NCBI GenBank assembly: GCA_004028795.1
Contig: SAIW01000006.1
Span: forward strand, 496,001-560,000
Source of the DNA: Chitinophagaceae bacterium
GTDB taxonomy: Bacteria > Bacteroidota > Bacteroidia > Chitinophagales > Chitinophagaceae
Direction: 5' to 3'
DNA: 64,000 bases
Shown here piece by piece: positions 1-64,000 of this stretch. The notes beneath the pieces are model-generated. The model worked only from the letters and a program-made list of their open reading frames with translations. It had not been told where the DNA came from and ran no database searches. The position numbers were made by a program, and so were the translations under genes. Every line of letters starts with the position of its first letter. The stretch's first letter is position 1.

Positions 1-210
1 GCCGATGGTGAATAATCTATCCTGAATTTCTTTGAGTGTTTGTTTGGTTGAATGATCTGTTAAATAATCATTTACCAAACCGATGAAAGAATTTAATTCA
101 TCAACTGTTCCGTATGCTTCAATGCGGATATTGCTTTTGGGTACTTTGGTTCCGCCTATTAAACTTGTTTTGCCTGTATCGCCTGTTTTAGTATAAATTT
201 TGAAAGACAT
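1..210 (-). CDS. Cob(I)yrinic acid a,c-diamide adenosyltransferase (PduO type), 3' end outside window
   Basis: Translating the minus strand from an ATG at 210 gives 70 residues that open with the PduO-type signature: MSFKIYTKTGDTGKTSLIGG, followed by EAYGTVDELNSFIG. The KTGDxGxTsL segment is the ATP-binding loop of this family and the GTVDELN segment is also conserved. The family transfers the adenosyl group of ATP to cob(I)alamin to make adenosylcobalamin in the cytoplasm. The frame stays open to the window edge, so roughly the last 110-120 residues of a usual 180-190 residue protein are missing from view. It reads in the same direction as the ABC ATPase gene upstream, with a 140-bp gap that carries a dispersed repeat. 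Confidence 0.9.
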   Translation of the reverse strand, partial: MSFKIYTKTGDTGKTSLIGGTKVPKSNIRIEAYGTVDELNSFIGLVNDYLTDHSTKQTLKEIQDRLFTIG

Positions 211-284
211 GATTTATTGCATAAAAAGTAAAACGTGAAAGTTGATAAACAATAGATATGGCGTATTGTTCAGAACCTAAAAGT

Positions 285-317
285 GTGTCCTTTGACTCCG
301 CTCAGGATAAACTGCAA
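285..317 (-). repeat. Dispersed intergenic repeat, module D (copy 1)
   Basis: A 33-bp segment containing TTTGACTCCGCTCAGGATAA matches 61035..61067 at 32 of 33 positions (only 293 differs, t against c). It lies in the 140-bp gap between two minus-strand genes. Flanking bases on both sides also resemble the 61-kb copy more weakly. No ORF covers it. The core resembles a short repeat I remember from intergenic regions of other bacteria, but that is recollection and not a search. Confidence 0.8.
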
Positions 318-350
318 CAGAAGCTTAATAGTAGTAATGCAGCCGACTAA

Positions 351-1049
351 CTAAACAATTACTGCTTCTTTTGTTTTATCTGTTTCTACCAAACCATCTC
401 TTAACCGTACCACACGTTTGGCATAAGCTGCAATATCTTCTTCGTGTGTAACCAATACAACAGTGTTACCTGCTTCCTGAATTTTGCCGAAGATTTCCAT
501 TACTTCAATAGAAGTTTTGGTATCTAAGTTTCCTGTTGGCTCATCTGCCAATAATAGTGATGGATTATTTACCAATGCTCTTGCTATAGCCACACGTTGA
601 ATTTGACCTCCGCTTAACTCATTACTTTTATGATGGCTACGTTCTGCCAATCCTACTTTATTCAAGGCTTCCATAGCACGTTCTATTCTTTCTTTTTTGC
701 TAATGCCGGCATAGATTAACGGCAACGCTACATTTTCAACAGCACTTAAACGAGGTAATAAATTAAACTGCTGAAACACAAAACCAATTTCGTTATTACG
801 AACATCAGCTAAGGCATCATCTGCCATTTTGCTTACATCTTGTCCGTTTAAAATATAAGAGCCTCCTGTGGGAGAATCTAAGCAACCTAAAATATTCATT
901 AAGGTACTTTTACCGCTACCACTAGGACCCATTAAAGCTACATATTCATTACGGGAAATATCTAATGAAATGCCTTTTAAAACAGGTATAGCGTGCTTAC
1001 CCATGATATAGGCTTTCTGAATATTTCTTAAGCTGATAACTGCTTCCAT
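351..1049 (-). CDS. ABC transporter ATP-binding protein, LolD/MacB-like
   Basis: The 232-residue protein is a single ABC ATPase domain. Walker A is GPSGSGKST (residues 41-49), the signature is LSGGQ (near 145), Walker B is LLLADEP, followed by the D-loop TGNLD and the switch histidine in VTHEED. The order and the TGNLD text are typical of the LolD/MacB/FtsE group, which energises FtsX/MacB-type permeases that work on lipoproteins, lysis factors or efflux substrates rather than moving solutes across the inner membrane. No permease gene adjoins it. A MacB-type permease without its own ATPase lies at 21802..23085 and could be a partner, but that pairing is inference. gatC lies 38 bp upstream on the same strand. 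Confidence 0.93.
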
Positions 1050-1087
1050 AGTTTGGTTATTAAGTTGAAAGCAAGAACTTTCAATAA

Positions 1088-1378
1088 TTATTTTTTAATC
1101 ACTTTAGGTACTTTAAAAAATGTACCGTCTGTATCGGGTGCATTTAATAAAGCTTCTTCGCGGGTAATGCTTCCTTTAATTTCATCTTCACGCAATACAT
1201 TCACAGCATCGCCCATGTGCAGTAAAGGCTCAACACCTGTTGTATCAATTTCATTTAATTGTTCAACAAAAGCAATCATCTTTTCCAAATCGGTTTTAAT
1301 AGATTGTGTTTGTTGTTCATTAAAACTTAATCTGCTTAAATGAGCCAGATTGTTTACCATTTCGTCTGTAACCTGCAT
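1088..1378 (-). CDS. gatC: Asp-tRNA(Asn)/Glu-tRNA(Gln) amidotransferase subunit C
   Basis: The 96-residue protein has the normal GatC length and pattern: N-terminal [16 protein letters not shown], a central helix with [14 protein letters not shown], then GVEPLLHM and a C-terminal FKVPKVIKK. GatC is the small clamp subunit that holds GatA and GatB together in the enzyme that converts Glu-tRNA(Gln) or Asp-tRNA(Asn) to the amide form. gatA and gatB are not in this window. An exact TAnnTTTG promoter element ends only 4 bases before the ATG. The ABC ATPase gene follows after 38 bp and may be co-transcribed. Confidence 0.95.
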
Positions 1379-1382
1379 AAAA

Positions 1383-1390
1383 CAAAAATA
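1383..1390 (-). promoter_or_regulatory. Putative -7 element (TAnnTTTG) of gatC
   Basis: On the minus strand the bases read TATTTTTG, an exact match to the Bacteroidota -7 consensus TAnnTTTG. It ends 4 bases upstream of the gatC ATG at 1378, so the transcript would have almost no leader. I see no clear TTG/TTTG -33 element at 19-20 bp, which lowers confidence. Confidence 0.4.
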
Positions 1391-1419
1391 ACTGAATTGA
1401 AAGCAACTGCCATAGTATT

Positions 1420-2577
1420 TTATGAATGGTTGGTGGCTTGCCTTTCGGCCTTAGTCCAGTTAACAGATTGCCCTACCAACCAATATTTAATAATACCTGC
1501 CAACATACAGGCATTCATAAAAACGAAATAAAAAGGTACTGATATCAACTTGATATTAATATCTAAAAGTTGCATTAAAAAATCTAACAAAGCAATACTG
1601 TAAAAAATAATTTGAGCATAAAAGAAATAAAGGAAAAAATGCGATTGGGTTTGATTGAAGATAAGATAACTTAATAAGAATAAAACCGGTAAAGCAATCG
1701 GCCCGATAAGCCATCTGATAATTCTGCGGGTTATATATTGAAAATTTAATGCAATGCTTTTATAAGGAAAAAAACCCAGCATTTTCATAACTTGGGCAGC
1801 ACCTGCACCAATGCGGACTTTTCTGTTGGCTTCATGTAATAAACTTTGCGATGGTGGTTCTGTAGCTATAGCGTTTTCTTCGTAAACAATTTTATAGCCT
1901 TGCTTAAGTATTGATGCAGATAACATGAAATCATCTATCAATAAATTTTCTTTCAATGGCTTATAGAGTTCTTTTCTAAAAGCAAACAATTCGCCAGCTC
2001 CTGCTATTACACTGTTAATACTGCTTTCCGTTTTCTTCATAAAAGATTCATATTGCCAATACAAACTCTCCGAAATACCTACAGCACCTTTTGCTGTTAT
2101 TCGTTTTTCCCCTGAAACGCCACCAACCGCTGCATTATTAAAATGAGGTAATAAATTTTGTAATGCTTCTTCATTAATAATTGTATTGGCATCGGTAATA
2201 ATAATAATTGAATGGCTTGCAACCTGAACAGCTCTGTTGATAGCTGCTGCTTTGCCCTGCCTTAAAGGTTGATGCAATAATTGTATAGCAGGAAATTGGT
2301 GAATTATATCTACAGAATTATCTGTTGAACCATCTGTTATAAAAATTATTTCAACGGCTAATCCTTCTTTATTAAGGGATAGAAGGTTTTTAATTTTTTG
2401 TTCAATAATCAGTGCCTCATTATAAGCAGGAACAATAACTGATACTTTTTTATTGAGTAAATTTTTGCTATACTCGTTACTTGTTTTTTTAAACAATGCA
2501 ATAACAAACATTAATATGGCATTACCAAAGTAAGAATGAAAAAGCAGTAATAACAGTATCCAGAAAGTAAGCTGCAT
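1420..2577 (-). CDS. Membrane-bound family 2 glycosyltransferase
   Basis: The 385-residue protein begins with a hydrophobic segment (residues 3-28), then a GT-A catalytic domain with KVSVIVPAYNEALIIEQKI, TDGSTDNS (UDP-binding DxSxD-type region) and ITDANTI (DxD-like). The acceptor region includes LLIDDFMLS. Several hydrophobic segments close the protein (about residues 285-375). This is the layout of processive or PgaC-like polysaccharide synthases at the inner membrane, which use nucleotide sugars. The sugar and product cannot be read from sequence. A clean QxxRW motif, expected in cellulose or hyaluronan synthases, is not visible; NRKVRIGAG stands in that area. The start is 3 bases after the thioredoxin stop, so the two are surely co-transcribed. 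Confidence 0.85.
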   Translation of the reverse strand: MQLTFWILLLLLFHSYFGNAILMFVIALFKKTSNEYSKNLLNKKVSVIVPAYNEALIIEQKIKNLLSLNKEGLAVEIIFITDGSTDNSVDIIHQFPAIQLLHQPLRQGKAAAINRAVQVASHSIIIITDANTIINEEALQNLLPHFNNAAVGGVSGEKRITAKGAVGISESLYWQYESFMKKTESSINSVIAGAGELFAFRKELYKPLKENLLIDDFMLSASILKQGYKIVYEENAIATEPPSQSLLHEANRKVRIGAGAAQVMKMLGFFPYKSIALNFQYITRRIIRWLIGPIALPVLFLLSYLIFNQTQSHFFLYFFYAQIIFYSIALLDFLMQLLDINIKLISVPFYFVFMNACMLAGIIKYWLVGQSVNWTKAERQATNHS

Positions 2578-2580
2578 TCA

Positions 2581-3042
2581 TTATTTTTTTGAAGCCTTTT
2601 TAATAGCAGCCTGTGCAAAAGCCATTAATTCTTTTGGCTTCATAAAACCAACAGTATATAAAACAGGTTTACCGCTTGCATCGGCAAAAACTAAAGTGGG
2701 GTAAGCTGATACTGCAAAATCTGTGGAAAGTTTTGTACCAATACCTTTTTCTGCATCAACAGAAACATTTACAAAATTGGCATTAAAAAAATCTGCAACG
2801 GCTTTATCTGTAAAGGTTTGATTCTTCAACATTTTACATGGCCCGCACCATTCTGCATATATATCAACAAACACCAGTTTATTGTTTTCTTTGGCTTTGG
2901 TAATTGCAGTATTCCAATCCTGCTCAATAAACTGAATTGATTGTTTTTGATTTACATTTTTATTAAATGAGAAAACAACAAAAGCCAATACTATTATCAG
3001 AGTTGAAAAAGCAACGGCACTAACTATTTTCATTTGCTTCAT
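2581..3042 (-). CDS. Membrane-anchored or exported thioredoxin-like protein
   Basis: The 153-residue protein has an N-terminal hydrophobic segment (residues 6-26) that serves as membrane anchor or signal peptide. A thioredoxin fold follows, with the redox motif WCGPC (Cys66, Cys69) and the cis-proline motif SAYPTLVF. It would act in the periplasm as a disulfide oxidoreductase. The family resembles the C-terminal domain of DsbD and other thioredoxin_7 proteins. Its gene is first in a two-gene unit with the glycosyltransferase. A TAnnTTTG element lies 17 bp upstream of the ATG. The physiological substrate is unknown. Confidence 0.88.
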   Translation of the reverse strand: MKQMKIVSAVAFSTLIIVLAFVVFSFNKNVNQKQSIQFIEQDWNTAITKAKENNKLVFVDIYAEWCGPCKMLKNQTFTDKAVADFFNANFVNVSVDAEKGIGTKLSTDFAVSAYPTLVFADASGKPVLYTVGFMKPKELMAFAQAAIKKASKK

Positions 3043-3059
3043 ACTAAAATATTAATAAA

Positions 3060-3067
3060 CAAATGTA
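3060..3067 (-). promoter_or_regulatory. Putative -7 element (TAnnTTTG) of the thioredoxin-glycosyltransferase unit
   Basis: The minus strand reads TACATTTG, an exact match to TAnnTTTG, ending 17 bases upstream of the ATG at 3042. No good -33 element is visible at the expected spacing, so this is tentative. Confidence 0.4.
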
Positions 3068-3245
3068 GTGGTATGCTTTAATACTTGTTTGAAGGATTTT
3101 GTGAGAGGTTAAACAACTATTGCCCCCAAAATAATAAAGCAGGTATGCGATCGCTAAATCTATGCTTGAATCTCATATCTACTTGTATTAAAAACAGTAC
3201 CTTTAAAAAGGTAACATTCTCAGATAAGAATTAACTCTGTTTGTA

Positions 3246-6230
3246 ATGGCCCGAAAATATATTTTCTGCGTGTCATGGATATTTTTATTACTTCTCAAGC
3301 AGTCTTATGTCTTCACTCAAACATACAATCTTTCATTCAAACATTTAACCGTTAATAATGGATTACCTGTTGGTCATGTAACTAAATTATATAAAGACTC
3401 GCATGGATTTCTATGGATTGGAACTGATAATGGATTATCGAGATTTGACGGGATTAACATTACCAACTATTTAACAGAGCCTAAAGATTCAACAGAAGAT
3501 AAAGGCTTTTTTATTTATAATATATTAGAAGATAAGCATAATAACCTTTGGATTTTTACTAATAAAGCAATCAATTTATATCAGCGTTCTACCAACAGAA
3601 TTTATACAGTAAAAAAATTATCTGGAGAATTTGCTTCATTGCCTACAAGATTAATTGAATGGGTAAATGATAGTACAATGATTATCGGGTTAATTGATGA
3701 TTTTACACTATTTAATATTCATTCTTTTCAATTGAAGAGAATTACATTGGAAGATGGCTATAAAATTTTATATACAACAGCTAAGCCAAAAAACATGCAG
3801 CATTGGGCATTAGGATATATAAAAAATAAGGGTTTAATTGTTCTATCAAAGCAGTACAATGAAATAGTAAAAGCAACTATACCAACTCATAATCACTTAT
3901 CAAAAGAATTTAATGCAACTGCTGAAGAAATGTATCAACAAAATGATAGTATCATTTGGGTTTTATCAGAAAAAGGTTTGGAAAGTTTTAACATCAATTC
4001 AAAAAAATTTACTACTTATAAACCTGATGATATTTCAAATGCACCGAGGTTTTCAGTCATTTATAAAGATGCAGATAAATTATGGGTAACAAGTACCTAT
4101 TCGGGTTTATGGCTTTTCGATTTGCTTCAAAAAAAATTTATTCAACATTGGCAAGCTAACATAAGTGATAATACAGCACTTTCTTACAATAATATTTCAG
4201 AAACCATGTTGATTGATAATGATAAGAATATTTGGCTGGGCGTTTTCGGAAAAGGAATTGATTATGCTAATCTTTATCAAAAAAAATTCACTCATTATTT
4301 GCATAGAGAAGAAACCGAAAAATTAAAGATTGATAATTTCATCAGATGCATGGCAAGGGATAGTATTGGGAATGTTTGGTGTGGTGCAATGAATGGTGAA
4401 GTGTATGTATTGAATAAAAATAAACAACCTGTTAAACAGTTTAAAATATTTGAAAAAGGAATTAATTTTTCTACTGCTAACAATATTGCTTTTGATAAAA
4501 ATGGAAGATTATGGTTAATGGAAGACTATTTATATCTGTATAATTCAAAAAAAAATAAGTTTGAAAAAATTGATACTAACTTTTCATATGCCTCAATGCT
4601 GCAATCAAAAAACGGGAAGCTTTTTTTTACCTGCGGAGATAATTCTATTAAAGAACTCATTCAGGCAAAAGAAAAATTTGTAATTAAAAAGACTTCTTTT
4701 GAAAAATGTATTGCTGAAAGAAGCACTTTGTTTGAAGACAAAAAAGGGCGGCTTTATGTGAATACCGTCTCTGAAGGATTAATTGTTTACAAATCTGTTG
4801 ATGATACTTCTGTTGTATTTAAAATGAATCATGCAGGAATCATCAAATGTTATTATGAAACAGATTCTGTTTTATGGATGGGTACTAATTATGGCTTATA
4901 TAAAATAATAAAACCAAATTTTAAATATACAGTACTCACTTCTGCTGATGGGTTGCCTGATAATTGTATTTATGGCATTGAACCGGATATGAAAAAAAAT
5001 TTATGGCTCAGCACTAATAAAGGCATTTGCAGATTTACTCCATCAACACAGCTCTTTAGAAATTATACTTTTAATGATGGCTTGCAGTCAAATGAATTTA
5101 ATACTAACGGCTATTTAATGATGCCCGATGGAGAACTTTGGTTTAGTGGAGTAAACGGCATTAATGCATTTTATCCATCTGAAATTGTTGAGGATAATTT
5201 TATTCCCAAAGTTCAGTTTACAGGAATAAAAGTGAATGATATCAATTATGACAACAACATAAATGATGAGAACTTATTACAATTAAACTACCAAAACAAT
5301 ACGGTATCATTTAATTTTTTAGGAATAAATTTATACGAGCCCAATAATGTGCAATTACAATATCAATTGGCAGGAGTTGATAAAAACTGGCTGCCTGCAA
5401 ACAATCCGGGTTTTGCACGATATGCTAACCTAAAGCCGGGTAGATATTTATTTAATGTAAAAGCAGCAAATATTGATGGTTTTATCAGCCCTGCTTTAAA
5501 AACTATTATTATTGAAATTGCTTCTCCTTTTTATATGGCTTGGTGGTTTTATTTGTTATGCATATTAGTAGTTGCTTCTTTAGTATATGCTTACACAAGA
5601 TTTCGCATTGCCCAAATTAATCGTTTATATGCTGTAAGAAACCGAATTGCAAACGATTTGCATGACGATGTTGGTTCTGCATTAAGCACTATCAGTTTAT
5701 ACAGTGAGGTGGCAGATTTAAAAATTGATTCGTCCTTGTCAGAAGTAAAAACGATTATTCAGAAAATAAAAAATACAAGTCAGCAAATGCAAGACAGTAT
5801 GCATGATATTGTTTGGAATCTTCATCACAAAAATGACACTGTTGAACAATTACTGCTGAAATTACAATTGTTTGCAAATGAAAATACAGTTGTAAAAAAC
5901 ATACATCTTGTTTTTCTGATTGATGAAGATGTTAAAAAAATAAAACTGCAACAGGAAACAAGAAATGTAGTTTTTATGGTTGCGAAAGAAGCTGTAAATA
6001 ATGCTATGAAGTATTCCGGTGCTTCAAAAATTGAGATTTGTTTTAAGCATACAACAGGAAAACTACTATTTAGTATAAAGGATAACGGCAATGGGTTTGA
6101 TATTAATACCGTTAAAAAAGGGCATGGTTTATCTGCAATGAATGAACGTGTTGACAGAGTAAAAGGGCAAATTTTAATACAATCAAAATACGGAGAGGGA
6201 ACGCTTATTGAAATTTCTGTAGCAATATAG
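3246..6230 (+). CDS. Sensor histidine kinase with ligand-sensor propellers (Reg_prop, Y_Y_Y, HisKA_3)
   Basis: The 994-residue protein starts with a signal peptide (residues 1-25). It continues with many Reg_prop blade motifs, such as GFLWIGTDNGLSRFDG near residue 55, NIWLGVFGKGIDYA, LWMGTNYGLYKI and LWFSGVNGINAFYP, which form periplasmic beta-propellers. A Y_Y_Y domain follows (LKPGRYLFNVKAANIDG) and then one membrane helix near residues 762-785. The cytoplasmic part has a HisKA_3 dimerisation domain with the phosphoacceptor His806 in NDLHDDVGS. The ATPase domain shows the N box NNAMKYSG and the G box DNGNGFD. Unlike the hybrid versions common in Bacteroidota it has no receiver or AraC domain; instead a separate LuxR-type regulator follows after 54 bp. 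The ligand is unknown. A near-consensus TCTGTTTG lies just before the start codon. Confidence 0.93.
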   Translation: MARKYIFCVSWIFLLLLKQSYVFTQTYNLSFKHLTVNNGLPVGHVTKLYKDSHGFLWIGTDNGLSRFDGINITNYLTEPKDSTEDKGFFIYNILEDKHNNLWIFTNKAINLYQRSTNRIYTVKKLSGEFASLPTRLIEWVNDSTMIIGLIDDFTLFNIHSFQLKRITLEDGYKILYTTAKPKNMQHWALGYIKNKGLIVLSKQYNEIVKATIPTHNHLSKEFNATAEEMYQQNDSIIWVLSEKGLESFNINSKKFTTYKPDDISNAPRFSVIYKDADKLWVTSTYSGLWLFDLLQKKFIQHWQANISDNTALSYNNISETMLIDNDKNIWLGVFGKGIDYANLYQKKFTHYLHREETEKLKIDNFIRCMARDSIGNVWCGAMNGEVYVLNKNKQPVKQFKIFEKGINFSTANNIAFDKNGRLWLMEDYLYLYNSKKNKFEKIDTNFSYASMLQSKNGKLFFTCGDNSIKELIQAKEKFVIKKTSFEKCIAERSTLFEDKKGRLYVNTVSEGLIVYKSVDDTSVVFKMNHAGIIKCYYETDSVLWMGTNYGLYKIIKPNFKYTVLTSADGLPDNCIYGIEPDMKKNLWLSTNKGICRFTPSTQLFRNYTFNDGLQSNEFNTNGYLMMPDGELWFSGVNGINAFYPSEIVEDNFIPKVQFTGIKVNDINYDNNINDENLLQLNYQNNTVSFNFLGINLYEPNNVQLQYQLAGVDKNWLPANNPGFARYANLKPGRYLFNVKAANIDGFISPALKTIIIEIASPFYMAWWFYLLCILVVASLVYAYTRFRIAQINRLYAVRNRIANDLHDDVGSALSTISLYSEVADLKIDSSLSEVKTIIQKIKNTSQQMQDSMHDIVWNLHHKNDTVEQLLLKLQLFANENTVVKNIHLVFLIDEDVKKIKLQQETRNVVFMVAKEAVNNAMKYSGASKIEICFKHTTGKLLFSIKDNGNGFDINTVKKGHGLSAMNERVDRVKGQILIQSKYGEGTLIEISVAI

Positions 6231-6232
6231 TA

Positions 6233-6250
6233 CCTGCAAGATTTTGCGGG
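6233..6250 (+). terminator. Short hairpin between sensor kinase and regulator genes
   Basis: CCTGCAA and TTGCGGG form a 7-bp stem (one G-T pair) with a GATT loop, starting 2 bases after the kinase stop codon. No T-run follows directly. The core CCTGCAAGATTT recurs at 6926..6937 after the next gene, so it may be a small mobile repeat rather than, or as well as, a terminator. Confidence 0.45.
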
Positions 6251-6280
6251 TTGCTTTAGAAAATTTAGTTTATAAGTTTG
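6251..6280 (+). promoter_or_regulatory. Putative promoter of the LuxR-type response regulator
   Basis: TTG at 6251..6253 and the exact element TAAGTTTG at 6273..6280 are separated by 19 bp, the spacing expected for the Bacteroidota primary sigma factor. The element ends 4 bases before the ATG at 6285, so the message would be nearly leaderless. This suggests the regulator can be expressed apart from the kinase. Confidence 0.6.
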
Positions 6281-6284
6281 TTAT

Positions 6285-6920
6285 ATGCGAATTAAAGTGG
6301 CCATTTTTGAAGATGATGCAGTGCGATTAAACGGTTTGCAAATGTTATTAAATACTGCAGACGGTTTTGAATGTACAGGAGCATTTGATAATGCCATAAA
6401 TGTTATCAATAAAATTATAGTATCATCTCCAGATGTTGTAATAATGGATATTGGTCTTCCTTCTGTTAACGGCATTGATGCTGTAAAAGAGATTAAACAA
6501 GAGTTTCCGTATTTACCGGTGTTAATGCAAACAGTGTTTGATAAAGATGAAAAAATATTTGAATCGATTATGGCAGGTGCAACAGGGTATTTGCTAAAAA
6601 AAACGGCACCTGAAAAACTTCTCGAAGCGATACAGGATATTTATCGTGGCGGTGCACCAATGACACCTGAAATTGCAACTAAAGTGTTAACTTTTTTCAG
6701 GAATAAAGAAGATGCAAAGGCATCTGCTTATGCATTGAGTGACAAAGAAAAAAGAGTGTTGGCTTATTTAGTTGAGGGCTTGAGTTATAAAATGATTTCT
6801 GATAAATTACACATCAGTTACCATACGGTTAATTTTCATATAAGAAATATCTATCACAAGTTACACGTACATACAGTTAGTGAAGCTGTTGCAAAAGCTA
6901 TCAAGGAAAACATTGTATAA
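6285..6920 (+). CDS. NarL/LuxR-family response regulator
   Basis: The 211-residue protein has an N-terminal receiver domain: acidic pair Asp10-Asp11, phosphoacceptor Asp55 in VVIMDIGLPS, and Lys in LLKKTAPEK. A C-terminal LuxR-type helix-turn-helix follows (about residues 147-205) with LSDKEKRVLAYLVEGLSYK and ISYHTVNFHIRNIYHKL. It should be phosphorylated by the HisKA_3 kinase encoded just upstream; pairing of HisKA_3 kinases with NarL-type regulators is the rule. The targets are not known. Candidates are the exported proteins downstream, but no shared operator is visible. Confidence 0.93.
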   Translation: MRIKVAIFEDDAVRLNGLQMLLNTADGFECTGAFDNAINVINKIIVSSPDVVIMDIGLPSVNGIDAVKEIKQEFPYLPVLMQTVFDKDEKIFESIMAGATGYLLKKTAPEKLLEAIQDIYRGGAPMTPEIATKVLTFFRNKEDAKASAYALSDKEKRVLAYLVEGLSYKMISDKLHISYHTVNFHIRNIYHKLHVHTVSEAVAKAIKENIV

Positions 6921-6943
6921 ACTACCCTGCAAGATTTAGTAGT
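6921..6943 (+). repeat. Hairpin containing the CCTGCAAGATTT core (second copy)
   Basis: ACTAC and GTAGT form a 5-bp inverted repeat directly after the regulator stop codon. The loop contains CCTGCAAGATTT, identical to 6233..6244. The two copies bracket the regulator gene. Confidence 0.45.
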
Positions 6944-6973
6944 TGCAAACACTTTAAATGCTGAATAGGTTTG
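6943..6973 (+). promoter_or_regulatory. Putative promoter of the lipoprotein gene; decides its start
   Basis: TTG at 6943..6945 and exact TAGGTTTG at 6966..6973 are separated by 20 bp. This places the transcription start after the upstream in-frame ATG at 6958, so translation should begin at 6994. Confidence 0.6.
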
Positions 6974-6993
6974 TTGAATTAAAAATACTCAGC

Positions 6994-7848
6994 ATGAAAA
7001 AGATTCTCTTTCTTTTAATTTCTTTTTATACCCTCTCTTGTTCTGTTGTAAAACAAACCGGTAATGAAGTAAAAAAAAATTTAGGTATTCCGCAAACACC
7101 TGTTACTTTTTCGGGCAATTATGATTTTGTTGCCGGTAAAAACATAATCGCTACGGAAGATATTATGCAAACCAATGTTGGCGATTTTCCTAAAGGCTGG
7201 AACACAAACTCATCTGCACAGGTAGTAAATATGAGTAAGACCAATACCCATTGGTTAGAAATAAGCAAAGCAGGAAGGTTATTGGCAGAAAATTTTAACC
7301 GCTTCCCTGAAAATTTTACTTTAGAAATGGACATTGCCTGCAGCGAAGCGTATCGCCGGGATTATAAGTTTGATGGTTTAAATGTTGATGCTTTGTACAT
7401 TGGTATTGTAAGCAATTCCAATCCGAACAAAAACTTTGCTAATTGGTTTGAATCTTGCTGTTTACCTAATATTTACAGGTATGATGAAAAAAATGCAGCA
7501 TTATTAGTTTTTTATCCCAATTATTCGTGGGTCGGGCAATCAGAACAAAGTGGTTACTATTCCTATAATTTTTGTAATAATGGCGAGTACCTTATAGACC
7601 CTGTATCACCTATTACCAAAATACAAAAGCAGTGGTATGGTGGTAATGGCGGTTCATTAATTGCACATCTGGCTATTTGGAGAACCGGTAATCGGTTACG
7701 TGTTTACCTGAATAAAGAAAAAATAATTGATTTACCAAAAGCCATTGCTGATGGCGTAGTGTATAATGCGTTAACACTTTTTACGAAAGCATATAATGCC
7801 GATGACCATAAATATTATATCAGCAATTTAAAATTGGCAATAGATTAA
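6994..7848 (+). CDS. Exported lipoprotein with jelly-roll-like domain, function unknown
   Basis: From the ATG at 6994 the 284-residue protein starts MKKILFLLISFYTLSCSVVK, a signal peptide with the lipobox LSCS, so it is probably acylated and membrane-anchored. An in-frame ATG 36 bp upstream would hide the signal peptide and lies upstream of the predicted promoter. The body, with GDFPKGWNTNSSAQVV, NFTLEMDIACSE and RVYLNKEKIIDLP, resembles the sugar-binding-like beta-sandwich found at the N-terminus of some Bacteroidota OmpA-family proteins (recollection, not a search). There is no OmpA peptidoglycan-binding domain here. It follows the two-component genes and could be a target, which is inference. 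Confidence 0.7.
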   Translation: MKKILFLLISFYTLSCSVVKQTGNEVKKNLGIPQTPVTFSGNYDFVAGKNIIATEDIMQTNVGDFPKGWNTNSSAQVVNMSKTNTHWLEISKAGRLLAENFNRFPENFTLEMDIACSEAYRRDYKFDGLNVDALYIGIVSNSNPNKNFANWFESCCLPNIYRYDEKNAALLVFYPNYSWVGQSEQSGYYSYNFCNNGEYLIDPVSPITKIQKQWYGGNGGSLIAHLAIWRTGNRLRVYLNKEKIIDLPKAIADGVVYNALTLFTKAYNADDHKYYISNLKLAID

Positions 7849-7902
7849 AAAAAATTAAAATATAATATTTCAAATACTTTTTTTGACTAATAAGCATTTA
7901 TT

Positions 7903-10053
7903 ATGAAAAAAATGAAAAGTATTATTTATCTATACATACTATTTTTTTGTATAGCCGATTCTTTAGATGCTCAAGTAAGTGAAATATCAGATAAACTTAG
8001 AACCAGTGTAACAGAGAGTGTTAATCTTAAAAAAGTTTTTGATGATGTAATGAATAGTACTTTATGGGAAGCTGATGGTAATAAACTTAGAGCCTTATCC
8101 GGATCACTTGAAGGGCAAAGGGGTATTATCAATACACCTACAATTCAACACAACCCTATTTGTGCTGCTTATGCTTTAGCAGCATTTAAGCAAGCAATGT
8201 TTAGAGCATCTGCAAAAAAAGCTTTTATTCAATCTGTAAATGTTACCATTGATCTATTTACAGCGTATGCAAAGGTTACCGGTGCGAGTGATTTGGTAAA
8301 ACAATTATTAAAAGCAAGCATGCTTGCTACTGATTATTGGAATAGTAACAGCGAGGAAGAATTTAAAAAGAAAATAATAGATCAATTGAAAAAACAACTT
8401 ACAGAGTATATGAAAGGAACGGGAGTATATAAAAATTTATCAGACGAACTGAAAGGAATTGTAAATGATATTAAAAAAACGGTTCCCGGTGGAACTATGG
8501 AAGAAAAAGTCGAAAACTTTTTTTCCGATTTTGATAAATCATCCGAAAGTTATTTGTCAAAATCTTTAGGGGCTATATATCTACAAATGACCAGTTTAAA
8601 AACAAGAGAAATTTTAGATGATAAAAATGTCAAATTTGAGCCTTGTAGTGAAGTTAAAGTTCATATCTGGACGGAGCCTGATGTTTCTAATATAATAAGC
8701 CAAAATGGAGGTCAAAATTATCTTATGTATTTGGTAGCTCGAGGAAAGTGTAATTGCTTATATCCAACTGAACCAAATGGACTTAAAGATTGGTACGTAA
8801 AAGTTATGGTACCTGTTATTAATCCGGAAGTATTGGGTAATCTTACAACTGAAACTGCCACAGCCAATTTTAAAAGAGGTGATCCAATATGGGAGATACA
8901 TGCTAATTGCGGATGTACGACGCCTAATTATGATACAATACCACTTCAAGAATATATTTCCTCACCAACTGAAAACGAAAATCTAATTCCGCATATTTCA
9001 CCACAAGAAAGATTTAGAAGATACTGTGAAGAAAAGTGCAGCACAATTAATGACAAAGTTGATAGCATGGTAAAAGTGATTAATGATTCAATAGAAAAAA
9101 ATAATGATTTAATTGATACAATTGAAAGCCATAATAAAGTGATAAGAGAATTATATAAAAGTATAGAGGATCAGAAAACAAATCATAAAAGACTTTATGA
9201 TGATTTAATCGATAAGTATGAAGATTCAGTGAAAAACTTTGGCGAGACTAATAAAGAACATGTAAAAAAACTCAAAGAAAGAATAAAAGAACTTATAAAA
9301 GCGAGAGATAATATTGATGAAAATATGGCTAAAGATTTGGCGAATAAACAAAAACAGATTAATGGGTATCAAAACCAAAATGCTAAAGATTCTGCTGCCG
9401 CAATTAAAAGCCAAACAGTTATTGCTAAACTAAGAACAGATCTAAAGCCACTATTGGAGGAACAAAAAATTTGTTGGGCAAACTGTGAAAAGCTTGCAGG
9501 GAAAGGACCTGATGCGGAAGGTTTTCAACCACCACACCTTGAGGAGCGAATAAAAAAGCAAAAAATAATCGCAGTGTATTCGGGTGTACGCCTAAGCAAT
9601 GAAGACAGTCAACCCAAATTCAATACAACCGGTGTGGTAGTGGGAGCTGCGGTACAAGTGGCCAAAAAAATAAGCGTTAATGCAAATATTGGTATTACCA
9701 GTGGTTCAAACAATGGCGTTAAATACAATAAAACAACCATTGTTACGGGCAGTAGTTTCTATCCATTAGGAACCACTACTAATAAAAGTGGTGGGCAGTT
9801 AAAAGTTATTCCCTCTATTACTGTAATGGCTGGTACTAGTATTTTAAAAAGCAGTGCAAGCGGTTTTTCAGCCACTGCAAATTCTTTTACTTATCAAATA
9901 AATGGTGATGTTCAATTTCCCGTAAACCTTAAAATACCAAATGCACAGACAAGTATATTTGTATCAGCCGGGTTATTACATACAAGTTTTTATTCATCTG
10001 GGCAATCGAATATAAATGTTGATGCAGGAATAAAAGTTGCATTTGGAAAATAA
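7903..10053 (+). CDS. Exported protein with long coiled coil and C-terminal barrel-like domain, function unknown
   Basis: The 716-residue protein has a signal peptide (MKKMKSIIYLYILFFCIADS, cleavage after DAQ). Residues 25-230 look alpha-helical. Residues 245-345 hold a cysteine-bearing segment (GKCNCLYP, NCGCTTP). About residues 370-520 form a highly charged coiled coil broken by Cys pairs (YCEEKC, ICWANC). The last ~150 residues are Ser/Thr/Gly-rich with alternating beta strands ending in GIKVAFGK, like a small outer-membrane beta barrel. I recognise no family. A surface or envelope-spanning structural role is plausible but unproven. A strong terminator follows 15 bp after the stop. Codon use looks like that of its neighbours. 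Confidence 0.7.
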   Translation: MKKMKSIIYLYILFFCIADSLDAQVSEISDKLRTSVTESVNLKKVFDDVMNSTLWEADGNKLRALSGSLEGQRGIINTPTIQHNPICAAYALAAFKQAMFRASAKKAFIQSVNVTIDLFTAYAKVTGASDLVKQLLKASMLATDYWNSNSEEEFKKKIIDQLKKQLTEYMKGTGVYKNLSDELKGIVNDIKKTVPGGTMEEKVENFFSDFDKSSESYLSKSLGAIYLQMTSLKTREILDDKNVKFEPCSEVKVHIWTEPDVSNIISQNGGQNYLMYLVARGKCNCLYPTEPNGLKDWYVKVMVPVINPEVLGNLTTETATANFKRGDPIWEIHANCGCTTPNYDTIPLQEYISSPTENENLIPHISPQERFRRYCEEKCSTINDKVDSMVKVINDSIEKNNDLIDTIESHNKVIRELYKSIEDQKTNHKRLYDDLIDKYEDSVKNFGETNKEHVKKLKERIKELIKARDNIDENMAKDLANKQKQINGYQNQNAKDSAAAIKSQTVIAKLRTDLKPLLEEQKICWANCEKLAGKGPDAEGFQPPHLEERIKKQKIIAVYSGVRLSNEDSQPKFNTTGVVVGAAVQVAKKISVNANIGITSGSNNGVKYNKTTIVTGSSFYPLGTTTNKSGGQLKVIPSITVMAGTSILKSSASGFSATANSFTYQINGDVQFPVNLKIPNAQTSIFVSAGLLHTSFYSSGQSNINVDAGIKVAFGK

Positions 10054-10068
10054 AAATTGTTTCTTCTT

Positions 10069-10102
10069 AAAGGCGTTTTAGATTTTTATCTAAAACGCCT
10101 TT
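10069..10102 (+). terminator. Rho-independent terminator after the coiled-coil protein gene
   Basis: AAAGGCGTTTTAGAT pairs perfectly with ATCTAAAACGCCTTT across a 4-base loop, giving a 15-bp stem. A TATAT-rich tract follows. Confidence 0.85.
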
Positions 10103-10682
10103 ATATATTGTTCTTTATTTCATTACTCAAACCTTTTTCACCCAATCATCTTGTATGAATAAACTCAAAATTTCTTAAGAAATAAAAATTAGTAATGGAA
10201 TGAATAGCACCAACAAAACGGCTACAAAAAGCAAAAGAAACTTGTTGAGAAACAGCAGAAATATTATAAAACTGTACGGATTTGATACCGGCTTCTTTCT
10301 AAGACAGGATATGAACAAACTTGCTTTAAGAAGTGTTTCAAAGAAATTAGTAACAGAGTCGTAATATGATTTTATAAACCCACTCGAATTACATCAGCAA
10401 AGTTGAAAAGCCATTCATATTTTCTTGGATATCGCTTGTATTATCCCCTCTCTTTGATGATTGGTTGAAAATCGGAATTAATTATTGAACAGGTATAATC
10501 TGTTTCAAGCGAATAAATTTTTTATACCCCTTTCTAAAATTCGACAATTATATACTATGCTTCTTTAATATTGCCTCGCCTCCAATTTCACTGTTACGAT
10601 TTTCTCACTCTATGCATCATCGTATAATTAAGAATCATATGGTATTATGAAACAAAAATTGATTCATAAAATGTAAAAAGAA
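10103..10682. other. Non-coding stretch with no recognised gene
   Basis: About 580 bases without a convincing gene. A 54-codon ORF at 10200..10364 (plus) starts MNSTNKTATKSKRNLLRNSR; it is basic, low in complexity and lacks a recognisable domain or clear promoter, so I do not call it. No tRNA, repeat copy or insertion-sequence end is visible. The region could be decayed sequence or hold an unrecognised small RNA. Confidence 0.5.
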
Positions 10683-10725
10683 AAATAGTTAATACCTATT
10701 TTAAGTAAATAAGTATTAACTATTT
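10683..10725 (-). terminator. Hairpin terminator of the heptapeptide-repeat protein gene
   Basis: AAATAGTTAATAC and GTATTAACTATTT form a perfect 13-bp AT-rich stem with a 17-base loop. It lies 33 bp beyond the stop codon of the minus-strand gene. The sequence that follows on the minus strand is T-rich. Confidence 0.65.
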
Positions 10726-10758
10726 CAAATTGAGTGATGTGCTATTTCCAATTTATCA

Positions 10759-11253
10759 TTAAAAATTCTTAGCGTCCTTACTTAAGTCTTTTTTATCTTT
10801 CCCTAAGTCCTTTTTATCTTTTGATAAATCTTTCTTATCTGCGTTTAAATCCTTTTTTTCAGCATTTAATTTCTTTACATCAGCATTTCTATCTTTCGCA
10901 TCTTTACTCATGTCTTTTTTAATTCCATTAATTTGATTTTGTTCCTTTTGTGCATCAGTATAGTCGTGCTTAGCAGCATCTGCATCCCTTGCTTTTCTGT
11001 CCTTATTTAATTGAGATTTATCATTATTAATGTCCTTATTATCATTACTGATATCCTTTTTAGTTGCTTTGATTTCAGATTGGTCTTTCTTAATATCTGC
11101 TCTATCATGCTGAATATCTTTTCTATCATGCTGAATATCTTTCATATCATGTTTAATATCAGCCGATTTTGAAGACTTTGGTTTTGCTTGTGCGTTAAGC
11201 ATAGTTGTTGAAGTGATAGCAATAATTGCTAGTAATAAAAATTTAGTTTTCAT
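10759..11253 (-). CDS. Exported Asp/Lys-rich heptapeptide-repeat protein, function unknown
   Basis: The 164-residue protein has a signal peptide ending in MLNAQA (residues 1-23). The rest is built almost entirely of seven-residue units such as KDIQHDR, KDINNDK, LNADKKD, LSKDKKD and LGKDKKD. One aliphatic residue per heptad sits in an otherwise Asp/Lys/Asn/Gln sequence, with no Cys, Trp or Pro in the repeat part. This gives an extended, highly charged helix or disordered chain, reminiscent of LEA-type or other hydrophilic stress proteins; that comparison is composition only. It is monocistronic with its own terminator and is divergent from the Thr-rich barrel gene across a 214-bp region. Confidence 0.75.
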   Translation of the reverse strand: MKTKFLLLAIIAITSTTMLNAQAKPKSSKSADIKHDMKDIQHDRKDIQHDRADIKKDQSEIKATKKDISNDNKDINNDKSQLNKDRKARDADAAKHDYTDAQKEQNQINGIKKDMSKDAKDRNADVKKLNAEKKDLNADKKDLSKDKKDLGKDKKDLSKDAKNF

Positions 11254-11467
11254 GACTTATAGGTTTAATTGTTTTAAAATAAAATCAAAGAAGAGACGCT
11301 TTAACTATTTTGAAGTTTAAAATATCTGTTCAAATTTTTTGTCCTTATAAAATTATTAACAATTAGTTGTTTAAATAATTAATTTTCAGTTAACAAACCG
11401 TAATTATTAAAAAAAGAAGCACTTTTCGAGTCTTATTTTCAGTGTATTACAATTTTAAATTAATACT

Positions 11468-12436
11468 ATGAAAAGATATTACACAATTATACTTTTTATT
11501 TTTTTTCTAAATATTTCTCTTACAAACATCAGAGCACAAGATTCAACTATTAATAACAAGAATGATTCATCTTCCTTAAAGATAAAACATGGGCTTTTTA
11601 AAACTCAATTAAGTTATTTATCTAATTCTGCATTTAATGGCAGAGTCGATTCTTTGCCAATACCCTATTTAAATTATTCCATCAAATATTTAAATTACAA
11701 AGGTTTTTATATCAGTAGCAATGCGTCATTACTTATTAGTTCATACGCTCAAAGAATAGATCTCTTTAATATTGAAGCCGGATACGAAGCAGATATCAAT
11801 AAAAATATTTCAGTTTCTATTGTTGGAACCAAAGATTTTTATAATCCCAAAAGCACAGCTATAAAGTCGGAAACAGTAGGTAGTTTAAATGCTGCCATAG
11901 CCTACAATTCAAAATATCTTAACTTTTCTATGGGTAGTGACATTCTTTTTACAACCGGTAAAACTGATTATCTACTTAATTTAAGTTTATCACATGAGTT
12001 TAGTTTTGTTGATGACCAGTTTAACATAGAGCCAACACTAAGTTCAAATTTTGGTACCAGGTATTATCATGATAGATATATTACAGTAAGACAGAAAAAA
12101 AATGGTAAATCATCTGCAGGATCTTCAACTACTACTACAACCTCGGGAATCTCGACTATTACCACAACAACAACAGTAAACTCAAATAACCCTGAACAAT
12201 ATGTTGTTATGGATTATGAATTATCTCTCCCGATTTATTATTATGGAAAGAAATGGGGCTTATTTTTCACCCCCACATTTGCAATACCGCAAAGCCCGAT
12301 AACTTATATTACTACAACCACTACTACCACAACCACAAATAACGTATCTAATACAACAAGTAAGAAGAGTTTATTTGATGAAGACATAACAAACATTTTT
12401 TATGTAGAGGCAGGGATATTTTTTAAGTTTAAATAA
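11468..12436 (+). CDS. Exported outer-membrane barrel-like protein with Thr-rich tracts
   Basis: The 322-residue protein has a signal peptide (residues 1-24, ending IRAQ). It then shows alternating aromatic/polar strands typical of outer-membrane barrels (for example GFYISSNASLLISSYAQ and NISVSIVGTKDFYNP) and ends in YVEAGIFFKFK, with a C-terminal aromatic. Two loops are nearly pure threonine: one around residues 216-240 (STTTTTSG, STITTTTTV) and one around 278-292 (ITTTTTTTTTNN). The Thr tracts come from ACT/ACC/ACA codon mixtures, so they are not simple DNA homopolymers. I know of no named family. A pore or adhesin-like role is possible but not shown. Confidence 0.65.
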   Translation: MKRYYTIILFIFFLNISLTNIRAQDSTINNKNDSSSLKIKHGLFKTQLSYLSNSAFNGRVDSLPIPYLNYSIKYLNYKGFYISSNASLLISSYAQRIDLFNIEAGYEADINKNISVSIVGTKDFYNPKSTAIKSETVGSLNAAIAYNSKYLNFSMGSDILFTTGKTDYLLNLSLSHEFSFVDDQFNIEPTLSSNFGTRYYHDRYITVRQKKNGKSSAGSSTTTTTSGISTITTTTTVNSNNPEQYVVMDYELSLPIYYYGKKWGLFFTPTFAIPQSPITYITTTTTTTTTNNVSNTTSKKSLFDEDITNIFYVEAGIFFKFK

Positions 12437-12592
12437 AAATTTATTAATAATTTTTTTAATTCACCCTATCATATCATATAGGTGTAATTTCGTAACACCA
12501 ACATCGCAATTTTCTTATAAAAGAAAAATTAGTAAAAGAAATTCTCTGAGAATCAACAGTGACACTGTAAAATCTGCAACAATTTTTGCCGG

Positions 12593-13975
12593 CTATTTTC
12601 CGATACAAAATTTACTGAAAATAAAATCCAACTGATCTTCATTTGTAACCTCACCGGTTATTAAACCTAAATAATGTAAACATTGGCGAATATCTAATGC
12701 TAACAAATCTCCTGAAATGTTTTGCTGTAAAGCATTCCACACATCTTCTAATGAAGCAAATAATTTTTGTAATGCCTCAAAGTGTCGTGCATTAGTAACT
12801 ACAGTATCTTCTGTTTTTAAATCTCCGTGAATGGTTGATGCTACTAATTGCTTTTTAAATTCTTCAATATACTTATTGGTTTTAGCGGCAATAAAAATGA
12901 TTTCTTTTTTAGTGTTGAATATTGTTTCGGCAGCAATTTCTTGCTCATCAATCTTATTACCTACTAATAAGTATTGAATATTTTGAGTAATGAAATTTTG
13001 CTCAATGTTTCTTAATTCATCATTGCTCATTGCATTCACATCAAACAAATAAATTACAATATCTGCATTATTCATTTTCTCAATACTCCGTTCAACACCA
13101 ATAGTTTCAATAATATCAGCAGTATGTTCACGTATACCTGCAGTATCAATTAACCTGAATAAAACGCCATCAATATTTAAAACTTCTTCAATCGTATCTC
13201 TTGTGGTGCCTGCAATTTCACTTACTATGGCTCTATCTTCATTTAATAAGGCATTTAATAAAGTTGATTTACCTGCATTTGGTTTACCTATAATAGCAAC
13301 CTGAACGCCATTTTTAATTACATTGCCTAAAGCAAATGACTGTATTAAACTATTTACGTTTTTTTGTAATACATTAATTAAATTGTCTAACTGTTGCCTG
13401 TCTGCAAACGTTACATCTTCCTGCGAAAAATCCAATTCCAATTCAATTAAGGCAGAGAATTTTATTAACTCTTCTCTCAGTGCTTTTAATTGACTTGAAA
13501 ATTTTCCACGCATATTTTTCAGTGCTGTGTTGCGGCTGGCTTCTGTATTGCTGGCAATTAAATCTGCTACTGCTTCTGCCTGTGTTAAATCTAACTTCCC
13601 GTTTAAGAAAGCTCTTTGTGTAAACTCACCCGCTTTTGCCAATCTTGCTCCTTTAGCAATGATAGTATTGATTATTTTTTCCTGAATGAATGGAGAACCA
13701 TGTGTACTTATTTCAATAACATCTTCTCCTGTATAAGATTTGGGAGTTTTGAATAAAGAAAGTACCACTTCATCTAATACTTCATCATTGTTTTTCAGTA
13801 AACCAACATGTAATGTATGTGATGGTTGATTCAATAAATTTTTTGAAGGGAACAGTTCATTGATAATTTTAAAAGTATCACTCCCGCTAACTCTGATTAC
13901 ACCAATAGCACCTATACCCGGTGCTGTTGCTAACGCTACAATAGTATCATTCCATCCGCCCAATTTTCCTAACAT
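12593..13975 (-). CDS. mnmE: tRNA uridine-5-carboxymethylaminomethyl modification GTPase
   Basis: The 460-residue length is typical. The N-terminal domain begins with NDTIVALATAPGIGAIGVIR and includes SYTGEDVIEISTHGS. The inserted Ras-like GTPase domain has G1 GKPNAGKST (near residue 230), G2 AGTTRDT, G3 DTAGIREH and G4 NKID. The C-terminus carries the essential FCIGK with its cysteine. MnmE works with MnmG to make cmnm5U at the wobble position of certain tRNAs. The gene stands alone on the minus strand, downstream of the tonB operon and separated from it by a terminator. Confidence 0.97.
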   Translation of the reverse strand: MLGKLGGWNDTIVALATAPGIGAIGVIRVSGSDTFKIINELFPSKNLLNQPSHTLHVGLLKNNDEVLDEVVLSLFKTPKSYTGEDVIEISTHGSPFIQEKIINTIIAKGARLAKAGEFTQRAFLNGKLDLTQAEAVADLIASNTEASRNTALKNMRGKFSSQLKALREELIKFSALIELELDFSQEDVTFADRQQLDNLINVLQKNVNSLIQSFALGNVIKNGVQVAIIGKPNAGKSTLLNALLNEDRAIVSEIAGTTRDTIEEVLNIDGVLFRLIDTAGIREHTADIIETIGVERSIEKMNNADIVIYLFDVNAMSNDELRNIEQNFITQNIQYLLVGNKIDEQEIAAETIFNTKKEIIFIAAKTNKYIEEFKKQLVASTIHGDLKTEDTVVTNARHFEALQKLFASLEDVWNALQQNISGDLLALDIRQCLHYLGLITGEVTNEDQLDFIFSKFCIGK

Positions 13976-14016
13976 GAAAATTTTTTGTAAAAATAGTTAT
14001 TGATGCACTAACATTA

Positions 14017-14043
14017 AAAAAGCCCCGCAAAAGCGAGGCTTTA
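14017..14043 (-). terminator. Terminator of the ExbB-ExbD-ExbD-TonB operon
   Basis: On the minus strand AAAGCCTCGC and GCGGGGCTTT form a GC-rich stem around a short T-rich loop, followed by a T-run. It lies 23 bp past the tonB stop and before the mnmE start at 13975. Confidence 0.85.
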
Positions 14044-14065
14044 ATATGAAAAGAAAATTTAGTTA

Positions 14066-14896
14066 TTATTCTTCAGAAACCTGGAATGTTATACCTTGTT
14101 TATGACGGTAAATTACTTTACGTCCGTTTTGAACAGCAGGTGTCCATTTGGGTCCTTTTTTAATTACACGAATTGCTTCGTCTTTTGTACCATAACCTGG
14201 ATCATTCTCTGCAGATACATCACTTATGTTTCCTTCTTTATCTACAATGAAAGTTACATAAACTGTGTATTTACCCGGAGGGGCTCCATTGTCAACAGGA
14301 ATACTGCTGTTTAAAGTACGTTGCAAATATTTCTGCCATCCCGCAATACCGCCCGGAAATTCAGCAGGTATCTGTACAACAGTAAATACTTTATCATAAT
14401 CTTCTTCCTGTTTAGGTGCTTCTACAATTCCTGAACCTTTGCTTTCAACAACCGGAGCAACAACACCTAAATCTTTTTCACCTTCCTGATTAATAGTACC
14501 GATTTTGGTTTCTTCTAATTTTTCTACGTCTTTAATTTCATCTTCTTTTTTTACTTCCTCATCCTTCACAATTTTGGGAGGAGTGAATTTAGTAATCTCC
14601 ACTTTAGGAGGTTCTTGCTTTGGCGGAGGTGGTGGAGGTGGCTCAGGTTTTTTCTCATCTTGCTTTACGGCTTCAAGATTCATATCTTGTACAAAAACTT
14701 GTGCCTTAGGCTTTTTGATAGAATTGGCCAAAATACTACCTATTAGCAAAAGCAAACAAAGAGAAATAGTACCTACAACTGCATATGTAATACGCCTGTT
14801 ATAAGTTTTACGCAGGTCATAAGCACCATAAGCTTTATTACGGCCCTCGAAAAGAATATCGAGAATGTCTGCGGTTAAAATTTTATTTGTTTCCAT
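14066..14896 (-). CDS. tonB: Energy transducer TonB
   Basis: The 276-residue protein begins with the Bacteroidota-type cytoplasmic leader LDILFEGRNKAYGAYDLRK, then a membrane helix (about 35-58). A proline/lysine/glutamate spacer contains EPPPPPPPKQEPP. The C-terminal TonB domain (about 185-276) has AEFPGGIAGWQKYLQ, YVTFIVDKEGNISDV and PKWTPAVQNGRKV. TonB passes energy from the ExbB/ExbD proton channel to outer-membrane TonB-dependent receptors. It is the last gene of an operon with exbB and two exbD genes. A second TonB of the same type lies at 41465..42295. Confidence 0.95.
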   Translation of the reverse strand: METNKILTADILDILFEGRNKAYGAYDLRKTYNRRITYAVVGTISLCLLLLIGSILANSIKKPKAQVFVQDMNLEAVKQDEKKPEPPPPPPPKQEPPKVEITKFTPPKIVKDEEVKKEDEIKDVEKLEETKIGTINQEGEKDLGVVAPVVESKGSGIVEAPKQEEDYDKVFTVVQIPAEFPGGIAGWQKYLQRTLNSSIPVDNGAPPGKYTVYVTFIVDKEGNISDVSAENDPGYGTKDEAIRVIKKGPKWTPAVQNGRKVIYRHKQGITFQVSEE

Positions 14897-14941
14897 AAAT
14901 AGTTTTTTATTGAGATGCAGTGCTGATAATTATTCCACAAA

Positions 14942-15496
14942 TTATTTAGCCTGACCCTCTGTTACGTGTACTAATTGGCTTTCTACTTCTGATATATCAA
15001 CCAATGCATATTTTTTTACAACATTGATAGACATTTCATCTAATATATCAACCACATTTTTGTATTTGCATTCACTATCAGGTTTAATAACAACAACAAA
15101 ATCATCAGGAGGAGTGTTTGCTTTTTTTCTGATAATAACAGAACGTATTCCCTCATCACTGTTACCGAAGTTTGATGATTTAAATTTTGCAGAAGCATTG
15201 TTGTTATCTAACTGACCTTCATAATAAAACACATGATTGTCTTTACCAAGTAGTATGGTTATAACACCGGATTCTTTTGCTTTATTCTGGTCTTCAGGTT
15301 TATCTGCATCTTTAGGCAGGTTCAGCTTAAAGGCTGTTGCCTGACTCATTGTTGTAGTAAAAATGAAGAATGTAATAAGCAGGAAACCTAAATCCACCAT
15401 TGGAGTTAAATCCACACGAGTAGATAGCTTTTTACCTTTTTTAACGCCCGGCCCTTTTTTATGACCGCCGCCGGACGAGGTATCCATTTCTGCCAT
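14942..15496 (-). CDS. exbD: ExbD/TolR family biopolymer transport protein (second ExbD)
   Basis: The 184-residue protein has a short cytoplasmic Lys/Gly-rich start and the conserved membrane helix STRVDLTPMVDLGFLLITFF, whose Asp is the proton-carrying residue in this family. A periplasmic domain follows, with GVITILLGKDNHVFYYEG and DDFVVVIKPDSECKYKNVV. It works with ExbB and TonB. It lies 29 bp downstream of a different ExbD; two unequal ExbD genes in one operon are common in Bacteroidota. Confidence 0.93.
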   Translation of the reverse strand: MAEMDTSSGGGHKKGPGVKKGKKLSTRVDLTPMVDLGFLLITFFIFTTTMSQATAFKLNLPKDADKPEDQNKAKESGVITILLGKDNHVFYYEGQLDNNNASAKFKSSNFGNSDEGIRSVIIRKKANTPPDDFVVVIKPDSECKYKNVVDILDEMSINVVKKYALVDISEVESQLVHVTEGQAK

Positions 15497-15525
15497 GATA
15501 CAATATTTTAGTTAGTTAATCTTGT

Positions 15526-16179
15526 TTACTTTTTAACTTCTTCCTTTGGTTGTCTATATAAATCCGTGCCAACAGGTATAGATTCCGGATTTGTTACCAT
15601 TTGAAACTTTAAGAAATCGTTTTTCTTAAGGGCTTTTACAACGGCATCAAATGAAGGGTATTTTGCATCGTTATCTCCTTTCAATAAAATATTAATTTTT
15701 TTGGTTGGAGAGGCTTCATATGCACTGTGTATTATTCCCATCCATTCAATCATTTCGTTAGGGCCTTTTGTACTATCAACAGGAATACCTGGTAAAGCAT
15801 CTCCTTTTAAACTTTCTTTAGGCAAAGCTAAAAATTGAGGAAGATTGCTGAAAGATGAACCAAAAAACTCAGCCTTTTTAAATGCTGCTGCATCTAATGT
15901 TAAGCCCTTTTGTTTATTGATTATTTCAACCATTGCACCTTTAATAGTTTCATCATCTAACCCTAAAAATACTTTACCGTTTCTGTCGATGGTAATTAAA
16001 ACGATATCCTTATCGGGAGCTACTTTAGAAGCTACTGAGCTTGGTGTTGTAACAGTAATGGCTTCTGAAGGCTTAAATTTTGTTGTTAAAATGAAGAACG
16101 ACAACAAAAGAAAAGCCACATCACACATCGCTGTCATGTCAATGCTCGTACTCTTTCGTGGCAATTTAGGTCTTGACAT
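15526..16179 (-). CDS. exbD: ExbD/TolR family biopolymer transport protein (first ExbD)
   Basis: The 217-residue protein starts with the canonical segment STSIDMTAMCDVAFLLLSFF, including the conserved membrane Asp. The periplasmic part is longer than in the other ExbD, with an insert at residues 85-135, and ends with INILLKGDNDAKYPSFDAVV. It forms the proton-driven stator with ExbB. The 58-bp gap from exbB and 29-bp gap to the next exbD support one transcript. Confidence 0.93.
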   Translation of the reverse strand: MSRPKLPRKSTSIDMTAMCDVAFLLLSFFILTTKFKPSEAITVTTPSSVASKVAPDKDIVLITIDRNGKVFLGLDDETIKGAMVEIINKQKGLTLDAAAFKKAEFFGSSFSNLPQFLALPKESLKGDALPGIPVDSTKGPNEMIEWMGIIHSAYEASPTKKINILLKGDNDAKYPSFDAVVKALKKNDFLKFQMVTNPESIPVGTDLYRQPKEEVKK

Positions 16180-16237
16180 TTTTTTAAATTTTTATTTCAC
16201 TAATTAAGATTCAAAACTTTAAAATTTCCACAAACTA

Positions 16238-17098
16238 CTATTTGTAGTTTGCAGCAAAGCTTTGAGTTAAAGTGAAACCTGATTCATCAATACCAAAAGT
16301 AATTCCATCAATACGTGTAGTAAATACGTTATACATAATGATAGAGATTGCAGAAGTACCGATACCTAATGCTGTATTATACAAGGCTTCAGAAATACCT
16401 TGAGATAATTTTTGAGCAGCTTCACCACCACCGCTATCACCTAAAGCAGAGAATGAACGAATCATACCTAATACCGTTCCTAACAAACCCAATAAAGTTG
16501 CAACAGAAGCGATAGTTGATAAGAATACTAAGTTCTTTTCTAACATCGGTAATTCTAATGCAGTAGCTTCTTCTACTTCTTTCTGAATATTTAATACTTT
16601 TTGCTCGGTAGCTAATTCAGTATTAGTAATCATTTCTTTGTATTTGCGTAAACCGGCTTTCATTACATTACCAACAGAGCCTTTTTGTTTATCGCATTCA
16701 GCAATAGCTTTATCAACATCTTTATTAGCTAAATTAAATTGCACTTTACGTACAAACTCAGCAATGTTACCTGTACCTGAAGCTTTGGTAACAGTTAATA
16801 ATCTTTCAATAACGAAAGTAATTACAGTTAAGAAACAACCGATTAAGATAGGTACAATAATACCACCTAAATACATACGTGCGATACCACTTTTTGCACC
16901 TTCATGATCTGGCCAAAAACCACCATTGGGATCGGGCTTAGTAAAATTACTTGGCGTGCCAATTGCAAAACGCCAGATAAGATAACCTAAAATAATACAA
17001 GTTAACGGGGCAAGCCATGAAATAGAGTTGCCGGATTTTTTTGGTTGAACTGAAGTTGCTTTAGCAGCAGGTGCTGCAGTTGGTTTAATGTCAGCCAT
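16238..17098 (-). CDS. exbB: MotA/TolQ/ExbB proton channel family protein
   Basis: The 286-residue protein has hydrophobic segments near 30-48, 75-97, 188-212 and 235-260. The conserved channel region reads LSTIASVATLLGLLGTVLGM followed by GISEALYNTALGIG. ExbB pentamers surround ExbD and conduct protons to drive TonB. It has an N-terminal Ala/Lys/Pro extension and an extra N-terminal helix, both usual in Bacteroidota versions. It is first in the operon exbB-exbD-exbD-tonB. Confidence 0.94.
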   Translation of the reverse strand: MADIKPTAAPAAKATSVQPKKSGNSISWLAPLTCIILGYLIWRFAIGTPSNFTKPDPNGGFWPDHEGAKSGIARMYLGGIIVPILIGCFLTVITFVIERLLTVTKASGTGNIAEFVRKVQFNLANKDVDKAIAECDKQKGSVGNVMKAGLRKYKEMITNTELATEQKVLNIQKEVEEATALELPMLEKNLVFLSTIASVATLLGLLGTVLGMIRSFSALGDSGGGEAAQKLSQGISEALYNTALGIGTSAISIIMYNVFTTRIDGITFGIDESGFTLTQSFAANYK

Positions 17099-17436
17099 GA
17101 TTCAATTGGTTTTTGTTTTTTTAAAATGTTCTTGTTTAAAAAATTTGCTTCGCAATGCTACTGAAAAAAGTTTTGAAATAACAAAACTCTTTTTCAAAAT
17201 ATTTTTGAAGGGGCTACAAATTAGGTAATTTATCGTAAGCACCAAATTTCATTTAGGCAACTTTAAGATTTTTTAATGCAGAATTATTTGTTTAAAACGT
17301 TTGCAGTTCATTTTTAACCATTCACCGATTTTTTTCATCAGGTTAAACCGTTTGTCAAAAGAGTTAAGCAAAAATTTTGCTTTCTTATTCAGTTACTTAT
17401 CTTCACGAACTAATCATTTTAAAAACTACACTGTAT

Positions 17437-20025
17437 ATGAAGAAAGTCTTTTCAGCGATTGCATTGTTAGCAATTACAGGCAGTACAATTGCACAAAACC
17501 CAACCCCGAGGCCGCAAACACCTACTCCCACACCAACAACGCCGGCTGCTCCCGGTGGCGGTGGATTAAATCTGGGCGGTATAAACTTTGGCGGTGCCGG
17601 TCAACGTACAGCCCCTAAACCGTATAAAGAAGTAATTACTGATAAAGCAGTTACTAAAAAAGGTTTATTTACTGTACATAAAATTGAGGATAAATTTTAT
17701 TTCGAAATTCCTGATTCAATATTAGGAAGAGAAGTATTGGCTGTAACCCGTTTTGTAAAAGTTGCGGGCGGTGGAAGAAATTATGGCGGCGAGTTAGTAA
17801 ACAATCAATCTATAAAATTCGAGAAAGGGCCTAATAACACTGTTTTTTTACGTGTAGTTACTTTAATAAGTTATGCAGATACAAGTAATGTTATTTCTAA
17901 AGCCGTTAACAACTCATATTTAGATCCTATTGCTAATGCCTTTCCTGTAGCTGCATATGGTAAAGACTCTATAAGTCATACAGCAAGCACAGTTATTGAT
18001 GTTAGTGATTTTTTTAAAGGAGATAATCAGGTTGTAAGTTTAAGTCCTAATGCTAAACGTCAATACAACTTATCAGTATTAGCAGCAGACAGATCTTACA
18101 TTCAAAGTATTAACACTTATCCTATTAATACAGAAATTAAAACTGTAAAAACTTTCAGTTCTACACCAAGTATCGGTGGTTTAACATTTGGCGGCGGTGG
18201 TGGTACAACATTACCAGCTGCACAAGCTGCAGGTGCTATTACATTAGAACTGAATACATCTTTGTTGTTATTACCAAAGGTTCCTATGAACCGCAGATTA
18301 TTCGACCCACGCGTTGGTTATTTTGCTGATGACTTTACAGTTTACAGTGATGACCAACAAAAAGTAGATAATCAGATTTTTGCAGTACGTTACAGATTAG
18401 AGCCTAAAGATGAAGACATTGAAAAATATAAGAGAGGTGAATTGGTTGAGCCTAAAAAACAAATTGTTTATTATATAGATCCTGCTACACCAAAACAATG
18501 GAGACCTTATTTAATTGCAGGTATTAACGATTGGCAGAAAGCTTTTGAAAAAGCCGGATTTAAAAATGCCATTGTTGGTAAAGAATGGCCTGAAAATGAT
18601 ACAACCATGAGTTTAGAAGATGCACGTTTTTGTGTGATAAGATATTTTGCATCTGATATTGAAAATGCTTACGGTCCACAGGTTCATGACCCACGCAGCG
18701 GTGAAATTTTAGAAAGCCATATCGGTTGGTATCATAATGTAATGAAGTTGGTGCATGACTGGTATATGGTGCAAACTGCAGCAGTTGACCCTAAAGCAAG
18801 AAAAATGAAATTTGATGACGAATTAATGGGTCAATTAATCCGTTTCGTTTCATCTCATGAAGTTGGTCATACATTAGGTCTGCGTCATAACATGGGTAGC
18901 AGCAGTAAAACACCTGTTGAATGGTTACGTAATAAGGCATGGGTTGAAGCAAACGGACATACGGCTTCTATAATGGATTATGCCCGTTTCAACTATGTTG
19001 CACAACCGGAAGATAATATTAGTGAAACAGGTTTATTCCCAAGAATTGGCGATTATGATAAATGGGCTATTAAATGGGGTTATACTTATACAGGTGTCAG
19101 CAACATTGAAACAGATAATAAAATTGCCAACAAATGGGTTATTGACAGCTTAACCAAAAACCCTCGTTTATGGTTTGGTGGAGAAGGTGGTAATGTTGAC
19201 CCCCGTGCACAAACAGAAGATTTAAGTGATAATGCTGTGAAAGCAAGTGAATACGGTATTAAAAACTTAAAAAGAATTTTACCTCAATTACCTGAATGGA
19301 CTAAAGAAGAAGCAGATAAATATGAGAATTTATCTGATATGTACGATCAGGTTGTAGGTCAATTCCGCCGTTATATGGGCCATGTTGCTAAAAATGTGGG
19401 CGGTATTCAACAAACATATAAAAGCGTTGAGCAGGCAGGAGATGTTTATGAAGCAACTCCCAAAGCAACACAAAAAGCAGCCGTTGCATTTTTAAACGAG
19501 CAATTGTTTAATACACCAACATGGTTGTTAGATAAAAACATCTTAAATAAAATTTCTTATCCAACTTCTAACGAATCTATCCAAACTGCTCAAACAGGTA
19601 CATTAAGCAGCTTATTAAGTGCAGCAAGATTGTACAGATTGGTATTAAGCGAAAACCGCTTTGGTGGCAATGTTTATACTTTAGATGAAATGATGAGTGA
19701 TGTTAAAAAAGGTGTTTGGAGTGAACTAACAACTAAAAAAACAATTGATGCTTACAGAAGAAATCTTCAGAAATCTTATATTGATAATTTGATTGATTTA
19801 TTAAATCCGCAAGTACCTAATTTACAGGCGTTGGGTTTACCTGCCGGTTTTATTATCTCATTCACCAATACTAAGAATACAGATGTTACTTCAGTTGCAC
19901 GTGCATATTTAAAATCATTACAATCTGAAACTGCAGCTGCTGCTGCAACAGCTACTGATAAAATGACTAAATACCATTTACAGGATTGTGCTGACAGAAT
20001 TAAAAAAGCTTTAGACCCTAAATAA
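17437..20025 (+). CDS. Exported zinc-dependent metalloprotease (DUF5117/DUF5118 type)
   Basis: From the ATG at 17437 the 862-residue protein has a signal peptide (MKKVFSAIALLAITGSTIAQ), which decides against the ATG 60 bp upstream. A Pro/Thr then Gly-rich linker follows. The catalytic domain has the extended zinc motif HEVGHTLGLRHN with His474, His478 and a third His in GLRHN, preceded by RYFASDIENAYGPQVHDPRS and followed by a Met-turn-like ASIMDYARFNY. These are typical of the large metzincin-like proteins of Bacteroidota that carry DUF5117, DUF5118 and DUF4953. It should act in the periplasm or outside the cell; the substrate is unknown. A terminator follows 19 bp downstream. Confidence 0.93.
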   Translation: MKKVFSAIALLAITGSTIAQNPTPRPQTPTPTPTTPAAPGGGGLNLGGINFGGAGQRTAPKPYKEVITDKAVTKKGLFTVHKIEDKFYFEIPDSILGREVLAVTRFVKVAGGGRNYGGELVNNQSIKFEKGPNNTVFLRVVTLISYADTSNVISKAVNNSYLDPIANAFPVAAYGKDSISHTASTVIDVSDFFKGDNQVVSLSPNAKRQYNLSVLAADRSYIQSINTYPINTEIKTVKTFSSTPSIGGLTFGGGGGTTLPAAQAAGAITLELNTSLLLLPKVPMNRRLFDPRVGYFADDFTVYSDDQQKVDNQIFAVRYRLEPKDEDIEKYKRGELVEPKKQIVYYIDPATPKQWRPYLIAGINDWQKAFEKAGFKNAIVGKEWPENDTTMSLEDARFCVIRYFASDIENAYGPQVHDPRSGEILESHIGWYHNVMKLVHDWYMVQTAAVDPKARKMKFDDELMGQLIRFVSSHEVGHTLGLRHNMGSSSKTPVEWLRNKAWVEANGHTASIMDYARFNYVAQPEDNISETGLFPRIGDYDKWAIKWGYTYTGVSNIETDNKIANKWVIDSLTKNPRLWFGGEGGNVDPRAQTEDLSDNAVKASEYGIKNLKRILPQLPEWTKEEADKYENLSDMYDQVVGQFRRYMGHVAKNVGGIQQTYKSVEQAGDVYEATPKATQKAAVAFLNEQLFNTPTWLLDKNILNKISYPTSNESIQTAQTGTLSSLLSAARLYRLVLSENRFGGNVYTLDEMMSDVKKGVWSELTTKKTIDAYRRNLQKSYIDNLIDLLNPQVPNLQALGLPAGFIISFTNTKNTDVTSVARAYLKSLQSETAAAAATATDKMTKYHLQDCADRIKKALDPK

Positions 20026-20044
20026 GTTTGTTAATTCTTTTCAT

Positions 20045-20080
20045 AAAAAAAGCCTCATGCAAATTGTATGAGGCTTTTTT
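20045..20080 (+). terminator. Rho-independent terminator of the metalloprotease gene
   Basis: AAAAAAGCCTCAT pairs with its complement in ATGAGGCTTTTTT around a short loop, giving a 13-bp stem closed by a T-run. The stem is symmetric and could act in both directions. Confidence 0.88.
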
Positions 20081-20114
20081 ATTGCTTCATACAATTACCT
20101 TCACCAAAAAATAT

Positions 20115-20819
20115 ATGAGGCAGGCTTTATTTTTCCTTTTAATAGTTAGTTACTCTCTTTCAGCAAAAGCCCAATTTATTAATGGTGTTATAAAAGATAG
20201 TATTACGAATGAAAAAGTAGGTTTTGTATTCATTACTAATATCAATACACATAAAACTACATTAAGTAATAAAGCCGGATATTTTAGTTTAAATGCTAAA
20301 GCAAACGATATTATTTCTATTGCCGCAGTTGGCTATGGCTTTGATACAATTCATGTAAAACCAGAAATGATTAATGGAAAAGAAATTACTTTTTTATTGA
20401 AATCATTATCGCACACATTGCCCGATGTTGTTGTAAAAAGCAATCAATACACAGCTTACCAATTAGATAGTATGGAAAGAAGAAATGCTTTTTTCGGTAC
20501 AAGAAATGAACATGTGCAACCTATGTTTTCAACCGCTAATTCCGGTGCAGGTATCGGCTTAAATCTCGACCATTTTTATAAAGCAGATAAAGACAAACGC
20601 AACGCTATCAGTTTATTTTATCAAATAGAAAATGACCAATACATTAATTATCGTTTTAATGCTGAGGTAGTTGGGAGGTACACTTCACTATCTGTTGATG
20701 CTACTTTACAATTTATGCAGCAATACAGACCTGATTATAAATGGTTAAGAAAACATACCAGCGAAGAAGATATGCTGTATTACATTAATGATAAGCTGAA
20801 ACTCTTTTTGAAGAAGTAA
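20115..20819 (+). CDS. Exported carboxypeptidase-regulatory-like domain protein
   Basis: Translation from the ATG at 20115 gives 234 residues starting MRQALFFLLIVSYSLSAKAQ, a good signal peptide. The longer frame that opens at 20028 would run through the terminator, so I reject it. Residues 21-110 match the CarboxypepD_reg-like beta-sandwich (FINGVIKDSITNEKVGFVFI, LSNKAGYFSLNAKANDIISI) that is common at the N-terminus of SusC-type receptors. Here it stands without a barrel. The C-terminal half, LDSMERRNAFFGTRNEH and onward, is a recurring uncharacterised extension. Location is periplasm or outer membrane; function unknown. Confidence 0.8.
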   Translation: MRQALFFLLIVSYSLSAKAQFINGVIKDSITNEKVGFVFITNINTHKTTLSNKAGYFSLNAKANDIISIAAVGYGFDTIHVKPEMINGKEITFLLKSLSHTLPDVVVKSNQYTAYQLDSMERRNAFFGTRNEHVQPMFSTANSGAGIGLNLDHFYKADKDKRNAISLFYQIENDQYINYRFNAEVVGRYTSLSVDATLQFMQQYRPDYKWLRKHTSEEDMLYYINDKLKLFLKK

Positions 20820-20847
20820 TTATGCATAATCTCTATATAACAGAAAT

Positions 20848-21765
20848 TTATTTTTTCATCCCTTCTACATAAGTTTCTTTTAAAATTAATTCTCCATTTT
20901 CGTTATAAAATAACCAGTCTCCATTTTTAACGGATTTAAATGGAGATGAAGAACTACCAAAAGGGTTTCCATCAGCGATCTTACCCTTCTTTTTTGTTTT
21001 AGCTGTTTTTTGATTTTCTACCTTGGTAGTATCTGGTTCATTCTTGATTACTAAATAATTTCCCTCTGTTTTTAGTTTGCCGCTTTTATAATATTCTTGA
21101 TATACACCAGATAAATAAGAGTTTTTATAATTAGCCCTTTTTGAAATATTCCCTAATGAATCATAAAATGTCCAAATACTATCTTCTAAAGAACCGATTC
21201 TTTTACCCTTTTCTTCTACTATCCCATTTGGATAATACCTAATCTCTTCCCCTATTTGTTCACCATTTTTATAAGTAGAAATTAAATGAATATTACCATT
21301 GGGGTAATAAATTATTTTTTTACCGTGAATAACACCACCTATGTATTTACCTGTTGAAAAAAGATAAAAACTATTTTTCTCAAGAGCATAACACTTAAAA
21401 TTCCCATTTTTCAAACTATCTTTTATCTCAAAAATTGTACTGTCGTCAGTTCTAAACGCCATAGTTTCATAAATATATCCGTTACCATTCTTTAATATCT
21501 GAATACCACTTTTCTGCCAAAAATTAATGTAGTATACAGGCTTTTTGTTCAAATAATAATATTCTTGAGATTTTATTTGACCATTATCATACCAATAGGT
21601 CCATAACCCAAAAACACTTTCGGATGTATTATCAATTCTTTTAAAATATCCTTTCGAATAAATCTTTCCATTGCTGTAATAATCTTTAACCAATCGAATA
21701 TTTTGTGATAAGCAAATTTTACAACCGATGATAACTAAAAGAAATGTGATTATTAGTTTTTTCAT
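20848..21765 (-). CDS. Exported MORN-type (YwqK-like) repeat protein
   Basis: The 305-residue protein has a signal peptide (residues 1-20, ending CLSQ). Repeated YYxNGxI...G units follow: DYYSNGKIYSKGYFK, WYDNGQIKSQEYY, YYPNGNIHLISTYKNGEQIG, YYPNGIVEEKGKRI and EYYKSGKLKTEGNY. These are MORN_2 repeats as in the YwqK family. In Bacteroidota such exported proteins are common and have no firm function; the database name of antitoxin comes from an unrelated Bacillus member. It lies 36 bp downstream of the ABC permease gene on the same strand. Confidence 0.85.
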   Translation of the reverse strand: MKKLIITFLLVIIGCKICLSQNIRLVKDYYSNGKIYSKGYFKRIDNTSESVFGLWTYWYDNGQIKSQEYYYLNKKPVYYINFWQKSGIQILKNGNGYIYETMAFRTDDSTIFEIKDSLKNGNFKCYALEKNSFYLFSTGKYIGGVIHGKKIIYYPNGNIHLISTYKNGEQIGEEIRYYPNGIVEEKGKRIGSLEDSIWTFYDSLGNISKRANYKNSYLSGVYQEYYKSGKLKTEGNYLVIKNEPDTTKVENQKTAKTKKKGKIADGNPFGSSSSPFKSVKNGDWLFYNENGELILKETYVEGMKK

Positions 21766-21801
21766 ATGGTTGTAATACAGTTCTCTTTGATTAGCAGAAA
21801 A

Positions 21802-23085
21802 TTACTCATACCGCAAAGCCACGATAGGGCTGAGTTTGGAAGCTTTCATTGCGGGATATAAACCTGCCAGTAAACCTACAATTGTTGAAATGAATATACC
21901 TATAATTACCCATAACCAAGGCACGGCAAATGGTGTGTGAAACAGAAGTCCGGCACCTAAATTACCCAGAATAACACCTAAAATAATTCCGAATAAAGCA
22001 CCTAATAAACTGATGATTAAACTTTCTAATAAAAATTGCTGACTGATATTTTTCTTCTTACCACCAATAGCTTTTATTAAACCAACCTCACGTGTACGTT
22101 CATTTACAGCAACTAACATTATATTCATTAACCCTATTGCTGCACCTATTAAAGTAATTAAACCTATGGCACCGGCTGAGCCTGTAACACCTCCTAAAAT
22201 GGAAAGTAATTGCTCTGCGGCTTTATCACTTTTTTCAACCACAAAATTATCTGCATCAGTTGGCGATAGTTTTCTTACTCCTCTGAATGTTGCAGAAGCT
22301 TCTCCTACAGCAACATCAACCTGGTTAACACTGCCAACCATTACACCGATTAAAAACGTATTAGAAATATTTTGCAATCTTTCAAGACTATTGTAAGAAG
22401 TAATAATAATATCATCTTGCCTCACCAACCCGCTTGAGCCTTTACTTTTCAGCAACCCTATTATACGATAAGGAATACCTCCTGTACGAATAATGTTATC
22501 GATACATTTTTCAGGATGTTCGCCAAATAATTTTGCAGCAACATTACTTCCTATAATACATACATTTCTTCCGCTGTGTACATCTAAAGTATTCAGGTTT
22601 CTGCCTGTTTCTAAAGTATATCCGTTAACAGTAAGATAGTTTTCATCTCCACCCCAAACCGTAACAACGGGGTTGGTTTTTTTATTATTGTAAGTGCATT
22701 CTATATTACCCGGACCTCTTCTGTAAATACTAACCTGTGCCGAAGGGAAACTGAAATTTTCTTTGAAGTATTCAGCATCTTCTTTCTTAATTATTTTGTT
22801 GAGATTAGCGGTCTTTTCTTTCTGGCCTTTTTGTTTTTTTACAATATCTTTTCTTGGCGGGCCACCACCAAAACGAATATTAGATTCTTTATATCTTATA
22901 CTGAATGCATTGGCACCCATTGAAGAAAAACTTTCGCGAAGGCTTTGCTCCATTGCTGTTATGGCGGTAATAATACCAACCAATGCCATAATACCAAATG
23001 CAATAATGGTAATAGTTATACCACTACGCAGTTTATTGCTGCGTACCGTACGAAAAGCTAATGAGAAAGTATCTTTAAACGTCAT
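21802..23085 (-). CDS. ABC transporter permease, MacB/FtsX family
   Basis: The 427-residue protein has an N-terminal membrane helix (RSGITITIIAFGIMALVGII), a large periplasmic MacB_PCD domain (about 45-290), and three C-terminal helices. The conserved segments include IMLVAVNERTREVGLIKAIGG and a final LSPIVALRYE. This is the MacB-type topology of proteins that work as mechanotransmitters for efflux or secretion. It has no adjacent ATPase. The LolD/MacB-type ATPase at 351..1049 is a possible partner. It lies 74 bp downstream of nuoN, with no terminator visible between them. Confidence 0.92.
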   Translation of the reverse strand: MTFKDTFSLAFRTVRSNKLRSGITITIIAFGIMALVGIITAITAMEQSLRESFSSMGANAFSIRYKESNIRFGGGPPRKDIVKKQKGQKEKTANLNKIIKKEDAEYFKENFSFPSAQVSIYRRGPGNIECTYNNKKTNPVVTVWGGDENYLTVNGYTLETGRNLNTLDVHSGRNVCIIGSNVAAKLFGEHPEKCIDNIIRTGGIPYRIIGLLKSKGSSGLVRQDDIIITSYNSLERLQNISNTFLIGVMVGSVNQVDVAVGEASATFRGVRKLSPTDADNFVVEKSDKAAEQLLSILGGVTGSAGAIGLITLIGAAIGLMNIMLVAVNERTREVGLIKAIGGKKKNISQQFLLESLIISLLGALFGIILGVILGNLGAGLLFHTPFAVPWLWVIIGIFISTIVGLLAGLYPAMKASKLSPIVALRYE

Positions 23086-23159
23086 TATAACTACAATGCG
23101 TTAAAGATAAAAGAGAATAAAGAATTGATTGTAATTATTTGATGAAGGGAATACTAATC

Positions 23160-24554
23160 CTATGCATAAAACAAATCCAATAATAAAGAAGGCATTAAAC
23201 CAATTAAAATAATAACAGCCGCAACAATTATTAATAATATTTTAAAGAAAGGTTTTACTTCAATAGTTTCTGCATTACCTTCTTTAAAATACATTGCCTG
23301 TATAACTCTGAAATAATAGTACACACTTACTGCTGCAAATAAAACAGCAACAATTACCAACCATAAATTACTGCTGCTTTCTTTTAAAGCACCTGCCAGC
23401 ATATAATATTTGGCAAAAAAACCCGCTGTTAAAGGAATACCTGCCAATGAAAGCAAAAACACTGTATTGGCTGCAGCTAAAACAGGTTGTGTTTTTGCCA
23501 AACCATTATAACCTTCAAAAGTGTAATCTTTCATTTTCATTAATACAGCAAAAATGCCGATAGTAGCTAAACTATATGCAGCAGCATATAATAAAATACC
23601 TTGTTTACCAAATTCGTTCGGAGTGTATAAGGCAAATAACATGAAGCCGGCCTGTGCAATACTTGAGTAAGCCAGCATTCGTTTTACGCTTTGTTGAAAT
23701 ACTGCTGTTATATTTCCGGCCAATAATGTAAGAACGATGATTAACGGTAATAGTATCTTCCATGAGAAACTCATGTCAAACGCTCTTATTTCAAACAGTT
23801 TTATAAAAGCAATAAAACCTGCGGCTTTTACAATAGTTGCCATGAATGATGTGAACACACTTGGTGCACCATCATACACATCGGGTGTCCAAAAATGAAA
23901 TGGTGCCGCGGATACTTTAAATGCTAATGAAATAAAAATGAACAACAAGCCCAAAGGCAACAATATGCCATAGAAATGATGTGTATCGTTAGGGTTTCTG
24001 GCAGCTTCAATGGTAAATAAACCGGTAGCTCCGTAATACAAAGCAATACCCATTAATAAAATACCTGTTGAAAAAGAACCCATTAAAAAATACTTTAATG
24101 CAGCTTCATTACTTTTTAAATTTTTCTTTTCGCTACCTGTTAATACAAACAAAGGAATCGTCATTATTTCTACCCCTAAAAACAACATTAATAAATTGTT
24201 GTAGGCAGATAGAATGGTAACACCACACAACGCAAAAAATATCAAAGCAAAATATTCAGCTCCGTAAGTACCTACTTTCACCACTTCATCGCCGCTTAAC
24301 AAAGCATAGAATAAGGTTGCTGTAATTACAATGGTATTAAAAAACATTCCAAACCTTGTTGTGGCAAGCATTTCATGCGTATCTAAATGTATATTGAAAA
24401 CACCATAAAACTCTGCTAAATGTCCGCCTAATAAAACAAACAATAAAATAACAGCCAGGTTTTTAATACCTGTTTTGCTTTTAATAACAATGCCGCTAAG
24501 CATCATTACCACACCGATTAAAGCAGAAAAAATTATTGCATTCATAACACCCAA
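23160..24554 (-). CDS. nuoN: NADH-quinone oxidoreductase subunit N
   Basis: The 464-residue protein is a multi-helix antiporter-like subunit (Proton_antipo_M). Landmarks are LFLGVEIMTIPLFVLTGSEK with the key Glu, AAPFHFWTPDVYDGAPS, the helix VKAAGFIAFIKLF with its Lys, and MLAYSSIAQAGFML. NuoN is one of three proton-pumping membrane subunits of complex I. It is the last gene of the nuo cluster. The gap to nuoM is 97 bp and holds a repeat element. Confidence 0.95.
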   Translation of the reverse strand: MGVMNAIIFSALIGVVMMLSGIVIKSKTGIKNLAVILLFVLLGGHLAEFYGVFNIHLDTHEMLATTRFGMFFNTIVITATLFYALLSGDEVVKVGTYGAEYFALIFFALCGVTILSAYNNLLMLFLGVEIMTIPLFVLTGSEKKNLKSNEAALKYFLMGSFSTGILLMGIALYYGATGLFTIEAARNPNDTHHFYGILLPLGLLFIFISLAFKVSAAPFHFWTPDVYDGAPSVFTSFMATIVKAAGFIAFIKLFEIRAFDMSFSWKILLPLIIVLTLLAGNITAVFQQSVKRMLAYSSIAQAGFMLFALYTPNEFGKQGILLYAAAYSLATIGIFAVLMKMKDYTFEGYNGLAKTQPVLAAANTVFLLSLAGIPLTAGFFAKYYMLAGALKESSSNLWLVIVAVLFAAVSVYYYFRVIQAMYFKEGNAETIEVKPFFKILLIIVAAVIILIGLMPSLLLDLFYA

Positions 24555-24651
24555 ACCCTTTCGGGAGATTTTGCCCCATCCCTAAAGGGGGCTACTAAAA
24601 ATGAACTAATTGCCTGTAGGGTCAGGCAATTCCCTTTTTCCCCTTCAGGGG
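24555..24651. repeat. GC-rich palindromic element between nuoM and nuoN
   Basis: The gap is richer in G and C than the surrounding genes. It contains a perfect 9-bp stem AATTGCCTG/CAGGCAATT (24608..24631, loop TAGGGT) and mirrored runs such as CCCCATCCCTAAAGGGGG and CCCCTTCAGGGGTTAGGGG. It looks like an extragenic palindromic repeat rather than coding sequence. It could also form structured RNA in the nuo transcript. Confidence 0.6.
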
Positions 24652-26058
24652 TTAGGGGTTTAACAAATTAAACATCGGCTGAGGATATATTCCCAACACA
24701 ATAATCATCAACACCAAAACAATCAACGCCAGTTTAATATTACTTCCTATCTCAACTGCACTTTCTGTTATAGCAACTGTGTTTCCGTAAAATACTTTTT
24801 GCACCATGTTTAAAGTATATACTGCACCCAAAATAATACTTACACCTGCTACAGCTGCTATCCAAACATTATATTGAAATAATCCATTAAACATTAAGAA
24901 CTCGCCGATAAATGCATTGGTTAATGGCAATGCAATATTTGCAAAAGCCAATACCACTAATAATATTGCCAATGTTGGTGCTTTTTGTGCCAAGCCTCCT
25001 AATTCACTAAACTTGCGAGTACCTAATTGCTGTTCAATTGCATCAGCAACAATCCACAGACCGATTACATTAATTCCGTGATTAAACATTTGAATTACTA
25101 CACCCTGTGTCCCTATATTAGTTTGAGAAAAAATTGCAGCACACATTAAACCGATATGTGCAATAGATGAGTAGGCAATTAATCTTTTTACATCATCTTG
25201 TTTAATAGCAATTAATGATGCATAAATCATTCCCGTAACAGATAATATAATTACTACATTGCTGAAATGACTTACAGCTTGGGGAAACACCGGTACCAAC
25301 CAACGTATTACAGCAAAAATTCCCATCTTAACCATTACGCCACTCAATACCATTGTTACAGCGGTTGGTGATTGTTCGTAAGCATCAGGCTGCCAGGTAT
25401 GAAATGGAAAAATTGGCATTTTAATAGCGAATGCTATAAAGAATAACCAAAATAAACTGTATTGCTGTTGATCAGTTAAATGAAGATGATAAAATGATTG
25501 CAGCGAGAACGATTGGTCTGCTGTTTGAAAATATAAATAGATAATTCCACACAGCATTAATAATGAACCAACAAACGTGTAAACAAAGAATTTGAAAGTA
25601 ACCTGTATTCTTTTTTCCCCACCCCATATAGAACATAAAAAGTAAGCCGGTATTAAAGCCAGCTCCCAAAAGAAATAAAATAGTAATGCATCGCTTGCTG
25701 CAAAAACACCCATTAAACCAGCCTGCATTAATAACATTAAAGCGTAAAAACTATTAGCTTTTTTATATTCATTTCTGTTAACTGCAATAAAAATTACAGG
25801 AAAAGAAACAGCGGTTAACAAGCAAAGCATTTTGCCCATTCCATCTAAACTGAAAGAAAATTTACTGCCTAAACCTGCTACCCATGTTGCACTGAACTGC
25901 AAGCTATCAGCTTTAAAAAACCAGTTGCCTGCAACAATTAGTGCTAAGGTTATTAATGAAGAAAGCAAAGCCCAAGCTTTAACTGTTTTGGCATCTTTTA
26001 AAATAAAAGAAACCAAACCGGTTAATAAGGGTATTAATATGAGCCAAACAGGAACCAT
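24652..26058 (-). CDS. nuoM: NADH-quinone oxidoreductase subunit M
   Basis: The 468-residue protein is a second antiporter-like subunit. Landmarks are FFFWELALIPAYFLCSIWGG with the conserved Glu, FPFHTWQPDAYEQSPTAVTM, SGVMVKMGIFAVIRW with Lys and LIAYSSIAHIGLM. It pumps protons in the membrane arm of complex I. It follows nuoL after 21 bp. The length is a little shorter than the E. coli protein (509), within the usual range. Confidence 0.96.
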   Translation of the reverse strand: MVPVWLILIPLLTGLVSFILKDAKTVKAWALLSSLITLALIVAGNWFFKADSLQFSATWVAGLGSKFSFSLDGMGKMLCLLTAVSFPVIFIAVNRNEYKKANSFYALMLLMQAGLMGVFAASDALLFYFFWELALIPAYFLCSIWGGEKRIQVTFKFFVYTFVGSLLMLCGIIYLYFQTADQSFSLQSFYHLHLTDQQQYSLFWLFFIAFAIKMPIFPFHTWQPDAYEQSPTAVTMVLSGVMVKMGIFAVIRWLVPVFPQAVSHFSNVVIILSVTGMIYASLIAIKQDDVKRLIAYSSIAHIGLMCAAIFSQTNIGTQGVVIQMFNHGINVIGLWIVADAIEQQLGTRKFSELGGLAQKAPTLAILLVVLAFANIALPLTNAFIGEFLMFNGLFQYNVWIAAVAGVSIILGAVYTLNMVQKVFYGNTVAITESAVEIGSNIKLALIVLVLMIIVLGIYPQPMFNLLNP

Positions 26059-26079
26059 AAATATCTTTTACAAATTCTG

Positions 26080-27984
26080 TTAGAAATGTTTACTAAAAAA
26101 ACTGAAAATAAAGTTGTCATTAATCCATATAAAAATCAATACAACTATTGCCAGTACCATAAATAAAATGTAACCACCCACTAAACCGTTCTGCAACAAA
26201 CGCAATTGGCGTGATGAATAAGTAACCAACCTGCCAACACCATTCACAATTCCGTCAATACCTTTTCTTTCAATAATATTTTTAAAGAAAGCTCCTAAAT
26301 TATTTAATGGATTAACGATAATGTTATCATACAATTCATCAACATACCATTTGTTTTCCAATACTTTACCAAAGCCATCTGCATCCCGTAATTCAGGTTT
26401 TTTACTGAATTTATTGATAGCGAAAAGAATAGCAATTACAGCTATCGCAACTGAAACTCCCATTAACATATATTCCGTTGAATGAACACTTTCATGTTTA
26501 ACTTCTGATGTTAATACAGGCGATAAAAATTGATGTAATTCATGATGACCGCCTAATACTTCAGGTACACCAACCAATCCGCCCAACACACTTAATACAG
26601 CTAACACAATTAATGGAATCGTCATTGCAGAAGGGCTTTCATGCAAATGGTACTCCTGATTATGTGTTCCCCTGAATGTTCCTAAAAATGTCGTTGCGTA
26701 TAAACGGAACATATAGAAAGCTGTTAATCCTGCTGTTGCAACGCCAATACCCCATAACACAGGGCTATGTTCGTAAGCCGCCGCTAAGATTTCATCTTTT
26801 GAAAAGAAACCGCTGAATGGCGGAATACCTGAAATAGCAATACAACCAATTAAGAATGTTATATGTGTAATCGGTAAATATTTTTTCAACCCGCCCATTT
26901 TTCTGATATCCTGTTCATGATGCATGGCATGAATTACAGAACCGGCACCTAAGAATAATAAGGCTTTAAAGAATGCATGTGTCATTACATGAAATACAGC
27001 ACCGGTATAAGCTCCAACACCTAAGCCTAAGAACATATATCCTAACTGACTTACTGTAGAATAAGCCAATACTTTTTTAATATCATTTTGTTTAATAGCA
27101 ATAGTTGCAGCAAACAATGCAGTAGCTATACCAATAACAGCAACCAAATGTTGAGCAACTTCGCTTAAACTGTATAACACATTACTTCTGGCAATCATAT
27201 AAATACCGGCTGTAACCATTGTTGCAGCATGTATTAATGCAGAAACGGGTGTAGGGCCTGCCATTGCATCAGGCAACCATGTGTATAAAGGAATCTGTGC
27301 ACTCTTACCCATTGCACCCACAAACAATAAAATGGTTATAGTTGTAATATCAGTAGGAGTAAGTTTTGAAACTGAAGCAAAAACATCACCATAGCTAACG
27401 GTTCCCAATTTTGCTATTATCCAGAATATGGCTAATAAAAATCCTAAATCACCAATACGGTTCATTACAAATGCTTTTTTAGCAGCATAATTGTAATTAT
27501 TGTTTTTAAACCAGAAACCGATTAATAAATAAGAACATAAACCAACACCTTCCCAACCGATAAACATGATTACATAATTCGCTCCCAATACCAATAACAA
27601 CATGGAGAATACGAATAAATTCAGGTAGGCAAAATACCTTCCGTAGTGTTCGTTTTCTTCTTCATGCATATAAGCCGAAGAGTATAAATGAATTAAGAAA
27701 CCTATCCCTGTAATGATAAGAAGGAATAAAGAGGAAAGCTGATCTACCTGAAAAGCAAAAGGAACAACTAATTTGTTTACATTGATGAAGTTGAAATAAC
27801 TCACCACTTCACCACCATGACTTTTTACATTAAAGAATAATACAAGGCTCACAATAAATGATGCCAGTATTGCCCCGCTGCCGATAAGAGCGATTAAAGA
27901 TTTGGATAAACTTTTACGCAATAAGCCATTAATCAGAAAACCGATTAACGGAAATAAAGGAACTAAATACACCAAGTTGCTCAT
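26080..27984 (-). CDS. nuoL: NADH-quinone oxidoreductase subunit L
   Basis: The 634-residue protein is the distal antiporter-like subunit. Landmarks are FIGWEGVGLCSYLLIGFW, KSAQIPLYTWLPDAMAGPTP, SALIHAATMVTAGIYMIAR and VLAYSTVSQLGYMFLGLGVG. The C-terminal part carries the long lateral-helix region (ENKWYVDELYDNIIV and after) that clamps the membrane arm. It sits in the order nuoK-L-M-N. Confidence 0.96.
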   Translation of the reverse strand: MSNLVYLVPLFPLIGFLINGLLRKSLSKSLIALIGSGAILASFIVSLVLFFNVKSHGGEVVSYFNFINVNKLVVPFAFQVDQLSSLFLLIITGIGFLIHLYSSAYMHEEENEHYGRYFAYLNLFVFSMLLLVLGANYVIMFIGWEGVGLCSYLLIGFWFKNNNYNYAAKKAFVMNRIGDLGFLLAIFWIIAKLGTVSYGDVFASVSKLTPTDITTITILLFVGAMGKSAQIPLYTWLPDAMAGPTPVSALIHAATMVTAGIYMIARSNVLYSLSEVAQHLVAVIGIATALFAATIAIKQNDIKKVLAYSTVSQLGYMFLGLGVGAYTGAVFHVMTHAFFKALLFLGAGSVIHAMHHEQDIRKMGGLKKYLPITHITFLIGCIAISGIPPFSGFFSKDEILAAAYEHSPVLWGIGVATAGLTAFYMFRLYATTFLGTFRGTHNQEYHLHESPSAMTIPLIVLAVLSVLGGLVGVPEVLGGHHELHQFLSPVLTSEVKHESVHSTEYMLMGVSVAIAVIAILFAINKFSKKPELRDADGFGKVLENKWYVDELYDNIIVNPLNNLGAFFKNIIERKGIDGIVNGVGRLVTYSSRQLRLLQNGLVGGYILFMVLAIVVLIFIWINDNFIFSFFSKHF

Positions 27985-28002
27985 AAGCCTTTCTGTAAGA
28001 AA

Positions 28003-28332
28003 TTAATTTTTCAACCTGTTTAAAAAGTTTACATCAACAGAATGTACATTTCTGTACATCATTACTATTATTGCCAAACCCACACTTACTTCTGCTGCTG
28101 CAACCACCATTATAAAGAATACAAATAATTGCCCTTCTACACCAGCCTGTGCATTGGTTGCTGCCAATGCTGCATTATGCATTTTAGAAAAAGCTACCAA
28201 TAATAAATTCACGGCATTCAACATTAATTCAATACACATGAAAATAATAATGGCATTACGACGAACCAATACACCCACTACACCAATGCAAAACAACGCT
28301 AACGCTAAAATGATATAATATTGAATAGGCAT
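28003..28332 (-). CDS. nuoK: NADH-quinone oxidoreductase subunit K
   Basis: The 109-residue protein has three membrane helices: [20 protein letters not shown], then [20 protein letters not shown] with the conserved membrane Glu, then [19 protein letters not shown] with the second conserved Glu. NuoK belongs to the Mrp/MrpC-like channel family and couples quinone reduction to pumping. It ends 18 bp before nuoL. The upstream gap to nuoJ holds a repeat. Confidence 0.96.
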
Positions 28333-28343
28333 AAATTCAGTTA

Positions 28344-28431
28344 ATTGACCATAGTCAACAGACCACAGTATTTATAATTTTAATCAACATCTATTCTATG
28401 GACTATTGACCATAGACTGTTGACCATTATC
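28344..28431. repeat. TGACCAT-type repeat between nuoJ and nuoK
   Basis: The gap contains TTGACCATAGTCAACAGACC (28344..28363) and CTATGGACTATTGACCATAG (28396..28415), followed by ACTGTTGACCATTATC. The 28396..28415 segment is a near-palindrome. The same GGTCAAnnGTCnATGGTC pattern occurs inside hisS at 43791..43821, so this is a dispersed element family with at least two members in the window. Confidence 0.65.
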
Positions 28432-28943
28432 TAATCTTTCTTTCCAATAACTACCGCACCAATCATGGCACTTAAAAACAACACACTGCTTATTTCAAAC
28501 GGTACAATATAACCACTGAATAAAGTTTTACCCAATACTTTAATTAAACCAATGTCTCCTTTATTGGTTAATGCTATTTTATCTTTTATTTCAGTTGCCT
28601 GACGCACCAAAGAAATTAATACTATCAATAAACAACCGCCTGAAACAACGCCTGTTAATTTCATCCACAAATTTTTCTGAGGCTCTGTTTCTTTATTCAG
28701 GTTCATTAACATGATAACGAATAAGAACAATACCATAATAGCTCCGGCATAAACAATAATGTTTACAATAGCAAGAAACTGTGCATTCAATAAAATATAA
28801 TGACCGGAAATAGCAAAGAACACAGCTATCAGCCATAATACACTATGTACCGGGCTTTTGCTTACCAAAACCATTACAGCACTAAAGATTGCCAGTGCAC
28901 TTAAAAACCAGAATAATATTTGTGTTACGCCCATTTTATTCAA
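28431..28943 (-). CDS. nuoJ: NADH-quinone oxidoreductase subunit J
   Basis: The 170-residue protein has five predicted membrane helices. The characteristic ALNAQFLAIVNIIVYAGAIMVLFLF segment of ND6/NuoJ is present here as LNAQFLAIVNIIVYAGA, followed by VIMLMNLNKE. The C-terminus is VLFLSAMIGAVVIGKKD. NuoJ supplies a helix with a pi-bulge that moves during coupling in complex I. It lies between nuoI and nuoK, separated from both by repeat-bearing gaps. Confidence 0.95.
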   Translation of the reverse strand: MNKMGVTQILFWFLSALAIFSAVMVLVSKSPVHSVLWLIAVFFAISGHYILLNAQFLAIVNIIVYAGAIMVLFLFVIMLMNLNKETEPQKNLWMKLTGVVSGGCLLIVLISLVRQATEIKDKIALTNKGDIGLIKVLGKTLFSGYIVPFEISSVLFLSAMIGAVVIGKKD

Positions 28944-28948
28944 TTGAC

Positions 28949-29010
28949 AATTAAAAATTGAGAATTAATAATTACTGCGATTCTTAATTTCTAATTATTA
29001 ATTTTTAATT
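28949..29010. repeat. AT-rich inverted repeat between nuoI and nuoJ
   Basis: AATTAAAAATTGAGAATTAA (28949..28968) and the segment AATTATTAATTTTTAATTTC (28991..29010) are largely complementary and can fold into an imperfect hairpin covering most of the 70-bp gap. The composition is unlike coding sequence. Confidence 0.5.
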
Positions 29011-29013
29011 TCT

Positions 29014-29550
29014 TTAATTAGTTAACCCTTTTGCTTTTGCATATGCTTCAGGCTCTGTTTTAGGATTAGGAATTAATAAATTCTCTTTTCCATATATAAA
29101 GCCTTCTCTGTTAAAATTAGCAGCAGCAAATGTTTCACTTAAATACACTGCATCTTTCGGGCAAGCCTCTTCGCACAAGCCGCAGAATATGCAACGCAAC
29201 ATATTTATTTCATAACGTGCTGCATATTTCTCTTCGCGGTATAAATGTTCTTCACCCGGCAATCTTTCAGCAGCTTCCATGGTAATGGCTTCCGCAGGGC
29301 AGGCAACGGCACACAATCCGCATGCTGTGCATCTTTCACGCCCTTCTTCATCTCTGTTCAACACATGCAAACCACGAAATACGGGGCTGAATGGCCTTTT
29401 AACTTCGGGGTATTGAATGGTAGGTTTCTTTTTAAAAATATGGCTGAACGTAATTAACATACCCTTTAAAATATTCCAGAGATAAATTTTCTCCAGAAAG
29501 GTTAACGGTTTACGTTCAACTAATTTTACTCTGTTTGTTAATGCCTGCAT
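29014..29550 (-). CDS. nuoI: NADH-quinone oxidoreductase subunit I
   Basis: Translation from the ATG at 29550 gives 178 residues. A longer frame to 29586 would need a TTG start and would overlap the predicted promoter, so I prefer the ATG. Two [4Fe-4S] ferredoxin motifs are present, CTACGLCAVACP and CIFCGLCEEACP, the ligands of clusters N6a and N6b. An amphipathic N-terminal part (LTFLEKIYLWNILKGM) contacts the membrane. NuoI passes electrons to the N2 cluster in NuoB. A 106-codon non-nuo ORF and a repeat separate it from nuoH. Confidence 0.95.
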   Translation of the reverse strand: MQALTNRVKLVERKPLTFLEKIYLWNILKGMLITFSHIFKKKPTIQYPEVKRPFSPVFRGLHVLNRDEEGRERCTACGLCAVACPAEAITMEAAERLPGEEHLYREEKYAARYEINMLRCIFCGLCEEACPKDAVYLSETFAAANFNREGFIYGKENLLIPNPKTEPEAYAKAKGLTN

Positions 29551-29564
29551 TGTAAAAATGTTTG

Positions 29565-29594
29565 CAAATATATTTTTTGTACCCAACTAAACAA
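29565..29594 (-). promoter_or_regulatory. Putative internal promoter before nuoI
   Basis: On the minus strand TTG (29594..29592) and the exact element TATATTTG (29572..29565) are 19 bp apart, ending 14 bp before the nuoI ATG. This fits the Bacteroidota promoter consensus. It could drive nuoI-N separately from the upstream part of the cluster. Confidence 0.55.
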
Positions 29595-29605
29595 TTCTAT
29601 TTCGC

Positions 29606-29668
29606 TTCCGTTGCCTGCCTGTCCGGTAGGCAGGCGTCGCACACTTCTACGCTTTGTTCTTTATTCAA
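29606..29668 (-). repeat. Mosaic intergenic repeat (modules A, B, C) in the nuo cluster
   Basis: GCCTGCCT/AGGCAGGC forms a perfect 8-bp stem (29613..29635, loop GTCCGGT). The 14-mer GTTGCCTGCCTGTC (29610..29623) and the 14-mer TTCTTTATTCAACT (29657..29670) are both found on the opposite strand in the element at 61026..61110. ACACTTCTACGCTTTG also resembles that copy. The modules occur in a different order there, so the elements are mosaics. Confidence 0.75.
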
Positions 29669-29989
29669 CTACCTACTAAAACTATCTATCTTTTCCAACA
29701 AAGCTTTCCTCAAAACTTTTACTACACGAAAAGTGAAAAAGAATACAATGATTGTAAAAAGAATATAGTCAGGAAATTCAAAACCAAATAGTTTCATCTT
29801 CGTATAACTTCCATCTTCCAATTCGCCTAAAAAAATTAAAAAAGTAATTATGTAGTTAAGCCACATAAAAGCTTTTGTAATCTTTACAAATTTCTCATTT
29901 TTCGATTTTACATATTTGATAAGCCTAAGCCAAACCAATAAAGTAATTAGCTGAAAGCTTATAAAAAATGCTATTTCGATAAAAGACAT
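29669..29989 (-). CDS. Small membrane protein inside the nuo cluster, function unknown
   Basis: The 106-residue protein has three or four hydrophobic segments: IEIAFFISFQLITLLVWLRL, FMWLNYIITFLIFLGEL and FPDYILFTIIVFFFTFRV. A basic loop lies between them and the tail is basic. I recognise no family. It lies between nuoH (26 bp away) and nuoI on the same strand, so it would be transcribed with complex I genes. Whether it assists complex I or is a passenger is unknown. The stop codon abuts the mosaic repeat. Confidence 0.6.
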   Translation of the reverse strand: MSFIEIAFFISFQLITLLVWLRLIKYVKSKNEKFVKITKAFMWLNYIITFLIFLGELEDGSYTKMKLFGFEFPDYILFTIIVFFFTFRVVKVLRKALLEKIDSFSR

Positions 29990-30015
29990 TATTCTATTTA
30001 CTTACGTTATAAGAT

Positions 30016-31071
30016 TTATTTATTCAACCACAACACCACTGCTCCTGTAATTAACATATTCAGTAAAGCCAATGGTATCATGCTTTTCCAGCCAAGGTTC
30101 ATTAACTGGTCGTAACGGAATCTGGGTATAGTCCATCTAACCCACATAAAGAAAAAGATAAACAATACCACTTTTACCATTAAACAACCAATACCTGCCA
30201 ATGCTAACCAATTACCCCAGTTAGCATGTGCCGCTTCATCAAAAAATGGAATATCATAACCGCCGAAAAATAAAGTAGCCATTATTACACTGCTGATAAA
30301 CATGTTTACATATTCAGCAAATAAATAAAAGCCCAATTTCATACTTGAATATTCCTGATGATAACCCATGTTCAACTCATTCTCTGCCTCAGGTAAATCG
30401 AATGGTGTTCTGTTACATTCAGCAAAAGCACAAATTAAAAACAATAAAAAACCTAAGGGTTGATATACAATATTCCAGAAATGCCCCGGTTGCATTTGTT
30501 GTTTTACAATTTCACCTAATTGCAATGTGCCTGTTATCATTAACAAAGCAATTAAACTGATACCCATTGCCAACTCATAGCTAATGGCTTGACTTGCTCC
30601 ACGTAAAGCAGCTAATAAAGAGAACTTATTATTACTTGCCCAACCACCAATCATAATTCCATAAACTCCTAAACTAACTACACCAAACACATATAAAATA
30701 CCGATATTTATATCAGCAATCTGTAAAACAACAGTTCTGCCGAATGCTACAATTTTATCTCCCCAAGGTACAACAGCACAAGTCATTAAAGCTGCTGTCA
30801 TTGCCAATGCAGGACCTAATACAAAAAGAAATTTATTAGATGTGTTGGGAATAATTTCTTCTTTCATTATTAATTTCAAACCATCGGCAAATGGTTGAAA
30901 CAAACCACCCGGACCGGCACGATTCGGGCCCGGTCTATCCTGTAAAATAGCTGCTACCTTACGTTCTGCGAAAGTGGTATATAATGCAATACCTAAACTT
31001 GCAAATATGATTATTGCGATAAGAATTAATTTTTCAATAATTAAAAACCAATCGATAGAAAGTAAAGTCAT
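30016..31071 (-). CDS. nuoH: NADH-quinone oxidoreductase subunit H
   Basis: The 351-residue protein carries the ND1 signature ERKVAAILQDRPGPNRAGP (quinone-site loop), GGWASNNKFSLLAALRGASQ, ISYELAMGI, FAECNRTPFDLPEAENEL and MWVRWTIPRFRYDQLM. NuoH forms much of the quinone cavity at the joint of the two arms of complex I. It follows nuoG after 8 bp. Confidence 0.97.
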   Translation of the reverse strand: MTLLSIDWFLIIEKLILIAIIIFASLGIALYTTFAERKVAAILQDRPGPNRAGPGGLFQPFADGLKLIMKEEIIPNTSNKFLFVLGPALAMTAALMTCAVVPWGDKIVAFGRTVVLQIADINIGILYVFGVVSLGVYGIMIGGWASNNKFSLLAALRGASQAISYELAMGISLIALLMITGTLQLGEIVKQQMQPGHFWNIVYQPLGFLLFLICAFAECNRTPFDLPEAENELNMGYHQEYSSMKLGFYLFAEYVNMFISSVIMATLFFGGYDIPFFDEAAHANWGNWLALAGIGCLMVKVVLFIFFFMWVRWTIPRFRYDQLMNLGWKSMIPLALLNMLITGAVVLWLNK

Positions 31072-31079
31072 CTCTATAA

Positions 31080-32180
31080 TTATTTATTAAAATCTGTTGA
31101 ATGTGCCGGCCCTTTTATTTCGCTTAATTCTATATCAGGCTTGTTAACCTCGCTTGCACTATGAATATCCATTAATAACCTTGGTTGTCTGTGCATTAAT
31201 TCAGGTAAAAATTCCTGTGGCTTCTCTAAATGTTCATAATGCCCCTGCGAAATAACAGAATGCCTGTTTACATGGCTTGGCCCTTCAATAACCCAATCGT
31301 TAGTATGCTTTTTATCAAAACGGCATTCATTACAAATCCATCCTGTTTTGCCGTTGCTGGCTTCTTTTACTTCGCCCCATTCATCTTTACGTGCAGTAAC
31401 TCTGAATACTTCATCGCCACGCATCCATAATTGCACCTCTCCACAACATTTAGGGTTTGAGCAATTTCTGTGAGCATCTACCGGTTTAGTAAACCATACA
31501 CGGTTTTTAAAACGGAAAGTTTTATCTGTTAATGCACCAACGGGGCAAACATCAATTACGTTTCCTATAAAATCGTTCTGTAAATTTTTTTGAATGAAGG
31601 TCGCTATCTGTGCATGGTCGCCTCTGTCTAACACACCATGTTCTCTTGTTTCTGTTAATTGGTCTGCCGTGAAAACGCAGCGGTAGCAAAGAATACAACG
31701 CGTCATATGCAGTTGAATCTTATCACCTAAATCTACTTTATGAAAAGTTCTTCTTTGAAATTCGTAGCGTGTGCCATTCTTTCCATGCTCATAACTTAAA
31801 TCCTGCAAATGGCACTCTCCTGCCTGATCGCAGATTGGACAATCTAACGGATGATTAATTAAAAGCATTTCCACAACGCCTGCTCTGGCATCTAATACTT
31901 TTGGTGAAGTGGCACTTTTAACTTCCATCCCATCCATAACGGTTGTACGGCAAGAGGCAACTAATTTAGGCATGGGGCGAGGGTCTTTTTCAGAGCCTTT
32001 GCTTACTTCAACCAAACAGGTACGGCATTTACCGCCGCTGCCTTCTAATTTGCTGTAATAACACATAGCAGGTGGGGTAACATCTCCACCAATTTTACGT
32101 GCAGCATTCAGAATAGTTGTTCCTGCGGGAACTTCTATTGTAATGTTATCTATGGTTACTTTAAAAAGTTGTTCAGACAT
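31080..32180 (-). CDS. nuoG: NADH-quinone oxidoreductase subunit G, short form
   Basis: The 366-residue protein has an N-terminal [2Fe-2S] ferredoxin domain (PAMCYYSKLEGSGGKCRTC), the His/Cys [4Fe-4S] ligands in HPLDCPICDQAGECHLQD, and CILCYRCVFTADQL with CPVGAL. A further Cys cluster (NCSNPKCCGEVQLW, then WICNECRF) begins the domain that in E. coli continues as a molybdopterin-oxidoreductase fold. Here that large C-terminal domain is missing; the E. coli protein is about 900 residues. Short NuoG forms occur in Bacteroidota as far as I recall, so this is probably a real form and not a truncation. It overlaps neither neighbour; nuoF ends 2 bp upstream. Confidence 0.93.
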   Translation of the reverse strand: MSEQLFKVTIDNITIEVPAGTTILNAARKIGGDVTPPAMCYYSKLEGSGGKCRTCLVEVSKGSEKDPRPMPKLVASCRTTVMDGMEVKSATSPKVLDARAGVVEMLLINHPLDCPICDQAGECHLQDLSYEHGKNGTRYEFQRRTFHKVDLGDKIQLHMTRCILCYRCVFTADQLTETREHGVLDRGDHAQIATFIQKNLQNDFIGNVIDVCPVGALTDKTFRFKNRVWFTKPVDAHRNCSNPKCCGEVQLWMRGDEVFRVTARKDEWGEVKEASNGKTGWICNECRFDKKHTNDWVIEGPSHVNRHSVISQGHYEHLEKPQEFLPELMHRQPRLLMDIHSASEVNKPDIELSEIKGPAHSTDFNK

Positions 32181-32182
32181 AT

Positions 32183-33541
32183 TTATACAGTTGCAGGCAC
32201 ATGAATGTCATCTGCATAATGTGCCAATCCAAAATTTCTTAATTGTGATTCCTGAGGATTTGCCACATGCCATTCAAACTCATCTCTGAAATGGCGTATA
32301 GCTGCTGCAACAGGCCATGCTGCTGCATCTCCTAGCGGACAAATAGTATTTCCTTCAATTCTTCTTTGTATATCCCACAATAAATCTATATCGCTCGATT
32401 TACCTTTGCCTGTTTCTATATTCCATAATATTTTTTCCATCCAGCCGGTTCCTTCTCTGCACGGCGAACACTGTCCGCAACTTTCATGGCGATAAAATCT
32501 TGCTAACGTATATGTATTTTTTACAACACATTGGTCTTCATCAAAAACAATAAAACCACCACTACCCATCATACTGCCTGTTGCAAAACCGCCATCACTT
32601 AAACTTTCATAGTTCATGTAGCGTGTTTCACCTTTGGCTGTTTTTAATAATAAGTTAGCCGGCAGAATAGGTACTGATGAACCACCGGGAATACATGCTT
32701 TTAATCTTTTACCATTCGCAATACCACCGCAATATTCATCGCTGTAAATAAATTCTTCAACACTAATCGTCATATCAATTTCATAAACACCTGGCTTATT
32801 AATATTACCGCATGCTGATATTAATTTAGTACCTGTACTTTTCCCAACACCAATCTTTGCATATTCTTCTCCGCCTTCATTAATAATAGGAACAACGGCT
32901 GCTAAGGTTTCTACGTTATTTACCACAGTTGGTCTGCCCCATAAACCTTTTATAGCAGGAAACGGAGGTTTAATTCTCGGATTACCGCGTTTACCTTCCA
33001 GACTTTCTATTAATGCCGTTTCTTCTCCGCAGATATAAGCACCGGCACCGCGTTGTACATGAATATTACAATCAAAGCCACTGCCTAAAATATTCTTACC
33101 TAACCATCCATTATTTTTTGCTTCTGTGATTGCCTGTTCTAAAATATCCACTATCCATGCATACTCACCTCGTATATAGATATAAGTATCATTTGAACCT
33201 AAAGCAAATGATGATACAATTAACCCTTCAATTAATAAATGCGGAATAAATTCCATTAAATATCTATCCTTAAAAGTACCGGGTTCACTTTCATCTGCAT
33301 TACAAACCAAATGGCGGGGAACACCTTCAGGCTTTGCAATGAAACTCCATTTCATTCCGGCAGGAAAACCCGCACCACCGCGGCCACGTAAGCCGCTTTT
33401 CTTCACCTCTTCAACAATTGCATCGGGGCTCATTGTTTTCAAGGCTTTCTCAACACTGCGGTAACCACCTTCACGGCGGTATACATCGTAGGTTCTGATG
33501 CCTTCTACATGTGCTTTTTCTAATAATAATTTTCTACCCAT
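32183..33541 (-). CDS. nuoF: NADH-quinone oxidoreductase subunit F
   Basis: The 452-residue protein has the NADH/FMN-binding region GLRGRGGAGFPAGMKWSF, the flavin segment NADESEPGTFKDR, the ICGEETALIESLEGKRG stretch, and the N3 [4Fe-4S] ligands in SCGQCSPCREGT with the last Cys in NTICPLGDAA. NuoF oxidises NADH and feeds electrons to NuoE/NuoG. It reads into nuoG with 2 bp between the genes. Confidence 0.97.
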   Translation of the reverse strand: MGRKLLLEKAHVEGIRTYDVYRREGGYRSVEKALKTMSPDAIVEEVKKSGLRGRGGAGFPAGMKWSFIAKPEGVPRHLVCNADESEPGTFKDRYLMEFIPHLLIEGLIVSSFALGSNDTYIYIRGEYAWIVDILEQAITEAKNNGWLGKNILGSGFDCNIHVQRGAGAYICGEETALIESLEGKRGNPRIKPPFPAIKGLWGRPTVVNNVETLAAVVPIINEGGEEYAKIGVGKSTGTKLISACGNINKPGVYEIDMTISVEEFIYSDEYCGGIANGKRLKACIPGGSSVPILPANLLLKTAKGETRYMNYESLSDGGFATGSMMGSGGFIVFDEDQCVVKNTYTLARFYRHESCGQCSPCREGTGWMEKILWNIETGKGKSSDIDLLWDIQRRIEGNTICPLGDAAAWPVAAAIRHFRDEFEWHVANPQESQLRNFGLAHYADDIHVPATV

Positions 33542-33546
33542 TTTAA

Positions 33547-33599
33547 TAATTCAAAAGTGAAAAGTCAAAACCAAAATTTAGTTTTTAACTTTTGAGTTT
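33547..33599. repeat. AT-rich inverted repeat between the VOC gene and nuoF
   Basis: AATTCAAAAGTGAAAAGTCA and TTTTTAACTTTTGAGTTTTT are roughly complementary and fold into an imperfect hairpin that fills the 58-bp gap. It is one of several unrelated palindromes in gaps of this operon. Confidence 0.45.
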
Positions 33600-34007
33600 T
33601 TACTTTTTTATTTCATGATTTAACATCCATGCTGTTCCAAACTTATCTTTCAGCATACCGAATCTTGCTCCCCAGAACATATCCTGTAATGGCAATCTAA
33701 CTGTTCCGCCCTCACTTAGTTTTTCAAATACTGTATTTATTTCGTCTATACTATCTAATTCTACACTTAACTGAATATTACTTTCTGCAGAAACAATGTA
33801 TTCTTTATAGCCATCAGAAATCATTAAAATATTATCGCCAAACTCTAAACGTGCATGCATAATTTTCTGCTTCCAATCTTCATCAACAGGCTGAGGAGAA
33901 TCTGTATATCTGCTTAACCTTGTTATTGCTGCATTAAAAACAGTTTTATAAAAATTTACTGCTTCTTCTGCATTGCCCGCAAACAAAATATATGGATTCA
34001 GTTTCAT
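33600..34007 (-). CDS. VOC-family (PhnB-like) protein
   Basis: The 135-residue protein has the glyoxalase/bleomycin-resistance fold text of the PhnB/YjdN group: LNPYILFAGNAEEAVNFYKT, IMHARLEFGDNILMISD, and WGARFGMLKDKFGTAWMLNH. Members are usually small metal-binding proteins or enzymes of unknown substrate. It is inserted in the nuo cluster between nuoE and nuoF, together with an NTF2-like gene, on the same strand. No role in complex I is known to me. Confidence 0.85.
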   Translation of the reverse strand: MKLNPYILFAGNAEEAVNFYKTVFNAAITRLSRYTDSPQPVDEDWKQKIMHARLEFGDNILMISDGYKEYIVSAESNIQLSVELDSIDEINTVFEKLSEGGTVRLPLQDMFWGARFGMLKDKFGTAWMLNHEIKK

Positions 34008-34025
34008 GATAATTAATATTTACAA

Positions 34026-34466
34026 TTATTTGGCATCAACCATTACTGCTTGTCTTGCTAACATTTTCCACTCTTTCTTCTCTTTAATCCATACCTGCAG
34101 AATATTTAATTTAAGCTCTGTTACTTTACCCTCTTTATTGGTTTCAGTTCCTGTTAAAAGATATCTGCTTACCGCTGTTTCATTATCAATAATTACAGAA
34201 ATGTTATTGCATTGCATTCCTGTATAAGTTGATTTATTATGAGCCACACTTGTTATAAATGTTTGCCTGTCTTGCACATTACCATGAGAGTGCCCGTAAG
34301 TAACTTGTTTAGCGGAAAGTTTCTCTAATGTTAAACTATCTTTTGTGCCGAAAATAGTAGCGTGCAACAGTTTAACGTTATCAATAATCTGTTGCTCATC
34401 TTTTGATTGAGCAAAAACAGTTGAACATAAAACTGTGAAAGCAATAATCAGAAACTTCTTTTTCAT
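34026..34466 (-). CDS. Exported NTF2-like (DUF4440) protein
   Basis: The 146-residue protein has a signal peptide (MKKKFLIIAFTVLCSTVFAQ) and an NTF2-like fold: EQQIIDNVKLLHATIFGTKD, TYGHSHGNVQDRQTFI, and a C-terminal LNILQVWIKEKKEWKMLARQ. This matches small secreted DUF4440 proteins. It starts immediately after nuoE, with 1 bp between stop and start region, so it is translated from the nuo message. Function unknown. Confidence 0.85.
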   Translation of the reverse strand: MKKKFLIIAFTVLCSTVFAQSKDEQQIIDNVKLLHATIFGTKDSLTLEKLSAKQVTYGHSHGNVQDRQTFITSVAHNKSTYTGMQCNNISVIIDNETAVSRYLLTGTETNKEGKVTELKLNILQVWIKEKKEWKMLARQAVMVDAK

Positions 34467-34467
34467 A

Positions 34468-34965
34468 TTAATTGTTTATAGCAGCATTTTTTTGGCACTC
34501 GTTTATTATGGCATCTACTTTCTCTTTGGTTAAATGCTCTCTGTAAAATTTACCCATCTGCATCATTGGGGCATAACCGCAGGCTCCTAAACATTCAACA
34601 GTTTTTAAAGTAAACATGCCATCGGTTGTTGTTTCACCAACATTAATTCCTAATTTCTCTTTTATATAACCAATTATATCATCACTACCGCTAATCATAC
34701 ATGGACCTGTTTGACAAACTTCGAATACATATTTGCCGACAGGTTTTAAATTATACATGCTGTAAAATGTAGCCACTTCGTATACTTCAATCGGTTGTAT
34801 CTGTAACAGTTCTGCCACATAATCCATTGTTTCACTGCTTAACCATCCGCCAAAACTATCCTGAGCCAAATGCAATACAGGCAGTAAAGCACTCTTTTGT
34901 TTTCCTTCCGGATAACGTGCTACCAACCTGTTAAATTCAGCCATTTGTTGTTCGTTAAACTTCAT
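34468..34965 (-). CDS. nuoE: NADH-quinone oxidoreductase subunit E
   Basis: The 165-residue protein has the thioredoxin-like [2Fe-2S] fold. Ligands are in CQTGPCMISGSDDII and CLGACGYAPMMQMG, preceded by YPEGKQKSALLPVLHLAQD and EVYEVATFYSMYNL. NuoE carries cluster N1a next to NuoF. It is separated from nuoD by a 79-bp gap with a palindromic repeat. Confidence 0.96.
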   Translation of the reverse strand: MKFNEQQMAEFNRLVARYPEGKQKSALLPVLHLAQDSFGGWLSSETMDYVAELLQIQPIEVYEVATFYSMYNLKPVGKYVFEVCQTGPCMISGSDDIIGYIKEKLGINVGETTTDGMFTLKTVECLGACGYAPMMQMGKFYREHLTKEKVDAIINECQKNAAINN

Positions 34966-34983
34966 ATCAAATTCTACAATTTT

Positions 34984-35036
34984 ATAATTCGATAATCCGG
35001 CAATTAAATTGGCTAATTAACCAATTGCCGAATTGA
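34984..35036. repeat. Inverted repeat between nuoD and nuoE
   Basis: AATTCGATAATCCGGCAATT and CCAATTGCCGAATT are inverted around TGGCTAATTAA, forming an imperfect hairpin of more than 12 bp. It occupies most of the gap. Confidence 0.55.
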
Positions 35037-35044
35037 ATAATTGT

Positions 35045-36271
35045 TTATGCATCCAATTCCCCGGCTATTAAATTCAAACTACTCATGGTAATAATTGCAT
35101 CACTTAACATAGCACCTTGTGTTAATTCGCTGTAAGCCTGATAGTAAATAAAACAAGGTCTGCGGAAATGCAATCTGTACGGTGTTCTTCCACCATCACT
35201 TATTAAATAAAATCCTAATTCTCCGTTAGCACCTTCTACACTGTGGTATACCTCACCTTTAGGAATATCAGTTTCGCCCATTACAATTTTAAAGTGCCAG
35301 ATTAAGGCTTCCATTTTGGTGTACACATCTTTCTTTTCCGGAAGATAATAAGCAGGTGCATCGGCATGATAAACATCTGCTTCTGCTCCTTTAAATGCCT
35401 GCACTTTTTTATATGCCTGATCAATAATGCTTATGCTTTGCCAAACCTCTTCGCCACGTACTAAAAATCTATCGTAATTATCTCCTGTTTTACCTACCGG
35501 AACAGAGAAATCAAAATCTTCATAACTGCAATACGGTGTATGAATACGCACATCATAATCAACTCCCGCTGCTCTTAAATTCGGGCCGGTAAAGCCGTAA
35601 TTCAATGCACGTTCTGCACTTATGCCACCTGTATTCTGTAAGCGTTCCATAAAAATTCTGTTACGCAAAAACAGGTTTTCAAACTCTTTCCAAACCTTAG
35701 GAAATTCGTTTAAGAATTTTTCGATTTTCTCAAATGCTGTATTTGTGAAATTCCTTTCAAAGCCGCCAATACGCCCAATATTAGTAGTAAGGCGGGAGCC
35801 ACATACTTCTTCATATATTTCATAAATTAATTCTCTGTATTGCATTACATACAAAAAACCTGTAAATGCACCACTATCAACACCAACAATAGAATTACAA
35901 ATTAAATGGTCGCTGATTCTTGCCAACTCCATTATAATAATGCGTAAGTAATCAACACGCTTCGGCGTTTTTACGTCTAATAATTTTTCGCAGGTCATAT
36001 GCCAACCCATATTGTTAATCGGGCTGCTGCAATAATTTAACCTGTCTGTTAACGGCGTAATCTGATATAAAGGTCTGCGTTCTGCTAATTTTTCAAAAGC
36101 TCTGTGAATGTACCCTACGGTTTGTTCGGCACTAACAATTCTTTCCCCATCTAACTCTACAATATTCTGAAACACACCATGCGTTGCAGGATGCGTTGGC
36201 CCCAAATTTAAGGTGGTAGTTTGCTTTTCTATCGAGCCTTCGGGTAATGTTATATGATGTTGTTCAACCAT
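35045..36271 (-). CDS. nuoD: NADH-quinone oxidoreductase subunit D
   Basis: The 408-residue protein matches the 49-kDa subunit: LNLGPTHPATHGVFQN, VGYIHRAFEKLAERRPLYQ, RLNYCSSPINN, GAFTGFLYVMQYRE and a C-terminal SEL..GAMLSDAIITMSSLNLIAGELD-type ending. Together with NuoB it forms the quinone-binding site. nuoC and nuoD are separate genes here, not fused as in E. coli. The 5' gap to nuoC contains a repeat. Confidence 0.97.
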   Translation of the reverse strand: MVEQHHITLPEGSIEKQTTTLNLGPTHPATHGVFQNIVELDGERIVSAEQTVGYIHRAFEKLAERRPLYQITPLTDRLNYCSSPINNMGWHMTCEKLLDVKTPKRVDYLRIIIMELARISDHLICNSIVGVDSGAFTGFLYVMQYRELIYEIYEEVCGSRLTTNIGRIGGFERNFTNTAFEKIEKFLNEFPKVWKEFENLFLRNRIFMERLQNTGGISAERALNYGFTGPNLRAAGVDYDVRIHTPYCSYEDFDFSVPVGKTGDNYDRFLVRGEEVWQSISIIDQAYKKVQAFKGAEADVYHADAPAYYLPEKKDVYTKMEALIWHFKIVMGETDIPKGEVYHSVEGANGELGFYLISDGGRTPYRLHFRRPCFIYYQAYSELTQGAMLSDAIITMSSLNLIAGELDA

Positions 36272-36337
36272 TGTATGCCCTTAATCTCTAAAGAGAATTT
36301 TTATTTTTATTTAATCAACTTCAGCAAAACTATTATG

Positions 36338-36379
36338 CTTCCGTTGTGTCACTCACTTGTACTTTCTGTTTTTCATGCA
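36338..36379. repeat. TTGTGTCACTCACTTGTACT-type repeat between nuoC and nuoD
   Basis: The segment TTGTGTCACTCACTTGTACT (36344..36363) matches 51962..51981 at 19 of 20 positions. The flanks CTTCC before and TCTGTTTTTCATG after also have counterparts there. A weaker relative, GTTGCGTCGCACTCTTGTAC, lies at 47118..47137. The element ends at the nuoC stop codon. It appears related to module B of the mosaic repeats. Confidence 0.7.
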
Positions 36380-36901
36380 TCAATTGTATGCAATTGAACC
36401 ACCTCTTCCAAACATTTCATCGTCTTTATCAATACGTGTTTGATCTTCTAACGGAAACTCTTTCCTTAATGGGAAATAAGTCATCTCATCTACATTCAAT
36501 ACTCTCTTTAAATTCGGATGACCGATAAAATTCACTCCGAAAAAATCATAAGTTTCTCTTTCCATCCAATTAGCAGCACTAAACAATTGTGTTGCCGTAA
36601 AAATATCAGGTGTTTCTATGGATGTAAATATTTTAAATCGAAGACGGATATTATCTTCCAAATTGTGTAAGTGATAAACAACTGCCAATTCTTTGCCTTT
36701 ATTATCAGGGTAATGAACAGCACATAAGTCTGTCATAAACCTGAATTTTAATTCAGCATCATCATACAAAAACTGTAATACTTTCAGGTTTAATTCTTTG
36801 GGTGCTTCAAAAGTTAAAAGCCCATAAGGCTCTTCAAAATTTGAAACAGCATCGCCAAATTTCTCTGACAGTTTTTGTTTTATTATTTCGTTATTAACCA
36901 T
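36380..36901 (-). CDS. nuoC: NADH-quinone oxidoreductase subunit C
   Basis: From the ATG at 36901 the protein has 173 residues. A GTG start at 36922 would add seven residues and overlap the stop of the upstream gene (GTGA overlap); the ATG fits the family better. The 30-kDa subunit signature is present as YHLHNLEDNIRLRFKIFT, ANWMERETYDFFGVNFIGHP and LRKEFPLEDQTRID. NuoC belongs to the peripheral arm next to NuoD. Confidence 0.94.
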   Translation of the reverse strand: MVNNEIIKQKLSEKFGDAVSNFEEPYGLLTFEAPKELNLKVLQFLYDDAELKFRFMTDLCAVHYPDNKGKELAVVYHLHNLEDNIRLRFKIFTSIETPDIFTATQLFSAANWMERETYDFFGVNFIGHPNLKRVLNVDEMTYFPLRKEFPLEDQTRIDKDDEMFGRGGSIAYN

Positions 36902-36918
36902 TGCTATTACTTCTGTTT

Positions 36919-37311
36919 TCACTTTCTGTAAATACCGCCTTCTATTACTTTCAGACTTTCGGTATTGTTGTTATACCAATAAATGTTTGCTGAGCATTGT
37001 TGGTTATCATCAGTAAACACTTCTGTTATTGCTCTTATAAATAAAGATTGTTCGGGTGATTGAACGTTGAAGTCTTCATATTTGTCCAACACCATTAACA
37101 CTTTATCTAGTTTATCCGGCACTATTTCAAGAAGCTCTCCATACAACTTTATTTCATTATGCTTTATTGCAGCAGGATATTCGCCTGCATCAAACAATTT
37201 TCCATAAACAAAACCATTCGCAATAAATTGTATATAAGCTGCAACCTGCGGAACATAATGCTGTATGCTTCCGTTTCTTAAAGTGCCGTATACAAAGAGC
37301 TTATTATTCAT
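36919..37311 (-). CDS. Gamma-glutamylcyclotransferase-like (AIG2/GGCT) protein
   Basis: The 130-residue protein starts with the family hallmark KLFVYGTLRNGSIQHYVP, continues FVYGKLFDAGEYPAAI and KLYGELLEIVPDKLDKVLMV, and ends with ANIYWYNNN. The fold forms 5-oxoproline from gamma-glutamyl amines or other substrates; specificity cannot be read. It is inserted between nuoB and nuoC on the same strand, with coupling-like spacing to nuoC. Confidence 0.87.
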   Translation of the reverse strand: MNNKLFVYGTLRNGSIQHYVPQVAAYIQFIANGFVYGKLFDAGEYPAAIKHNEIKLYGELLEIVPDKLDKVLMVLDKYEDFNVQSPEQSLFIRAITEVFTDDNQQCSANIYWYNNNTESLKVIEGGIYRK

Positions 37312-37338
37312 ATAAGAAATCAGCTTAACTAATTCCTT

Positions 37339-37926
37339 TTATTCAATACCATAGCTATGCAATAATGTTTTGTATTGCTCGCCGTTTCTTCTTCTTATAC
37401 TTTCTTTTCCTACCAATTCCTGAATTTTCATAAAACCATCTAAAATAGCTTCCGGTCTTGGTGGGCAACCAGGCACATATACATCAACCGGAATTATCTG
37501 GTCTATGCCCTGCAAAACACTATAAGTATCAAAAATACCACCGCTGCAGGCACAGGCACCTACACTTAAAACCCAACGTGGCTCTGCCATTTGCAGATAT
37601 ACCTGTTTTAAAACTGGACCCATTTTTTTAGCGATAGTTCCCATAACCATTAACAAATCGCATTGACGGGGTGAGAAGCCGACACGCTCTGCACCGAATC
37701 TTGCCAAATCGTAATGGCTTGCCATGGTAGCCATAAACTCAATACCGCAACAACTGGTTGCAAACGGCAGCGGCCACATAGAATTTTTTCTTGCTAAACC
37801 AACAACACTGCTTAATTGTGTTGTAAAGAAACCCTCCCCGCTATAACCCGGAGGAGCATCTGCCATGCCGATAGATTGATGAGCATTGGCTTCTTTTGGA
37901 TTTATATTAAAACGTACCGGACGCAT
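37339..37926 (-). CDS. nuoB: NADH-quinone oxidoreductase subunit B
   Basis: The 195-residue protein carries the N2 cluster ligands: the adjacent cysteines in FATSCCGIEFMA, Cys in SVGACACSGG and Cys in VYVPGCPPRPEAILDG. It also has ARFGAERVGFSPRQCDLL. NuoB transfers electrons from N2 to quinone. It is the second gene of the cluster. Confidence 0.97.
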   Translation of the reverse strand: MRPVRFNINPKEANAHQSIGMADAPPGYSGEGFFTTQLSSVVGLARKNSMWPLPFATSCCGIEFMATMASHYDLARFGAERVGFSPRQCDLLMVMGTIAKKMGPVLKQVYLQMAEPRWVLSVGACACSGGIFDTYSVLQGIDQIIPVDVYVPGCPPRPEAILDGFMKIQELVGKESIRRRNGEQYKTLLHSYGIE

Positions 37927-38015
37927 AGTATTTAAGTGTTGTTAATGCTGAACTAATAATTACAAATTTCAAGCTGCTTTGTTTAATTATTAATCACTCA
38001 TTGATAATTATTATT

Positions 38016-38411
38016 TTAATCTTCCCACTTTAAAGCACCTTTCTTAATAATGTATATAAACCCTACCAGAAAAAATGCTACAAACATTAATACTGCTATA
38101 AAACCTTCCCATCCTAATTCTTTAAAATTCACTGCATAAGGATAAAAGAAAATTACCTCTACATCGAACAATACAAACAGAATGGCAACTAAAAAATACT
38201 TGATAGCCATTGGCTGCCGTGCATCTCCATGAGAAGGGATACCACTGGTAAATGTTTCAAGTTTATCTTTTGTTTTTCTTTTAGGACCAACCAATGCGGA
38301 AACGCCAATCATGGTAGCAACAAAACCTGCAGCAAAAATTAATTGAATACCTATAGGCAGATAATTGTCGGCGGTATTGATTGCCTGTAATAAAACCATA
38401 GAAATGCTCAT
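38016..38411 (-). CDS. nuoA: NADH-quinone oxidoreductase subunit A
   Basis: From the ATG at 38411 the protein has 131 residues. The frame opens at 38432 with TTG, inside a predicted promoter element, so the ATG is preferred; a second ATG at 38399 is also possible. Three helices are visible, with GPKRKTKDKLETFTSGIPSH and the signature YFLVAILFVLFDVEVIFFYP. NuoA sits near the quinone channel and starts the nuo cluster. The gap to nuoB (89 bp) is AT-rich and imperfectly palindromic. Confidence 0.94.
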   Translation of the reverse strand: MSISMVLLQAINTADNYLPIGIQLIFAAGFVATMIGVSALVGPKRKTKDKLETFTSGIPSHGDARQPMAIKYFLVAILFVLFDVEVIFFYPYAVNFKELGWEGFIAVLMFVAFFLVGFIYIIKKGALKWED

Positions 38412-38429
38412 AAATAGCTCAATAAGCTG

Positions 38430-38437
38430 CAAAAATA
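38430..38437 (-). promoter_or_regulatory. Putative -7 element of the nuo operon
   Basis: The minus strand reads TATTTTTG, an exact TAnnTTTG match, ending 18 bp before the nuoA ATG at 38411. It lies just after the terminator of the upstream operon, which is where a nuo promoter must be. No convincing -33 element is seen. Confidence 0.45.
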
Positions 38438-38458
38438 AGGTTGCGTTGGATATAAAAG

Positions 38459-38484
38459 AAAAACTCTCCGCAAAGGGAGAGTTT
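38459..38484 (-). terminator. Terminator of the TonB-SBP-TPR operon
   Basis: AAAACTCTCC and GGAGAGTTTT form a near-perfect stem across a short loop, in the 67-bp gap between the TPR gene stop (38500) and nuoA. T-runs flank both sides. Confidence 0.85.
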
Positions 38485-38499
38485 TATTTTGATTATTTT

Positions 38500-40224
38500 T
38501 TATTTACCCGATTTTGCCGGTTGAACACTACCCGGTTTTGCAGGCTTTTGAGGCCCGGCTGCTGCTTTAGTTAACACTTCTTTTTGTTTAACTGCAAAAT
38601 CGTTTTCTTCACCCGGAGTTGGATAAAGGGTTAACATTTTATCACATACTTCAATGCCCTTTGCATAGTCTTTTGCCTTATCACCGTAATAAACCAGTTC
38701 ATAATAAAGATTTATAAAAATAGTTTTCTTATTTTTCTCAACATCTTTCATTAAAAACTCATTTTGCTGATCAATTGCTGCAATGGCAATACCGGGTGTT
38801 GTTGTTGTGTCTAATGCTTTTGCTGCACGTACTTTAAAAGAATAACCTTGTGGTTTATCAGGGAAAGCAGCGATATATTTATCTGATACAGTCATTGTTT
38901 GCACATAATCTTTACCCAAATATGCGGTGTTGGTTATTTTATAATAATCTATTTCTCCCCAAGTACCTTTTAAATCTGCTGCTTTTATTAACCATTTTAC
39001 TTGCTCAGTATACATTTTAGCATTGCCTAAAACTTCTGCTGCTTTATTGATGTAAGCGATTTGATTTATTTTACTTGTATCTACTGCAATTGCTTTTTCC
39101 AAATAGCTAACAGTAACAGCTTCATTACCAGGAAATTTCGAAAACACTTTTACAGCAAAATCATAATCATCGGGCTTTACCTCCGTTGTAGGAGCTTTAG
39201 CAAAGAATTTTTCTAAGTAAGATTTTGATTGAACAGAATCGCCCAATCTATCATAATCTAATGCATACAACATATTTAACCTTGGAATCGGGTTTGCAGC
39301 AGTAGCTGCATCAATTTCTTTTGTTTTAGCTAAAGACTCATTGTATTTACCTGCACGAAATAAATAGTCTGCCAATAAAATATCATTCAAAGGGTCTTTA
39401 TCTGCATTGGCAATAAACTTATCTAAATTTTCTTTTGCTTTATTTACATCTCTTAACTTATAGTATTCAAATAAAGACAAATATGTATCAGGGAATGAAG
39501 GATTAGCAGCAATGGCGTCTTCAAAATATTTATTAAAAACGTCAGGGTTATTTTGTGAAACATAAATTCTGGCAATACGATACATAGCTAAAGCATTTTT
39601 AGGGTCTCGTGCAATGGCATCCTGAAAAGCTTTAACAGCTTCGCCGCCATATTCGCCACCTAATTTTAAATAACAGATACCTAAATTAATATCAATATCA
39701 GGGTTAGTTAAATCAAGTGTTGCAGCTTGTTTCAATTTTTCAATACCATAATTCGGGTCGCCTTGTTTTGAACTACCATCTGCATTAGCACGGCCGATTG
39801 CAGCTAAAATATTAGGATTGGGTTTGCCTTTATTTTTTCCTTTTGTTTCTGTTGTTGCAGTAATAGCTTGCTCAAATTTTTGTTTAGCACTGTTTAAATC
39901 GCCATTTTCTAAAATTTCAATATGGCCTAATCCAACCCAAATCCATGCATCATTAACACCATCGGTTAATGCTTTCTGATATACTGCTTTTGCAGCCTGA
40001 ATATCGGCCGGCTTAACATCAAAACCTGCAATTAAGGCTTGGCCGTACCAATACACTGTTTGCGGATCTTTAGAATTGGCATCGTACAATTTTTTAAATA
40101 CCTCACGAGTGGACTTTACTTTAAATTGTGAACTGAGCAATTTAATACCGTCATTCAGCGACTGCCCTACTGATACACTTACTGCAACCACTGCAGCCAT
40201 CAACAAAAGAGTAATTTTTTTCAT
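38500..40224 (-). CDS. Exported tetratricopeptide-repeat protein
   Basis: The 574-residue protein has a signal peptide (MKKITLLLMAAVVAVSVSVG). TPR-like units run through most of the length, for example DAWIWVGLGHIEILENGDLN, PDIDINLGICYLKLGGEYG, AVKAFQDAIARDPKNALAMYR and PSFPDTYLSLFEYYKLRD. A Pro/Lys-rich tail closes it. TPR proteins act as scaffolds; being exported, it should work in the periplasm. It is the last gene of an operon with tonB, a small membrane protein and a PstS-like lipoprotein. The binding partner is not known. Confidence 0.85.
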   Translation of the reverse strand: MKKITLLLMAAVVAVSVSVGQSLNDGIKLLSSQFKVKSTREVFKKLYDANSKDPQTVYWYGQALIAGFDVKPADIQAAKAVYQKALTDGVNDAWIWVGLGHIEILENGDLNSAKQKFEQAITATTETKGKNKGKPNPNILAAIGRANADGSSKQGDPNYGIEKLKQAATLDLTNPDIDINLGICYLKLGGEYGGEAVKAFQDAIARDPKNALAMYRIARIYVSQNNPDVFNKYFEDAIAANPSFPDTYLSLFEYYKLRDVNKAKENLDKFIANADKDPLNDILLADYLFRAGKYNESLAKTKEIDAATAANPIPRLNMLYALDYDRLGDSVQSKSYLEKFFAKAPTTEVKPDDYDFAVKVFSKFPGNEAVTVSYLEKAIAVDTSKINQIAYINKAAEVLGNAKMYTEQVKWLIKAADLKGTWGEIDYYKITNTAYLGKDYVQTMTVSDKYIAAFPDKPQGYSFKVRAAKALDTTTTPGIAIAAIDQQNEFLMKDVEKNKKTIFINLYYELVYYGDKAKDYAKGIEVCDKMLTLYPTPGEENDFAVKQKEVLTKAAAGPQKPAKPGSVQPAKSGK

Positions 40225-40256
40225 CTTGCTTGCTTTGTTAATAAAAACTTTTATGT

Positions 40257-41171
40257 TTATTGTTCTTTCAAAATGCTGTTACGCACATTAAAATTCATTT
40301 TTCCCGGAACTAAAAAAGAACGCCTGAAAACCAACTGACCTCTTTCTAAGGTTAAGTAGTTTACAAAACCCGAACCTAACCCAAGATAATTTTCTTTTAA
40401 TATGTAGTACAAGGGACGTGCCAACGGGTACTGAGCATATGCAATAGAAGCCTGAGAGGGTTTTGCAAAATAACCTTTCTCTACACATTTAACACATTCT
40501 ACTAAACCTAAACGAATTGTTTTTAAATTTTCAATTTGTTTCGGCTCGTACTGATTGCCTACCCAGCTTAAACCTACAAAGCCTATAGCATTTTCATTTT
40601 TTGAAATTACTTCTATCACGGCTTCGCTGCCGGTGGCTGCCTGCACGTTTTTTCCGAATGGTGTTCCGTTTATCAAAGAGTCTTGTAAATACCTTACAGT
40701 ACTTGTTGCATTATTTCCATCCATAACAACCTGCGTTGTTTTCTTTCCGCTTAAAATATCTTTCAAATCATTAATAGTATACACACTGTCTTTTGCATGA
40801 ATGTTTACTATTAAAGCAACAGCATCGTAAGCCAACACATCGTATTGAGGCTTGAAAGATAATGTACTTTCAAAATATTTTGTTTCATTTTCTTTTAAAC
40901 CTCTTGCTGTAATAATCATTCGGGTACTGTCTTTCAGCAAATCTCTAAAACATTCTACTTCCGGTTTATAAGCAGCGATGATTTTGGTACCGGGATAAGA
41001 AGCTTCATATACTTTAATCTGCTCCTGAATTACCGGCTTAAAACTTTCATCAACACTTATATAAATAATACCCTGTTTAGGGTTATCTGCATTGGCTTTA
41101 GGCTTATTTGTACTGCATGAAAAAAACAATACACAAACACTTAATAAAGCACCCACCGTTATTTTCTTCAT
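40257..41171 (-). CDS. PstS-like periplasmic substrate-binding lipoprotein
   Basis: Translation from the ATG at 41171 gives 304 residues starting MKKITVGALLSVCVLFFSCS, a lipoprotein signal with lipobox FSCS; the longer frame to 41237 lacks one. The body resembles phosphate-binding PBP_like_2 proteins: YISVDESFKPVIQEQIKVYE, DAVALIVNIHAKDSVYTIND and SKNENAIGFVGLSWVG. The usual phosphate-contact text (GSxT/SGT) is not obvious, so the ligand is uncertain. No PstA, PstB or PstC genes are present. It starts 1 bp after the small membrane protein gene and is followed by the TPR gene. Confidence 0.82.
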   Translation of the reverse strand: MKKITVGALLSVCVLFFSCSTNKPKANADNPKQGIIYISVDESFKPVIQEQIKVYEASYPGTKIIAAYKPEVECFRDLLKDSTRMIITARGLKENETKYFESTLSFKPQYDVLAYDAVALIVNIHAKDSVYTINDLKDILSGKKTTQVVMDGNNATSTVRYLQDSLINGTPFGKNVQAATGSEAVIEVISKNENAIGFVGLSWVGNQYEPKQIENLKTIRLGLVECVKCVEKGYFAKPSQASIAYAQYPLARPLYYILKENYLGLGSGFVNYLTLERGQLVFRRSFLVPGKMNFNVRNSILKEQ

Positions 41172-41172
41172 A

Positions 41173-41418
41173 CTAATAATCTTTCTTAATTCCGCGATAT
41201 AATCTGTAACCGCCATACAATAAACACATTCCGCCAAACATATATCTTAACAATTGGTCTTTATCAACTAAAAGTTTTGTAACAGCATCTATTTTTAATT
41301 TATCTCCTGCTACTAAAAACAAGCCAACGCAAAAAATTAATAATGCCATTCCTATGTCATTAATAGACCGCATTAAAGTATAATTTTTTCTTTGCTTTTC
41401 TCTGAAATCAGATTCCAT
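41173..41418 (-). CDS. Small two-helix membrane protein in the TonB-SBP operon
   Basis: The 81-residue protein has a charged N-terminus (ESDFREKQRKNYTLMRSIND) and two hydrophobic segments (GMALLIFCVGLFLVAGD and YMFGGMCLLYGGYRLYRG) around a soluble loop. I know no named family. The spacing to both neighbours (46 bp from tonB, 1 bp to the SBP gene) shows it is part of the operon. It might be a helper of the TonB complex, which is inference. Confidence 0.75.
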   Translation of the reverse strand: MESDFREKQRKNYTLMRSINDIGMALLIFCVGLFLVAGDKLKIDAVTKLLVDKDQLLRYMFGGMCLLYGGYRLYRGIKKDY

Positions 41419-41464
41419 TTAACAATCATTTTAAATTGTCAGTCGGGCAATTTAGAAATATTTT

Positions 41465-42295
41465 TTAATCAGCAGTCATAAATGTTATAGGTACTTTAAA
41501 ATAAACGGGTACTGCTCTTCCGTTTTGCATACCCGGTTTCCATTTAGGCATTTTGCGTAATACACGAATAACTTCTTTATTCAAATCTTCTCTGCCTTGC
41601 TGAATAATATCCAAACCTTCAATACTGCCATCGGGCTCAACAACAAATCTGGCGATGACATTTATTTTCTGACCTTCTTCTAAATCATCGGGCTGACGTA
41701 AATTTTTTTGCATGAATTTTAAAAAGGCTTCTTTACCACCTGGGAATTCGGGCATGAACTCTGCTCTTATCAATGGCTTATCTTCAACAACAACTTCCTT
41801 AACATCAGTATTTCCTGTACTATTAGGAACGCCGTTGGAAGATGCTTCAAGTGTTTCATTTATCAATCCTGTAGCTGCAAGACCCGGCGTATCCTTGTCG
41901 CCTATAACAACTGAATCTATTAATGCTTGATCATTTACTTTCTTATTTACTTTATCGTCAGGAACTATCTTAGGAACATAATCAGTTGCACTGGCAATAT
42001 TATCTACATGCACTTTCTTAGGTTTCGGAGCTTCGTCTTTTTTTACTTCCTCTTTCGGAATTTCAACAGCAGTAAGTTTTACACCATCTAAATTAGCATA
42101 AACACTTACTTTTTTATGAGGCACTTTCCAGCTTTGCAATAAAGCAAACAACAATACAATAGCAGAAGTAAACATAATGGCACGTAACAATCTGTTGTTA
42201 TAACGGCTTCTTAACTCGTAAGCACCATATTGTTTGTTCCTGTTTTCAAAAACAATATCCAAAACATGGCTCTTTAAAATCTGTTCGGGTTTCAT
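41465..42295 (-). CDS. tonB: Energy transducer TonB (second copy)
   Basis: The 276-residue protein repeats the plan of the TonB at 14066: leader LDIVFENRNKQYGAYELRSR, a membrane helix near 36-52, a spacer, then a C-terminal TonB domain with EFMPEFPGGKEAFLKFMQKN, VIARFVVEPDGSIEGLDI and MPKWKPGMQNGRAVPVYF. The spacer is less proline-rich than in the first TonB. No exbB or exbD lies with it; instead it heads an operon with a small membrane protein, a PstS-like lipoprotein and a TPR protein. Confidence 0.93.
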   Translation of the reverse strand: MKPEQILKSHVLDIVFENRNKQYGAYELRSRYNNRLLRAIMFTSAIVLLFALLQSWKVPHKKVSVYANLDGVKLTAVEIPKEEVKKDEAPKPKKVHVDNIASATDYVPKIVPDDKVNKKVNDQALIDSVVIGDKDTPGLAATGLINETLEASSNGVPNSTGNTDVKEVVVEDKPLIRAEFMPEFPGGKEAFLKFMQKNLRQPDDLEEGQKINVIARFVVEPDGSIEGLDIIQQGREDLNKEVIRVLRKMPKWKPGMQNGRAVPVYFKVPITFMTAD

Positions 42296-42416
42296 AACAA
42301 ATAGTTTAGTTGTGATTTAAAATAATTTCAAAGAACAAGGCCTTGTTGTTTATGAGATGCGTGCTTACATAAAATCCATAAGTCAAGGTTTAAAGTTTAA
42401 CGTTCAAGGTTTAAGG

Positions 42417-42448
42417 TTTGAGTTGTTTATCTGAAGCCTGCATCTTTG
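42417..42448 (+). promoter_or_regulatory. Putative promoter of the protein tyrosine phosphatase gene
   Basis: TTTG at 42417..42420 and CATCTTTG at 42441..42448 (one mismatch to TAnnTTTG) are 20 bp apart. The element ends 4 bp before the ATG, giving a very short leader. The -33 part lies in a run of TTTAAGGTTT-like direct repeats at 42388..42420. Confidence 0.5.
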
Positions 42449-42452
42449 TACC

Positions 42453-42926
42453 ATGAAAATCTTAATAGTTTGTTTGGGCAATATTTGCCGAAGCCCTTTG
42501 GCAGAAGGCATTTTGAGAGATAAAATTGAAAAAGCTAAATTGAATTGGATTGTTGATAGTGCAGGAACAGCAGGCTATCATATTGGTGAAGCACCGCATC
42601 GTTTATCACAAAAAGTAGCAAAGCTGAATGGTATTGATATTACTCACCAACGCGGAAGACAATTTGTAAAAGAAGATTTTGAACGATTTGATTTTATTTA
42701 TGTGATGGATGCAGACAATTACAACGATGTAAAAAGAATTGCCCGGCAATATTGGAATGAAAATAAAATTGATTTGATTTTAAATATGTCGAATCCCAAT
42801 CAAAACTTAGAAGTGCCGGACCCTTGGTATGGGACAGAAGAAGGTTATCATAAAGTATTTGCTATGTTAAGTGAAGCATGCGAAGCAATTATCAGAAAAT
42901 ATGCAGATGTGCCAATTAGTAAATAA
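42453..42926 (+). CDS. Low-molecular-weight protein-tyrosine phosphatase
   Basis: The 157-residue protein has the catalytic P-loop VCLGNICRSPLAEGIL (C-x5-R-S) at its N-terminus and the general-acid motif EVPDPWYGTEEGY near residue 127. These are the defining features of the LMW-PTP family, which dephosphorylates phosphotyrosine or arginine in the cytoplasm. It lies 27 bp upstream of hisS on the same strand and is probably co-transcribed. Confidence 0.95.
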   Translation: MKILIVCLGNICRSPLAEGILRDKIEKAKLNWIVDSAGTAGYHIGEAPHRLSQKVAKLNGIDITHQRGRQFVKEDFERFDFIYVMDADNYNDVKRIARQYWNENKIDLILNMSNPNQNLEVPDPWYGTEEGYHKVFAMLSEACEAIIRKYADVPISK

Positions 42927-42953
42927 TATTGCGGCAAGTTTTAACAGCGAGTA

Positions 42954-44324
42954 ATGGCAAAAACAAAAGCAAGCATACCACAAGGCACCAGAGATTTTTC
43001 GGCAGAGGTTGTTCGTAAACGCAATTATATTTTCAACACCATAAAAAATGTGTTTGAGTTATATGGCTTTGCTCCTTTGGAAACGCCTGCTATGGAAAAC
43101 TTAGAAACCTTAATGGGCAAGTATGGTGAAGAAGGCGATAAGTTGATTTTTAAGATTCTGAATAACGGGTTAGATAATGCTGCTAAGCAAGAACAAATAA
43201 AAAATGATTTTGAAAAAGTGTTGGCAGGAAAGAATACATCTGGCATTACTGAAAGAGCCCTCCGCTACGATTTAACCATTCCATTTGCACGTTATGTGGC
43301 CATGAATCATGGTCAGTTGACTTTCCCTTTTAAACGTTATCAGATACAACCCGTTTGGCGTGCAGACAGACCTCAACGTGGCCGCTACCGTGAGTTTTAC
43401 CAATGCGATGCAGATGTTGTAGGAAGCAAAAGTTTATTGAATGAAGTGGAATTAGTAAATATTTATGCCACTGTTTTTAATAAATTAGGAATTGATGTTG
43501 AAATAAAAATTAACAGCAGAAAAATTTTAGCGGCCTTAGCAGAATTATGCGGCGGCAGTGATAAAATGGTTGATATAACTGTTGCTATTGATAAGTTGGA
43601 TAAGATTGGTATTGATAAAGTAAAGGAAGAATTAACTCAAAGAGGTTTGCAACAAAATCAAATTACAAACATTGAACAATACTTACAAATTGGCGGAACT
43701 AATGAAGAAAAATTAGTTGCTATAAAAACTTTATTCGCCAATGTTGAAACAGGCAAACAAGGCATTGAAGAAATTGAATATGTATTGAATGGTCAATGGT
43801 CAACCGTCAATGGTCAATTGGCGATTGATTTCACTTTAGCTCGTGGTCTGAATTATTACACCGGTATCATCTTCGAAATAAAAGCCCAAGGCGTTCAAAT
43901 GGGCAGCATTGGCGGGGGCGGCAGGTACGATGATTTAACAGGTTTATTTGGCGTGCCTGATATTCCTGGTGTAGGAATTTCTTTTGGTGTTGACAGGATT
44001 TACGATGTAATGGAAGAGTTGAAATTGTTTCCTGAAGCCATTTCCGGCGGAACAAAAATTTTATTCTTCAATCTCGGCGAAGCAGAACGCAAAGCTGCTT
44101 TTACTTTAATGCAACAGTTGAGAAATAAAAATATTGCCTGCGAAATTTATCCTGAACAAACCAAGTTTGATAAGCAATTTAAATATGCTGACAAAAAGCA
44201 AATTCGTTACGCCTTAATTATCGGCAGTAAGGAATTGGCAGAGAATAATTGTGTATTGAAAAATTTGCAAAGCGGAGAGCAAACTATATTATCACACAAC
44301 GAATTGTTGACATACCCCTTTTGA
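42954..44324 (+). CDS. hisS: Histidine-tRNA ligase with an in-frame repeat insert
   Basis: The 456-residue class II synthetase has motif 1 region FAPLETPAMENLE, motif 2 PVWRADRPQRGRYREFYQC, the HisA signature LARGLNYYTGIIFEI, GGGGRYDDLTGLFG, and motif 3 GVGISFGVDRIYDV. The C-terminal anticodon-binding domain follows (about 365-456). It charges tRNA-His. Residues about 278-291 (NGQWSTVNGQL), just before the HisA segment, are encoded by a TGGTCAA-type dispersed repeat and probably form a surface loop. Confidence 0.96.
   Translation: MAKTKASIPQGTRDFSAEVVRKRNYIFNTIKNVFELYGFAPLETPAMENLETLMGKYGEEGDKLIFKILNNGLDNAAKQEQIKNDFEKVLAGKNTSGITERALRYDLTIPFARYVAMNHGQLTFPFKRYQIQPVWRADRPQRGRYREFYQCDADVVGSKSLLNEVELVNIYATVFNKLGIDVEIKINSRKILAALAELCGGSDKMVDITVAIDKLDKIGIDKVKEELTQRGLQQNQITNIEQYLQIGGTNEEKLVAIKTLFANVETGKQGIEEIEYVLNGQWSTVNGQLAIDFTLARGLNYYTGIIFEIKAQGVQMGSIGGGGRYDDLTGLFGVPDIPGVGISFGVDRIYDVMEELKLFPEAISGGTKILFFNLGEAERKAAFTLMQQLRNKNIACEIYPEQTKFDKQFKYADKKQIRYALIIGSKELAENNCVLKNLQSGEQTILSHNELLTYPF
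43791..43821 (+). repeat. TGACCAT-type repeat in-frame within hisS
   Basis: GGTCAATGGTCAACCGTCAA runs into TGGTCAATTGG, giving three tandem (A/C)(T/C)GGTCAA-like units. The same pattern in reverse complement occurs between nuoJ and nuoK (28344..28431). The reading frame of hisS is kept. Confidence 0.7.
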
Positions 44325-44328
44325 TTAG

Positions 44329-44385
44329 CTCGCAGAAAACACAGAATGCACAGAATTTTTCAGCGTGTTTAGCGTTTTCAGCGAG
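44329..44385. repeat. Palindromic element between hisS and the DUF3471-like gene
   Basis: CTCGCAGAAAAC and GTTTTCAGCGAG pair at 11 of 12 positions around an inner region with CACAGAATGCACAGAA. It starts 5 bp after the hisS stop and includes the last codons of the convergent minus-strand gene, so it may terminate both. Confidence 0.6.
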
Positions 44386-44761
44386 AGAAGTTCAATCTCA
44401 TTTTCTTTAAAAACTTATCATCAAATGCAATCCCATTATCCTTTGTTCCCTCTAAATGATAGCCCATTGCATCTATAATAACGCCAACTATTTTTTTAGC
44501 ATCATTGCGTTTAAAAGCTGCCGTTCCCTGAAATGAAGTAATTGCAAAAACATCTGCGGTACTTGTTTTTTCTAATATTGAATTACCAGCAGAAGTTAAT
44601 ACACTTAGTATTCCGTTATCTAACACAACTGTAGCTTCAGTAACTACACTCCCATCGGGGAAATGATATTTACCAACAAATTCTTTTAAAGTAGAGTCTG
44701 ACTGAGCCATTAAGCAAGAGAAAGAAAACGTTGCGATTAATAAAAAGAAAAATTTTTTCAT
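44378..44761 (-). CDS. Small exported DUF3471-like protein
   Basis: The 127-residue protein has a signal peptide (MKKFFFLLIATFSFSCLMAQ). The rest matches the beta-rich DUF3471-type domain often found behind beta-lactamase-like enzymes: LKEFVGKYHFPDGSVVTEAT, AFKRNDAKKIVGVIIDAMG. It stands here as a free domain. Its last residues are encoded by the arm of a palindromic repeat. Function unknown. Confidence 0.75.
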   Translation of the reverse strand: MKKFFFLLIATFSFSCLMAQSDSTLKEFVGKYHFPDGSVVTEATVVLDNGILSVLTSAGNSILEKTSTADVFAITSFQGTAAFKRNDAKKIVGVIIDAMGYHLEGTKDNGIAFDDKFLKKMRLNFSR

Positions 44762-44851
44762 AAGGGTTGTTTGTGTGAAAATAATCGTTTAATAAGAAAT
44801 TCCATAAAAATTATTGGCATAAAATTGGGGAAATAAACTTCAAAAAAATCA

Positions 44852-45337
44852 ATGAAACAGTTTGTTGTTGTTTTCATAACCTTATTAACTTTTATTGCCT
44901 GCTCTAAGAAAACGAAACCTGTAAAAGCTGTAAACAAAAACAATACTATACATAATAATACTGCTGACAGTAAAGCACCAAATACTGCAACAAATACAAC
45001 AAACGATATTGTAGCAACTAATAATACAACTACAGCTCCTATGCCCACACCTATGGTTGTGGTTGATGGGTCTGGAAGAATTATTACTCCAAAATCTAAA
45101 TTACCGGATAGTATTGCTGCCAAAACAGACTACAGTAAACTTAACAGAAGCTTTACACCCAACGAAAAAACTAATCTGATGTATCGTTTTAAATTAATTC
45201 CGCCTAAAGTTTTATATGTGCCTGATGTTTATGTAAAGAAAAGTTTAAAGGGAGAATACTGTGTGTACAAACAAAAATTCTGGTACTGGAAAAAAGCCGA
45301 TGGTTTATTTTATTTAGATGAAACATATTATAAATAA
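44852..45337 (+). CDS. Putative lipoprotein with Asn/Thr-rich region
   Basis: The 161-residue protein begins MKQFVVVFITLLTFIACSKK, a lipoprotein signal with lipobox FIACS. Residues 30-75 are rich in Asn, Thr and Ala (NNTIHNNTADS, ATNTTNDIVATNNTTT), a likely disordered linker. The C-terminal ~70 residues are more ordered and aromatic (VYVKKSLKGEYCVYKQKFWY). I know no family. It is divergent from the DUF3471-like gene. The overlapping minus-strand frame lacks a signal peptide or domain and is taken as a shadow. Confidence 0.7.
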   Translation: MKQFVVVFITLLTFIACSKKTKPVKAVNKNNTIHNNTADSKAPNTATNTTNDIVATNNTTTAPMPTPMVVVDGSGRIITPKSKLPDSIAAKTDYSKLNRSFTPNEKTNLMYRFKLIPPKVLYVPDVYVKKSLKGEYCVYKQKFWYWKKADGLFYLDETYYK

Positions 45338-45877
45338 TCAAGATAGCGGAATAATTCTATTAGGATATTGCCTGTACTCAATTGTAAAATCTATTTGTTC
45401 TTGTTTTAAATTTTCAATCATGTTAAGAAACTTATTAGCATGCTCCTCATTTCCTATATAGAAATATTCTGTAACTTCTTCTCCGTTAAATAGGAATCCA
45501 AAATAATTATTCATACCATATTCTATTTGGCCATCCTCATCTGTAAAAAAGCCATATGTTGATTGGCAATAGAATGAATGAAAGAAAAAATTCAACTTAG
45601 ATACTTCAGTAAATGCGTAATGTTTATCTCTTATAACAATCTCATTGGAATATACACTCATAACATCATCTGTTACTTCAAACATATCACTCCCTTTTCC
45701 AAAAAAAGGAGAGATAAGAACACAAATCAAACCCGCTATATATAAAAACATGGCTATTGTGTGCGTTGCTTCAAACATCGTGAATAAAATACCTAAGAAA
45801 AAAGCGAGTACTCCGCTTAGGCCAATATTCACCCCTGTTGATTTGTTTTGTTTAACCAGAAATGCATTAAATTCCAT
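45338..45877 (-). CDS. Membrane protein with PH-like cytoplasmic domain, function unknown
   Basis: The 179-residue protein has two adjacent hydrophobic segments (GLSGVLAFFLGILFTMFEA and IAMFLYIAGLICVLISPFFG). A soluble domain of about 110 residues follows (MFEVTDDVMSVYSNEIVIRD, YFGFLFNGEEVTEYFYIG) whose beta-then-helix pattern resembles bacterial PH-like domains. It starts 9 bp after the thiolase stop on the same strand and ends directly against the convergent lipoprotein gene. Confidence 0.65.
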   Translation of the reverse strand: MEFNAFLVKQNKSTGVNIGLSGVLAFFLGILFTMFEATHTIAMFLYIAGLICVLISPFFGKGSDMFEVTDDVMSVYSNEIVIRDKHYAFTEVSKLNFFFHSFYCQSTYGFFTDEDGQIEYGMNNYFGFLFNGEEVTEYFYIGNEEHANKFLNMIENLKQEQIDFTIEYRQYPNRIIPLS

Positions 45878-45886
45878 AACAGTAAA

Positions 45887-47080
45887 TTATAATTTCTCAT
45901 AAATAATCGCAGCCCCCTGCCCAACTCCTACACACATGGTAGCCAATCCATATTTCGATTTTTGCCTTTTCATTTCATGTAATAAAGTGGTTGAAATTCT
46001 TGCACCACTGCAACCTAACGGATGACCGATAGCAATACTTCCGCCATTAACATTTACTTTATCGGCATCTAATTGCAAATCATTAATACATGCTAAACTT
46101 TGACTGGCAAAAGCTTCATTCAATTCTATCAAATCTAAATCGCTTGCTTTCAAACCCGCACGTAGCAAAGCTTTTTGCGTAGCAGGTACAGGACCGATAC
46201 CCATAATAGCCGGGTCAACACCTGCAACAGCCATGCTTACAATTCTTGCCATTGGTTGTAAGTTGAATTGTTTAACTGCTTCTTCATTGGCTAATAACAA
46301 TGCACTTGCACCATCATTAATACCACTTGAGTTTCCTGCGGTAACAGTGCCGTCTTTTGCAAAAGCAGGTTTTAATGCAGCTAATTTTTCAATACTTGTT
46401 TGTCGCGGATGTTCATCAATACTAAAAACAGTAGGTTCTTTATTTTCTGTTATGCTTACATCAATAATTTCATCTCTCCATTTTCCTTCATGTAGGGCAT
46501 TAAAATATTTTTGTTGAGAGTTGAACGCAAATTCATCCTGTGCTTCTCTGCTTATATTCCATTGTTTGGCAACATTCTCTGCAGTTTCACCCATTGAATA
46601 GGGATAATATTTATCAGCTAATTTTTTATTGGTAAATCGCCAGCCGATAGTGGTATCAAAAGTTTCTGTTTTTCTGCTCCATGCACCATCATTTTTGGCA
46701 GTTACAAAAGGTGCTCTCGTCATACTTTCTACACCGCTTGCTATGTATAACATTCCTTCGCCGCACATAATAGCTCTTGCTGCATCCATAATGCTTTGTA
46801 AGCCACTTGCACATAAACGGTTTACGGTATTACCACCAACAGTAACAGGCAATCCCGCTAATAAAGCAGCCATTCTTGCCACATCTCTGTTATCTTCTCC
46901 TGCCTGATTAGCAGCCCCTGCAATAATATCTTCAATAACATTTACATCAATACTTTCATTGCGTTGTATTAAAGCAGTAATCATTAAAGCCAATAAATCA
47001 TCGGGTCTTACACTACTTAATTTTCCGCCATATCTGCCTATCGGAGTTCTTACTGCATCAATTATATAAGCTGTTTTCAT
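45887..47080 (-). CDS. Acetyl-CoA C-acyltransferase (thiolase; FadA/PcaF type)
   Basis: From the ATG at 47080 the protein has 397 residues, starting MKTAYIIDAVRTPIGRYGGK. The frame extends 25 codons further upstream, but those codons come from a dispersed repeat and are not thiolase-like. Catalytic elements are the nucleophilic Cys in NRLCASGLQSI, the GNSSGINDGA segment, the His in GGSIAIGHPLGCSGARI, and the second Cys in CVGVGQGAA. It makes or breaks beta-ketoacyl-CoA; sequence features resemble beta-ketoadipyl-CoA thiolases, but substrate range is uncertain. No other beta-oxidation gene is near. Confidence 0.93.
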   Translation of the reverse strand: MKTAYIIDAVRTPIGRYGGKLSSVRPDDLLALMITALIQRNESIDVNVIEDIIAGAANQAGEDNRDVARMAALLAGLPVTVGGNTVNRLCASGLQSIMDAARAIMCGEGMLYIASGVESMTRAPFVTAKNDGAWSRKTETFDTTIGWRFTNKKLADKYYPYSMGETAENVAKQWNISREAQDEFAFNSQQKYFNALHEGKWRDEIIDVSITENKEPTVFSIDEHPRQTSIEKLAALKPAFAKDGTVTAGNSSGINDGASALLLANEEAVKQFNLQPMARIVSMAVAGVDPAIMGIGPVPATQKALLRAGLKASDLDLIELNEAFASQSLACINDLQLDADKVNVNGGSIAIGHPLGCSGARISTTLLHEMKRQKSKYGLATMCVGVGQGAAIIYEKL

Positions 47081-47110
47081 TTTTTGTAGCAATCTTTTAG
47101 TTATTAATGT

Positions 47111-47143
47111 GGCTGCTGTTGCGTCGCACTCTTGTACGACATC
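47111..47143. repeat. Module-B-like repeat upstream of the thiolase gene
   Basis: GTTGCGTCGCACTCTTGTAC (47118..47137) resembles both the GTCGCACACTTCTACGC part of the nuo-cluster mosaic repeat and TTGTGTCACTCACTTGTAC at 36 kb. It lies in the divergent region between thiolase and rlmN. Confidence 0.55.
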
Positions 47144-47287
47144 AATACTATTCATCTAACATCAAAAATATCTATTTCATTCTCTTACTTGCATATTAAA
47201 ATTCTACTGCTCAATTCTCTTTATTCTAAAGTTGATTATATAACAACGACAAAAAGTGATGAATATCTTTTTGTCTTGATTTTTTGC

Positions 47288-47315
47288 TCCACTTTTTTAT
47301 CAAGAAAAAAGTGGA
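47288..47315 (+). promoter_or_regulatory. Strong hairpin just upstream of the rlmN promoter
   Basis: TCCACTTTTTT and AAAAAAGTGGA form a perfect 11-bp stem with loop ATCAAG. It ends 11 bp before the TATCTTTG element of rlmN, so it occupies the place where a -33 element would be. It may be a repeat element, an operator or a terminator of upstream transcription. Confidence 0.55.
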
Positions 47316-47326
47316 AAGGGGTTTGT

Positions 47327-47334
47327 TATCTTTG
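47327..47334 (+). promoter_or_regulatory. Putative -7 element of rlmN
   Basis: TATCTTTG is an exact TAnnTTTG match and ends 4 bases before the ATG at 47339. The transcript would be almost leaderless. No TTTG lies at the normal -33 distance; the hairpin is there instead. Confidence 0.5.
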
Positions 47335-47338
47335 CCGC

Positions 47339-48379
47339 ATGTTACCTAACATCAGAAATCTTAATTACGAACAAATAGAAGCATACTTTCTTTCCATTAA
47401 CGAAAAAAAATTCAGGGCCAAACAAGTGTGGGAGTGGCTTTGGAAAAAACATGCATTAAGTTTTGATGACATGAGTAATATAAGCTTAGATCTTCGCAGT
47501 AAATTGGCTTCAGAGTTTTCATTTCCTTCTTTAAAAGTTGATACTTCTCAATACAGTGCAGACGGTACTATTAAAAGCCGTTTTCAAACATTCGACGGTC
47601 ATAAAGTGGAAGGTGTTTTAATTCCTGCAGAAGAAAGAAAAACAGCCTGTGTAAGCAGCCAGATTGGTTGCAGCTTAAGTTGTAAGTTTTGTGCTACCGG
47701 ATATATGGAAAGAAAACGCAATTTAAACTTTGATGAGATTTATGATGAAGTGGTTTTATTAAATCAGCAAAGTGAAAGAGTGTACGATAAAAAGTTAAGC
47801 AATATTGTTTTTATGGGCATGGGTGAACCTTTGCTTAACTACAATAATGTTTTAAAAGCCATTGAAAAAATTACTTCGCAGGATGGTTTATTTATGAGCC
47901 CTAAACGCATTACCGTTTCAACTGCGGGCGTTGCCAAACAAATAAAAAAATTAGGCGATGATAAAGTACGTTTCAAATTGGCATTAAGCCTGCATGCAGC
48001 CAACGATATTAAGCGAAATGAAATTATGCCGATTAATGAAACCAATAATATTAAAGCATTAATTGAAGCATTGAATTACTTCTACCAACAAACAGGCAAC
48101 GAAATAACTTTTGAATACATTCTGTTTAAAAATTTTAATGATTCATTGAAAGATGCAGATGAATTAATTAAAATTTTTAGACAGGTGCCGGCTCACTTGG
48201 TAAACATAATTGAATACAACCCGATTGATAATGTAAGTTTTGTAAAACCCGACCAGGATGTTACAGACCAGTTTGTTGTTCATTTAGCTAAACACAGAGT
48301 GAATGCCCATTTACGCCGCAGCAGAGGTAAAGATATTGATGCTGCCTGCGGACAATTAGCAAATAAAGACAGAGACTAA
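47339..48379 (+). CDS. rlmN: 23S rRNA (adenine-2503-C2)-methyltransferase
   Basis: From the ATG at 47339 the protein has 346 residues (MLPNIRNLNYEQIEAYFLSI). The frame is open 69 codons further upstream through the hairpin and repeat, but the promoter element and family length support this start. The radical SAM motif is SLSCKFCATGYMERKR, giving C-x3-C-x2-C with the preceding QIGC. Other landmarks are NIVFMGMGEPLLNYNNV, ALSLHAAND and the C-terminal AACGQLA with the methyl-carrying Cys. It methylates A2503 of 23S rRNA and some tRNAs. Confidence 0.96.
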   Translation: MLPNIRNLNYEQIEAYFLSINEKKFRAKQVWEWLWKKHALSFDDMSNISLDLRSKLASEFSFPSLKVDTSQYSADGTIKSRFQTFDGHKVEGVLIPAEERKTACVSSQIGCSLSCKFCATGYMERKRNLNFDEIYDEVVLLNQQSERVYDKKLSNIVFMGMGEPLLNYNNVLKAIEKITSQDGLFMSPKRITVSTAGVAKQIKKLGDDKVRFKLALSLHAANDIKRNEIMPINETNNIKALIEALNYFYQQTGNEITFEYILFKNFNDSLKDADELIKIFRQVPAHLVNIIEYNPIDNVSFVKPDQDVTDQFVVHLAKHRVNAHLRRSRGKDIDAACGQLANKDRD

Positions 48380-48424
48380 TTTTTATACAATCATCCCGTT
48401 GCAAAACGGCTAAAACACTACACT

Positions 48425-49573
48425 ATGACCAGTAAAGGTTTTGAAAAATTTATAAAGCCCGAAATGAAAGGGGCTAAAAAGAAAGAAGCCATCCGCCAGG
48501 AAAAAAGAAAAGCAAAAGCAGAAGCAAGAGCTGCCGGCGAAGAAGCAAGAAGAAAAAAATGGGAGCAACAAAGAGGCATTATTTCAGAAGAAAGAAGACA
48601 GGAGATAGAGGAAAGAAAAAAGAAATACGAGAAAACGAAAACAGCAGACGGCAAATGGAAGATAGAGAGTAAGAAAGTAGAAAATGGGAAATGGGAAATG
48701 GGAAGTAATTCAAAGCCCAACACGAACTCTAAATTTAATTCTCCTCAAACGCAAGCTCCGAAAGGCTTTCAAAAAACAGATAAAAATTTAAAATCAGAAG
48801 TCCAACATCAGGCATCACAAAATCAACCATCTGAAAATGATGTTATGCCTTTAAATAAATTTATTGCATACAGCGGTATTTGCGGAAGAAGAGAGGCTGC
48901 CGAATTTATTAAACAAGGTTTAGTAACTGTAAACGGTGATATTATTTATGAACCCGGTTTTAAAGTAAGAGGCAATGAAGATGTAAAGTATAAAGGCAAA
49001 CGTTTGTTTATGCAACGCAACCTTGTTTACCTTTTAGTAAATAAACCTAAAGATTTTATTACCACTTCTAAAGACCCGCAGGGAAGAAAAACAGTATTAG
49101 ATTTAATTAAAGGTGCTACACCTGAAAGAGTATATCCCGTTGGTCGGTTAGATAGAAATACAACAGGTGTTTTATTAATGACGAATGATGGAGAACTTGC
49201 TCAAAAATTAACCCACCCTTCTTTTCAGATTAAAAAAATATACGAAGTAAAATTAGATAAGCCATTAGCTAAAACTGATTTTGAAAGTATTGTAAACGGT
49301 GTGCAATTAGAAGATGGTTTTATTAAAGCTGATAGTTTGGCTTACATTGATGCAAAAGATAAAACCCTTGTGGGCATTGAAATACACAGCGGAAGAAACA
49401 GAATTGTAAGAAGATTATTTGAACATTTAGGTTATGATGTAAAGAACCTTGACAGAGTTTTATTTGCCAATTTAACAAAGAAAAATGTTGAACGCGGACA
49501 TTGGCGTTTTTTAAATGAAAAAGAAGTTAGGTTATTAAAGTACATGAACCAAAGTTTTGCTAAGAAGAAATAA
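48425..49573 (+). CDS. RluB/RsuA-family pseudouridine synthase with long charged N-terminus
   Basis: The 382-residue protein has about 140 residues of Lys/Glu/Arg-rich sequence (KKKEAIRQEKRKAKAEARAA, then a linker), an S4 RNA-binding domain (MPLNKFIAYSGICGRREAAE), and the catalytic domain. There VYPVGRLDRNTTGVLLMTND contains the nucleophile Asp243 and HSGRNRIVRRLFEHLGYDV follows. Enzymes of this family isomerise uridines in 23S or 16S rRNA. The linker codons at 48682..48702 are three perfect 7-bp repeats. A second synthase gene follows 192 bp downstream. Confidence 0.92.
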   Translation: MTSKGFEKFIKPEMKGAKKKEAIRQEKRKAKAEARAAGEEARRKKWEQQRGIISEERRQEIEERKKKYEKTKTADGKWKIESKKVENGKWEMGSNSKPNTNSKFNSPQTQAPKGFQKTDKNLKSEVQHQASQNQPSENDVMPLNKFIAYSGICGRREAAEFIKQGLVTVNGDIIYEPGFKVRGNEDVKYKGKRLFMQRNLVYLLVNKPKDFITTSKDPQGRKTVLDLIKGATPERVYPVGRLDRNTTGVLLMTNDGELAQKLTHPSFQIKKIYEVKLDKPLAKTDFESIVNGVQLEDGFIKADSLAYIDAKDKTLVGIEIHSGRNRIVRRLFEHLGYDVKNLDRVLFANLTKKNVERGHWRFLNEKEVRLLKYMNQSFAKKK

Positions 49574-49589
49574 ATAAGTTTTATACAAA

Positions 49590-49677
49590 CGTTATTTCGA
49601 GATTGGGTTCTTGCCCAACGAGAAATCTTATATTCAGTTAATTACTGAGATTTCTGGCTCGAACCTCGAAATGACGA
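49590..49677. repeat. Long inverted repeat (TTTCGAG...AGAAATCT type) between two pseudouridine synthase genes
   Basis: CGTTATTTCGAG (49590..49601) pairs with CTCGAAATGACG (49665..49676), and AGAAATCT (49621..49628) pairs with AGATTTCT (49648..49655). Between them are GGGTTCTTGCCCAACG and GGCTCGAACC. The whole folds as a long interrupted hairpin. I see no coding potential. Confidence 0.7.
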
Positions 49678-49765
49678 TAACTCCCAAATAATTATTAACG
49701 TAACTAATTAAAAATTTATCATTTCATTCTCTTTTAAACAATGATATATAATACAATTAATCATA

Positions 49766-50476
49766 ATGAAGCTGGATATAATTTTTGAAAACGATTTTTT
49801 TATAGCTATTAATAAACCATCAGGTTTGTTAAGTGTGCCAGACAGAACACAAAGTGAAGTTTCTTTAAAAGATATTTTATTACAACGTTACGGCAGTATT
49901 TATACAGTGCACCGTTTAGATAAAGGTACCAGTGGTGTAATAGTTTTTGCAAAAGATGAAGACACACACAAAGAACTTTCCAAGCTGTTTGAAGGCAGGG
50001 AAGTAGAAAAATTTTATCTGGGTTTAGTACATGGAATAATGCTGAATGAAAGCGGGAACATTGATGCAGCTATCATGGAAAGTCCATTAAAAAACGGAAT
50101 CATGATAACACATGCAAAAGGCAAACCTTCTTCAACAGATTATAAAGTTGTAGAGCAGTTTAAAAATTTTGCCTGGGTTGAATTTCAGATTCATACAGGC
50201 AGAACGCATCAAATTCGTGTACATATGAAGCATATTGGCCACAGTATTGTTTGCGATGAATTGTATGGAGATGGGCAGCCGGTTTTATTATCTGCCATCA
50301 AACGAAATTTCAAGTTGTCAAAACAGGAAGAAGAAGAAAAACCGATACTCGCAAGGTTAGGATTACATTCTTGGAAGTTGAGCTTTACATTAAAAGATGA
50401 ACAATTTAATCTGGAAGCAGAACCACCAAAAGATATAAGAGCTTTATGGCAACAGTTAAGAAAATGGAAGAAATGA
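49766..50476 (+). CDS. RluA-family pseudouridine synthase
   Basis: The 236-residue protein has the RluA catalytic motif IYTVHRLDKGTSGVIVFAKD with Asp52 as nucleophile, preceded by NKPSGLLSVPDRT. Conserved RIHTGRTHQIRVH-type text is present as FQIHTGRTHQIRVHMKHIG. There is no S4 domain. Substrate could be 23S rRNA or tRNA. It reads towards the convergent MutS-like gene, with a palindromic repeat between them. Confidence 0.94.
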   Translation: MKLDIIFENDFFIAINKPSGLLSVPDRTQSEVSLKDILLQRYGSIYTVHRLDKGTSGVIVFAKDEDTHKELSKLFEGREVEKFYLGLVHGIMLNESGNIDAAIMESPLKNGIMITHAKGKPSSTDYKVVEQFKNFAWVEFQIHTGRTHQIRVHMKHIGHSIVCDELYGDGQPVLLSAIKRNFKLSKQEEEEKPILARLGLHSWKLSFTLKDEQFNLEAEPPKDIRALWQQLRKWKK

Positions 50477-50486
50477 GTTTTTATTA

Positions 50487-50565
50487 ACCGCAGAGACGCA
50501 GAGGTGGGGAGTTAACGCAAAGTAATTTGCATTGCGAATCTTAGCGTTCTCAACGGCTTTGCGGT
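50487..50565. repeat. Palindromic element (CCGCAGAGACGCAGAG...CTTTGCGG) between convergent genes
   Basis: ACCGCAGAGACGCAGAGG at one end and CAACGGCTTTGCGGTG at the other are imperfectly complementary. Inner GTTAACGCAAAGTAATTTGC and GCGAATCTTAGCGTTC also pair in part. A weaker relative, TACTGCAGAGTTTCGGAGAA, lies at 55101..55120 between another convergent gene pair. Confidence 0.6.
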
Positions 50566-50573
50566 GAAAAGAT

Positions 50574-51887
50574 TTACAACTTCTCCAGCATTTCAACAAC
50601 CCCTTCTTTTCTCAAAATCAAATATCCAAGTCTATCGTTACTGATACCTTCTTTTAATTGATAACTGAACTCAAGCTCATCATCCTTAATACTTGTTTCA
50701 AAATATTTGAATTGAATATTGCTGTGTTTCTTTAAATCATCTCCTATTTCATACAAATGCGTTGATAAAACAAACAAAACATTCTGCATTTTACGCAGTC
50801 CTTCAATAACAGTGGTACTGCACTTCATAGCATCCTGTACATTGGTGCCTTTAAATAATTCATCAATCAGTATCAACCATTTTTTTCCGTCATTAATTTT
50901 TTCAACTGTTTTTTTAATGCGTTGTACTTCGTTAAAAAAATAACTCTCTCCTTTTAAAATATTATCTACCACATGAATATTACTCAGTAATCCATCAAAC
51001 AAACTCAACTGCATATTTTTAGCCGGAACACTCATACCTAAATGAGCCAGATAAACAGCAATACCTGTTGCTTTAATAAAAGTGCTTTTTCCGGCCATAT
51101 TAGCTCCGGTAAGAAATAAGAAATTTTTATGCTGCGTTAATTCAACGTTATAAGAAACAGGAATTTTTAATTGTAAATGATACAACGCTTCCGCAGTAAT
51201 CAATGGTTTTTCAGTTTCTGTTATAACAGGAAAGCTGAACTGAAATTTTTTACTTGCAACAGCCAAACTTAAATAAGCATCTAACCTGTTATAAATGTCA
51301 ATCAATTCAAACAACTGCTGTTTAAAATGAAACCGTAAATGATTGGCAAAGTATAAAACCTGTCGTGGTGTTAGTTTCTTTGGGTTATCATACTGCAAAA
51401 GCTCCTGAACAAATGGCCTTTGCAACATTAACGCAATATGTTCAAGCCATGTTTGTAATTGCTTACTTTCTGTTCCGTTTAATAAATTCAATATTTGCCA
51501 AAAACCTTTTAATAAAGAATGACTATGTTCAACAGAATACTTTGTAATGGAATAATCAGCTGCATTAATTATTTTATAATAGTAGCTGCTGATTACAGTT
51601 GGATGAGAGGGGTAAAAATTTATCTGTGTTTCAAAAAAACGTTCAACTACCATTATGGTTCCGTTAGTAATAGTTACAGGCCACTCCTGTTCAATTGCAA
51701 TAAGCTGTTTAATTAATAATTGTGTATCCGTAATGGCTGCTAATGTATCTAAAGGTTTGCTTAAAATATAACGCAGGTATTCTCTGCCACCATTGGTTTG
51801 TGTATTGTTTAAGTGATAAAAAACAGATTGCTCTTCATCTGCATGAATTATCGAAAGGTCTTGTAAAGTTGTTTTATCTACTTGCAT
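50574..51887 (-). CDS. MutS-related ATPase lacking the mismatch-recognition domain
   Basis: The 437-residue protein keeps the MutS lever/core part and a C-terminal ATPase: Walker A TGANMAGKSTFIKATG, the ESYFFNEVQRIKKTVE region, and Walker B WLILIDELFKGTN. The N-terminal mismatch-recognition and connector domains of true MutS are missing, and so is a Smr nuclease domain. Proteins of this layout are common in Bacteroidota and have no firm function. It is not mutS itself, which is about 860 residues. Confidence 0.88.
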   Translation of the reverse strand: MQVDKTTLQDLSIIHADEEQSVFYHLNNTQTNGGREYLRYILSKPLDTLAAITDTQLLIKQLIAIEQEWPVTITNGTIMVVERFFETQINFYPSHPTVISSYYYKIINAADYSITKYSVEHSHSLLKGFWQILNLLNGTESKQLQTWLEHIALMLQRPFVQELLQYDNPKKLTPRQVLYFANHLRFHFKQQLFELIDIYNRLDAYLSLAVASKKFQFSFPVITETEKPLITAEALYHLQLKIPVSYNVELTQHKNFLFLTGANMAGKSTFIKATGIAVYLAHLGMSVPAKNMQLSLFDGLLSNIHVVDNILKGESYFFNEVQRIKKTVEKINDGKKWLILIDELFKGTNVQDAMKCSTTVIEGLRKMQNVLFVLSTHLYEIGDDLKKHSNIQFKYFETSIKDDELEFSYQLKEGISNDRLGYLILRKEGVVEMLEKL

Positions 51888-51956
51888 TAAAGTATCTCAG
51901 GTTTACTGTTTAAGGTTCAAAGTTTTTATGATACCGGCTTTACAATTCATGGCATC

Positions 51957-51982
51957 GTTCCTTGTGTCACTCACTTTTACTG
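51957..51982. repeat. TTGTGTCACTCACTT-type repeat downstream of pyrC
   Basis: TTGTGTCACTCACTTTTACT (51962..51981) matches 36344..36363 at 19 of 20 positions. The preceding GTTCAAAG run at 51915..51922 resembles direct repeats upstream of 42417. It lies in the 130-bp gap between pyrC and the MutS-like gene. Confidence 0.65.
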
Positions 51983-52017
51983 TATCTTTTCATGGCAGCA
52001 ATTCATTATACTATCTA

Positions 52018-53358
52018 TCATCTATTAAATTTCAAACGCATTCCCTTTACAGATTCATTAAACGCACCATTTCCATAAACTAAATTACCGTTTACAAATG
52101 TGTTGGTAACAGTTGCATTGAAAGTAAAATCTTCTAACGGACTCCAGCCGCATTTGTACAAAATATTCTCTTTATTTACGGTATAAGGTTTATTCATATT
52201 AACCAAAACCAAATCTGCATAATAACCTTCTCTTATAAAACCACGTTCTTTTATTTGAAAACATTCAGCAACAGCATGGCTCATTTTTTCAACCACTTTT
52301 TCAATAGAAATTTTTCCTTGCTGCACATAGTGTAACATTAACTGTAAAGAATGTTGCACCAATGGTAACCCTGCATGAGCTTTTTCGTACGGTTCACTTT
52401 TTTCTTCAAATATGTGTGGGGCGTGGTCTGTAGCAATTACATCTAATCTATCATCTAATAAAGCTTCCCATAAAGCAGTTTTGTTTTCAGCAGCTTTTAT
52501 AGCAGGGTTACACTTAATAAAATTTCCTTTGGTTACGTAATCATCTGCTGTAAAATGTAAATGGTGCACACAAACTTCAGCAGTAATGCGTTTATCTTTT
52601 AAAGGCAGCATATTTGAAAACAGTTGCAATTCTTTTGCAGTTGAAATATGCAGAATATGTAAACGTGTATTGTATTTTTTTGCAAACTGAATAGCTTTAA
52701 ACGAAGATTCAAAACACACATCCGCATCTCGAATTATGGGGTGGTCTGCAGCAGTTAATACATCTTTCTTCTCTTTTATCTTAGCCAGATTAGCTTTTAT
52801 CATGCTTTCTTCTTCGCAATGCGTTGCAATTAACAGCTCGCATCTTGCAAAAACTTTGTCTAAGCTTAAGGCATTATCAACCAATAAATTTCCTGTTGAA
52901 GAGCCCATAAAAATTTTTACACCGCATACATCCTGCTTCTTTGCATTGGTTTTCATTATTTCATCATAATTATCATTACTGGTACCCATAAAGAATGAAT
53001 AATTGGCAAGCGAAACATTTTTTGCAATGGCATATTTATCTTCTAACAATTCCTGTGAAAGTGCTGCCGGTACTGTGTTGGGCATTTCCATAAAGCTGGT
53101 TACACCGCCTGCTACCGCTGCTTTTGCTTCAGTATAAATAGTGGCTTTATGTGTTAAACCGGGTTCACGAAAATGTACCTGATCATCTATAACACCGGGT
53201 AATAAAAACTGATTAGCTGCATCAATTTCAATTACATTTTCTTTTGTTTGAATATTGGGTACAATTTTTTCTATTCTTTCCTTTTTTATTAAAACATCGG
53301 CATATGTTTTAGTGCCTTCGTTAATAATACAGGCATCTTTTATAAGGTAACTACTCAT
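52018..53358 (-). CDS. pyrC: Dihydroorotase
   Basis: The 446-residue amidohydrolase has the metal-site region PGVIDDQVHFREPGLTHKAT, the EMPNT segment, the GVKIFMGSSTGN lysine region, the histidines in ATHCEEES and LHILHISTAKEL, and the DVIATDHAPHIFEEK motif. It closes the ring of carbamoyl-aspartate in pyrimidine synthesis. The usual HxH at the first metal site reads QVH; I recall this variant in some bacterial dihydroorotases, so it need not mean loss of activity. No other pyr gene is near. Confidence 0.92.
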   Translation of the reverse strand: MSSYLIKDACIINEGTKTYADVLIKKERIEKIVPNIQTKENVIEIDAANQFLLPGVIDDQVHFREPGLTHKATIYTEAKAAVAGGVTSFMEMPNTVPAALSQELLEDKYAIAKNVSLANYSFFMGTSNDNYDEIMKTNAKKQDVCGVKIFMGSSTGNLLVDNALSLDKVFARCELLIATHCEEESMIKANLAKIKEKKDVLTAADHPIIRDADVCFESSFKAIQFAKKYNTRLHILHISTAKELQLFSNMLPLKDKRITAEVCVHHLHFTADDYVTKGNFIKCNPAIKAAENKTALWEALLDDRLDVIATDHAPHIFEEKSEPYEKAHAGLPLVQHSLQLMLHYVQQGKISIEKVVEKMSHAVAECFQIKERGFIREGYYADLVLVNMNKPYTVNKENILYKCGWSPLEDFTFNATVTNTFVNGNLVYGNGAFNESVKGMRLKFNR

Positions 53359-53393
53359 CTTAGGCTTATTTTTGAAACATAATCAGCAAGTTT

Positions 53394-55073
53394 ATGAAAT
53401 GTTTACGTTTAGTTGCATTAATTGTTTTTGTTTTTATTACAACTATAGGTTTTAGTCAAGCAGATTTTATTGGTTTGGGAACACGCCAGTACGATTTATT
53501 AAACAGGTTAGAAATAAAGCTTCGTAAAGATTCTATTTTAAATTTTTCTGCCGTAAAACCATACGATAGAAAAGTTATTACTGAACGCTTACAATACATT
53601 CAGCAATTAGCTAATGAAGGAAAAATTCAGTTAAGTAATGTAGATAAATACAATTTAGATATTGTATTGAAAGATAATTTTGAATGGAGAAACGGCTATG
53701 CAGATTCGTCTTTACGTTTCAGTTCATTATTCAAAAAATCCATTGCTACCCACCCACCTTTTATAGGTTTAAAGCAAGGAGATTTTTCTGCGTACGTGTT
53801 TCCACTAATCAATATTTCTTTAGGGAAAGATAATAATGTAACCCATAGTTTGTTTAACAATCAACGTGGTATTGGTTTAAGAGGCACATTTACAAAAGGG
53901 TTTGGCTACTACGCTTATGTTACTACACACCAGGAAAGAGACCCTTTATATGTGCAGCAATTTGAACAGAAATATAATGCGGTACCGGGAGCCGGTTATT
54001 ATAAAAATTTCTCAACAGATGGTTTTGATTATTTTGATGCAAGGGGCGGTTTTATGGTTAAAGCAGCAAAAGGTATTGATTTACAATTTGCTTACGATAA
54101 AGTCTTTATTGGCAATGGTTACAGAAGCTTAATACTAAGCGATTTCAGTAACAGTATGTTATTCTTAAAAACCAACTTCAGGTTTTGGAAATTGAATTAT
54201 TATAATTTATTCAGTGAGCTAACGTCTACTTTTAAACCTGCCGGAGATTTTTTACGCCCTAAAAAATATATGGCCTTGCATATGTTAGAGTTTAATACAA
54301 AATCTTTTTCCATTGGTGTATTTGAAGATGTAATGTTTGGCAGAGAAGGAGGGTTTGAATTAGGTTATTTAAACCCGCTAATATTTTATAGAGCAATGGA
54401 ACAACAGGAAGGAAGTCCCGATAAAGTAACCTTAGGTGCTAACATAAAAACCAATGCATTTAAGAACACACAATTTTATACTCAGATAATTATCAATGAA
54501 TTTGTTGTAAGTGAAGTGCTGCATTATAATCGTGGCTATTATTCAAACAAGCAAGCTTTACAATTAGGCATGAAAGAAATTGATTTATTTGGTATAAAAA
54601 ATCTTGATGTACAATTAGAAGCTAATTTAATTCGACCTTTTGTATATGAACATTATGATACTGTAGGTTCATTCACACATTATAATCAACCTTTAGCACA
54701 TCCTATGGGTGCCAATCTCAGAGAATTTATTGCAGTTGTAAAATATCAACCTGTTAATAAGCTTTCTTTTGAAGGCAAAATAATTTATAACGAACAAGGT
54801 TTAGATTCTGCGGGGGCCAGCTTCGGAGCTAATCCGTTTCGTTTTTATACTGACAGATTAAGAGATTATGGCTATAAAATAGGTAGCGGTATTTTAGCAA
54901 AAAATTTATTACTAAGCGGGACTATTACTTATGAAGTTTCTCCAAATATTTTCTTAGATGTAAATGCTGTAATAAGAAAATACAAACGTGCAGATGTGGC
55001 TACCAGCTTCGATTCTAATATTTTCAATGCCTCATTAAGAATTAATTTAGGAAGAAGAGAGTTCGATTTTTAG
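53394..55073 (+). CDS. Exported outer-membrane barrel protein, Wzi-like
   Basis: The 559-residue protein has a signal peptide (residues 1-22, ending GFSQ). Its N-terminal helical part (LKPYDRKVITERLQYI-like segment KPYDRKVITERLQYIQQLA) and long series of alternating beta strands, with GREGGFELGYLNPLIFYRAM, resemble Bacteroidota proteins placed in the Wzi capsule-assembly family. The C-terminus is ASLRINLGRREFDF, ending in an aromatic as outer-membrane barrels do. A role in capsule attachment is possible but there is no capsule locus here. Confidence 0.72.
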   Translation: MKCLRLVALIVFVFITTIGFSQADFIGLGTRQYDLLNRLEIKLRKDSILNFSAVKPYDRKVITERLQYIQQLANEGKIQLSNVDKYNLDIVLKDNFEWRNGYADSSLRFSSLFKKSIATHPPFIGLKQGDFSAYVFPLINISLGKDNNVTHSLFNNQRGIGLRGTFTKGFGYYAYVTTHQERDPLYVQQFEQKYNAVPGAGYYKNFSTDGFDYFDARGGFMVKAAKGIDLQFAYDKVFIGNGYRSLILSDFSNSMLFLKTNFRFWKLNYYNLFSELTSTFKPAGDFLRPKKYMALHMLEFNTKSFSIGVFEDVMFGREGGFELGYLNPLIFYRAMEQQEGSPDKVTLGANIKTNAFKNTQFYTQIIINEFVVSEVLHYNRGYYSNKQALQLGMKEIDLFGIKNLDVQLEANLIRPFVYEHYDTVGSFTHYNQPLAHPMGANLREFIAVVKYQPVNKLSFEGKIIYNEQGLDSAGASFGANPFRFYTDRLRDYGYKIGSGILAKNLLLSGTITYEVSPNIFLDVNAVIRKYKRADVATSFDSNIFNASLRINLGRREFDF

Positions 55074-55134
55074 CTGAATTGAGAAGAAAAAATTTTACTG
55101 CAGAGTTTCGGAGAAAGCTAAGTTTCGAATGCAC

Positions 55135-55860
55135 TCAATATTCAAAATGCAGTGTAAACAAAATCATTCTGCTATTAATGTCACCCAATACGCTTGAGTA
55201 TTTTAAGGAAGGGTCTCTTAAATGAATACTGTTTAAGCCATTACTGAATTTTATTTCGGGCGATAAAGTGAAATAGGGTAAAAAAATATTGAAACCAATT
55301 CCCCCTTCAATACCAAAATCACTGCCTTTAAATTTTATATCTCCCGTTGTATTTGTTGCATTGGCATTGCTTGTTAAGTATAAATTATAACGAATACCAC
55401 CTAACATATACACTCTGAAATTATCAATACGGTCTGAGTTGAATTTTAAATGAAAAGGAAAGCTTACAATATTGGCAGGCAATACTTTTTTCTGATAAAC
55501 AGGCTCACCCGGCAAAGGGTTATTTAACACGTATTCAAAATACATAGATTGCCCTATAATGAATGTTGGTGCTATTCTCACCTGAAATCTATCACTTAAT
55601 CTGCCTGTTGCACTAAGCCCTAAAAATATACCGCCGCTTTTTCCCGGTTCTGCCACCAACACACTATCATCTGTAATAAATTTTTTACTTCTGGTAACCG
55701 CCAAAAAAGAATTGGCATAGCCTAAAGTTGCCCCGAAATAATAAGGCTTATCATCATGATCGGCTCTGAAAATTTCTCTTTGTGCATTGGCAAAATTGGC
55801 AATACAGCAAAATAATAAACATAACAGACTTACACTTTTGTTCCGCAATAAATAGTGCAT
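55135..55860 (-). CDS. porT: Type IX secretion system protein PorT
   Basis: The 241-residue protein has a signal peptide (residues 1-26) and an eight-strand-like barrel, with PYYFGATLGYANSFLAVTRS near the start, FPFHLKFNSDRIDNFRVYML, DFGIEGGIGFNIFLPYFTLS and a C-terminal MILFTLHFEY. The text and the position next to ubiE agree with PorT/SprT, an outer-membrane protein needed for type IX secretion and gliding. Its start overlaps the 3' end of ubiE by 31 bp, so the genes are co-transcribed. Other T9SS genes are outside the window. Confidence 0.87.
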   Translation of the reverse strand: MHYLLRNKSVSLLCLLFCCIANFANAQREIFRADHDDKPYYFGATLGYANSFLAVTRSKKFITDDSVLVAEPGKSGGIFLGLSATGRLSDRFQVRIAPTFIIGQSMYFEYVLNNPLPGEPVYQKKVLPANIVSFPFHLKFNSDRIDNFRVYMLGGIRYNLYLTSNANATNTTGDIKFKGSDFGIEGGIGFNIFLPYFTLSPEIKFSNGLNSIHLRDPSLKYSSVLGDINSRMILFTLHFEY

Positions 55861-56576
55861 ATTCCTAAGCTGAGAGGTTGTAAATAAGTTTGTGTAAATC
55901 CTACGCCATGCATTATGTTTAAAAAGTTTTGCCCTTCAGGAAAAGCAAAAACACTGTTATTTAAATATTGATATGCTTTTTTATCGCTTGCAAAAGCCTG
56001 TACCAAACCGGGTGCTAATTTGCTTAAATAAAATTGATATAAAAACTTAAAACTTTTTTGTTTGGGTTTTGAAAATTCTAATACTACCAATTTTCCTCCC
56101 GGCTTTAATACACGCAACATTTCTGCTAAACCTTTTTCTAAATTTTCAAAATTGCGTACACCAAATGCTACTGTTATACCATCAAAAAAATTATCTTCAA
56201 AAGCAATGTTCTCACTATCACCCTGTTGTAATTCTATTATTTTTTCTAACCCTTTCTGTTGAATTTTTTTCCTTCCTAAATCCAGCATCCCTGCACTAAT
56301 ATCAATACCGTAAATTTTATCAGGATGCAGTTCTTTATGTGTCATTAAGGCCACATCTGCTGTACCTGTTGCCACATCTAAAACAATTTTTGGTTTTAGT
56401 TTTTTTAATTGACTGATAGCTTTCTTTCTCCACCAAATATCTACACCCGCACTTAAAAATCGGTTTAAAAAATCGTATTTACCTGCAATGCTGTTAAACA
56501 TTTCTGCAACCTGTTTCTTTTTATTCAGATTACTTTCCGCATCGGGTACTATAACATCGTGAGCGTATTTATTCAT
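55830..56576 (-). CDS. ubiE: Demethylmenaquinone methyltransferase
   Basis: The 248-residue SAM-dependent methyltransferase has motif I VLDVATGTADVAL, the family segment KYDFLNRFLSAGVDIWWRKK, the DNFFDGITVAFGVRNFENL motif and LRVLKPGGKLVVLEFSKPK. It makes the final methylation of menaquinone, the quinone used by the complex I encoded in this window. Members in menaquinone-only bacteria are also called menG. It overlaps porT. Confidence 0.95.
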   Translation of the reverse strand: MNKYAHDVIVPDAESNLNKKKQVAEMFNSIAGKYDFLNRFLSAGVDIWWRKKAISQLKKLKPKIVLDVATGTADVALMTHKELHPDKIYGIDISAGMLDLGRKKIQQKGLEKIIELQQGDSENIAFEDNFFDGITVAFGVRNFENLEKGLAEMLRVLKPGGKLVVLEFSKPKQKSFKFLYQFYLSKLAPGLVQAFASDKKAYQYLNNSVFAFPEGQNFLNIMHGVGFTQTYLQPLSLGICTIYCGTKV

Positions 56577-56625
56577 CTGTTGCGAAGATATTGAAATTGG
56601 GTTTGTTGTTGCTTTTGATTAAAGA

Positions 56626-57834
56626 CTAATCAACTTTATCACATGGATACATGTTCTTAATATAGAACATTCCATCAAAAACATTTGTCCAACTCCCTTT
56701 TTCTGATTTATGAAAAAGGCCTTTCATATAAAACAATTCATCTGTCCGTATTGTTCTAAAATTTATAAACCCGAAATTATAGTTAAGTTTATTTACCCAA
56801 CTCTCAAAACTTTGAAGTTTTGGTTTTTCTATTTCAAACTTATCCAGAACAGAAATTCTGCCTGCCGTTCCTTGATGTGATGTAAAACCAAGGATATAGA
56901 CTTCTGACCCAAGTAATTTATAAAGTTCATTTCCAAATGAAGTTGAATTTTGGCCAGGAATGAGTGCTATATTTTTTGCAACATGGCCACTATGTGACCA
57001 AACAATCACTTTTTTATCCTTGTATTTTTTTGAAAGAAGCCACATTAAATTATTTGCCATAGCTGTATCCCGAATAATTGAATTTTCAGGATGTTTTGCA
57101 AATGCGTTAAGTGCGGCGTTAGAAAGGTTTATAAACTCTTGTTGCCAGAAATCATCCTTAACGTTATTAACCAAAAGCTGTAAACTATTCAGAAAAAAAA
57201 ATTTCTCTTTTTCAGTTAAATTAGAATGATACTCTTTTGTAATTAATTCCTTTAGGATATTAATAAAAGAAGAAGAATCTTTTATTGAATAGTTATGTGT
57301 TTGTAAAAAACTTGTTACTGCTTTAACATACTTTTCTTTCGATAAAACAGAAGAATGCCGACAGTCTATCCCTGAAATTAATAAGGGGTTTTTGGTTTGT
57401 AGTGTTTGAATAATATATCGATAAAGTTCTTGTGTTTGTAAACACTTAGACCAAATGCTATAGATATTACCCTTTACTTCTTCAACATATTTTTCAGGGG
57501 CTAAAGCATTAACATCAATTGTGTTCAAACTCCAAAAGTCGCTTTCAAAAGCAAGAATATCAAAGCCTAAATGTTCATGTAAAAATTTTATCAATTTTAT
57601 TTTTGCTAAAAAAGTGGGAGCATCACCATGATCTTGTTCACCCAATAAAACAACTCTGCTATTCCCAATCGCATCTTTAATACATGCTAAATCAGAAAAG
57701 TTATCATTGGTAGTATCTATTGAATAAATTCCTTTGAAATTCTCTTGAATAAATTGCTCAATTTTCTTTTGTGCATTTGCATTAATTGCTAAACACAATA
57801 ACACTAAGAAAAATACTATTCTTTGAAAAATCAT
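56626..57834 (-). CDS. Exported erythromycin-esterase-family protein
   Basis: The 402-residue protein has a signal peptide (residues 1-21, ending NANAQ). The erythromycin esterase fold follows: VVLLGEQDHGDAPTFLAKI, LAFESDFWSLN, ISGIDCRHSS and KVIVWSHSGHVAKN, which hold the conserved Glu/His residues. True resistance enzymes share this fold, but most exported homologues have no known substrate, so antibiotic resistance should not be assumed. It begins at the base after the ruvB stop and is surely in the same transcript. Confidence 0.85.
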   Translation of the reverse strand: MIFQRIVFFLVLLCLAINANAQKKIEQFIQENFKGIYSIDTTNDNFSDLACIKDAIGNSRVVLLGEQDHGDAPTFLAKIKLIKFLHEHLGFDILAFESDFWSLNTIDVNALAPEKYVEEVKGNIYSIWSKCLQTQELYRYIIQTLQTKNPLLISGIDCRHSSVLSKEKYVKAVTSFLQTHNYSIKDSSSFINILKELITKEYHSNLTEKEKFFFLNSLQLLVNNVKDDFWQQEFINLSNAALNAFAKHPENSIIRDTAMANNLMWLLSKKYKDKKVIVWSHSGHVAKNIALIPGQNSTSFGNELYKLLGSEVYILGFTSHQGTAGRISVLDKFEIEKPKLQSFESWVNKLNYNFGFINFRTIRTDELFYMKGLFHKSEKGSWTNVFDGMFYIKNMYPCDKVD

Positions 57835-58869
57835 TTAACTAAACAAACTGTTTTGCTGATTATTGTTATAAGGCTTTTTACCTAAATGCTCATAAGCTTT
57901 GGCAGTAACTTCTCTTCCTCTGGAAGTGCGTTGTATAAAACCTTCCTGTATTAAAAACGGTTCGTATACTTCTTCAATGGTACCGGCTTCTTCGCCAACG
58001 GCAGTGGCGATATTATTAATACCAACAGGGCCACCTTTAAATTTTTCTATAATGGTTAAAAGAATTCTGTTATCCATATCATCTAAACCATATTCATCTA
58101 CATTCAATGCTTTTAAAGCATGTTGTGTGATGCCTGCATCAATTTCGCCATCATTTAATACCTGTGCAAAATCTCTCACTCTTCTTAATAAACCATTGGC
58201 TATACGTGGTGTGCCTCTGCTTCTTCCTGCAATTTCTTTAGCAGCATCTTTTGTTATAGAAGCATTTAAAATAGCAGCACTTCTTAAAATAATTTTTTGA
58301 AGTGTGGCAGCGTTATAATACTCCAATCTTGATTTTATACCAAACCGTGAAAGTAATGGTGCAGTTAATAAACCGCTTCTGGTAGTAGCACCAACCAATG
58401 TAAACGGATTAAGATTTAATTGAATACTTCTGGCATTGGGCCCGCTGTCAATCATAATATCAATTCTGAAATCTTCCATGGCAGCATATAAATATTCTTC
58501 TACAACCGTACTTAAGCGGTGTATTTCATCAATAAATAAAACATCATTCGGCTCAAGAGCGGTAAGTAATCCGGCAAGGTCTCCGGGTTTTTCAATAACA
58601 GGTCCGCTGGTTTCTTTAATCTTTACTCCCAATTCATTGGCAACAATTCTGCTTAAAGTTGTTTTACCCAAACCCGGCGGGCCATGAAATAAAACATGGT
58701 CTAATGCTTCTCCCCGAATTTTAGCAGCTTTAATAAATATGGTAAGGTTTTCTATTAATTGAGGCTGACCTGAAAAATCATCAATAGCAGCAGGCCGTAT
58801 GGCATTTTCAAAGTCTTTATCGGTATTATTAAATTCTTCTGAGTTAATATGAATGTTAGAATTAGCCAT
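57835..58869 (-). CDS. ruvB: Holliday junction branch migration helicase RuvB
   Basis: The 344-residue AAA+ protein has Walker [17 protein letters not shown], Walker [11 protein letters not shown], the sensor region [19 protein letters not shown], and a C-terminal winged helix with [20 protein letters not shown]. RuvB drives branch migration with RuvA and RuvC, which are not in the window. The erythromycin-esterase-like gene follows without a gap. Confidence 0.97.
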
Positions 58870-58874
58870 TGGTT

Positions 58875-58882
58875 CAAAACTA
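58875..58882 (-). promoter_or_regulatory. Putative -7 element of ruvB
   Basis: The minus strand reads TAGTTTTG, an exact TAnnTTTG match, ending 5 bp upstream of the ruvB ATG at 58869. No clear -33 element. Confidence 0.4.
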
Positions 58883-58937
58883 CAAAATAAGATTTACGTA
58901 ATAATGATAAGAGCGTTGAAAATAATTTTTAAAAAAT

Positions 58938-58969
58938 ATTTGTACATACAAATAAAACTACTACATTTG
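58938..58969 (+). promoter_or_regulatory. Promoter and putative MarR operator upstream of the MarR gene
   Basis: ATTTGTACATACAAAT (58938..58953) is a perfect palindrome with 7-bp arms. Its TTTG (58939..58942) is also a -33 element, 19 bp before the exact -7 element TACATTTG (58962..58969). The ATG follows at 58978. A repressor bound to the palindrome would block the promoter. A near-identical palindrome precedes the next gene. Confidence 0.75.
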
Positions 58970-58977
58970 TACCCGCA

Positions 58978-59406
58978 ATGAAAAATTCAGAAAGTAAATA
59001 TTGCAATTGTCTTTACTTTAACGCTGCTGCTTTAGCAAGAAAGGTAGAGAAAATGGCTACTGAAAGCTGGAAAGAAACCGGCCTTGCACCCAGCCATGCC
59101 TATTTGCTTTTATTGATTCTGGAAGAGCCCGGCATGCAGCCCGGTTGTATTGCCAGTCACCTGCAACTCTCTCCCAGCACCATTACACGTTTGATTGAAA
59201 AGTTAGAAGAAAAGAAATTAGTGGTTCGTACAACAGAAGGAAAATTAACCAATGTGTACCCAACTCCTAAAGCAAAAGAACTATTACCGCAAATGAAAAA
59301 TTGTGGGCAACAATTTTATAAATCTTGTGTTGATGTTTTAGGAAAAGAAGAAAACTCTAAAATAGTTTCTGCCTTAAGAAGTGTTGCAGATAAACTTGGT
59401 GATTAA
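58978..59406 (+). CDS. MarR-family transcriptional regulator
   Basis: The 142-residue protein has the MarR winged-helix: LAPSHAYLLLLILEEPG, CIASHLQLSPSTITRLIEKL (recognition helix) and the wing KKLVVRTTEGKLTNVYPT. Helical ends provide dimerisation. Several cysteines (KYCNCLYF near the N-terminus, one before ASHL, two near the C-terminus) could sense oxidants or electrophiles, as in some MarR relatives; this is inference. It probably represses itself and the downstream oxidoreductase genes through the TTGTAnATACAA palindromes. Confidence 0.92.
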   Translation: MKNSESKYCNCLYFNAAALARKVEKMATESWKETGLAPSHAYLLLLILEEPGMQPGCIASHLQLSPSTITRLIEKLEEKKLVVRTTEGKLTNVYPTPKAKELLPQMKNCGQQFYKSCVDVLGKEENSKIVSALRSVADKLGD

Positions 59407-59423
59407 TTTTTTTACTTAAACAC

Positions 59424-59435
59424 TTGTATATACAA
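59424..59435 (+). promoter_or_regulatory. Second putative MarR operator, before the NmrA-like gene
   Basis: TTGTATATACAA is a perfect 12-bp palindrome and differs at one base from the core TTGTACATACAA at 58940..58951. It lies 22 bp upstream of the ATG at 59458 and 17 bp after the marR stop codon. Confidence 0.7.
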
Positions 59436-59457
59436 ACAAATTTTAAAACAAATAAAA

Positions 59458-60354
59458 ATGAAGTACGTAATTACAGGCTCAATCGGCCACATCAGTAAAC
59501 CGATAACTGAAAACTTAGTAAAAGCAGGGCATGATGTAACAGTTATAACAAGCAAAGAAGCTAATAAAGCTGCTGTTGAAGCTTTAGGTGCCAAAGCAGC
59601 AATAGGCTCTGTTGAAGATGTTACATTTTTAACCAACACTTTTACTGGTGCAGATGCAGTGTACACTATGGTTCCGCCAAACTTTGCAGCAACAGCTTGG
59701 AAAGAATGGATTGCAGGCATAGGTAATAATTATGCAACAGCTATTAAAAATGCAGGTGTAAAAAAAGTGGTAAACCTTAGCAGTGTTGGTGCTCATTTAG
59801 CAGAAGGCTGCGGCCCTGTTAGCGGAGTGCATTTTGTAGAAAAAGCTTTAAATGCTTTAGATGGTGTTGATGTTAAACACTTACGTCCTGCCTTTTTTTA
59901 TTATAATTTTTTTGCTAACATCGGAATGATTCAACACATGAATATCATTGGTGGAAACTATGGCGGTACAGATACTTTATTAGTTTTAGTTGAACCTTAT
60001 GATATTGCTGAAGTTGCTACTGAAGAGTTATTAAATCTGAATTTTACAGGCTCCTCCATTCGATATATAGCAAGTGATGAAAGAACAACCGGCGATGTTG
60101 CCAAAGTATTAGGAGCAGCTATCGGCAAACCTGAATTACCATGGATTGGTTTTAGCGATGAAGATGCTTTGAACGGAATGAAACAGGCAGGCTTATCGGA
60201 AGAAGTAGCTAAGAATTACGTAGAAATGGGAGCCACACTTCGTAACGGTACAATGATAGAAGATTATCTGAAACATAAGCCTGTGTTAAGCCAAACTAAA
60301 TTAGAAGACTTTGCTGCAATATTTTCTCAAGTATATCGTCAATCAAATAATTAA
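59458..60354 (+). CDS. NmrA-like NAD(P)-binding oxidoreductase
   Basis: The 298-residue protein has an atypical SDR Rossmann fold: MKYVITGSIGHISKPITENL, where the glycine motif departs from the usual GxxGxxG (GSIGHIS), then ADAVYTMVPPNF and VKKVVNLSSVGAHLAEGCG. This group includes quinone reductases of the QOR2 type and redox-sensing NmrA proteins. It follows the MarR gene and its own operator-like palindrome, and precedes a second Rossmann protein after 11 bp. Probable role in quinone or aldehyde detoxification, by context. Confidence 0.87.
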   Translation: MKYVITGSIGHISKPITENLVKAGHDVTVITSKEANKAAVEALGAKAAIGSVEDVTFLTNTFTGADAVYTMVPPNFAATAWKEWIAGIGNNYATAIKNAGVKKVVNLSSVGAHLAEGCGPVSGVHFVEKALNALDGVDVKHLRPAFFYYNFFANIGMIQHMNIIGGNYGGTDTLLVLVEPYDIAEVATEELLNLNFTGSSIRYIASDERTTGDVAKVLGAAIGKPELPWIGFSDEDALNGMKQAGLSEEVAKNYVEMGATLRNGTMIEDYLKHKPVLSQTKLEDFAAIFSQVYRQSNN

Positions 60355-60365
60355 AACTAAAACTT

Positions 60366-61013
60366 ATGAAAGTAGGTATTATCGGTTCGGCAGGTGTTGG
60401 CCAGATTTTAGCAAAAGCATTTTATGCTGAAGGCCATGAAGTAAAATTGGGAACAAGAGATATTAATAAACAAGGGTTAGAAAGTTTTAAACAAGAGAAC
60501 ACTGACATTAAAGTAGTTTCTTTTAGTGATGCTGCAAAATTCGGAGAGCTGTTGGTGTTAGCTGTTAGTGGTGAAGTAGTTCATAATGCAGTTGAATTAG
60601 CAGGTAAAGAAAATTTCAGTAATAAAACTGTTATTGATGTTACCAACCCTATTGCTAAAGAACCACCTGTTAATGGTGTATTGAAATTTTTTACAGATAT
60701 CAATGAATCATTGATGGAAAAAATTCAGCAACAAATTCCGGATGCTAAATTGGTAAAAGCATTTAACAGTGTCGGGGGTTATGTTATGTATAAACCGAAA
60801 TTTAAAGATGGTACTCCCACTATGTTTATTGCAGGAAACGATGCAGCAGCCAAGCAAACAGTAACTGATATTCTTACCAGTTTTGGCTGGGAAACTGAAG
60901 ATGCGGGAAACGCAGCAGCAGCAAGGGCTATAGAGCCATTATGTATACTTTGGTGTATATCAGGATTTTTAAAGAACGACTGGTACCATGCATTTAAACT
61001 ATTAAAAGCATAA
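60366..61013 (+). CDS. NADPH-dependent F420-reductase-like Rossmann protein
   Basis: The 215-residue protein begins MKVGIIGSAGVGQILAKAFY, a GxGxxG-type dinucleotide site, then KLGTRDINKQG (NADP ribose-phosphate contact) and TVIDVTNPIAKEPP. It matches the F420_oxidored family. Bacteroidota are not known to make coenzyme F420, so the real partner is more likely a flavin or another electron acceptor. It lies 11 bp after the NmrA-like gene and is part of the putative MarR regulon. Confidence 0.87.
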   Translation: MKVGIIGSAGVGQILAKAFYAEGHEVKLGTRDINKQGLESFKQENTDIKVVSFSDAAKFGELLVLAVSGEVVHNAVELAGKENFSNKTVIDVTNPIAKEPPVNGVLKFFTDINESLMEKIQQQIPDAKLVKAFNSVGGYVMYKPKFKDGTPTMFIAGNDAAAKQTVTDILTSFGWETEDAGNAAAARAIEPLCILWCISGFLKNDWYHAFKLLKA

Positions 61014-61025
61014 TTAATAACAAAG

Positions 61026-61110
61026 CGTTGAAGAGTGTCCTTCGACTCCGCTCAGGATAAACTGCAAAGAAGTTGAATAAAGAACCTACCTACTGACAGG
61101 CAGGCAACAG
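61026..61110 (-). repeat. Mosaic intergenic repeat (modules A, C, D, B)
   Basis: Read on the minus strand the element is GTTGCCTGCCTGTC (A), TTCTTTATTCAACT (C), a 33-bp block shared with 285..317 (D), then ACACTCTTCAACGCTTTG (B). A, B and C also occur at 29606..29670 but in the order A-B-C. It fills the gap between two oxidoreductase genes. Confidence 0.8.
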
Positions 61111-61134
61111 TTGATAACAAAAAAACAAAAACAC

Positions 61135-61875
61135 ATGAGTAAAAAAATTGCATTAGTTACCGGTGCTAACAAAGGCATTGGATTAGAAACAGTAAAACAA
61201 TTAGCTGAAAACGGGGTAAAAGTTATTGCAGCAAGCCGTAATAAAGAACGCGGAGAAGCAGCCGTAGCAAGCCTTGTAAAGGATGGATTAGATGTTGAAT
61301 TTTTACAATTAGATGTTGTTAATGAAGCAGATATTCATAATGCTTATCAATACATCAGCAACAATTACGGCAAATTGGATATTTTAATTAATAACGCCGG
61401 TATTCAGGTTGAAAGTGATAGTGATTGGGCTATAAATACCAGTGTTAATGTGAACGAAAAAGCATTACGCGAAACATTCGAAACAAACTTTTTTGCAATC
61501 ATTAAACTAACTGATGAGTTATTGCCTTTACTTAAAAAAAGTGATGCCGGAAGAATTGTAAACTTAAGCAGCATATTGGGTTCATTAACCTTACATGCAG
61601 ATGAAAACTCACCAATTTACGGTTCAAAATTATTTGCTTACGATGCATCTAAGACTGCGTTGAATGCTTATACGGTGCATTTAGCAGCTGCTTTAAAAGA
61701 AACAAAAATTAAAGTAAACTCAGCTCATCCGGGTTGGGTAAAAACAGATATGGGTTCTGATGCTGCACCTATGCATGTAGTTGATGGAGCTAAAACATCT
61801 GTTGAATTAGCTTTACTTAATGAAGATGGACCTACAGGAAAATACATTCATTTAGGCAATGAATTACCTTGGTAA
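61135..61875 (+). CDS. SDR-family oxidoreductase
   Basis: From the ATG at 61135 the protein has 246 residues; a TTG start at 61111 would add only repeat-adjacent residues. It is a classical short-chain dehydrogenase: KIALVTGANKGIGLETVKQL (TGxxxGIG), LDILINNAGIQ (NNAG), the catalytic Ser in IVNLSSILGS, and Tyr/Lys in YDASKTALNAY (YxxxK). The glycan-and-carbonyl-reductase-like HPGWVKTDMGSDAAPM tail follows. The substrate is unknown. It closes the MarR-associated block and ends at a strong terminator. Confidence 0.93.
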   Translation: MSKKIALVTGANKGIGLETVKQLAENGVKVIAASRNKERGEAAVASLVKDGLDVEFLQLDVVNEADIHNAYQYISNNYGKLDILINNAGIQVESDSDWAINTSVNVNEKALRETFETNFFAIIKLTDELLPLLKKSDAGRIVNLSSILGSLTLHADENSPIYGSKLFAYDASKTALNAYTVHLAAALKETKIKVNSAHPGWVKTDMGSDAAPMHVVDGAKTSVELALLNEDGPTGKYIHLGNELPW

Positions 61876-61890
61876 ATAAATAGTCTCCAT

Positions 61891-61930
61891 AAAATAAAAT
61901 CCCGCTTCAATTGAAGCGGGATTTTATTTT
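61891..61930. terminator. Bidirectional terminator between the SDR and small membrane protein genes
   Basis: AAATAAAATCCCGCTTCAA and TTGAAGCGGGATTTTATTT form a perfect palindrome of about 20 bp per arm, with T-runs on both strands. It serves the plus-strand SDR gene and the convergent minus-strand gene whose stop lies at 61929. Confidence 0.9.
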
Positions 61931-62117
61931 AAATTTTGTTATTGCTGATTGTTTGTTTCAAAGCTAATCTGTCAGCTCCGGCCTCTCCAACTTTTTTGTA
62001 TGGGCCTTGGCAGGTTGACAATAAAACCAATAGACAGAAGATTATAGCAAATGCTAAGAAAGCTGTTAACGTATAATTTTTAACTACACCGCCTTCTTGA
62101 TAATGATGTTCGCTCAT
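61929..62117 (-). CDS. Small single-helix membrane protein, function unknown
   Basis: The 62-residue protein starts MSEHHYQEGGVVKNYTLTAF and has one hydrophobic segment (AFLAFAIIFCLLVLLSTCQG). A short basic tail follows. The EGGVVKNYTLTA text is one I associate with small conserved Bacteroidota membrane proteins, from memory only. It lies 45 bp downstream of the M23 peptidase gene on the same strand and ends within the terminator palindrome. Confidence 0.6.
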   Translation of the reverse strand: MSEHHYQEGGVVKNYTLTAFLAFAIIFCLLVLLSTCQGPYKKVGEAGADRLALKQTISNNKI

Positions 62118-62162
62118 AGAAATTTAATTTGGTGTGGCAATATAAAAAACTTACTTAAATAA

Positions 62163-62870
62163 TTATGTTTTCATTGCGTATGGCAGCATGTTTAATATCA
62201 AATCAGGGTCAGGGCAATTGCTTAAATATTTTTCTGCTTCACTTTGTTTACAAACACCGGGATAATCGCCTTTCATTCCTTCCATATCAATAATTATCTG
62301 AAAGTGGAGATGTGGTGGCCAATGGCCGTTTTCTGCTAAATCTCCAAAATGTGCAAATACCTGCCCGGCTTTAATTGCAGAGCCTTCTGCTAAATTATCT
62401 AAGTCTTTCAAACTTAAATGGCCATATAAAGTATGAAAAGAAAATTGATTGATTTGGTGTTGAAGAATAATGGTTGCCCCGTAATCTCCGTATTGATTAT
62501 TAAATGCAAAACTGTGAATTGTTCCGTTTAAAGGGGCATGAATTTGAGTGCCTGCTTCGCCCCAAATATCTATTCCTAAATGCAGTCTTCTGGGTTCCTC
62601 ATTTCCTTTCCCAAAAACTTCACTTACTGCGTAAACGGTTCTCAATTCATTATAACCGCCAATGCCGAATTTGGCATTGTTTTCTTTCAATAAATTTTTT
62701 ACACATTGTTTAAACAGAAATTCATCTTTCAGCATTTCTTCTTCCCAATAAGAATTGTTTTTCGTGAAATCCATTAATAACAACCTATCTGCGGTATTAT
62801 CAAATGCTACAACGGGCAAAAAATCTTTCTCATTTTTCTTTATCCATTCTTCAAAATTTATTGCTTGCAT
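62163..62870 (-). CDS. M23-family (LytM-like) peptidase
   Basis: The 235-residue protein has the zinc-site motifs HLGIDIWGEAGT (HxxxD) and PPHLHFQI (HxH), with the FHTLYGHL segment between them. M23 enzymes cut peptide cross-links in peptidoglycan. There is no obvious signal peptide or membrane helix, which is unusual for a cell-wall enzyme; the protein may be cytoplasmic, act after lysis, or have a different substrate. It is divergent from the tricorn-like gene. Confidence 0.88.
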   Translation of the reverse strand: MQAINFEEWIKKNEKDFLPVVAFDNTADRLLLMDFTKNNSYWEEEMLKDEFLFKQCVKNLLKENNAKFGIGGYNELRTVYAVSEVFGKGNEEPRRLHLGIDIWGEAGTQIHAPLNGTIHSFAFNNQYGDYGATIILQHQINQFSFHTLYGHLSLKDLDNLAEGSAIKAGQVFAHFGDLAENGHWPPHLHFQIIIDMEGMKGDYPGVCKQSEAEKYLSNCPDPDLILNMLPYAMKT

Positions 62871-62919
62871 ATTTTGTGTTGATTATCTTTAGAATCTATC
62901 AAAACTAAAACTTCTTGTT

Positions 62920-64000
62920 ATGCGTAAACAGTTGATGTTTTTATTTTTCAGCACACTATCCTTAAGTTGTTTTGCACAAAACAATCCTTTATGGTTGCGT
63001 TATCCTGCCATTAGCCCGGATGGCAAAACAATTGTTTTTGGTTATAAAGGTGATTTGTATAAAGTTTCGGCAAGCGGGGGAAATGCAGTGGCATTAACGC
63101 TTCACGAAGCACAAGACGAGATGCCTGTTTGGAGCCACGATGGAAAACAGATTGCTTTTGCAAGTGACCGTTACGGCAATTTTGATGTATATGTTATGCC
63201 CAGCGAAGGTGGCGAAGCAACACGTTTAACCTATAATTCAACCAATGATTTTCCTTGGGATTTTAGTGTTGATAATAAGCAAGTGATTTTTGGAAGTGGA
63301 AGAAATGACTTGAATACTTCCCTTCGTTTTCCCAACAAAGCTTTATTTCAAAAATTATATCAGGTTCCTATTAACGGTGGTAGGAGTATTTTGTTGTTAA
63401 CCGCAGGATCTGAAAATGTTCATTACAACAGTAAAGGCGATGCCATTGTTTTTCAGGATAGAAAAGGTTATGAAGACCCTTGGCGAAAACACCATACATC
63501 GAGCGTTACAAGAGATATCTGGACCTACGACTTCAAAACAAAAGAATATAAAAAGATCAGCACATTCGAGGGAGAAGACAGGGAACCTGTGTATGCATCA
63601 GATGATAAATCTGTTTATTATTTGAGTGAAAAAAACGGTGCACAAAACATTTTTAAAGTTGTATTAAGCAATATTGCTGATGCAAAGCAATTAACGAGCT
63701 TTAAAGATAATCCTGTTCGTCATTTATCCAGAGCTAACGATAATACTTTATGTTTTAGCTGGAATGGAGAAATCTACACCCTGAAGGATGGCGGCAAACC
63801 GGAGAAAGTGAATATTGTTATTAATGCAGATTCCAAATCGAACACAGAAAAAATTGTTTCTATTAATGGTGGTGCTACAGAAATGAGCGTTTCACCAAAC
63901 GGAAAAGAGATTGCATTTGTTTTCAGAGGAGAAGTTTTTGTTACCAGTGTTGAAGGCGGTATTACCAAACGTATTACCAATACGTCACAACAGGAACGCA
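62920..64000 (+). CDS. Tricorn-like S41 peptidase, N-terminal propeller part (3' end outside window)
   Basis: The frame opens with an ATG at 62920 and stays open to the window edge (360 codons). A signal peptide MRKQLMFLFFSTLSLSCFAQ is followed by PD40/WD40-like blades: YPAISPDGKTIVFGYKGDLY, MPVWSHDGKQIAFASDRYGN, DVYVMPSEGGEATRLT and MSVSPNGKEIAFVFRGEVFV. This is the N-terminal beta-propeller of Bacteroidota tricorn-protease homologues, which carry PDZ and S41 domains further on; those are outside the window, so the peptidase part is inferred. Location periplasm. Confidence 0.85.
   Translation, partial: MRKQLMFLFFSTLSLSCFAQNNPLWLRYPAISPDGKTIVFGYKGDLYKVSASGGNAVALTLHEAQDEMPVWSHDGKQIAFASDRYGNFDVYVMPSEGGEATRLTYNSTNDFPWDFSVDNKQVIFGSGRNDLNTSLRFPNKALFQKLYQVPINGGRSILLLTAGSENVHYNSKGDAIVFQDRKGYEDPWRKHHTSSVTRDIWTYDFKTKEYKKISTFEGEDREPVYASDDKSVYYLSEKNGAQNIFKVVLSNIADAKQLTSFKDNPVRHLSRANDNTLCFSWNGEIYTLKDGGKPEKVNIVINADSKSNTEKIVSINGGATEMSVSPNGKEIAFVFRGEVFVTSVEGGITKRITNTSQQER

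Follow-up and report, generated by a model that had tools for sequence, protein, structure and literature searches.

The putative operon analysed here, in which a TonB gene is followed by genes for a small membrane protein (SMP), a PstS-fold lipoprotein and a TPR protein, probably forms one half, the accessory one, of a Ton machine with seven components. In the ancestral arrangement the genes would have run ExbB-ExbD-ExbD-TonB-SMP-PstS-like-TPR, and this cluster would have been split in two within the family to which the window (the whole stretch of DNA analysed, 64 kb from a Chitinophagaceae bacterium) belongs. To take up glycans, heme and iron, Bacteroidota rely on numerous TonB-dependent receptors, and their Ton motor is usually drawn with the three-protein set of E. 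coli. If the conserved extra parts occur only with one type of motor, that motor would need three additions: a small membrane subunit, a binding protein put to a new use and a scaffold of the TPR type. Many 'PstS' annotations in Bacteroidota also become questionable, and can be tested. An earlier note on this DNA had connected the four genes with a TonB-energised step and had read them as a separate system with its own TonB, lacking ExbB and ExbD. For the lipoprotein, the SMP and the TPR protein, synteny and co-occurrence speak for such a connection, though they do not prove physical contact. A separate ExbBD-less system, however, is not supported, because the set is a detached part of the seven-gene cluster and, of its members, the adjacent TonB varies most in its presence.

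The putative operon and the detached motor block

All four genes lie on the minus strand. The TonB paralogue (276 aa, 41465..42295), which we call the PstS-side TonB, appears to be a fast-evolving duplicate and is often missing from relatives. Downstream of it are the SMP (81 aa, 41173..41418), for which two long helices are predicted, the PstS-fold lipoprotein (304 aa, 40257..41171), which has Cys19 and no phosphate-site arginine, and the TPR protein (574 aa, 38500..40224), in which a signal-like N-terminal segment can be read from the sequence. The gaps are 46 bp between TonB and SMP, 1 bp between SMP and lipoprotein, and 32 bp between lipoprotein and TPR protein, in agreement with the strand and spacing given in the earlier note. 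A terminator-like hairpin (38460..38485, minus strand) lies just 3' of the TPR stop, between it and a gene read as nuoA, but it is weak evidence, as the region holds 5 terminator-like sites against 3.3 expected. In 30 of 70 loci the neighbour downstream of TPR is a gene read as nuoA.

Pfam assigns TonB_C to the TonB, PBP_like_2 to the lipoprotein and TPR to the last protein, and the 81-residue protein matched no Pfam or NCBIfam family. Helix 2 of the SMP family ends in a motif close to Y-G-x-x-R, and the structure model of the SMP is of moderate confidence (pLDDT 75.9).

The claim that this TonB comes without ExbB and ExbD holds inside the four-gene stretch and breaks down in the window at large, where ExbB (16238..17098), a first ExbD (15526..16179), a second ExbD (14942..15496) and a slowly evolving, motor-side TonB of 276 aa (14066..14896) form a block at 17098-14066 on the minus strand. 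Both ExbB and ExbD are thus encoded near the PstS-side TonB, 21 kb from the four-gene set. Coordinates of both genes were listed for 50 of 60 family genomes, 33 of which had both genes on one contig; the motor lay 15-30 kb downstream on the same strand in 28 of these 33.

Conservation of the seven-gene cluster

Outside the window's family, 43 loci were surveyed and 40 counted, three (L071, L073 and L075) having been dropped because they carry a PstS-like gene without SMP or TPR. The full order ExbB-ExbD-ExbD-TonB-SMP-PstS-like-TPR was present in 31 of the 40, and ExbB-ExbD-ExbD lay within 6.5 kb of the set, on the same strand, in 32. The same order was found in 8/8 further loci, chosen partly for adjacent SMP and PstS-like matches, and in 10 of 20 regions of other families chosen for ExbB, PstS-like or SMP matches; 5 regions of this last sample had the motor alone. 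The two genomes of family f17 that were inspected (L156 and L158) had the motor without an adjoining trio, and in four loci of family f4 the full cluster was preceded by a gene read as leucyl-tRNA synthetase. The cluster and co-occurrence counts ignore kinship, and so does the Fisher value calculated for the co-occurrence with ExbB. The genes occur together far outside the genus, and the restriction to one genus that the earlier note had named as fatal to its idea does not apply. The constant core is SMP, PstS-like protein and TPR protein. No receptor-like group was seen among the 25 commonest neighbour groups, as judged from 60-residue N-terminal heads.

For the survey of the phylum we used the broad alignments A2 and A3, and the counts given here are for the best 74 matches of A2. 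For most genomes A2 scored only the best 7 candidates, and its matches at E up to 1e-25, in 212/296 genomes, still include other PstS-like proteins. A survey with the narrow alignment A1 (151/296) was replaced because it mixed the cluster protein with other PstS-like proteins and scored only the best 7 candidates per genome.

The matching ExbB type (E 1e-47 or better) was present in all 74 genomes with the best 74 PstS-like matches and in all 84 in which SMP matched at E up to 1e-8. In hand-picked sets, with a limit of E 1e-20, it was found in 30/30 genomes with the PstS-like gene and in 0/21 whose PstS-like match was weak or absent. Outside the top-74 set, the same ExbB type was also found in 99 of the 296 genomes, and in some genomes of this kind the full cluster is there, made up of more distant proteins. 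Of 296 genomes of the phylum, 105 lacked this ExbB at E up to 1e-20. The co-occurrence of the trio with this ExbB type is tight but one-sided.

Within the trio, 72 of the 74 strongest PstS-like genes had SMP on their own strand and at most 1 kb upstream, and SMP lay upstream of the PstS-like gene in 28 of 30 genomes outside the SMP-profile set, many of them relatives of the profile genomes. Among the 84 SMP genomes, SMP was away from the PstS-like gene in three; three had no PstS-like gene among the matches listed, and the full cluster was then found in those three. Within the window's family a PstS-like gene was present in 192/195 genomes, mostly as a single match, including genomes of about 2 Mb.

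The PstS-fold lipoprotein

An AlphaFold2 model of the lipoprotein (pLDDT 92.7) matched 4gd5_A in a fold search with Z 26.8, rmsd 1.9 and 230 aligned residues, which places it in the PstS fold, and Cys19 is invariant across 57 aligned sequences. The NCBIfam ptsS_2 match is weak and lies below its threshold (59.1 bits, cut-off 206.6). The phosphate-site arginine occurs in 0/67 cluster proteins (one with a gap at the site) versus 12/12 PstS-like paralogues, and the serine of the first phosphate motif in 4/67 versus 12/12; the window protein has Asp at both positions. The pocket motifs of the cluster lipoproteins are conserved yet altered, and the phosphate site appears from these alignments to have been lost, which bears out the earlier remark that the lipoprotein lacks phosphate-site motifs. 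The acidic pocket was considered as proof of a cationic ligand, and this reading was rejected because one acidic position is also Asp in 12/12 PstS-like paralogues.

The lipoprotein was also said to have no ABC permease, and a search of the genome (99.45% complete) found no PstC, while 14/14 control genomes gave a match, 12 of them over the cut-off. Transport through pstABC, which the note had named as an explanation that would dispose of its idea, thus falls away. PstC was over the cut-off in 18 of 60 family genomes and gave some match in 35 of 60. The window's genome encodes a PiT-type carrier, and in three loci checked separate PstS genes adjoin PstC and PstB.

The two TonB copies

Fewer than half of the family loci, 13 of 27, carry the PstS-side TonB. 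In the tree the PstS-side and motor-side TonBs are sister groups with support 85, below the starred level, and the former looks like a duplicate of the latter. Of the tandem TonBs elsewhere, the two copies in L069 group together, as do those in L081 (support 95 and 99), and the pair in L076 has no clear placement. The second TonB of L046 groups beside the window-family TonBs (support 88), on a long branch and with an odd make-up; an older duplication common to L046 and the window's family is possible.

TonB_C scores 45.7 bits in the PstS-side TonB against a Pfam cut-off of 24.6, and NCBIfam tonB_Cterm scores 23.5, below its cut-off of 27.1. S-x-H-x-L-x-S, the motor motif of the TonB membrane helix (described in PMC12204202), was found in 0/83 cluster TonBs, both window copies included, and for this reason the name 'Ton' rests on domain and gene content.

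Discussion

The earlier note knew of no described system with this set, but a similar synteny was printed in 2014 (PMC4026382). The section concerned reports synteny of ExbB, ExbD, TonB, an 'ABC transporter' and TPR conserved in Bacteroidetes (E. anophelis, F. johnsoniae, D. fermentans, A. svalbardensis and B. thetaiotaomicron) and proposes a functional link. The kinds of gene are like those here; by text and legend a hypothetical gene is marked in D. fermentans only, and that section has no function test, no lost phosphate site and no split forms. We found no study of the function of the SMP/PstS-like/TPR trio in the open-licence literature.

The TonB2 operon of Riemerella anatipestifer, exbB2-exbD21-exbD22-tonB2 (PMC4446302), is very probably the same cluster, judged by its published gene content. 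Like the cluster described here it has two exbD genes in the motor and a PstS-annotated gene downstream, and a leucyl-tRNA synthetase lies upstream, as in the four f4 loci; the account of the operon lists the PstS neighbour only and mentions neither SMP nor 'TPR' (PMC4446302). Deletion of tonB2 gave viable cells with lowered use of hemin and iron, and RT-PCR of the downstream gene was run to exclude a polar effect, the phenotype being assigned to tonB2 and not to the trio (PMC4446302). In E. coli a Riemerella hemin receptor was energised by the three-gene TonB1 complex but not by exbB-exbD-exbD-tonB alone (PMC4446302). A need for the trio could account for this failure. Expression or a species barrier could also explain it.

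In the machine that we propose, ExbB, the two unlike ExbDs and TonB would form a proton-driven motor energising several outer-membrane receptors; that this motor serves such receptors is suggested by analogy with the Riemerella papers. The two-helix SMP would sit beside the motor in the inner membrane, and the PstS-fold lipoprotein may be a periplasmic coupling or sensing subunit that binds a non-phosphate ligand, or a partner protein only. The TPR protein would join the trio to the motor or to the outer-membrane receptors. If the trio were absent, the motor would be expected to assemble and the receptors to be energised poorly.

The cluster might instead be an envelope machine of the Tol-Pal kind, its parts mirroring TolQ-TolR-TolA, TolB/Pal and CpoB and coordinating the outer membrane with cell division. 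The order and number of parts agree, both systems grouping a proton motor, a periplasmic transducer, a lipoprotein and a TPR protein, the PstS-like gene is near-universal in the family, small genomes included, and Bacteroidetes are described as having no identifiable tol-pal loci (PMC12204202). The same source, however, proposes PorE for that role, the four proteins include no Pal or TolB family by Pfam, the transducer is TonB-like, and this ExbB is missing from over a hundred genomes of the phylum. The mutant of the probable Riemerella counterpart, moreover, is viable and affected in iron and hemin use (PMC4446302), and we consider this reading unlikely. Also doubtful is a distinct trans-envelope machine combining a Tol-Pal counterpart with a Ton energiser, in which a PstS protein, having lost its phosphate site and gained an acidic pocket, would have become a lipoprotein that receives force or senses load, and the two-helix protein would be an additional subunit dedicated to the ExbB/ExbD motor.

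A lipoprotein that captures a ligand and either passes it on to a TonB-dependent step or senses it for that step, within an independent system that relies on the neighbouring TonB, would suit the high-confidence fold, the tight gaps and the pocket motifs that are kept though changed. This is unlikely given that this TonB is so often missing and resembles a duplicate of the motor-side copy, that the set is contiguous with ExbB-ExbD-ExbD in most loci outside the family, and that the commonest neighbours include no receptor-like group. An ordinary PstS for phosphate uptake or sensing is highly improbable: the lipoprotein shares fold, PBP_like_2, a weak ptsS_2 match and a lipoprotein-type N-terminus with the PstS of PstSCAB, but differs from it in its lost arginine and serine, its other gene neighbours and a genome with no PstC; this genome has a PiT-type carrier, and in three loci checked PstS genes beside PstC and PstB exist as separate genes. 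We give equally little credence to a chance neighbourhood preserved through linkage with nuo. The recurrent nuoA neighbour speaks for it, but the same order is found in loci without adjoining nuo and the co-occurrence with ExbB persists where the two blocks lie apart.

Operon structure and cluster membership

The four-gene operon of the window is real, but published work already covers the syntenic cluster of which it forms one half: PMC4026382 (2014) describes a cluster conserved in five taxa from four classes and proposes that its genes are functionally linked, so the earlier note's view that no system with this set had been described does not stand. The source genome (3.43 Mb, 99.45% complete) carries on the minus strand genes for a TonB (42295-41465; Pfam TonB_C), an 81-residue small membrane protein, SMP (41418-41173), a PstS-like lipoprotein (41171-40257; Pfam PBP_like_2) and a TPR protein (40224-38500; Pfam TPR repeats), separated by 46, 1 and 32 bp, in that order. 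ORF coordinates and Pfam searches bear out the genes, order and 1-bp spacing first described. A terminator-like hairpin lies 3' of the TPR gene, directly after which putative nuo genes start.

Conservation across the phylum

Profiles grown from the window proteins were applied to 70 loci around lipoprotein relatives (10 named loci and 60 stretches). Twenty-seven belong to the window's family (20 by family code f1, 7 by other criteria including a shared contig); three of the other 43 (L071, L073, L075), with a PstS-like gene and neither SMP nor TPR protein, were dropped. Among the remaining 40, SMP was kept in 39, as was the TPR protein (L014 ends early), ExbB with two ExbDs was present in 32, and all seven genes lie on a single strand in the order ExbB-ExbD-ExbD-TonB-SMP-PstS-like-TPR in 31. 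Additional loci, picked partly for adjacent SMP and PstS-like matches, had all seven genes in 8/8 cases. Another 20 regions, picked for ExbB, PstS-like or SMP matches in other families, comprised 10 with all seven genes, five with the motor block (ExbB-ExbD-ExbD-TonB) without the adjoining trio of SMP, PstS-like and TPR genes, two with motor and SMP only, two with PstS-like genes apart from the motor, and one lacking the motor. In the window's family the motor adjoins the trio in 0/27 loci; SMP occurs in 26, the TPR protein in 27 and TonB in just 13.

Broad profiles were also run over 296 genomes of the phylum, in counts that ignore kinship. Of the 74 strongest PstS-like genes, 72 have SMP at most 1 kb upstream in the same orientation (exceptions G425 and G031). 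Thirty of the 74 genomes were unused in building the SMP profile, though many are relatives of those used, and 28 of these 30 have SMP there. From the SMP side (E up to 1e-8), it precedes a PstS-like gene in 78/84 genomes; of the other six, three have SMP elsewhere and three, without a listed PstS-like match, proved to hold the full cluster (L162, L165, L166). The window ExbB matched 191 genomes with an E-value of up to 1e-20. In 173 of these the match reached 1e-47 or better, a set that includes every one of the 74 top PstS-like and 84 SMP genomes. One genome (G195), whose SMP match of 1.2e-8 is barely past the limit, is not among the ExbB matches. In a hand-picked check ExbB was present in 30/30 genomes with the PstS-like gene and in 0/21 without it, from four families (20 listed of the 84 genomes missed by the PstS-like profile, and G322, a weak match). 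Since 99 genomes have ExbB without a top-74 PstS-like gene, the co-occurrence is one-sided. Some of the 99 have more divergent cluster proteins, and in others the trio does not adjoin the motor, which was the case in the two f17 genomes examined.

A putative STAS-like small protein is encoded upstream of the cluster in L061, L062, L065, L070, L076, L080 and L084, and sensor-kinase- or regulator-like genes lie upstream in some of these seven loci and in others.

The detached motor block and the TonB copies

The TonB had been thought to lack ExbB/ExbD. An ExbD search of the genome, however, returned four places, two inside the window, where ORF reading gave ExbB (17098-16238), two ExbDs (16179-15526 and 15496-14942) and a second TonB (14896-14066), all on the same minus strand as the operon. 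We searched for the second ExbD in 60 genomes of the family, with both coordinates listed for 50. It shares a contig with the PstS-like gene in 33/50. In 28 of these it is found downstream of that gene, at 15-30 kb and in the same orientation; the remaining five comprise three with the two genes far apart, one at 14 kb and one at 42 kb on the opposite strand. A putative nuoA follows the TPR gene in 30/70 loci, among them those of family f3, in which the cluster is unbroken. Given the usual distance and strand in the window's family, and the downstream nuo genes shared with f3, local rearrangement explains the four-gene operon more simply than a separate origin does.

In a quick tree of 83 TonB sequences, the PstS-side and motor-side TonBs of the window's family each form one group (support 100 each), and the two are sisters at support 85 on a branch that was not starred. 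Most PstS-side copies have longer branches, which, with the sister grouping, is consistent with a duplicate free to change and often lost. Tandem TonB pairs precede SMP in four families outside the window's (L046, L069, L076, L081), the PstS-proximal copy being longer-branched each time; at least two of the pairs (L069 and L081) arose separately, the second copy of L046 groups beside the TonBs of the window's family, and the L076 pair is placed neither way. The motif S-x-H-x-L-x-S occurs in 0/83 cluster TonBs, both window copies (41465-42295 and 14066-14896) included, and a cytoplasmic RNxxYG[A/S]Y motif precedes the helix in 47/83.

At L001 and L003 (G000:C6 near 57.7 kb, G000:C17 near 104 kb) the genome encodes one more ExbB-ExbD-like pair and a solitary ExbD, with no ExbB in the 3.4 kb read for the latter. 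A 164-residue ORF at 10759-11253 (minus strand) has a signal-like start and consists almost entirely of K/D-rich repeats.

The PstS-like lipoprotein and SMP

An AlphaFold2 model from a 57-sequence alignment (pLDDT 92.7, pTM 0.86) predicts a PstS-like fold, with PstS proteins as the closest structures (4gd5_A, Z 26.8, with 230 residues aligned at rmsd 1.9 and 23% identity). The NCBIfam PstS model scores 59.1 bits, far below its cut-off of 206.6. We aligned 67 cluster proteins with 12 PstS-like paralogues of the same phylum and compared the columns that we take to be the phosphate-contacting positions of PstS. The arginine is present in 0/67 cluster proteins (Asp in 52, one gap) versus 12/12 paralogues, the first-motif serine in 4/67 (Asp in 59) versus 12/12, and the second-motif serine in 1/67 (Glu in 52) versus Ser or Thr in 12/12; mean summed charge over 15 motif columns is -4.0 versus -0.9. 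At these three positions the window lipoprotein carries Asp, Asp and Glu, in agreement with the earlier remark that it lacks obvious phosphate-site motifs. Of three paralogues whose neighbours were checked, two (L135, L140) lie with PstC, PstA and PstB and one (L138) beside PstC and PstB. A search of the window's genome found no PstC, and a PiT-type carrier is encoded there; in the family PstC exceeds the cut-off in 18/60 genomes and gives any match in 35/60. With the altered site, the missing PstC and the PiT-type carrier, it is very unlikely that the lipoprotein is a phosphate-ABC binding protein in this genome. Elsewhere, neighbouring pairs of PstS-like genes occur without adjoining SMP or TPR genes (L071, L073, L160), and those examined lack the phosphate arginine.

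SMP is a constant part of the cluster. It belongs to no family in Pfam or NCBIfam, both of which were searched, and its alignment (n=52) is poor except for Y-G-x-x-R near the end of helix 2. The model predicts two long helices with moderate confidence; in the window protein helix 1 is strongly and helix 2 weakly hydrophobic.

Function and published counterparts

We regard the trio most likely, though with some reserve, as accessory subunits of the ExbB-ExbD-ExbD-TonB Ton motor. According to PMC4446302 (2015), normal use of hemin and iron in Riemerella requires tonB2, which belongs to an exbB-exbD-exbD-tonB operon followed by a PstS-annotated gene and preceded by leucyl-tRNA synthetase. In E. 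coli, a hemin receptor from Riemerella was energised by the TonB1 complex, not by the four TonB2 motor genes alone. Because four f4 loci likewise combine the full cluster with an upstream gene that appears to encode leucyl-tRNA synthetase, the Riemerella operon, known here from its published description, is very likely the same cluster. According to a citation in PMC9331221, an F. psychrophilum mutant in a gene named exbD2 shows poor growth when iron is limiting. A Tol-Pal-like role for the cluster is possible but improbable. PMC12204202 describes tol-pal loci as not identifiable in Bacteroidetes, and its main text makes no mention of PstS.

A full-text search of the open-licence literature found no studies of SMP, the PstS-like protein or the TPR protein. 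New here are the split form, SMP as a constant part, a lipoprotein that has lost its phosphate site, the absence of PstC from the genome, and the trio's one-sided co-occurrence with one ExbB type. In another phylum, Fibrobacter succinogenes FSU_2397-2403 may perhaps be a distant counterpart: PMC6851124 lists TPR genes FSU_2397-2398, numbered beside an ExbB/ExbD/ExbD/TonB set (FSU_2400-2403), with both groups up on cellulose.
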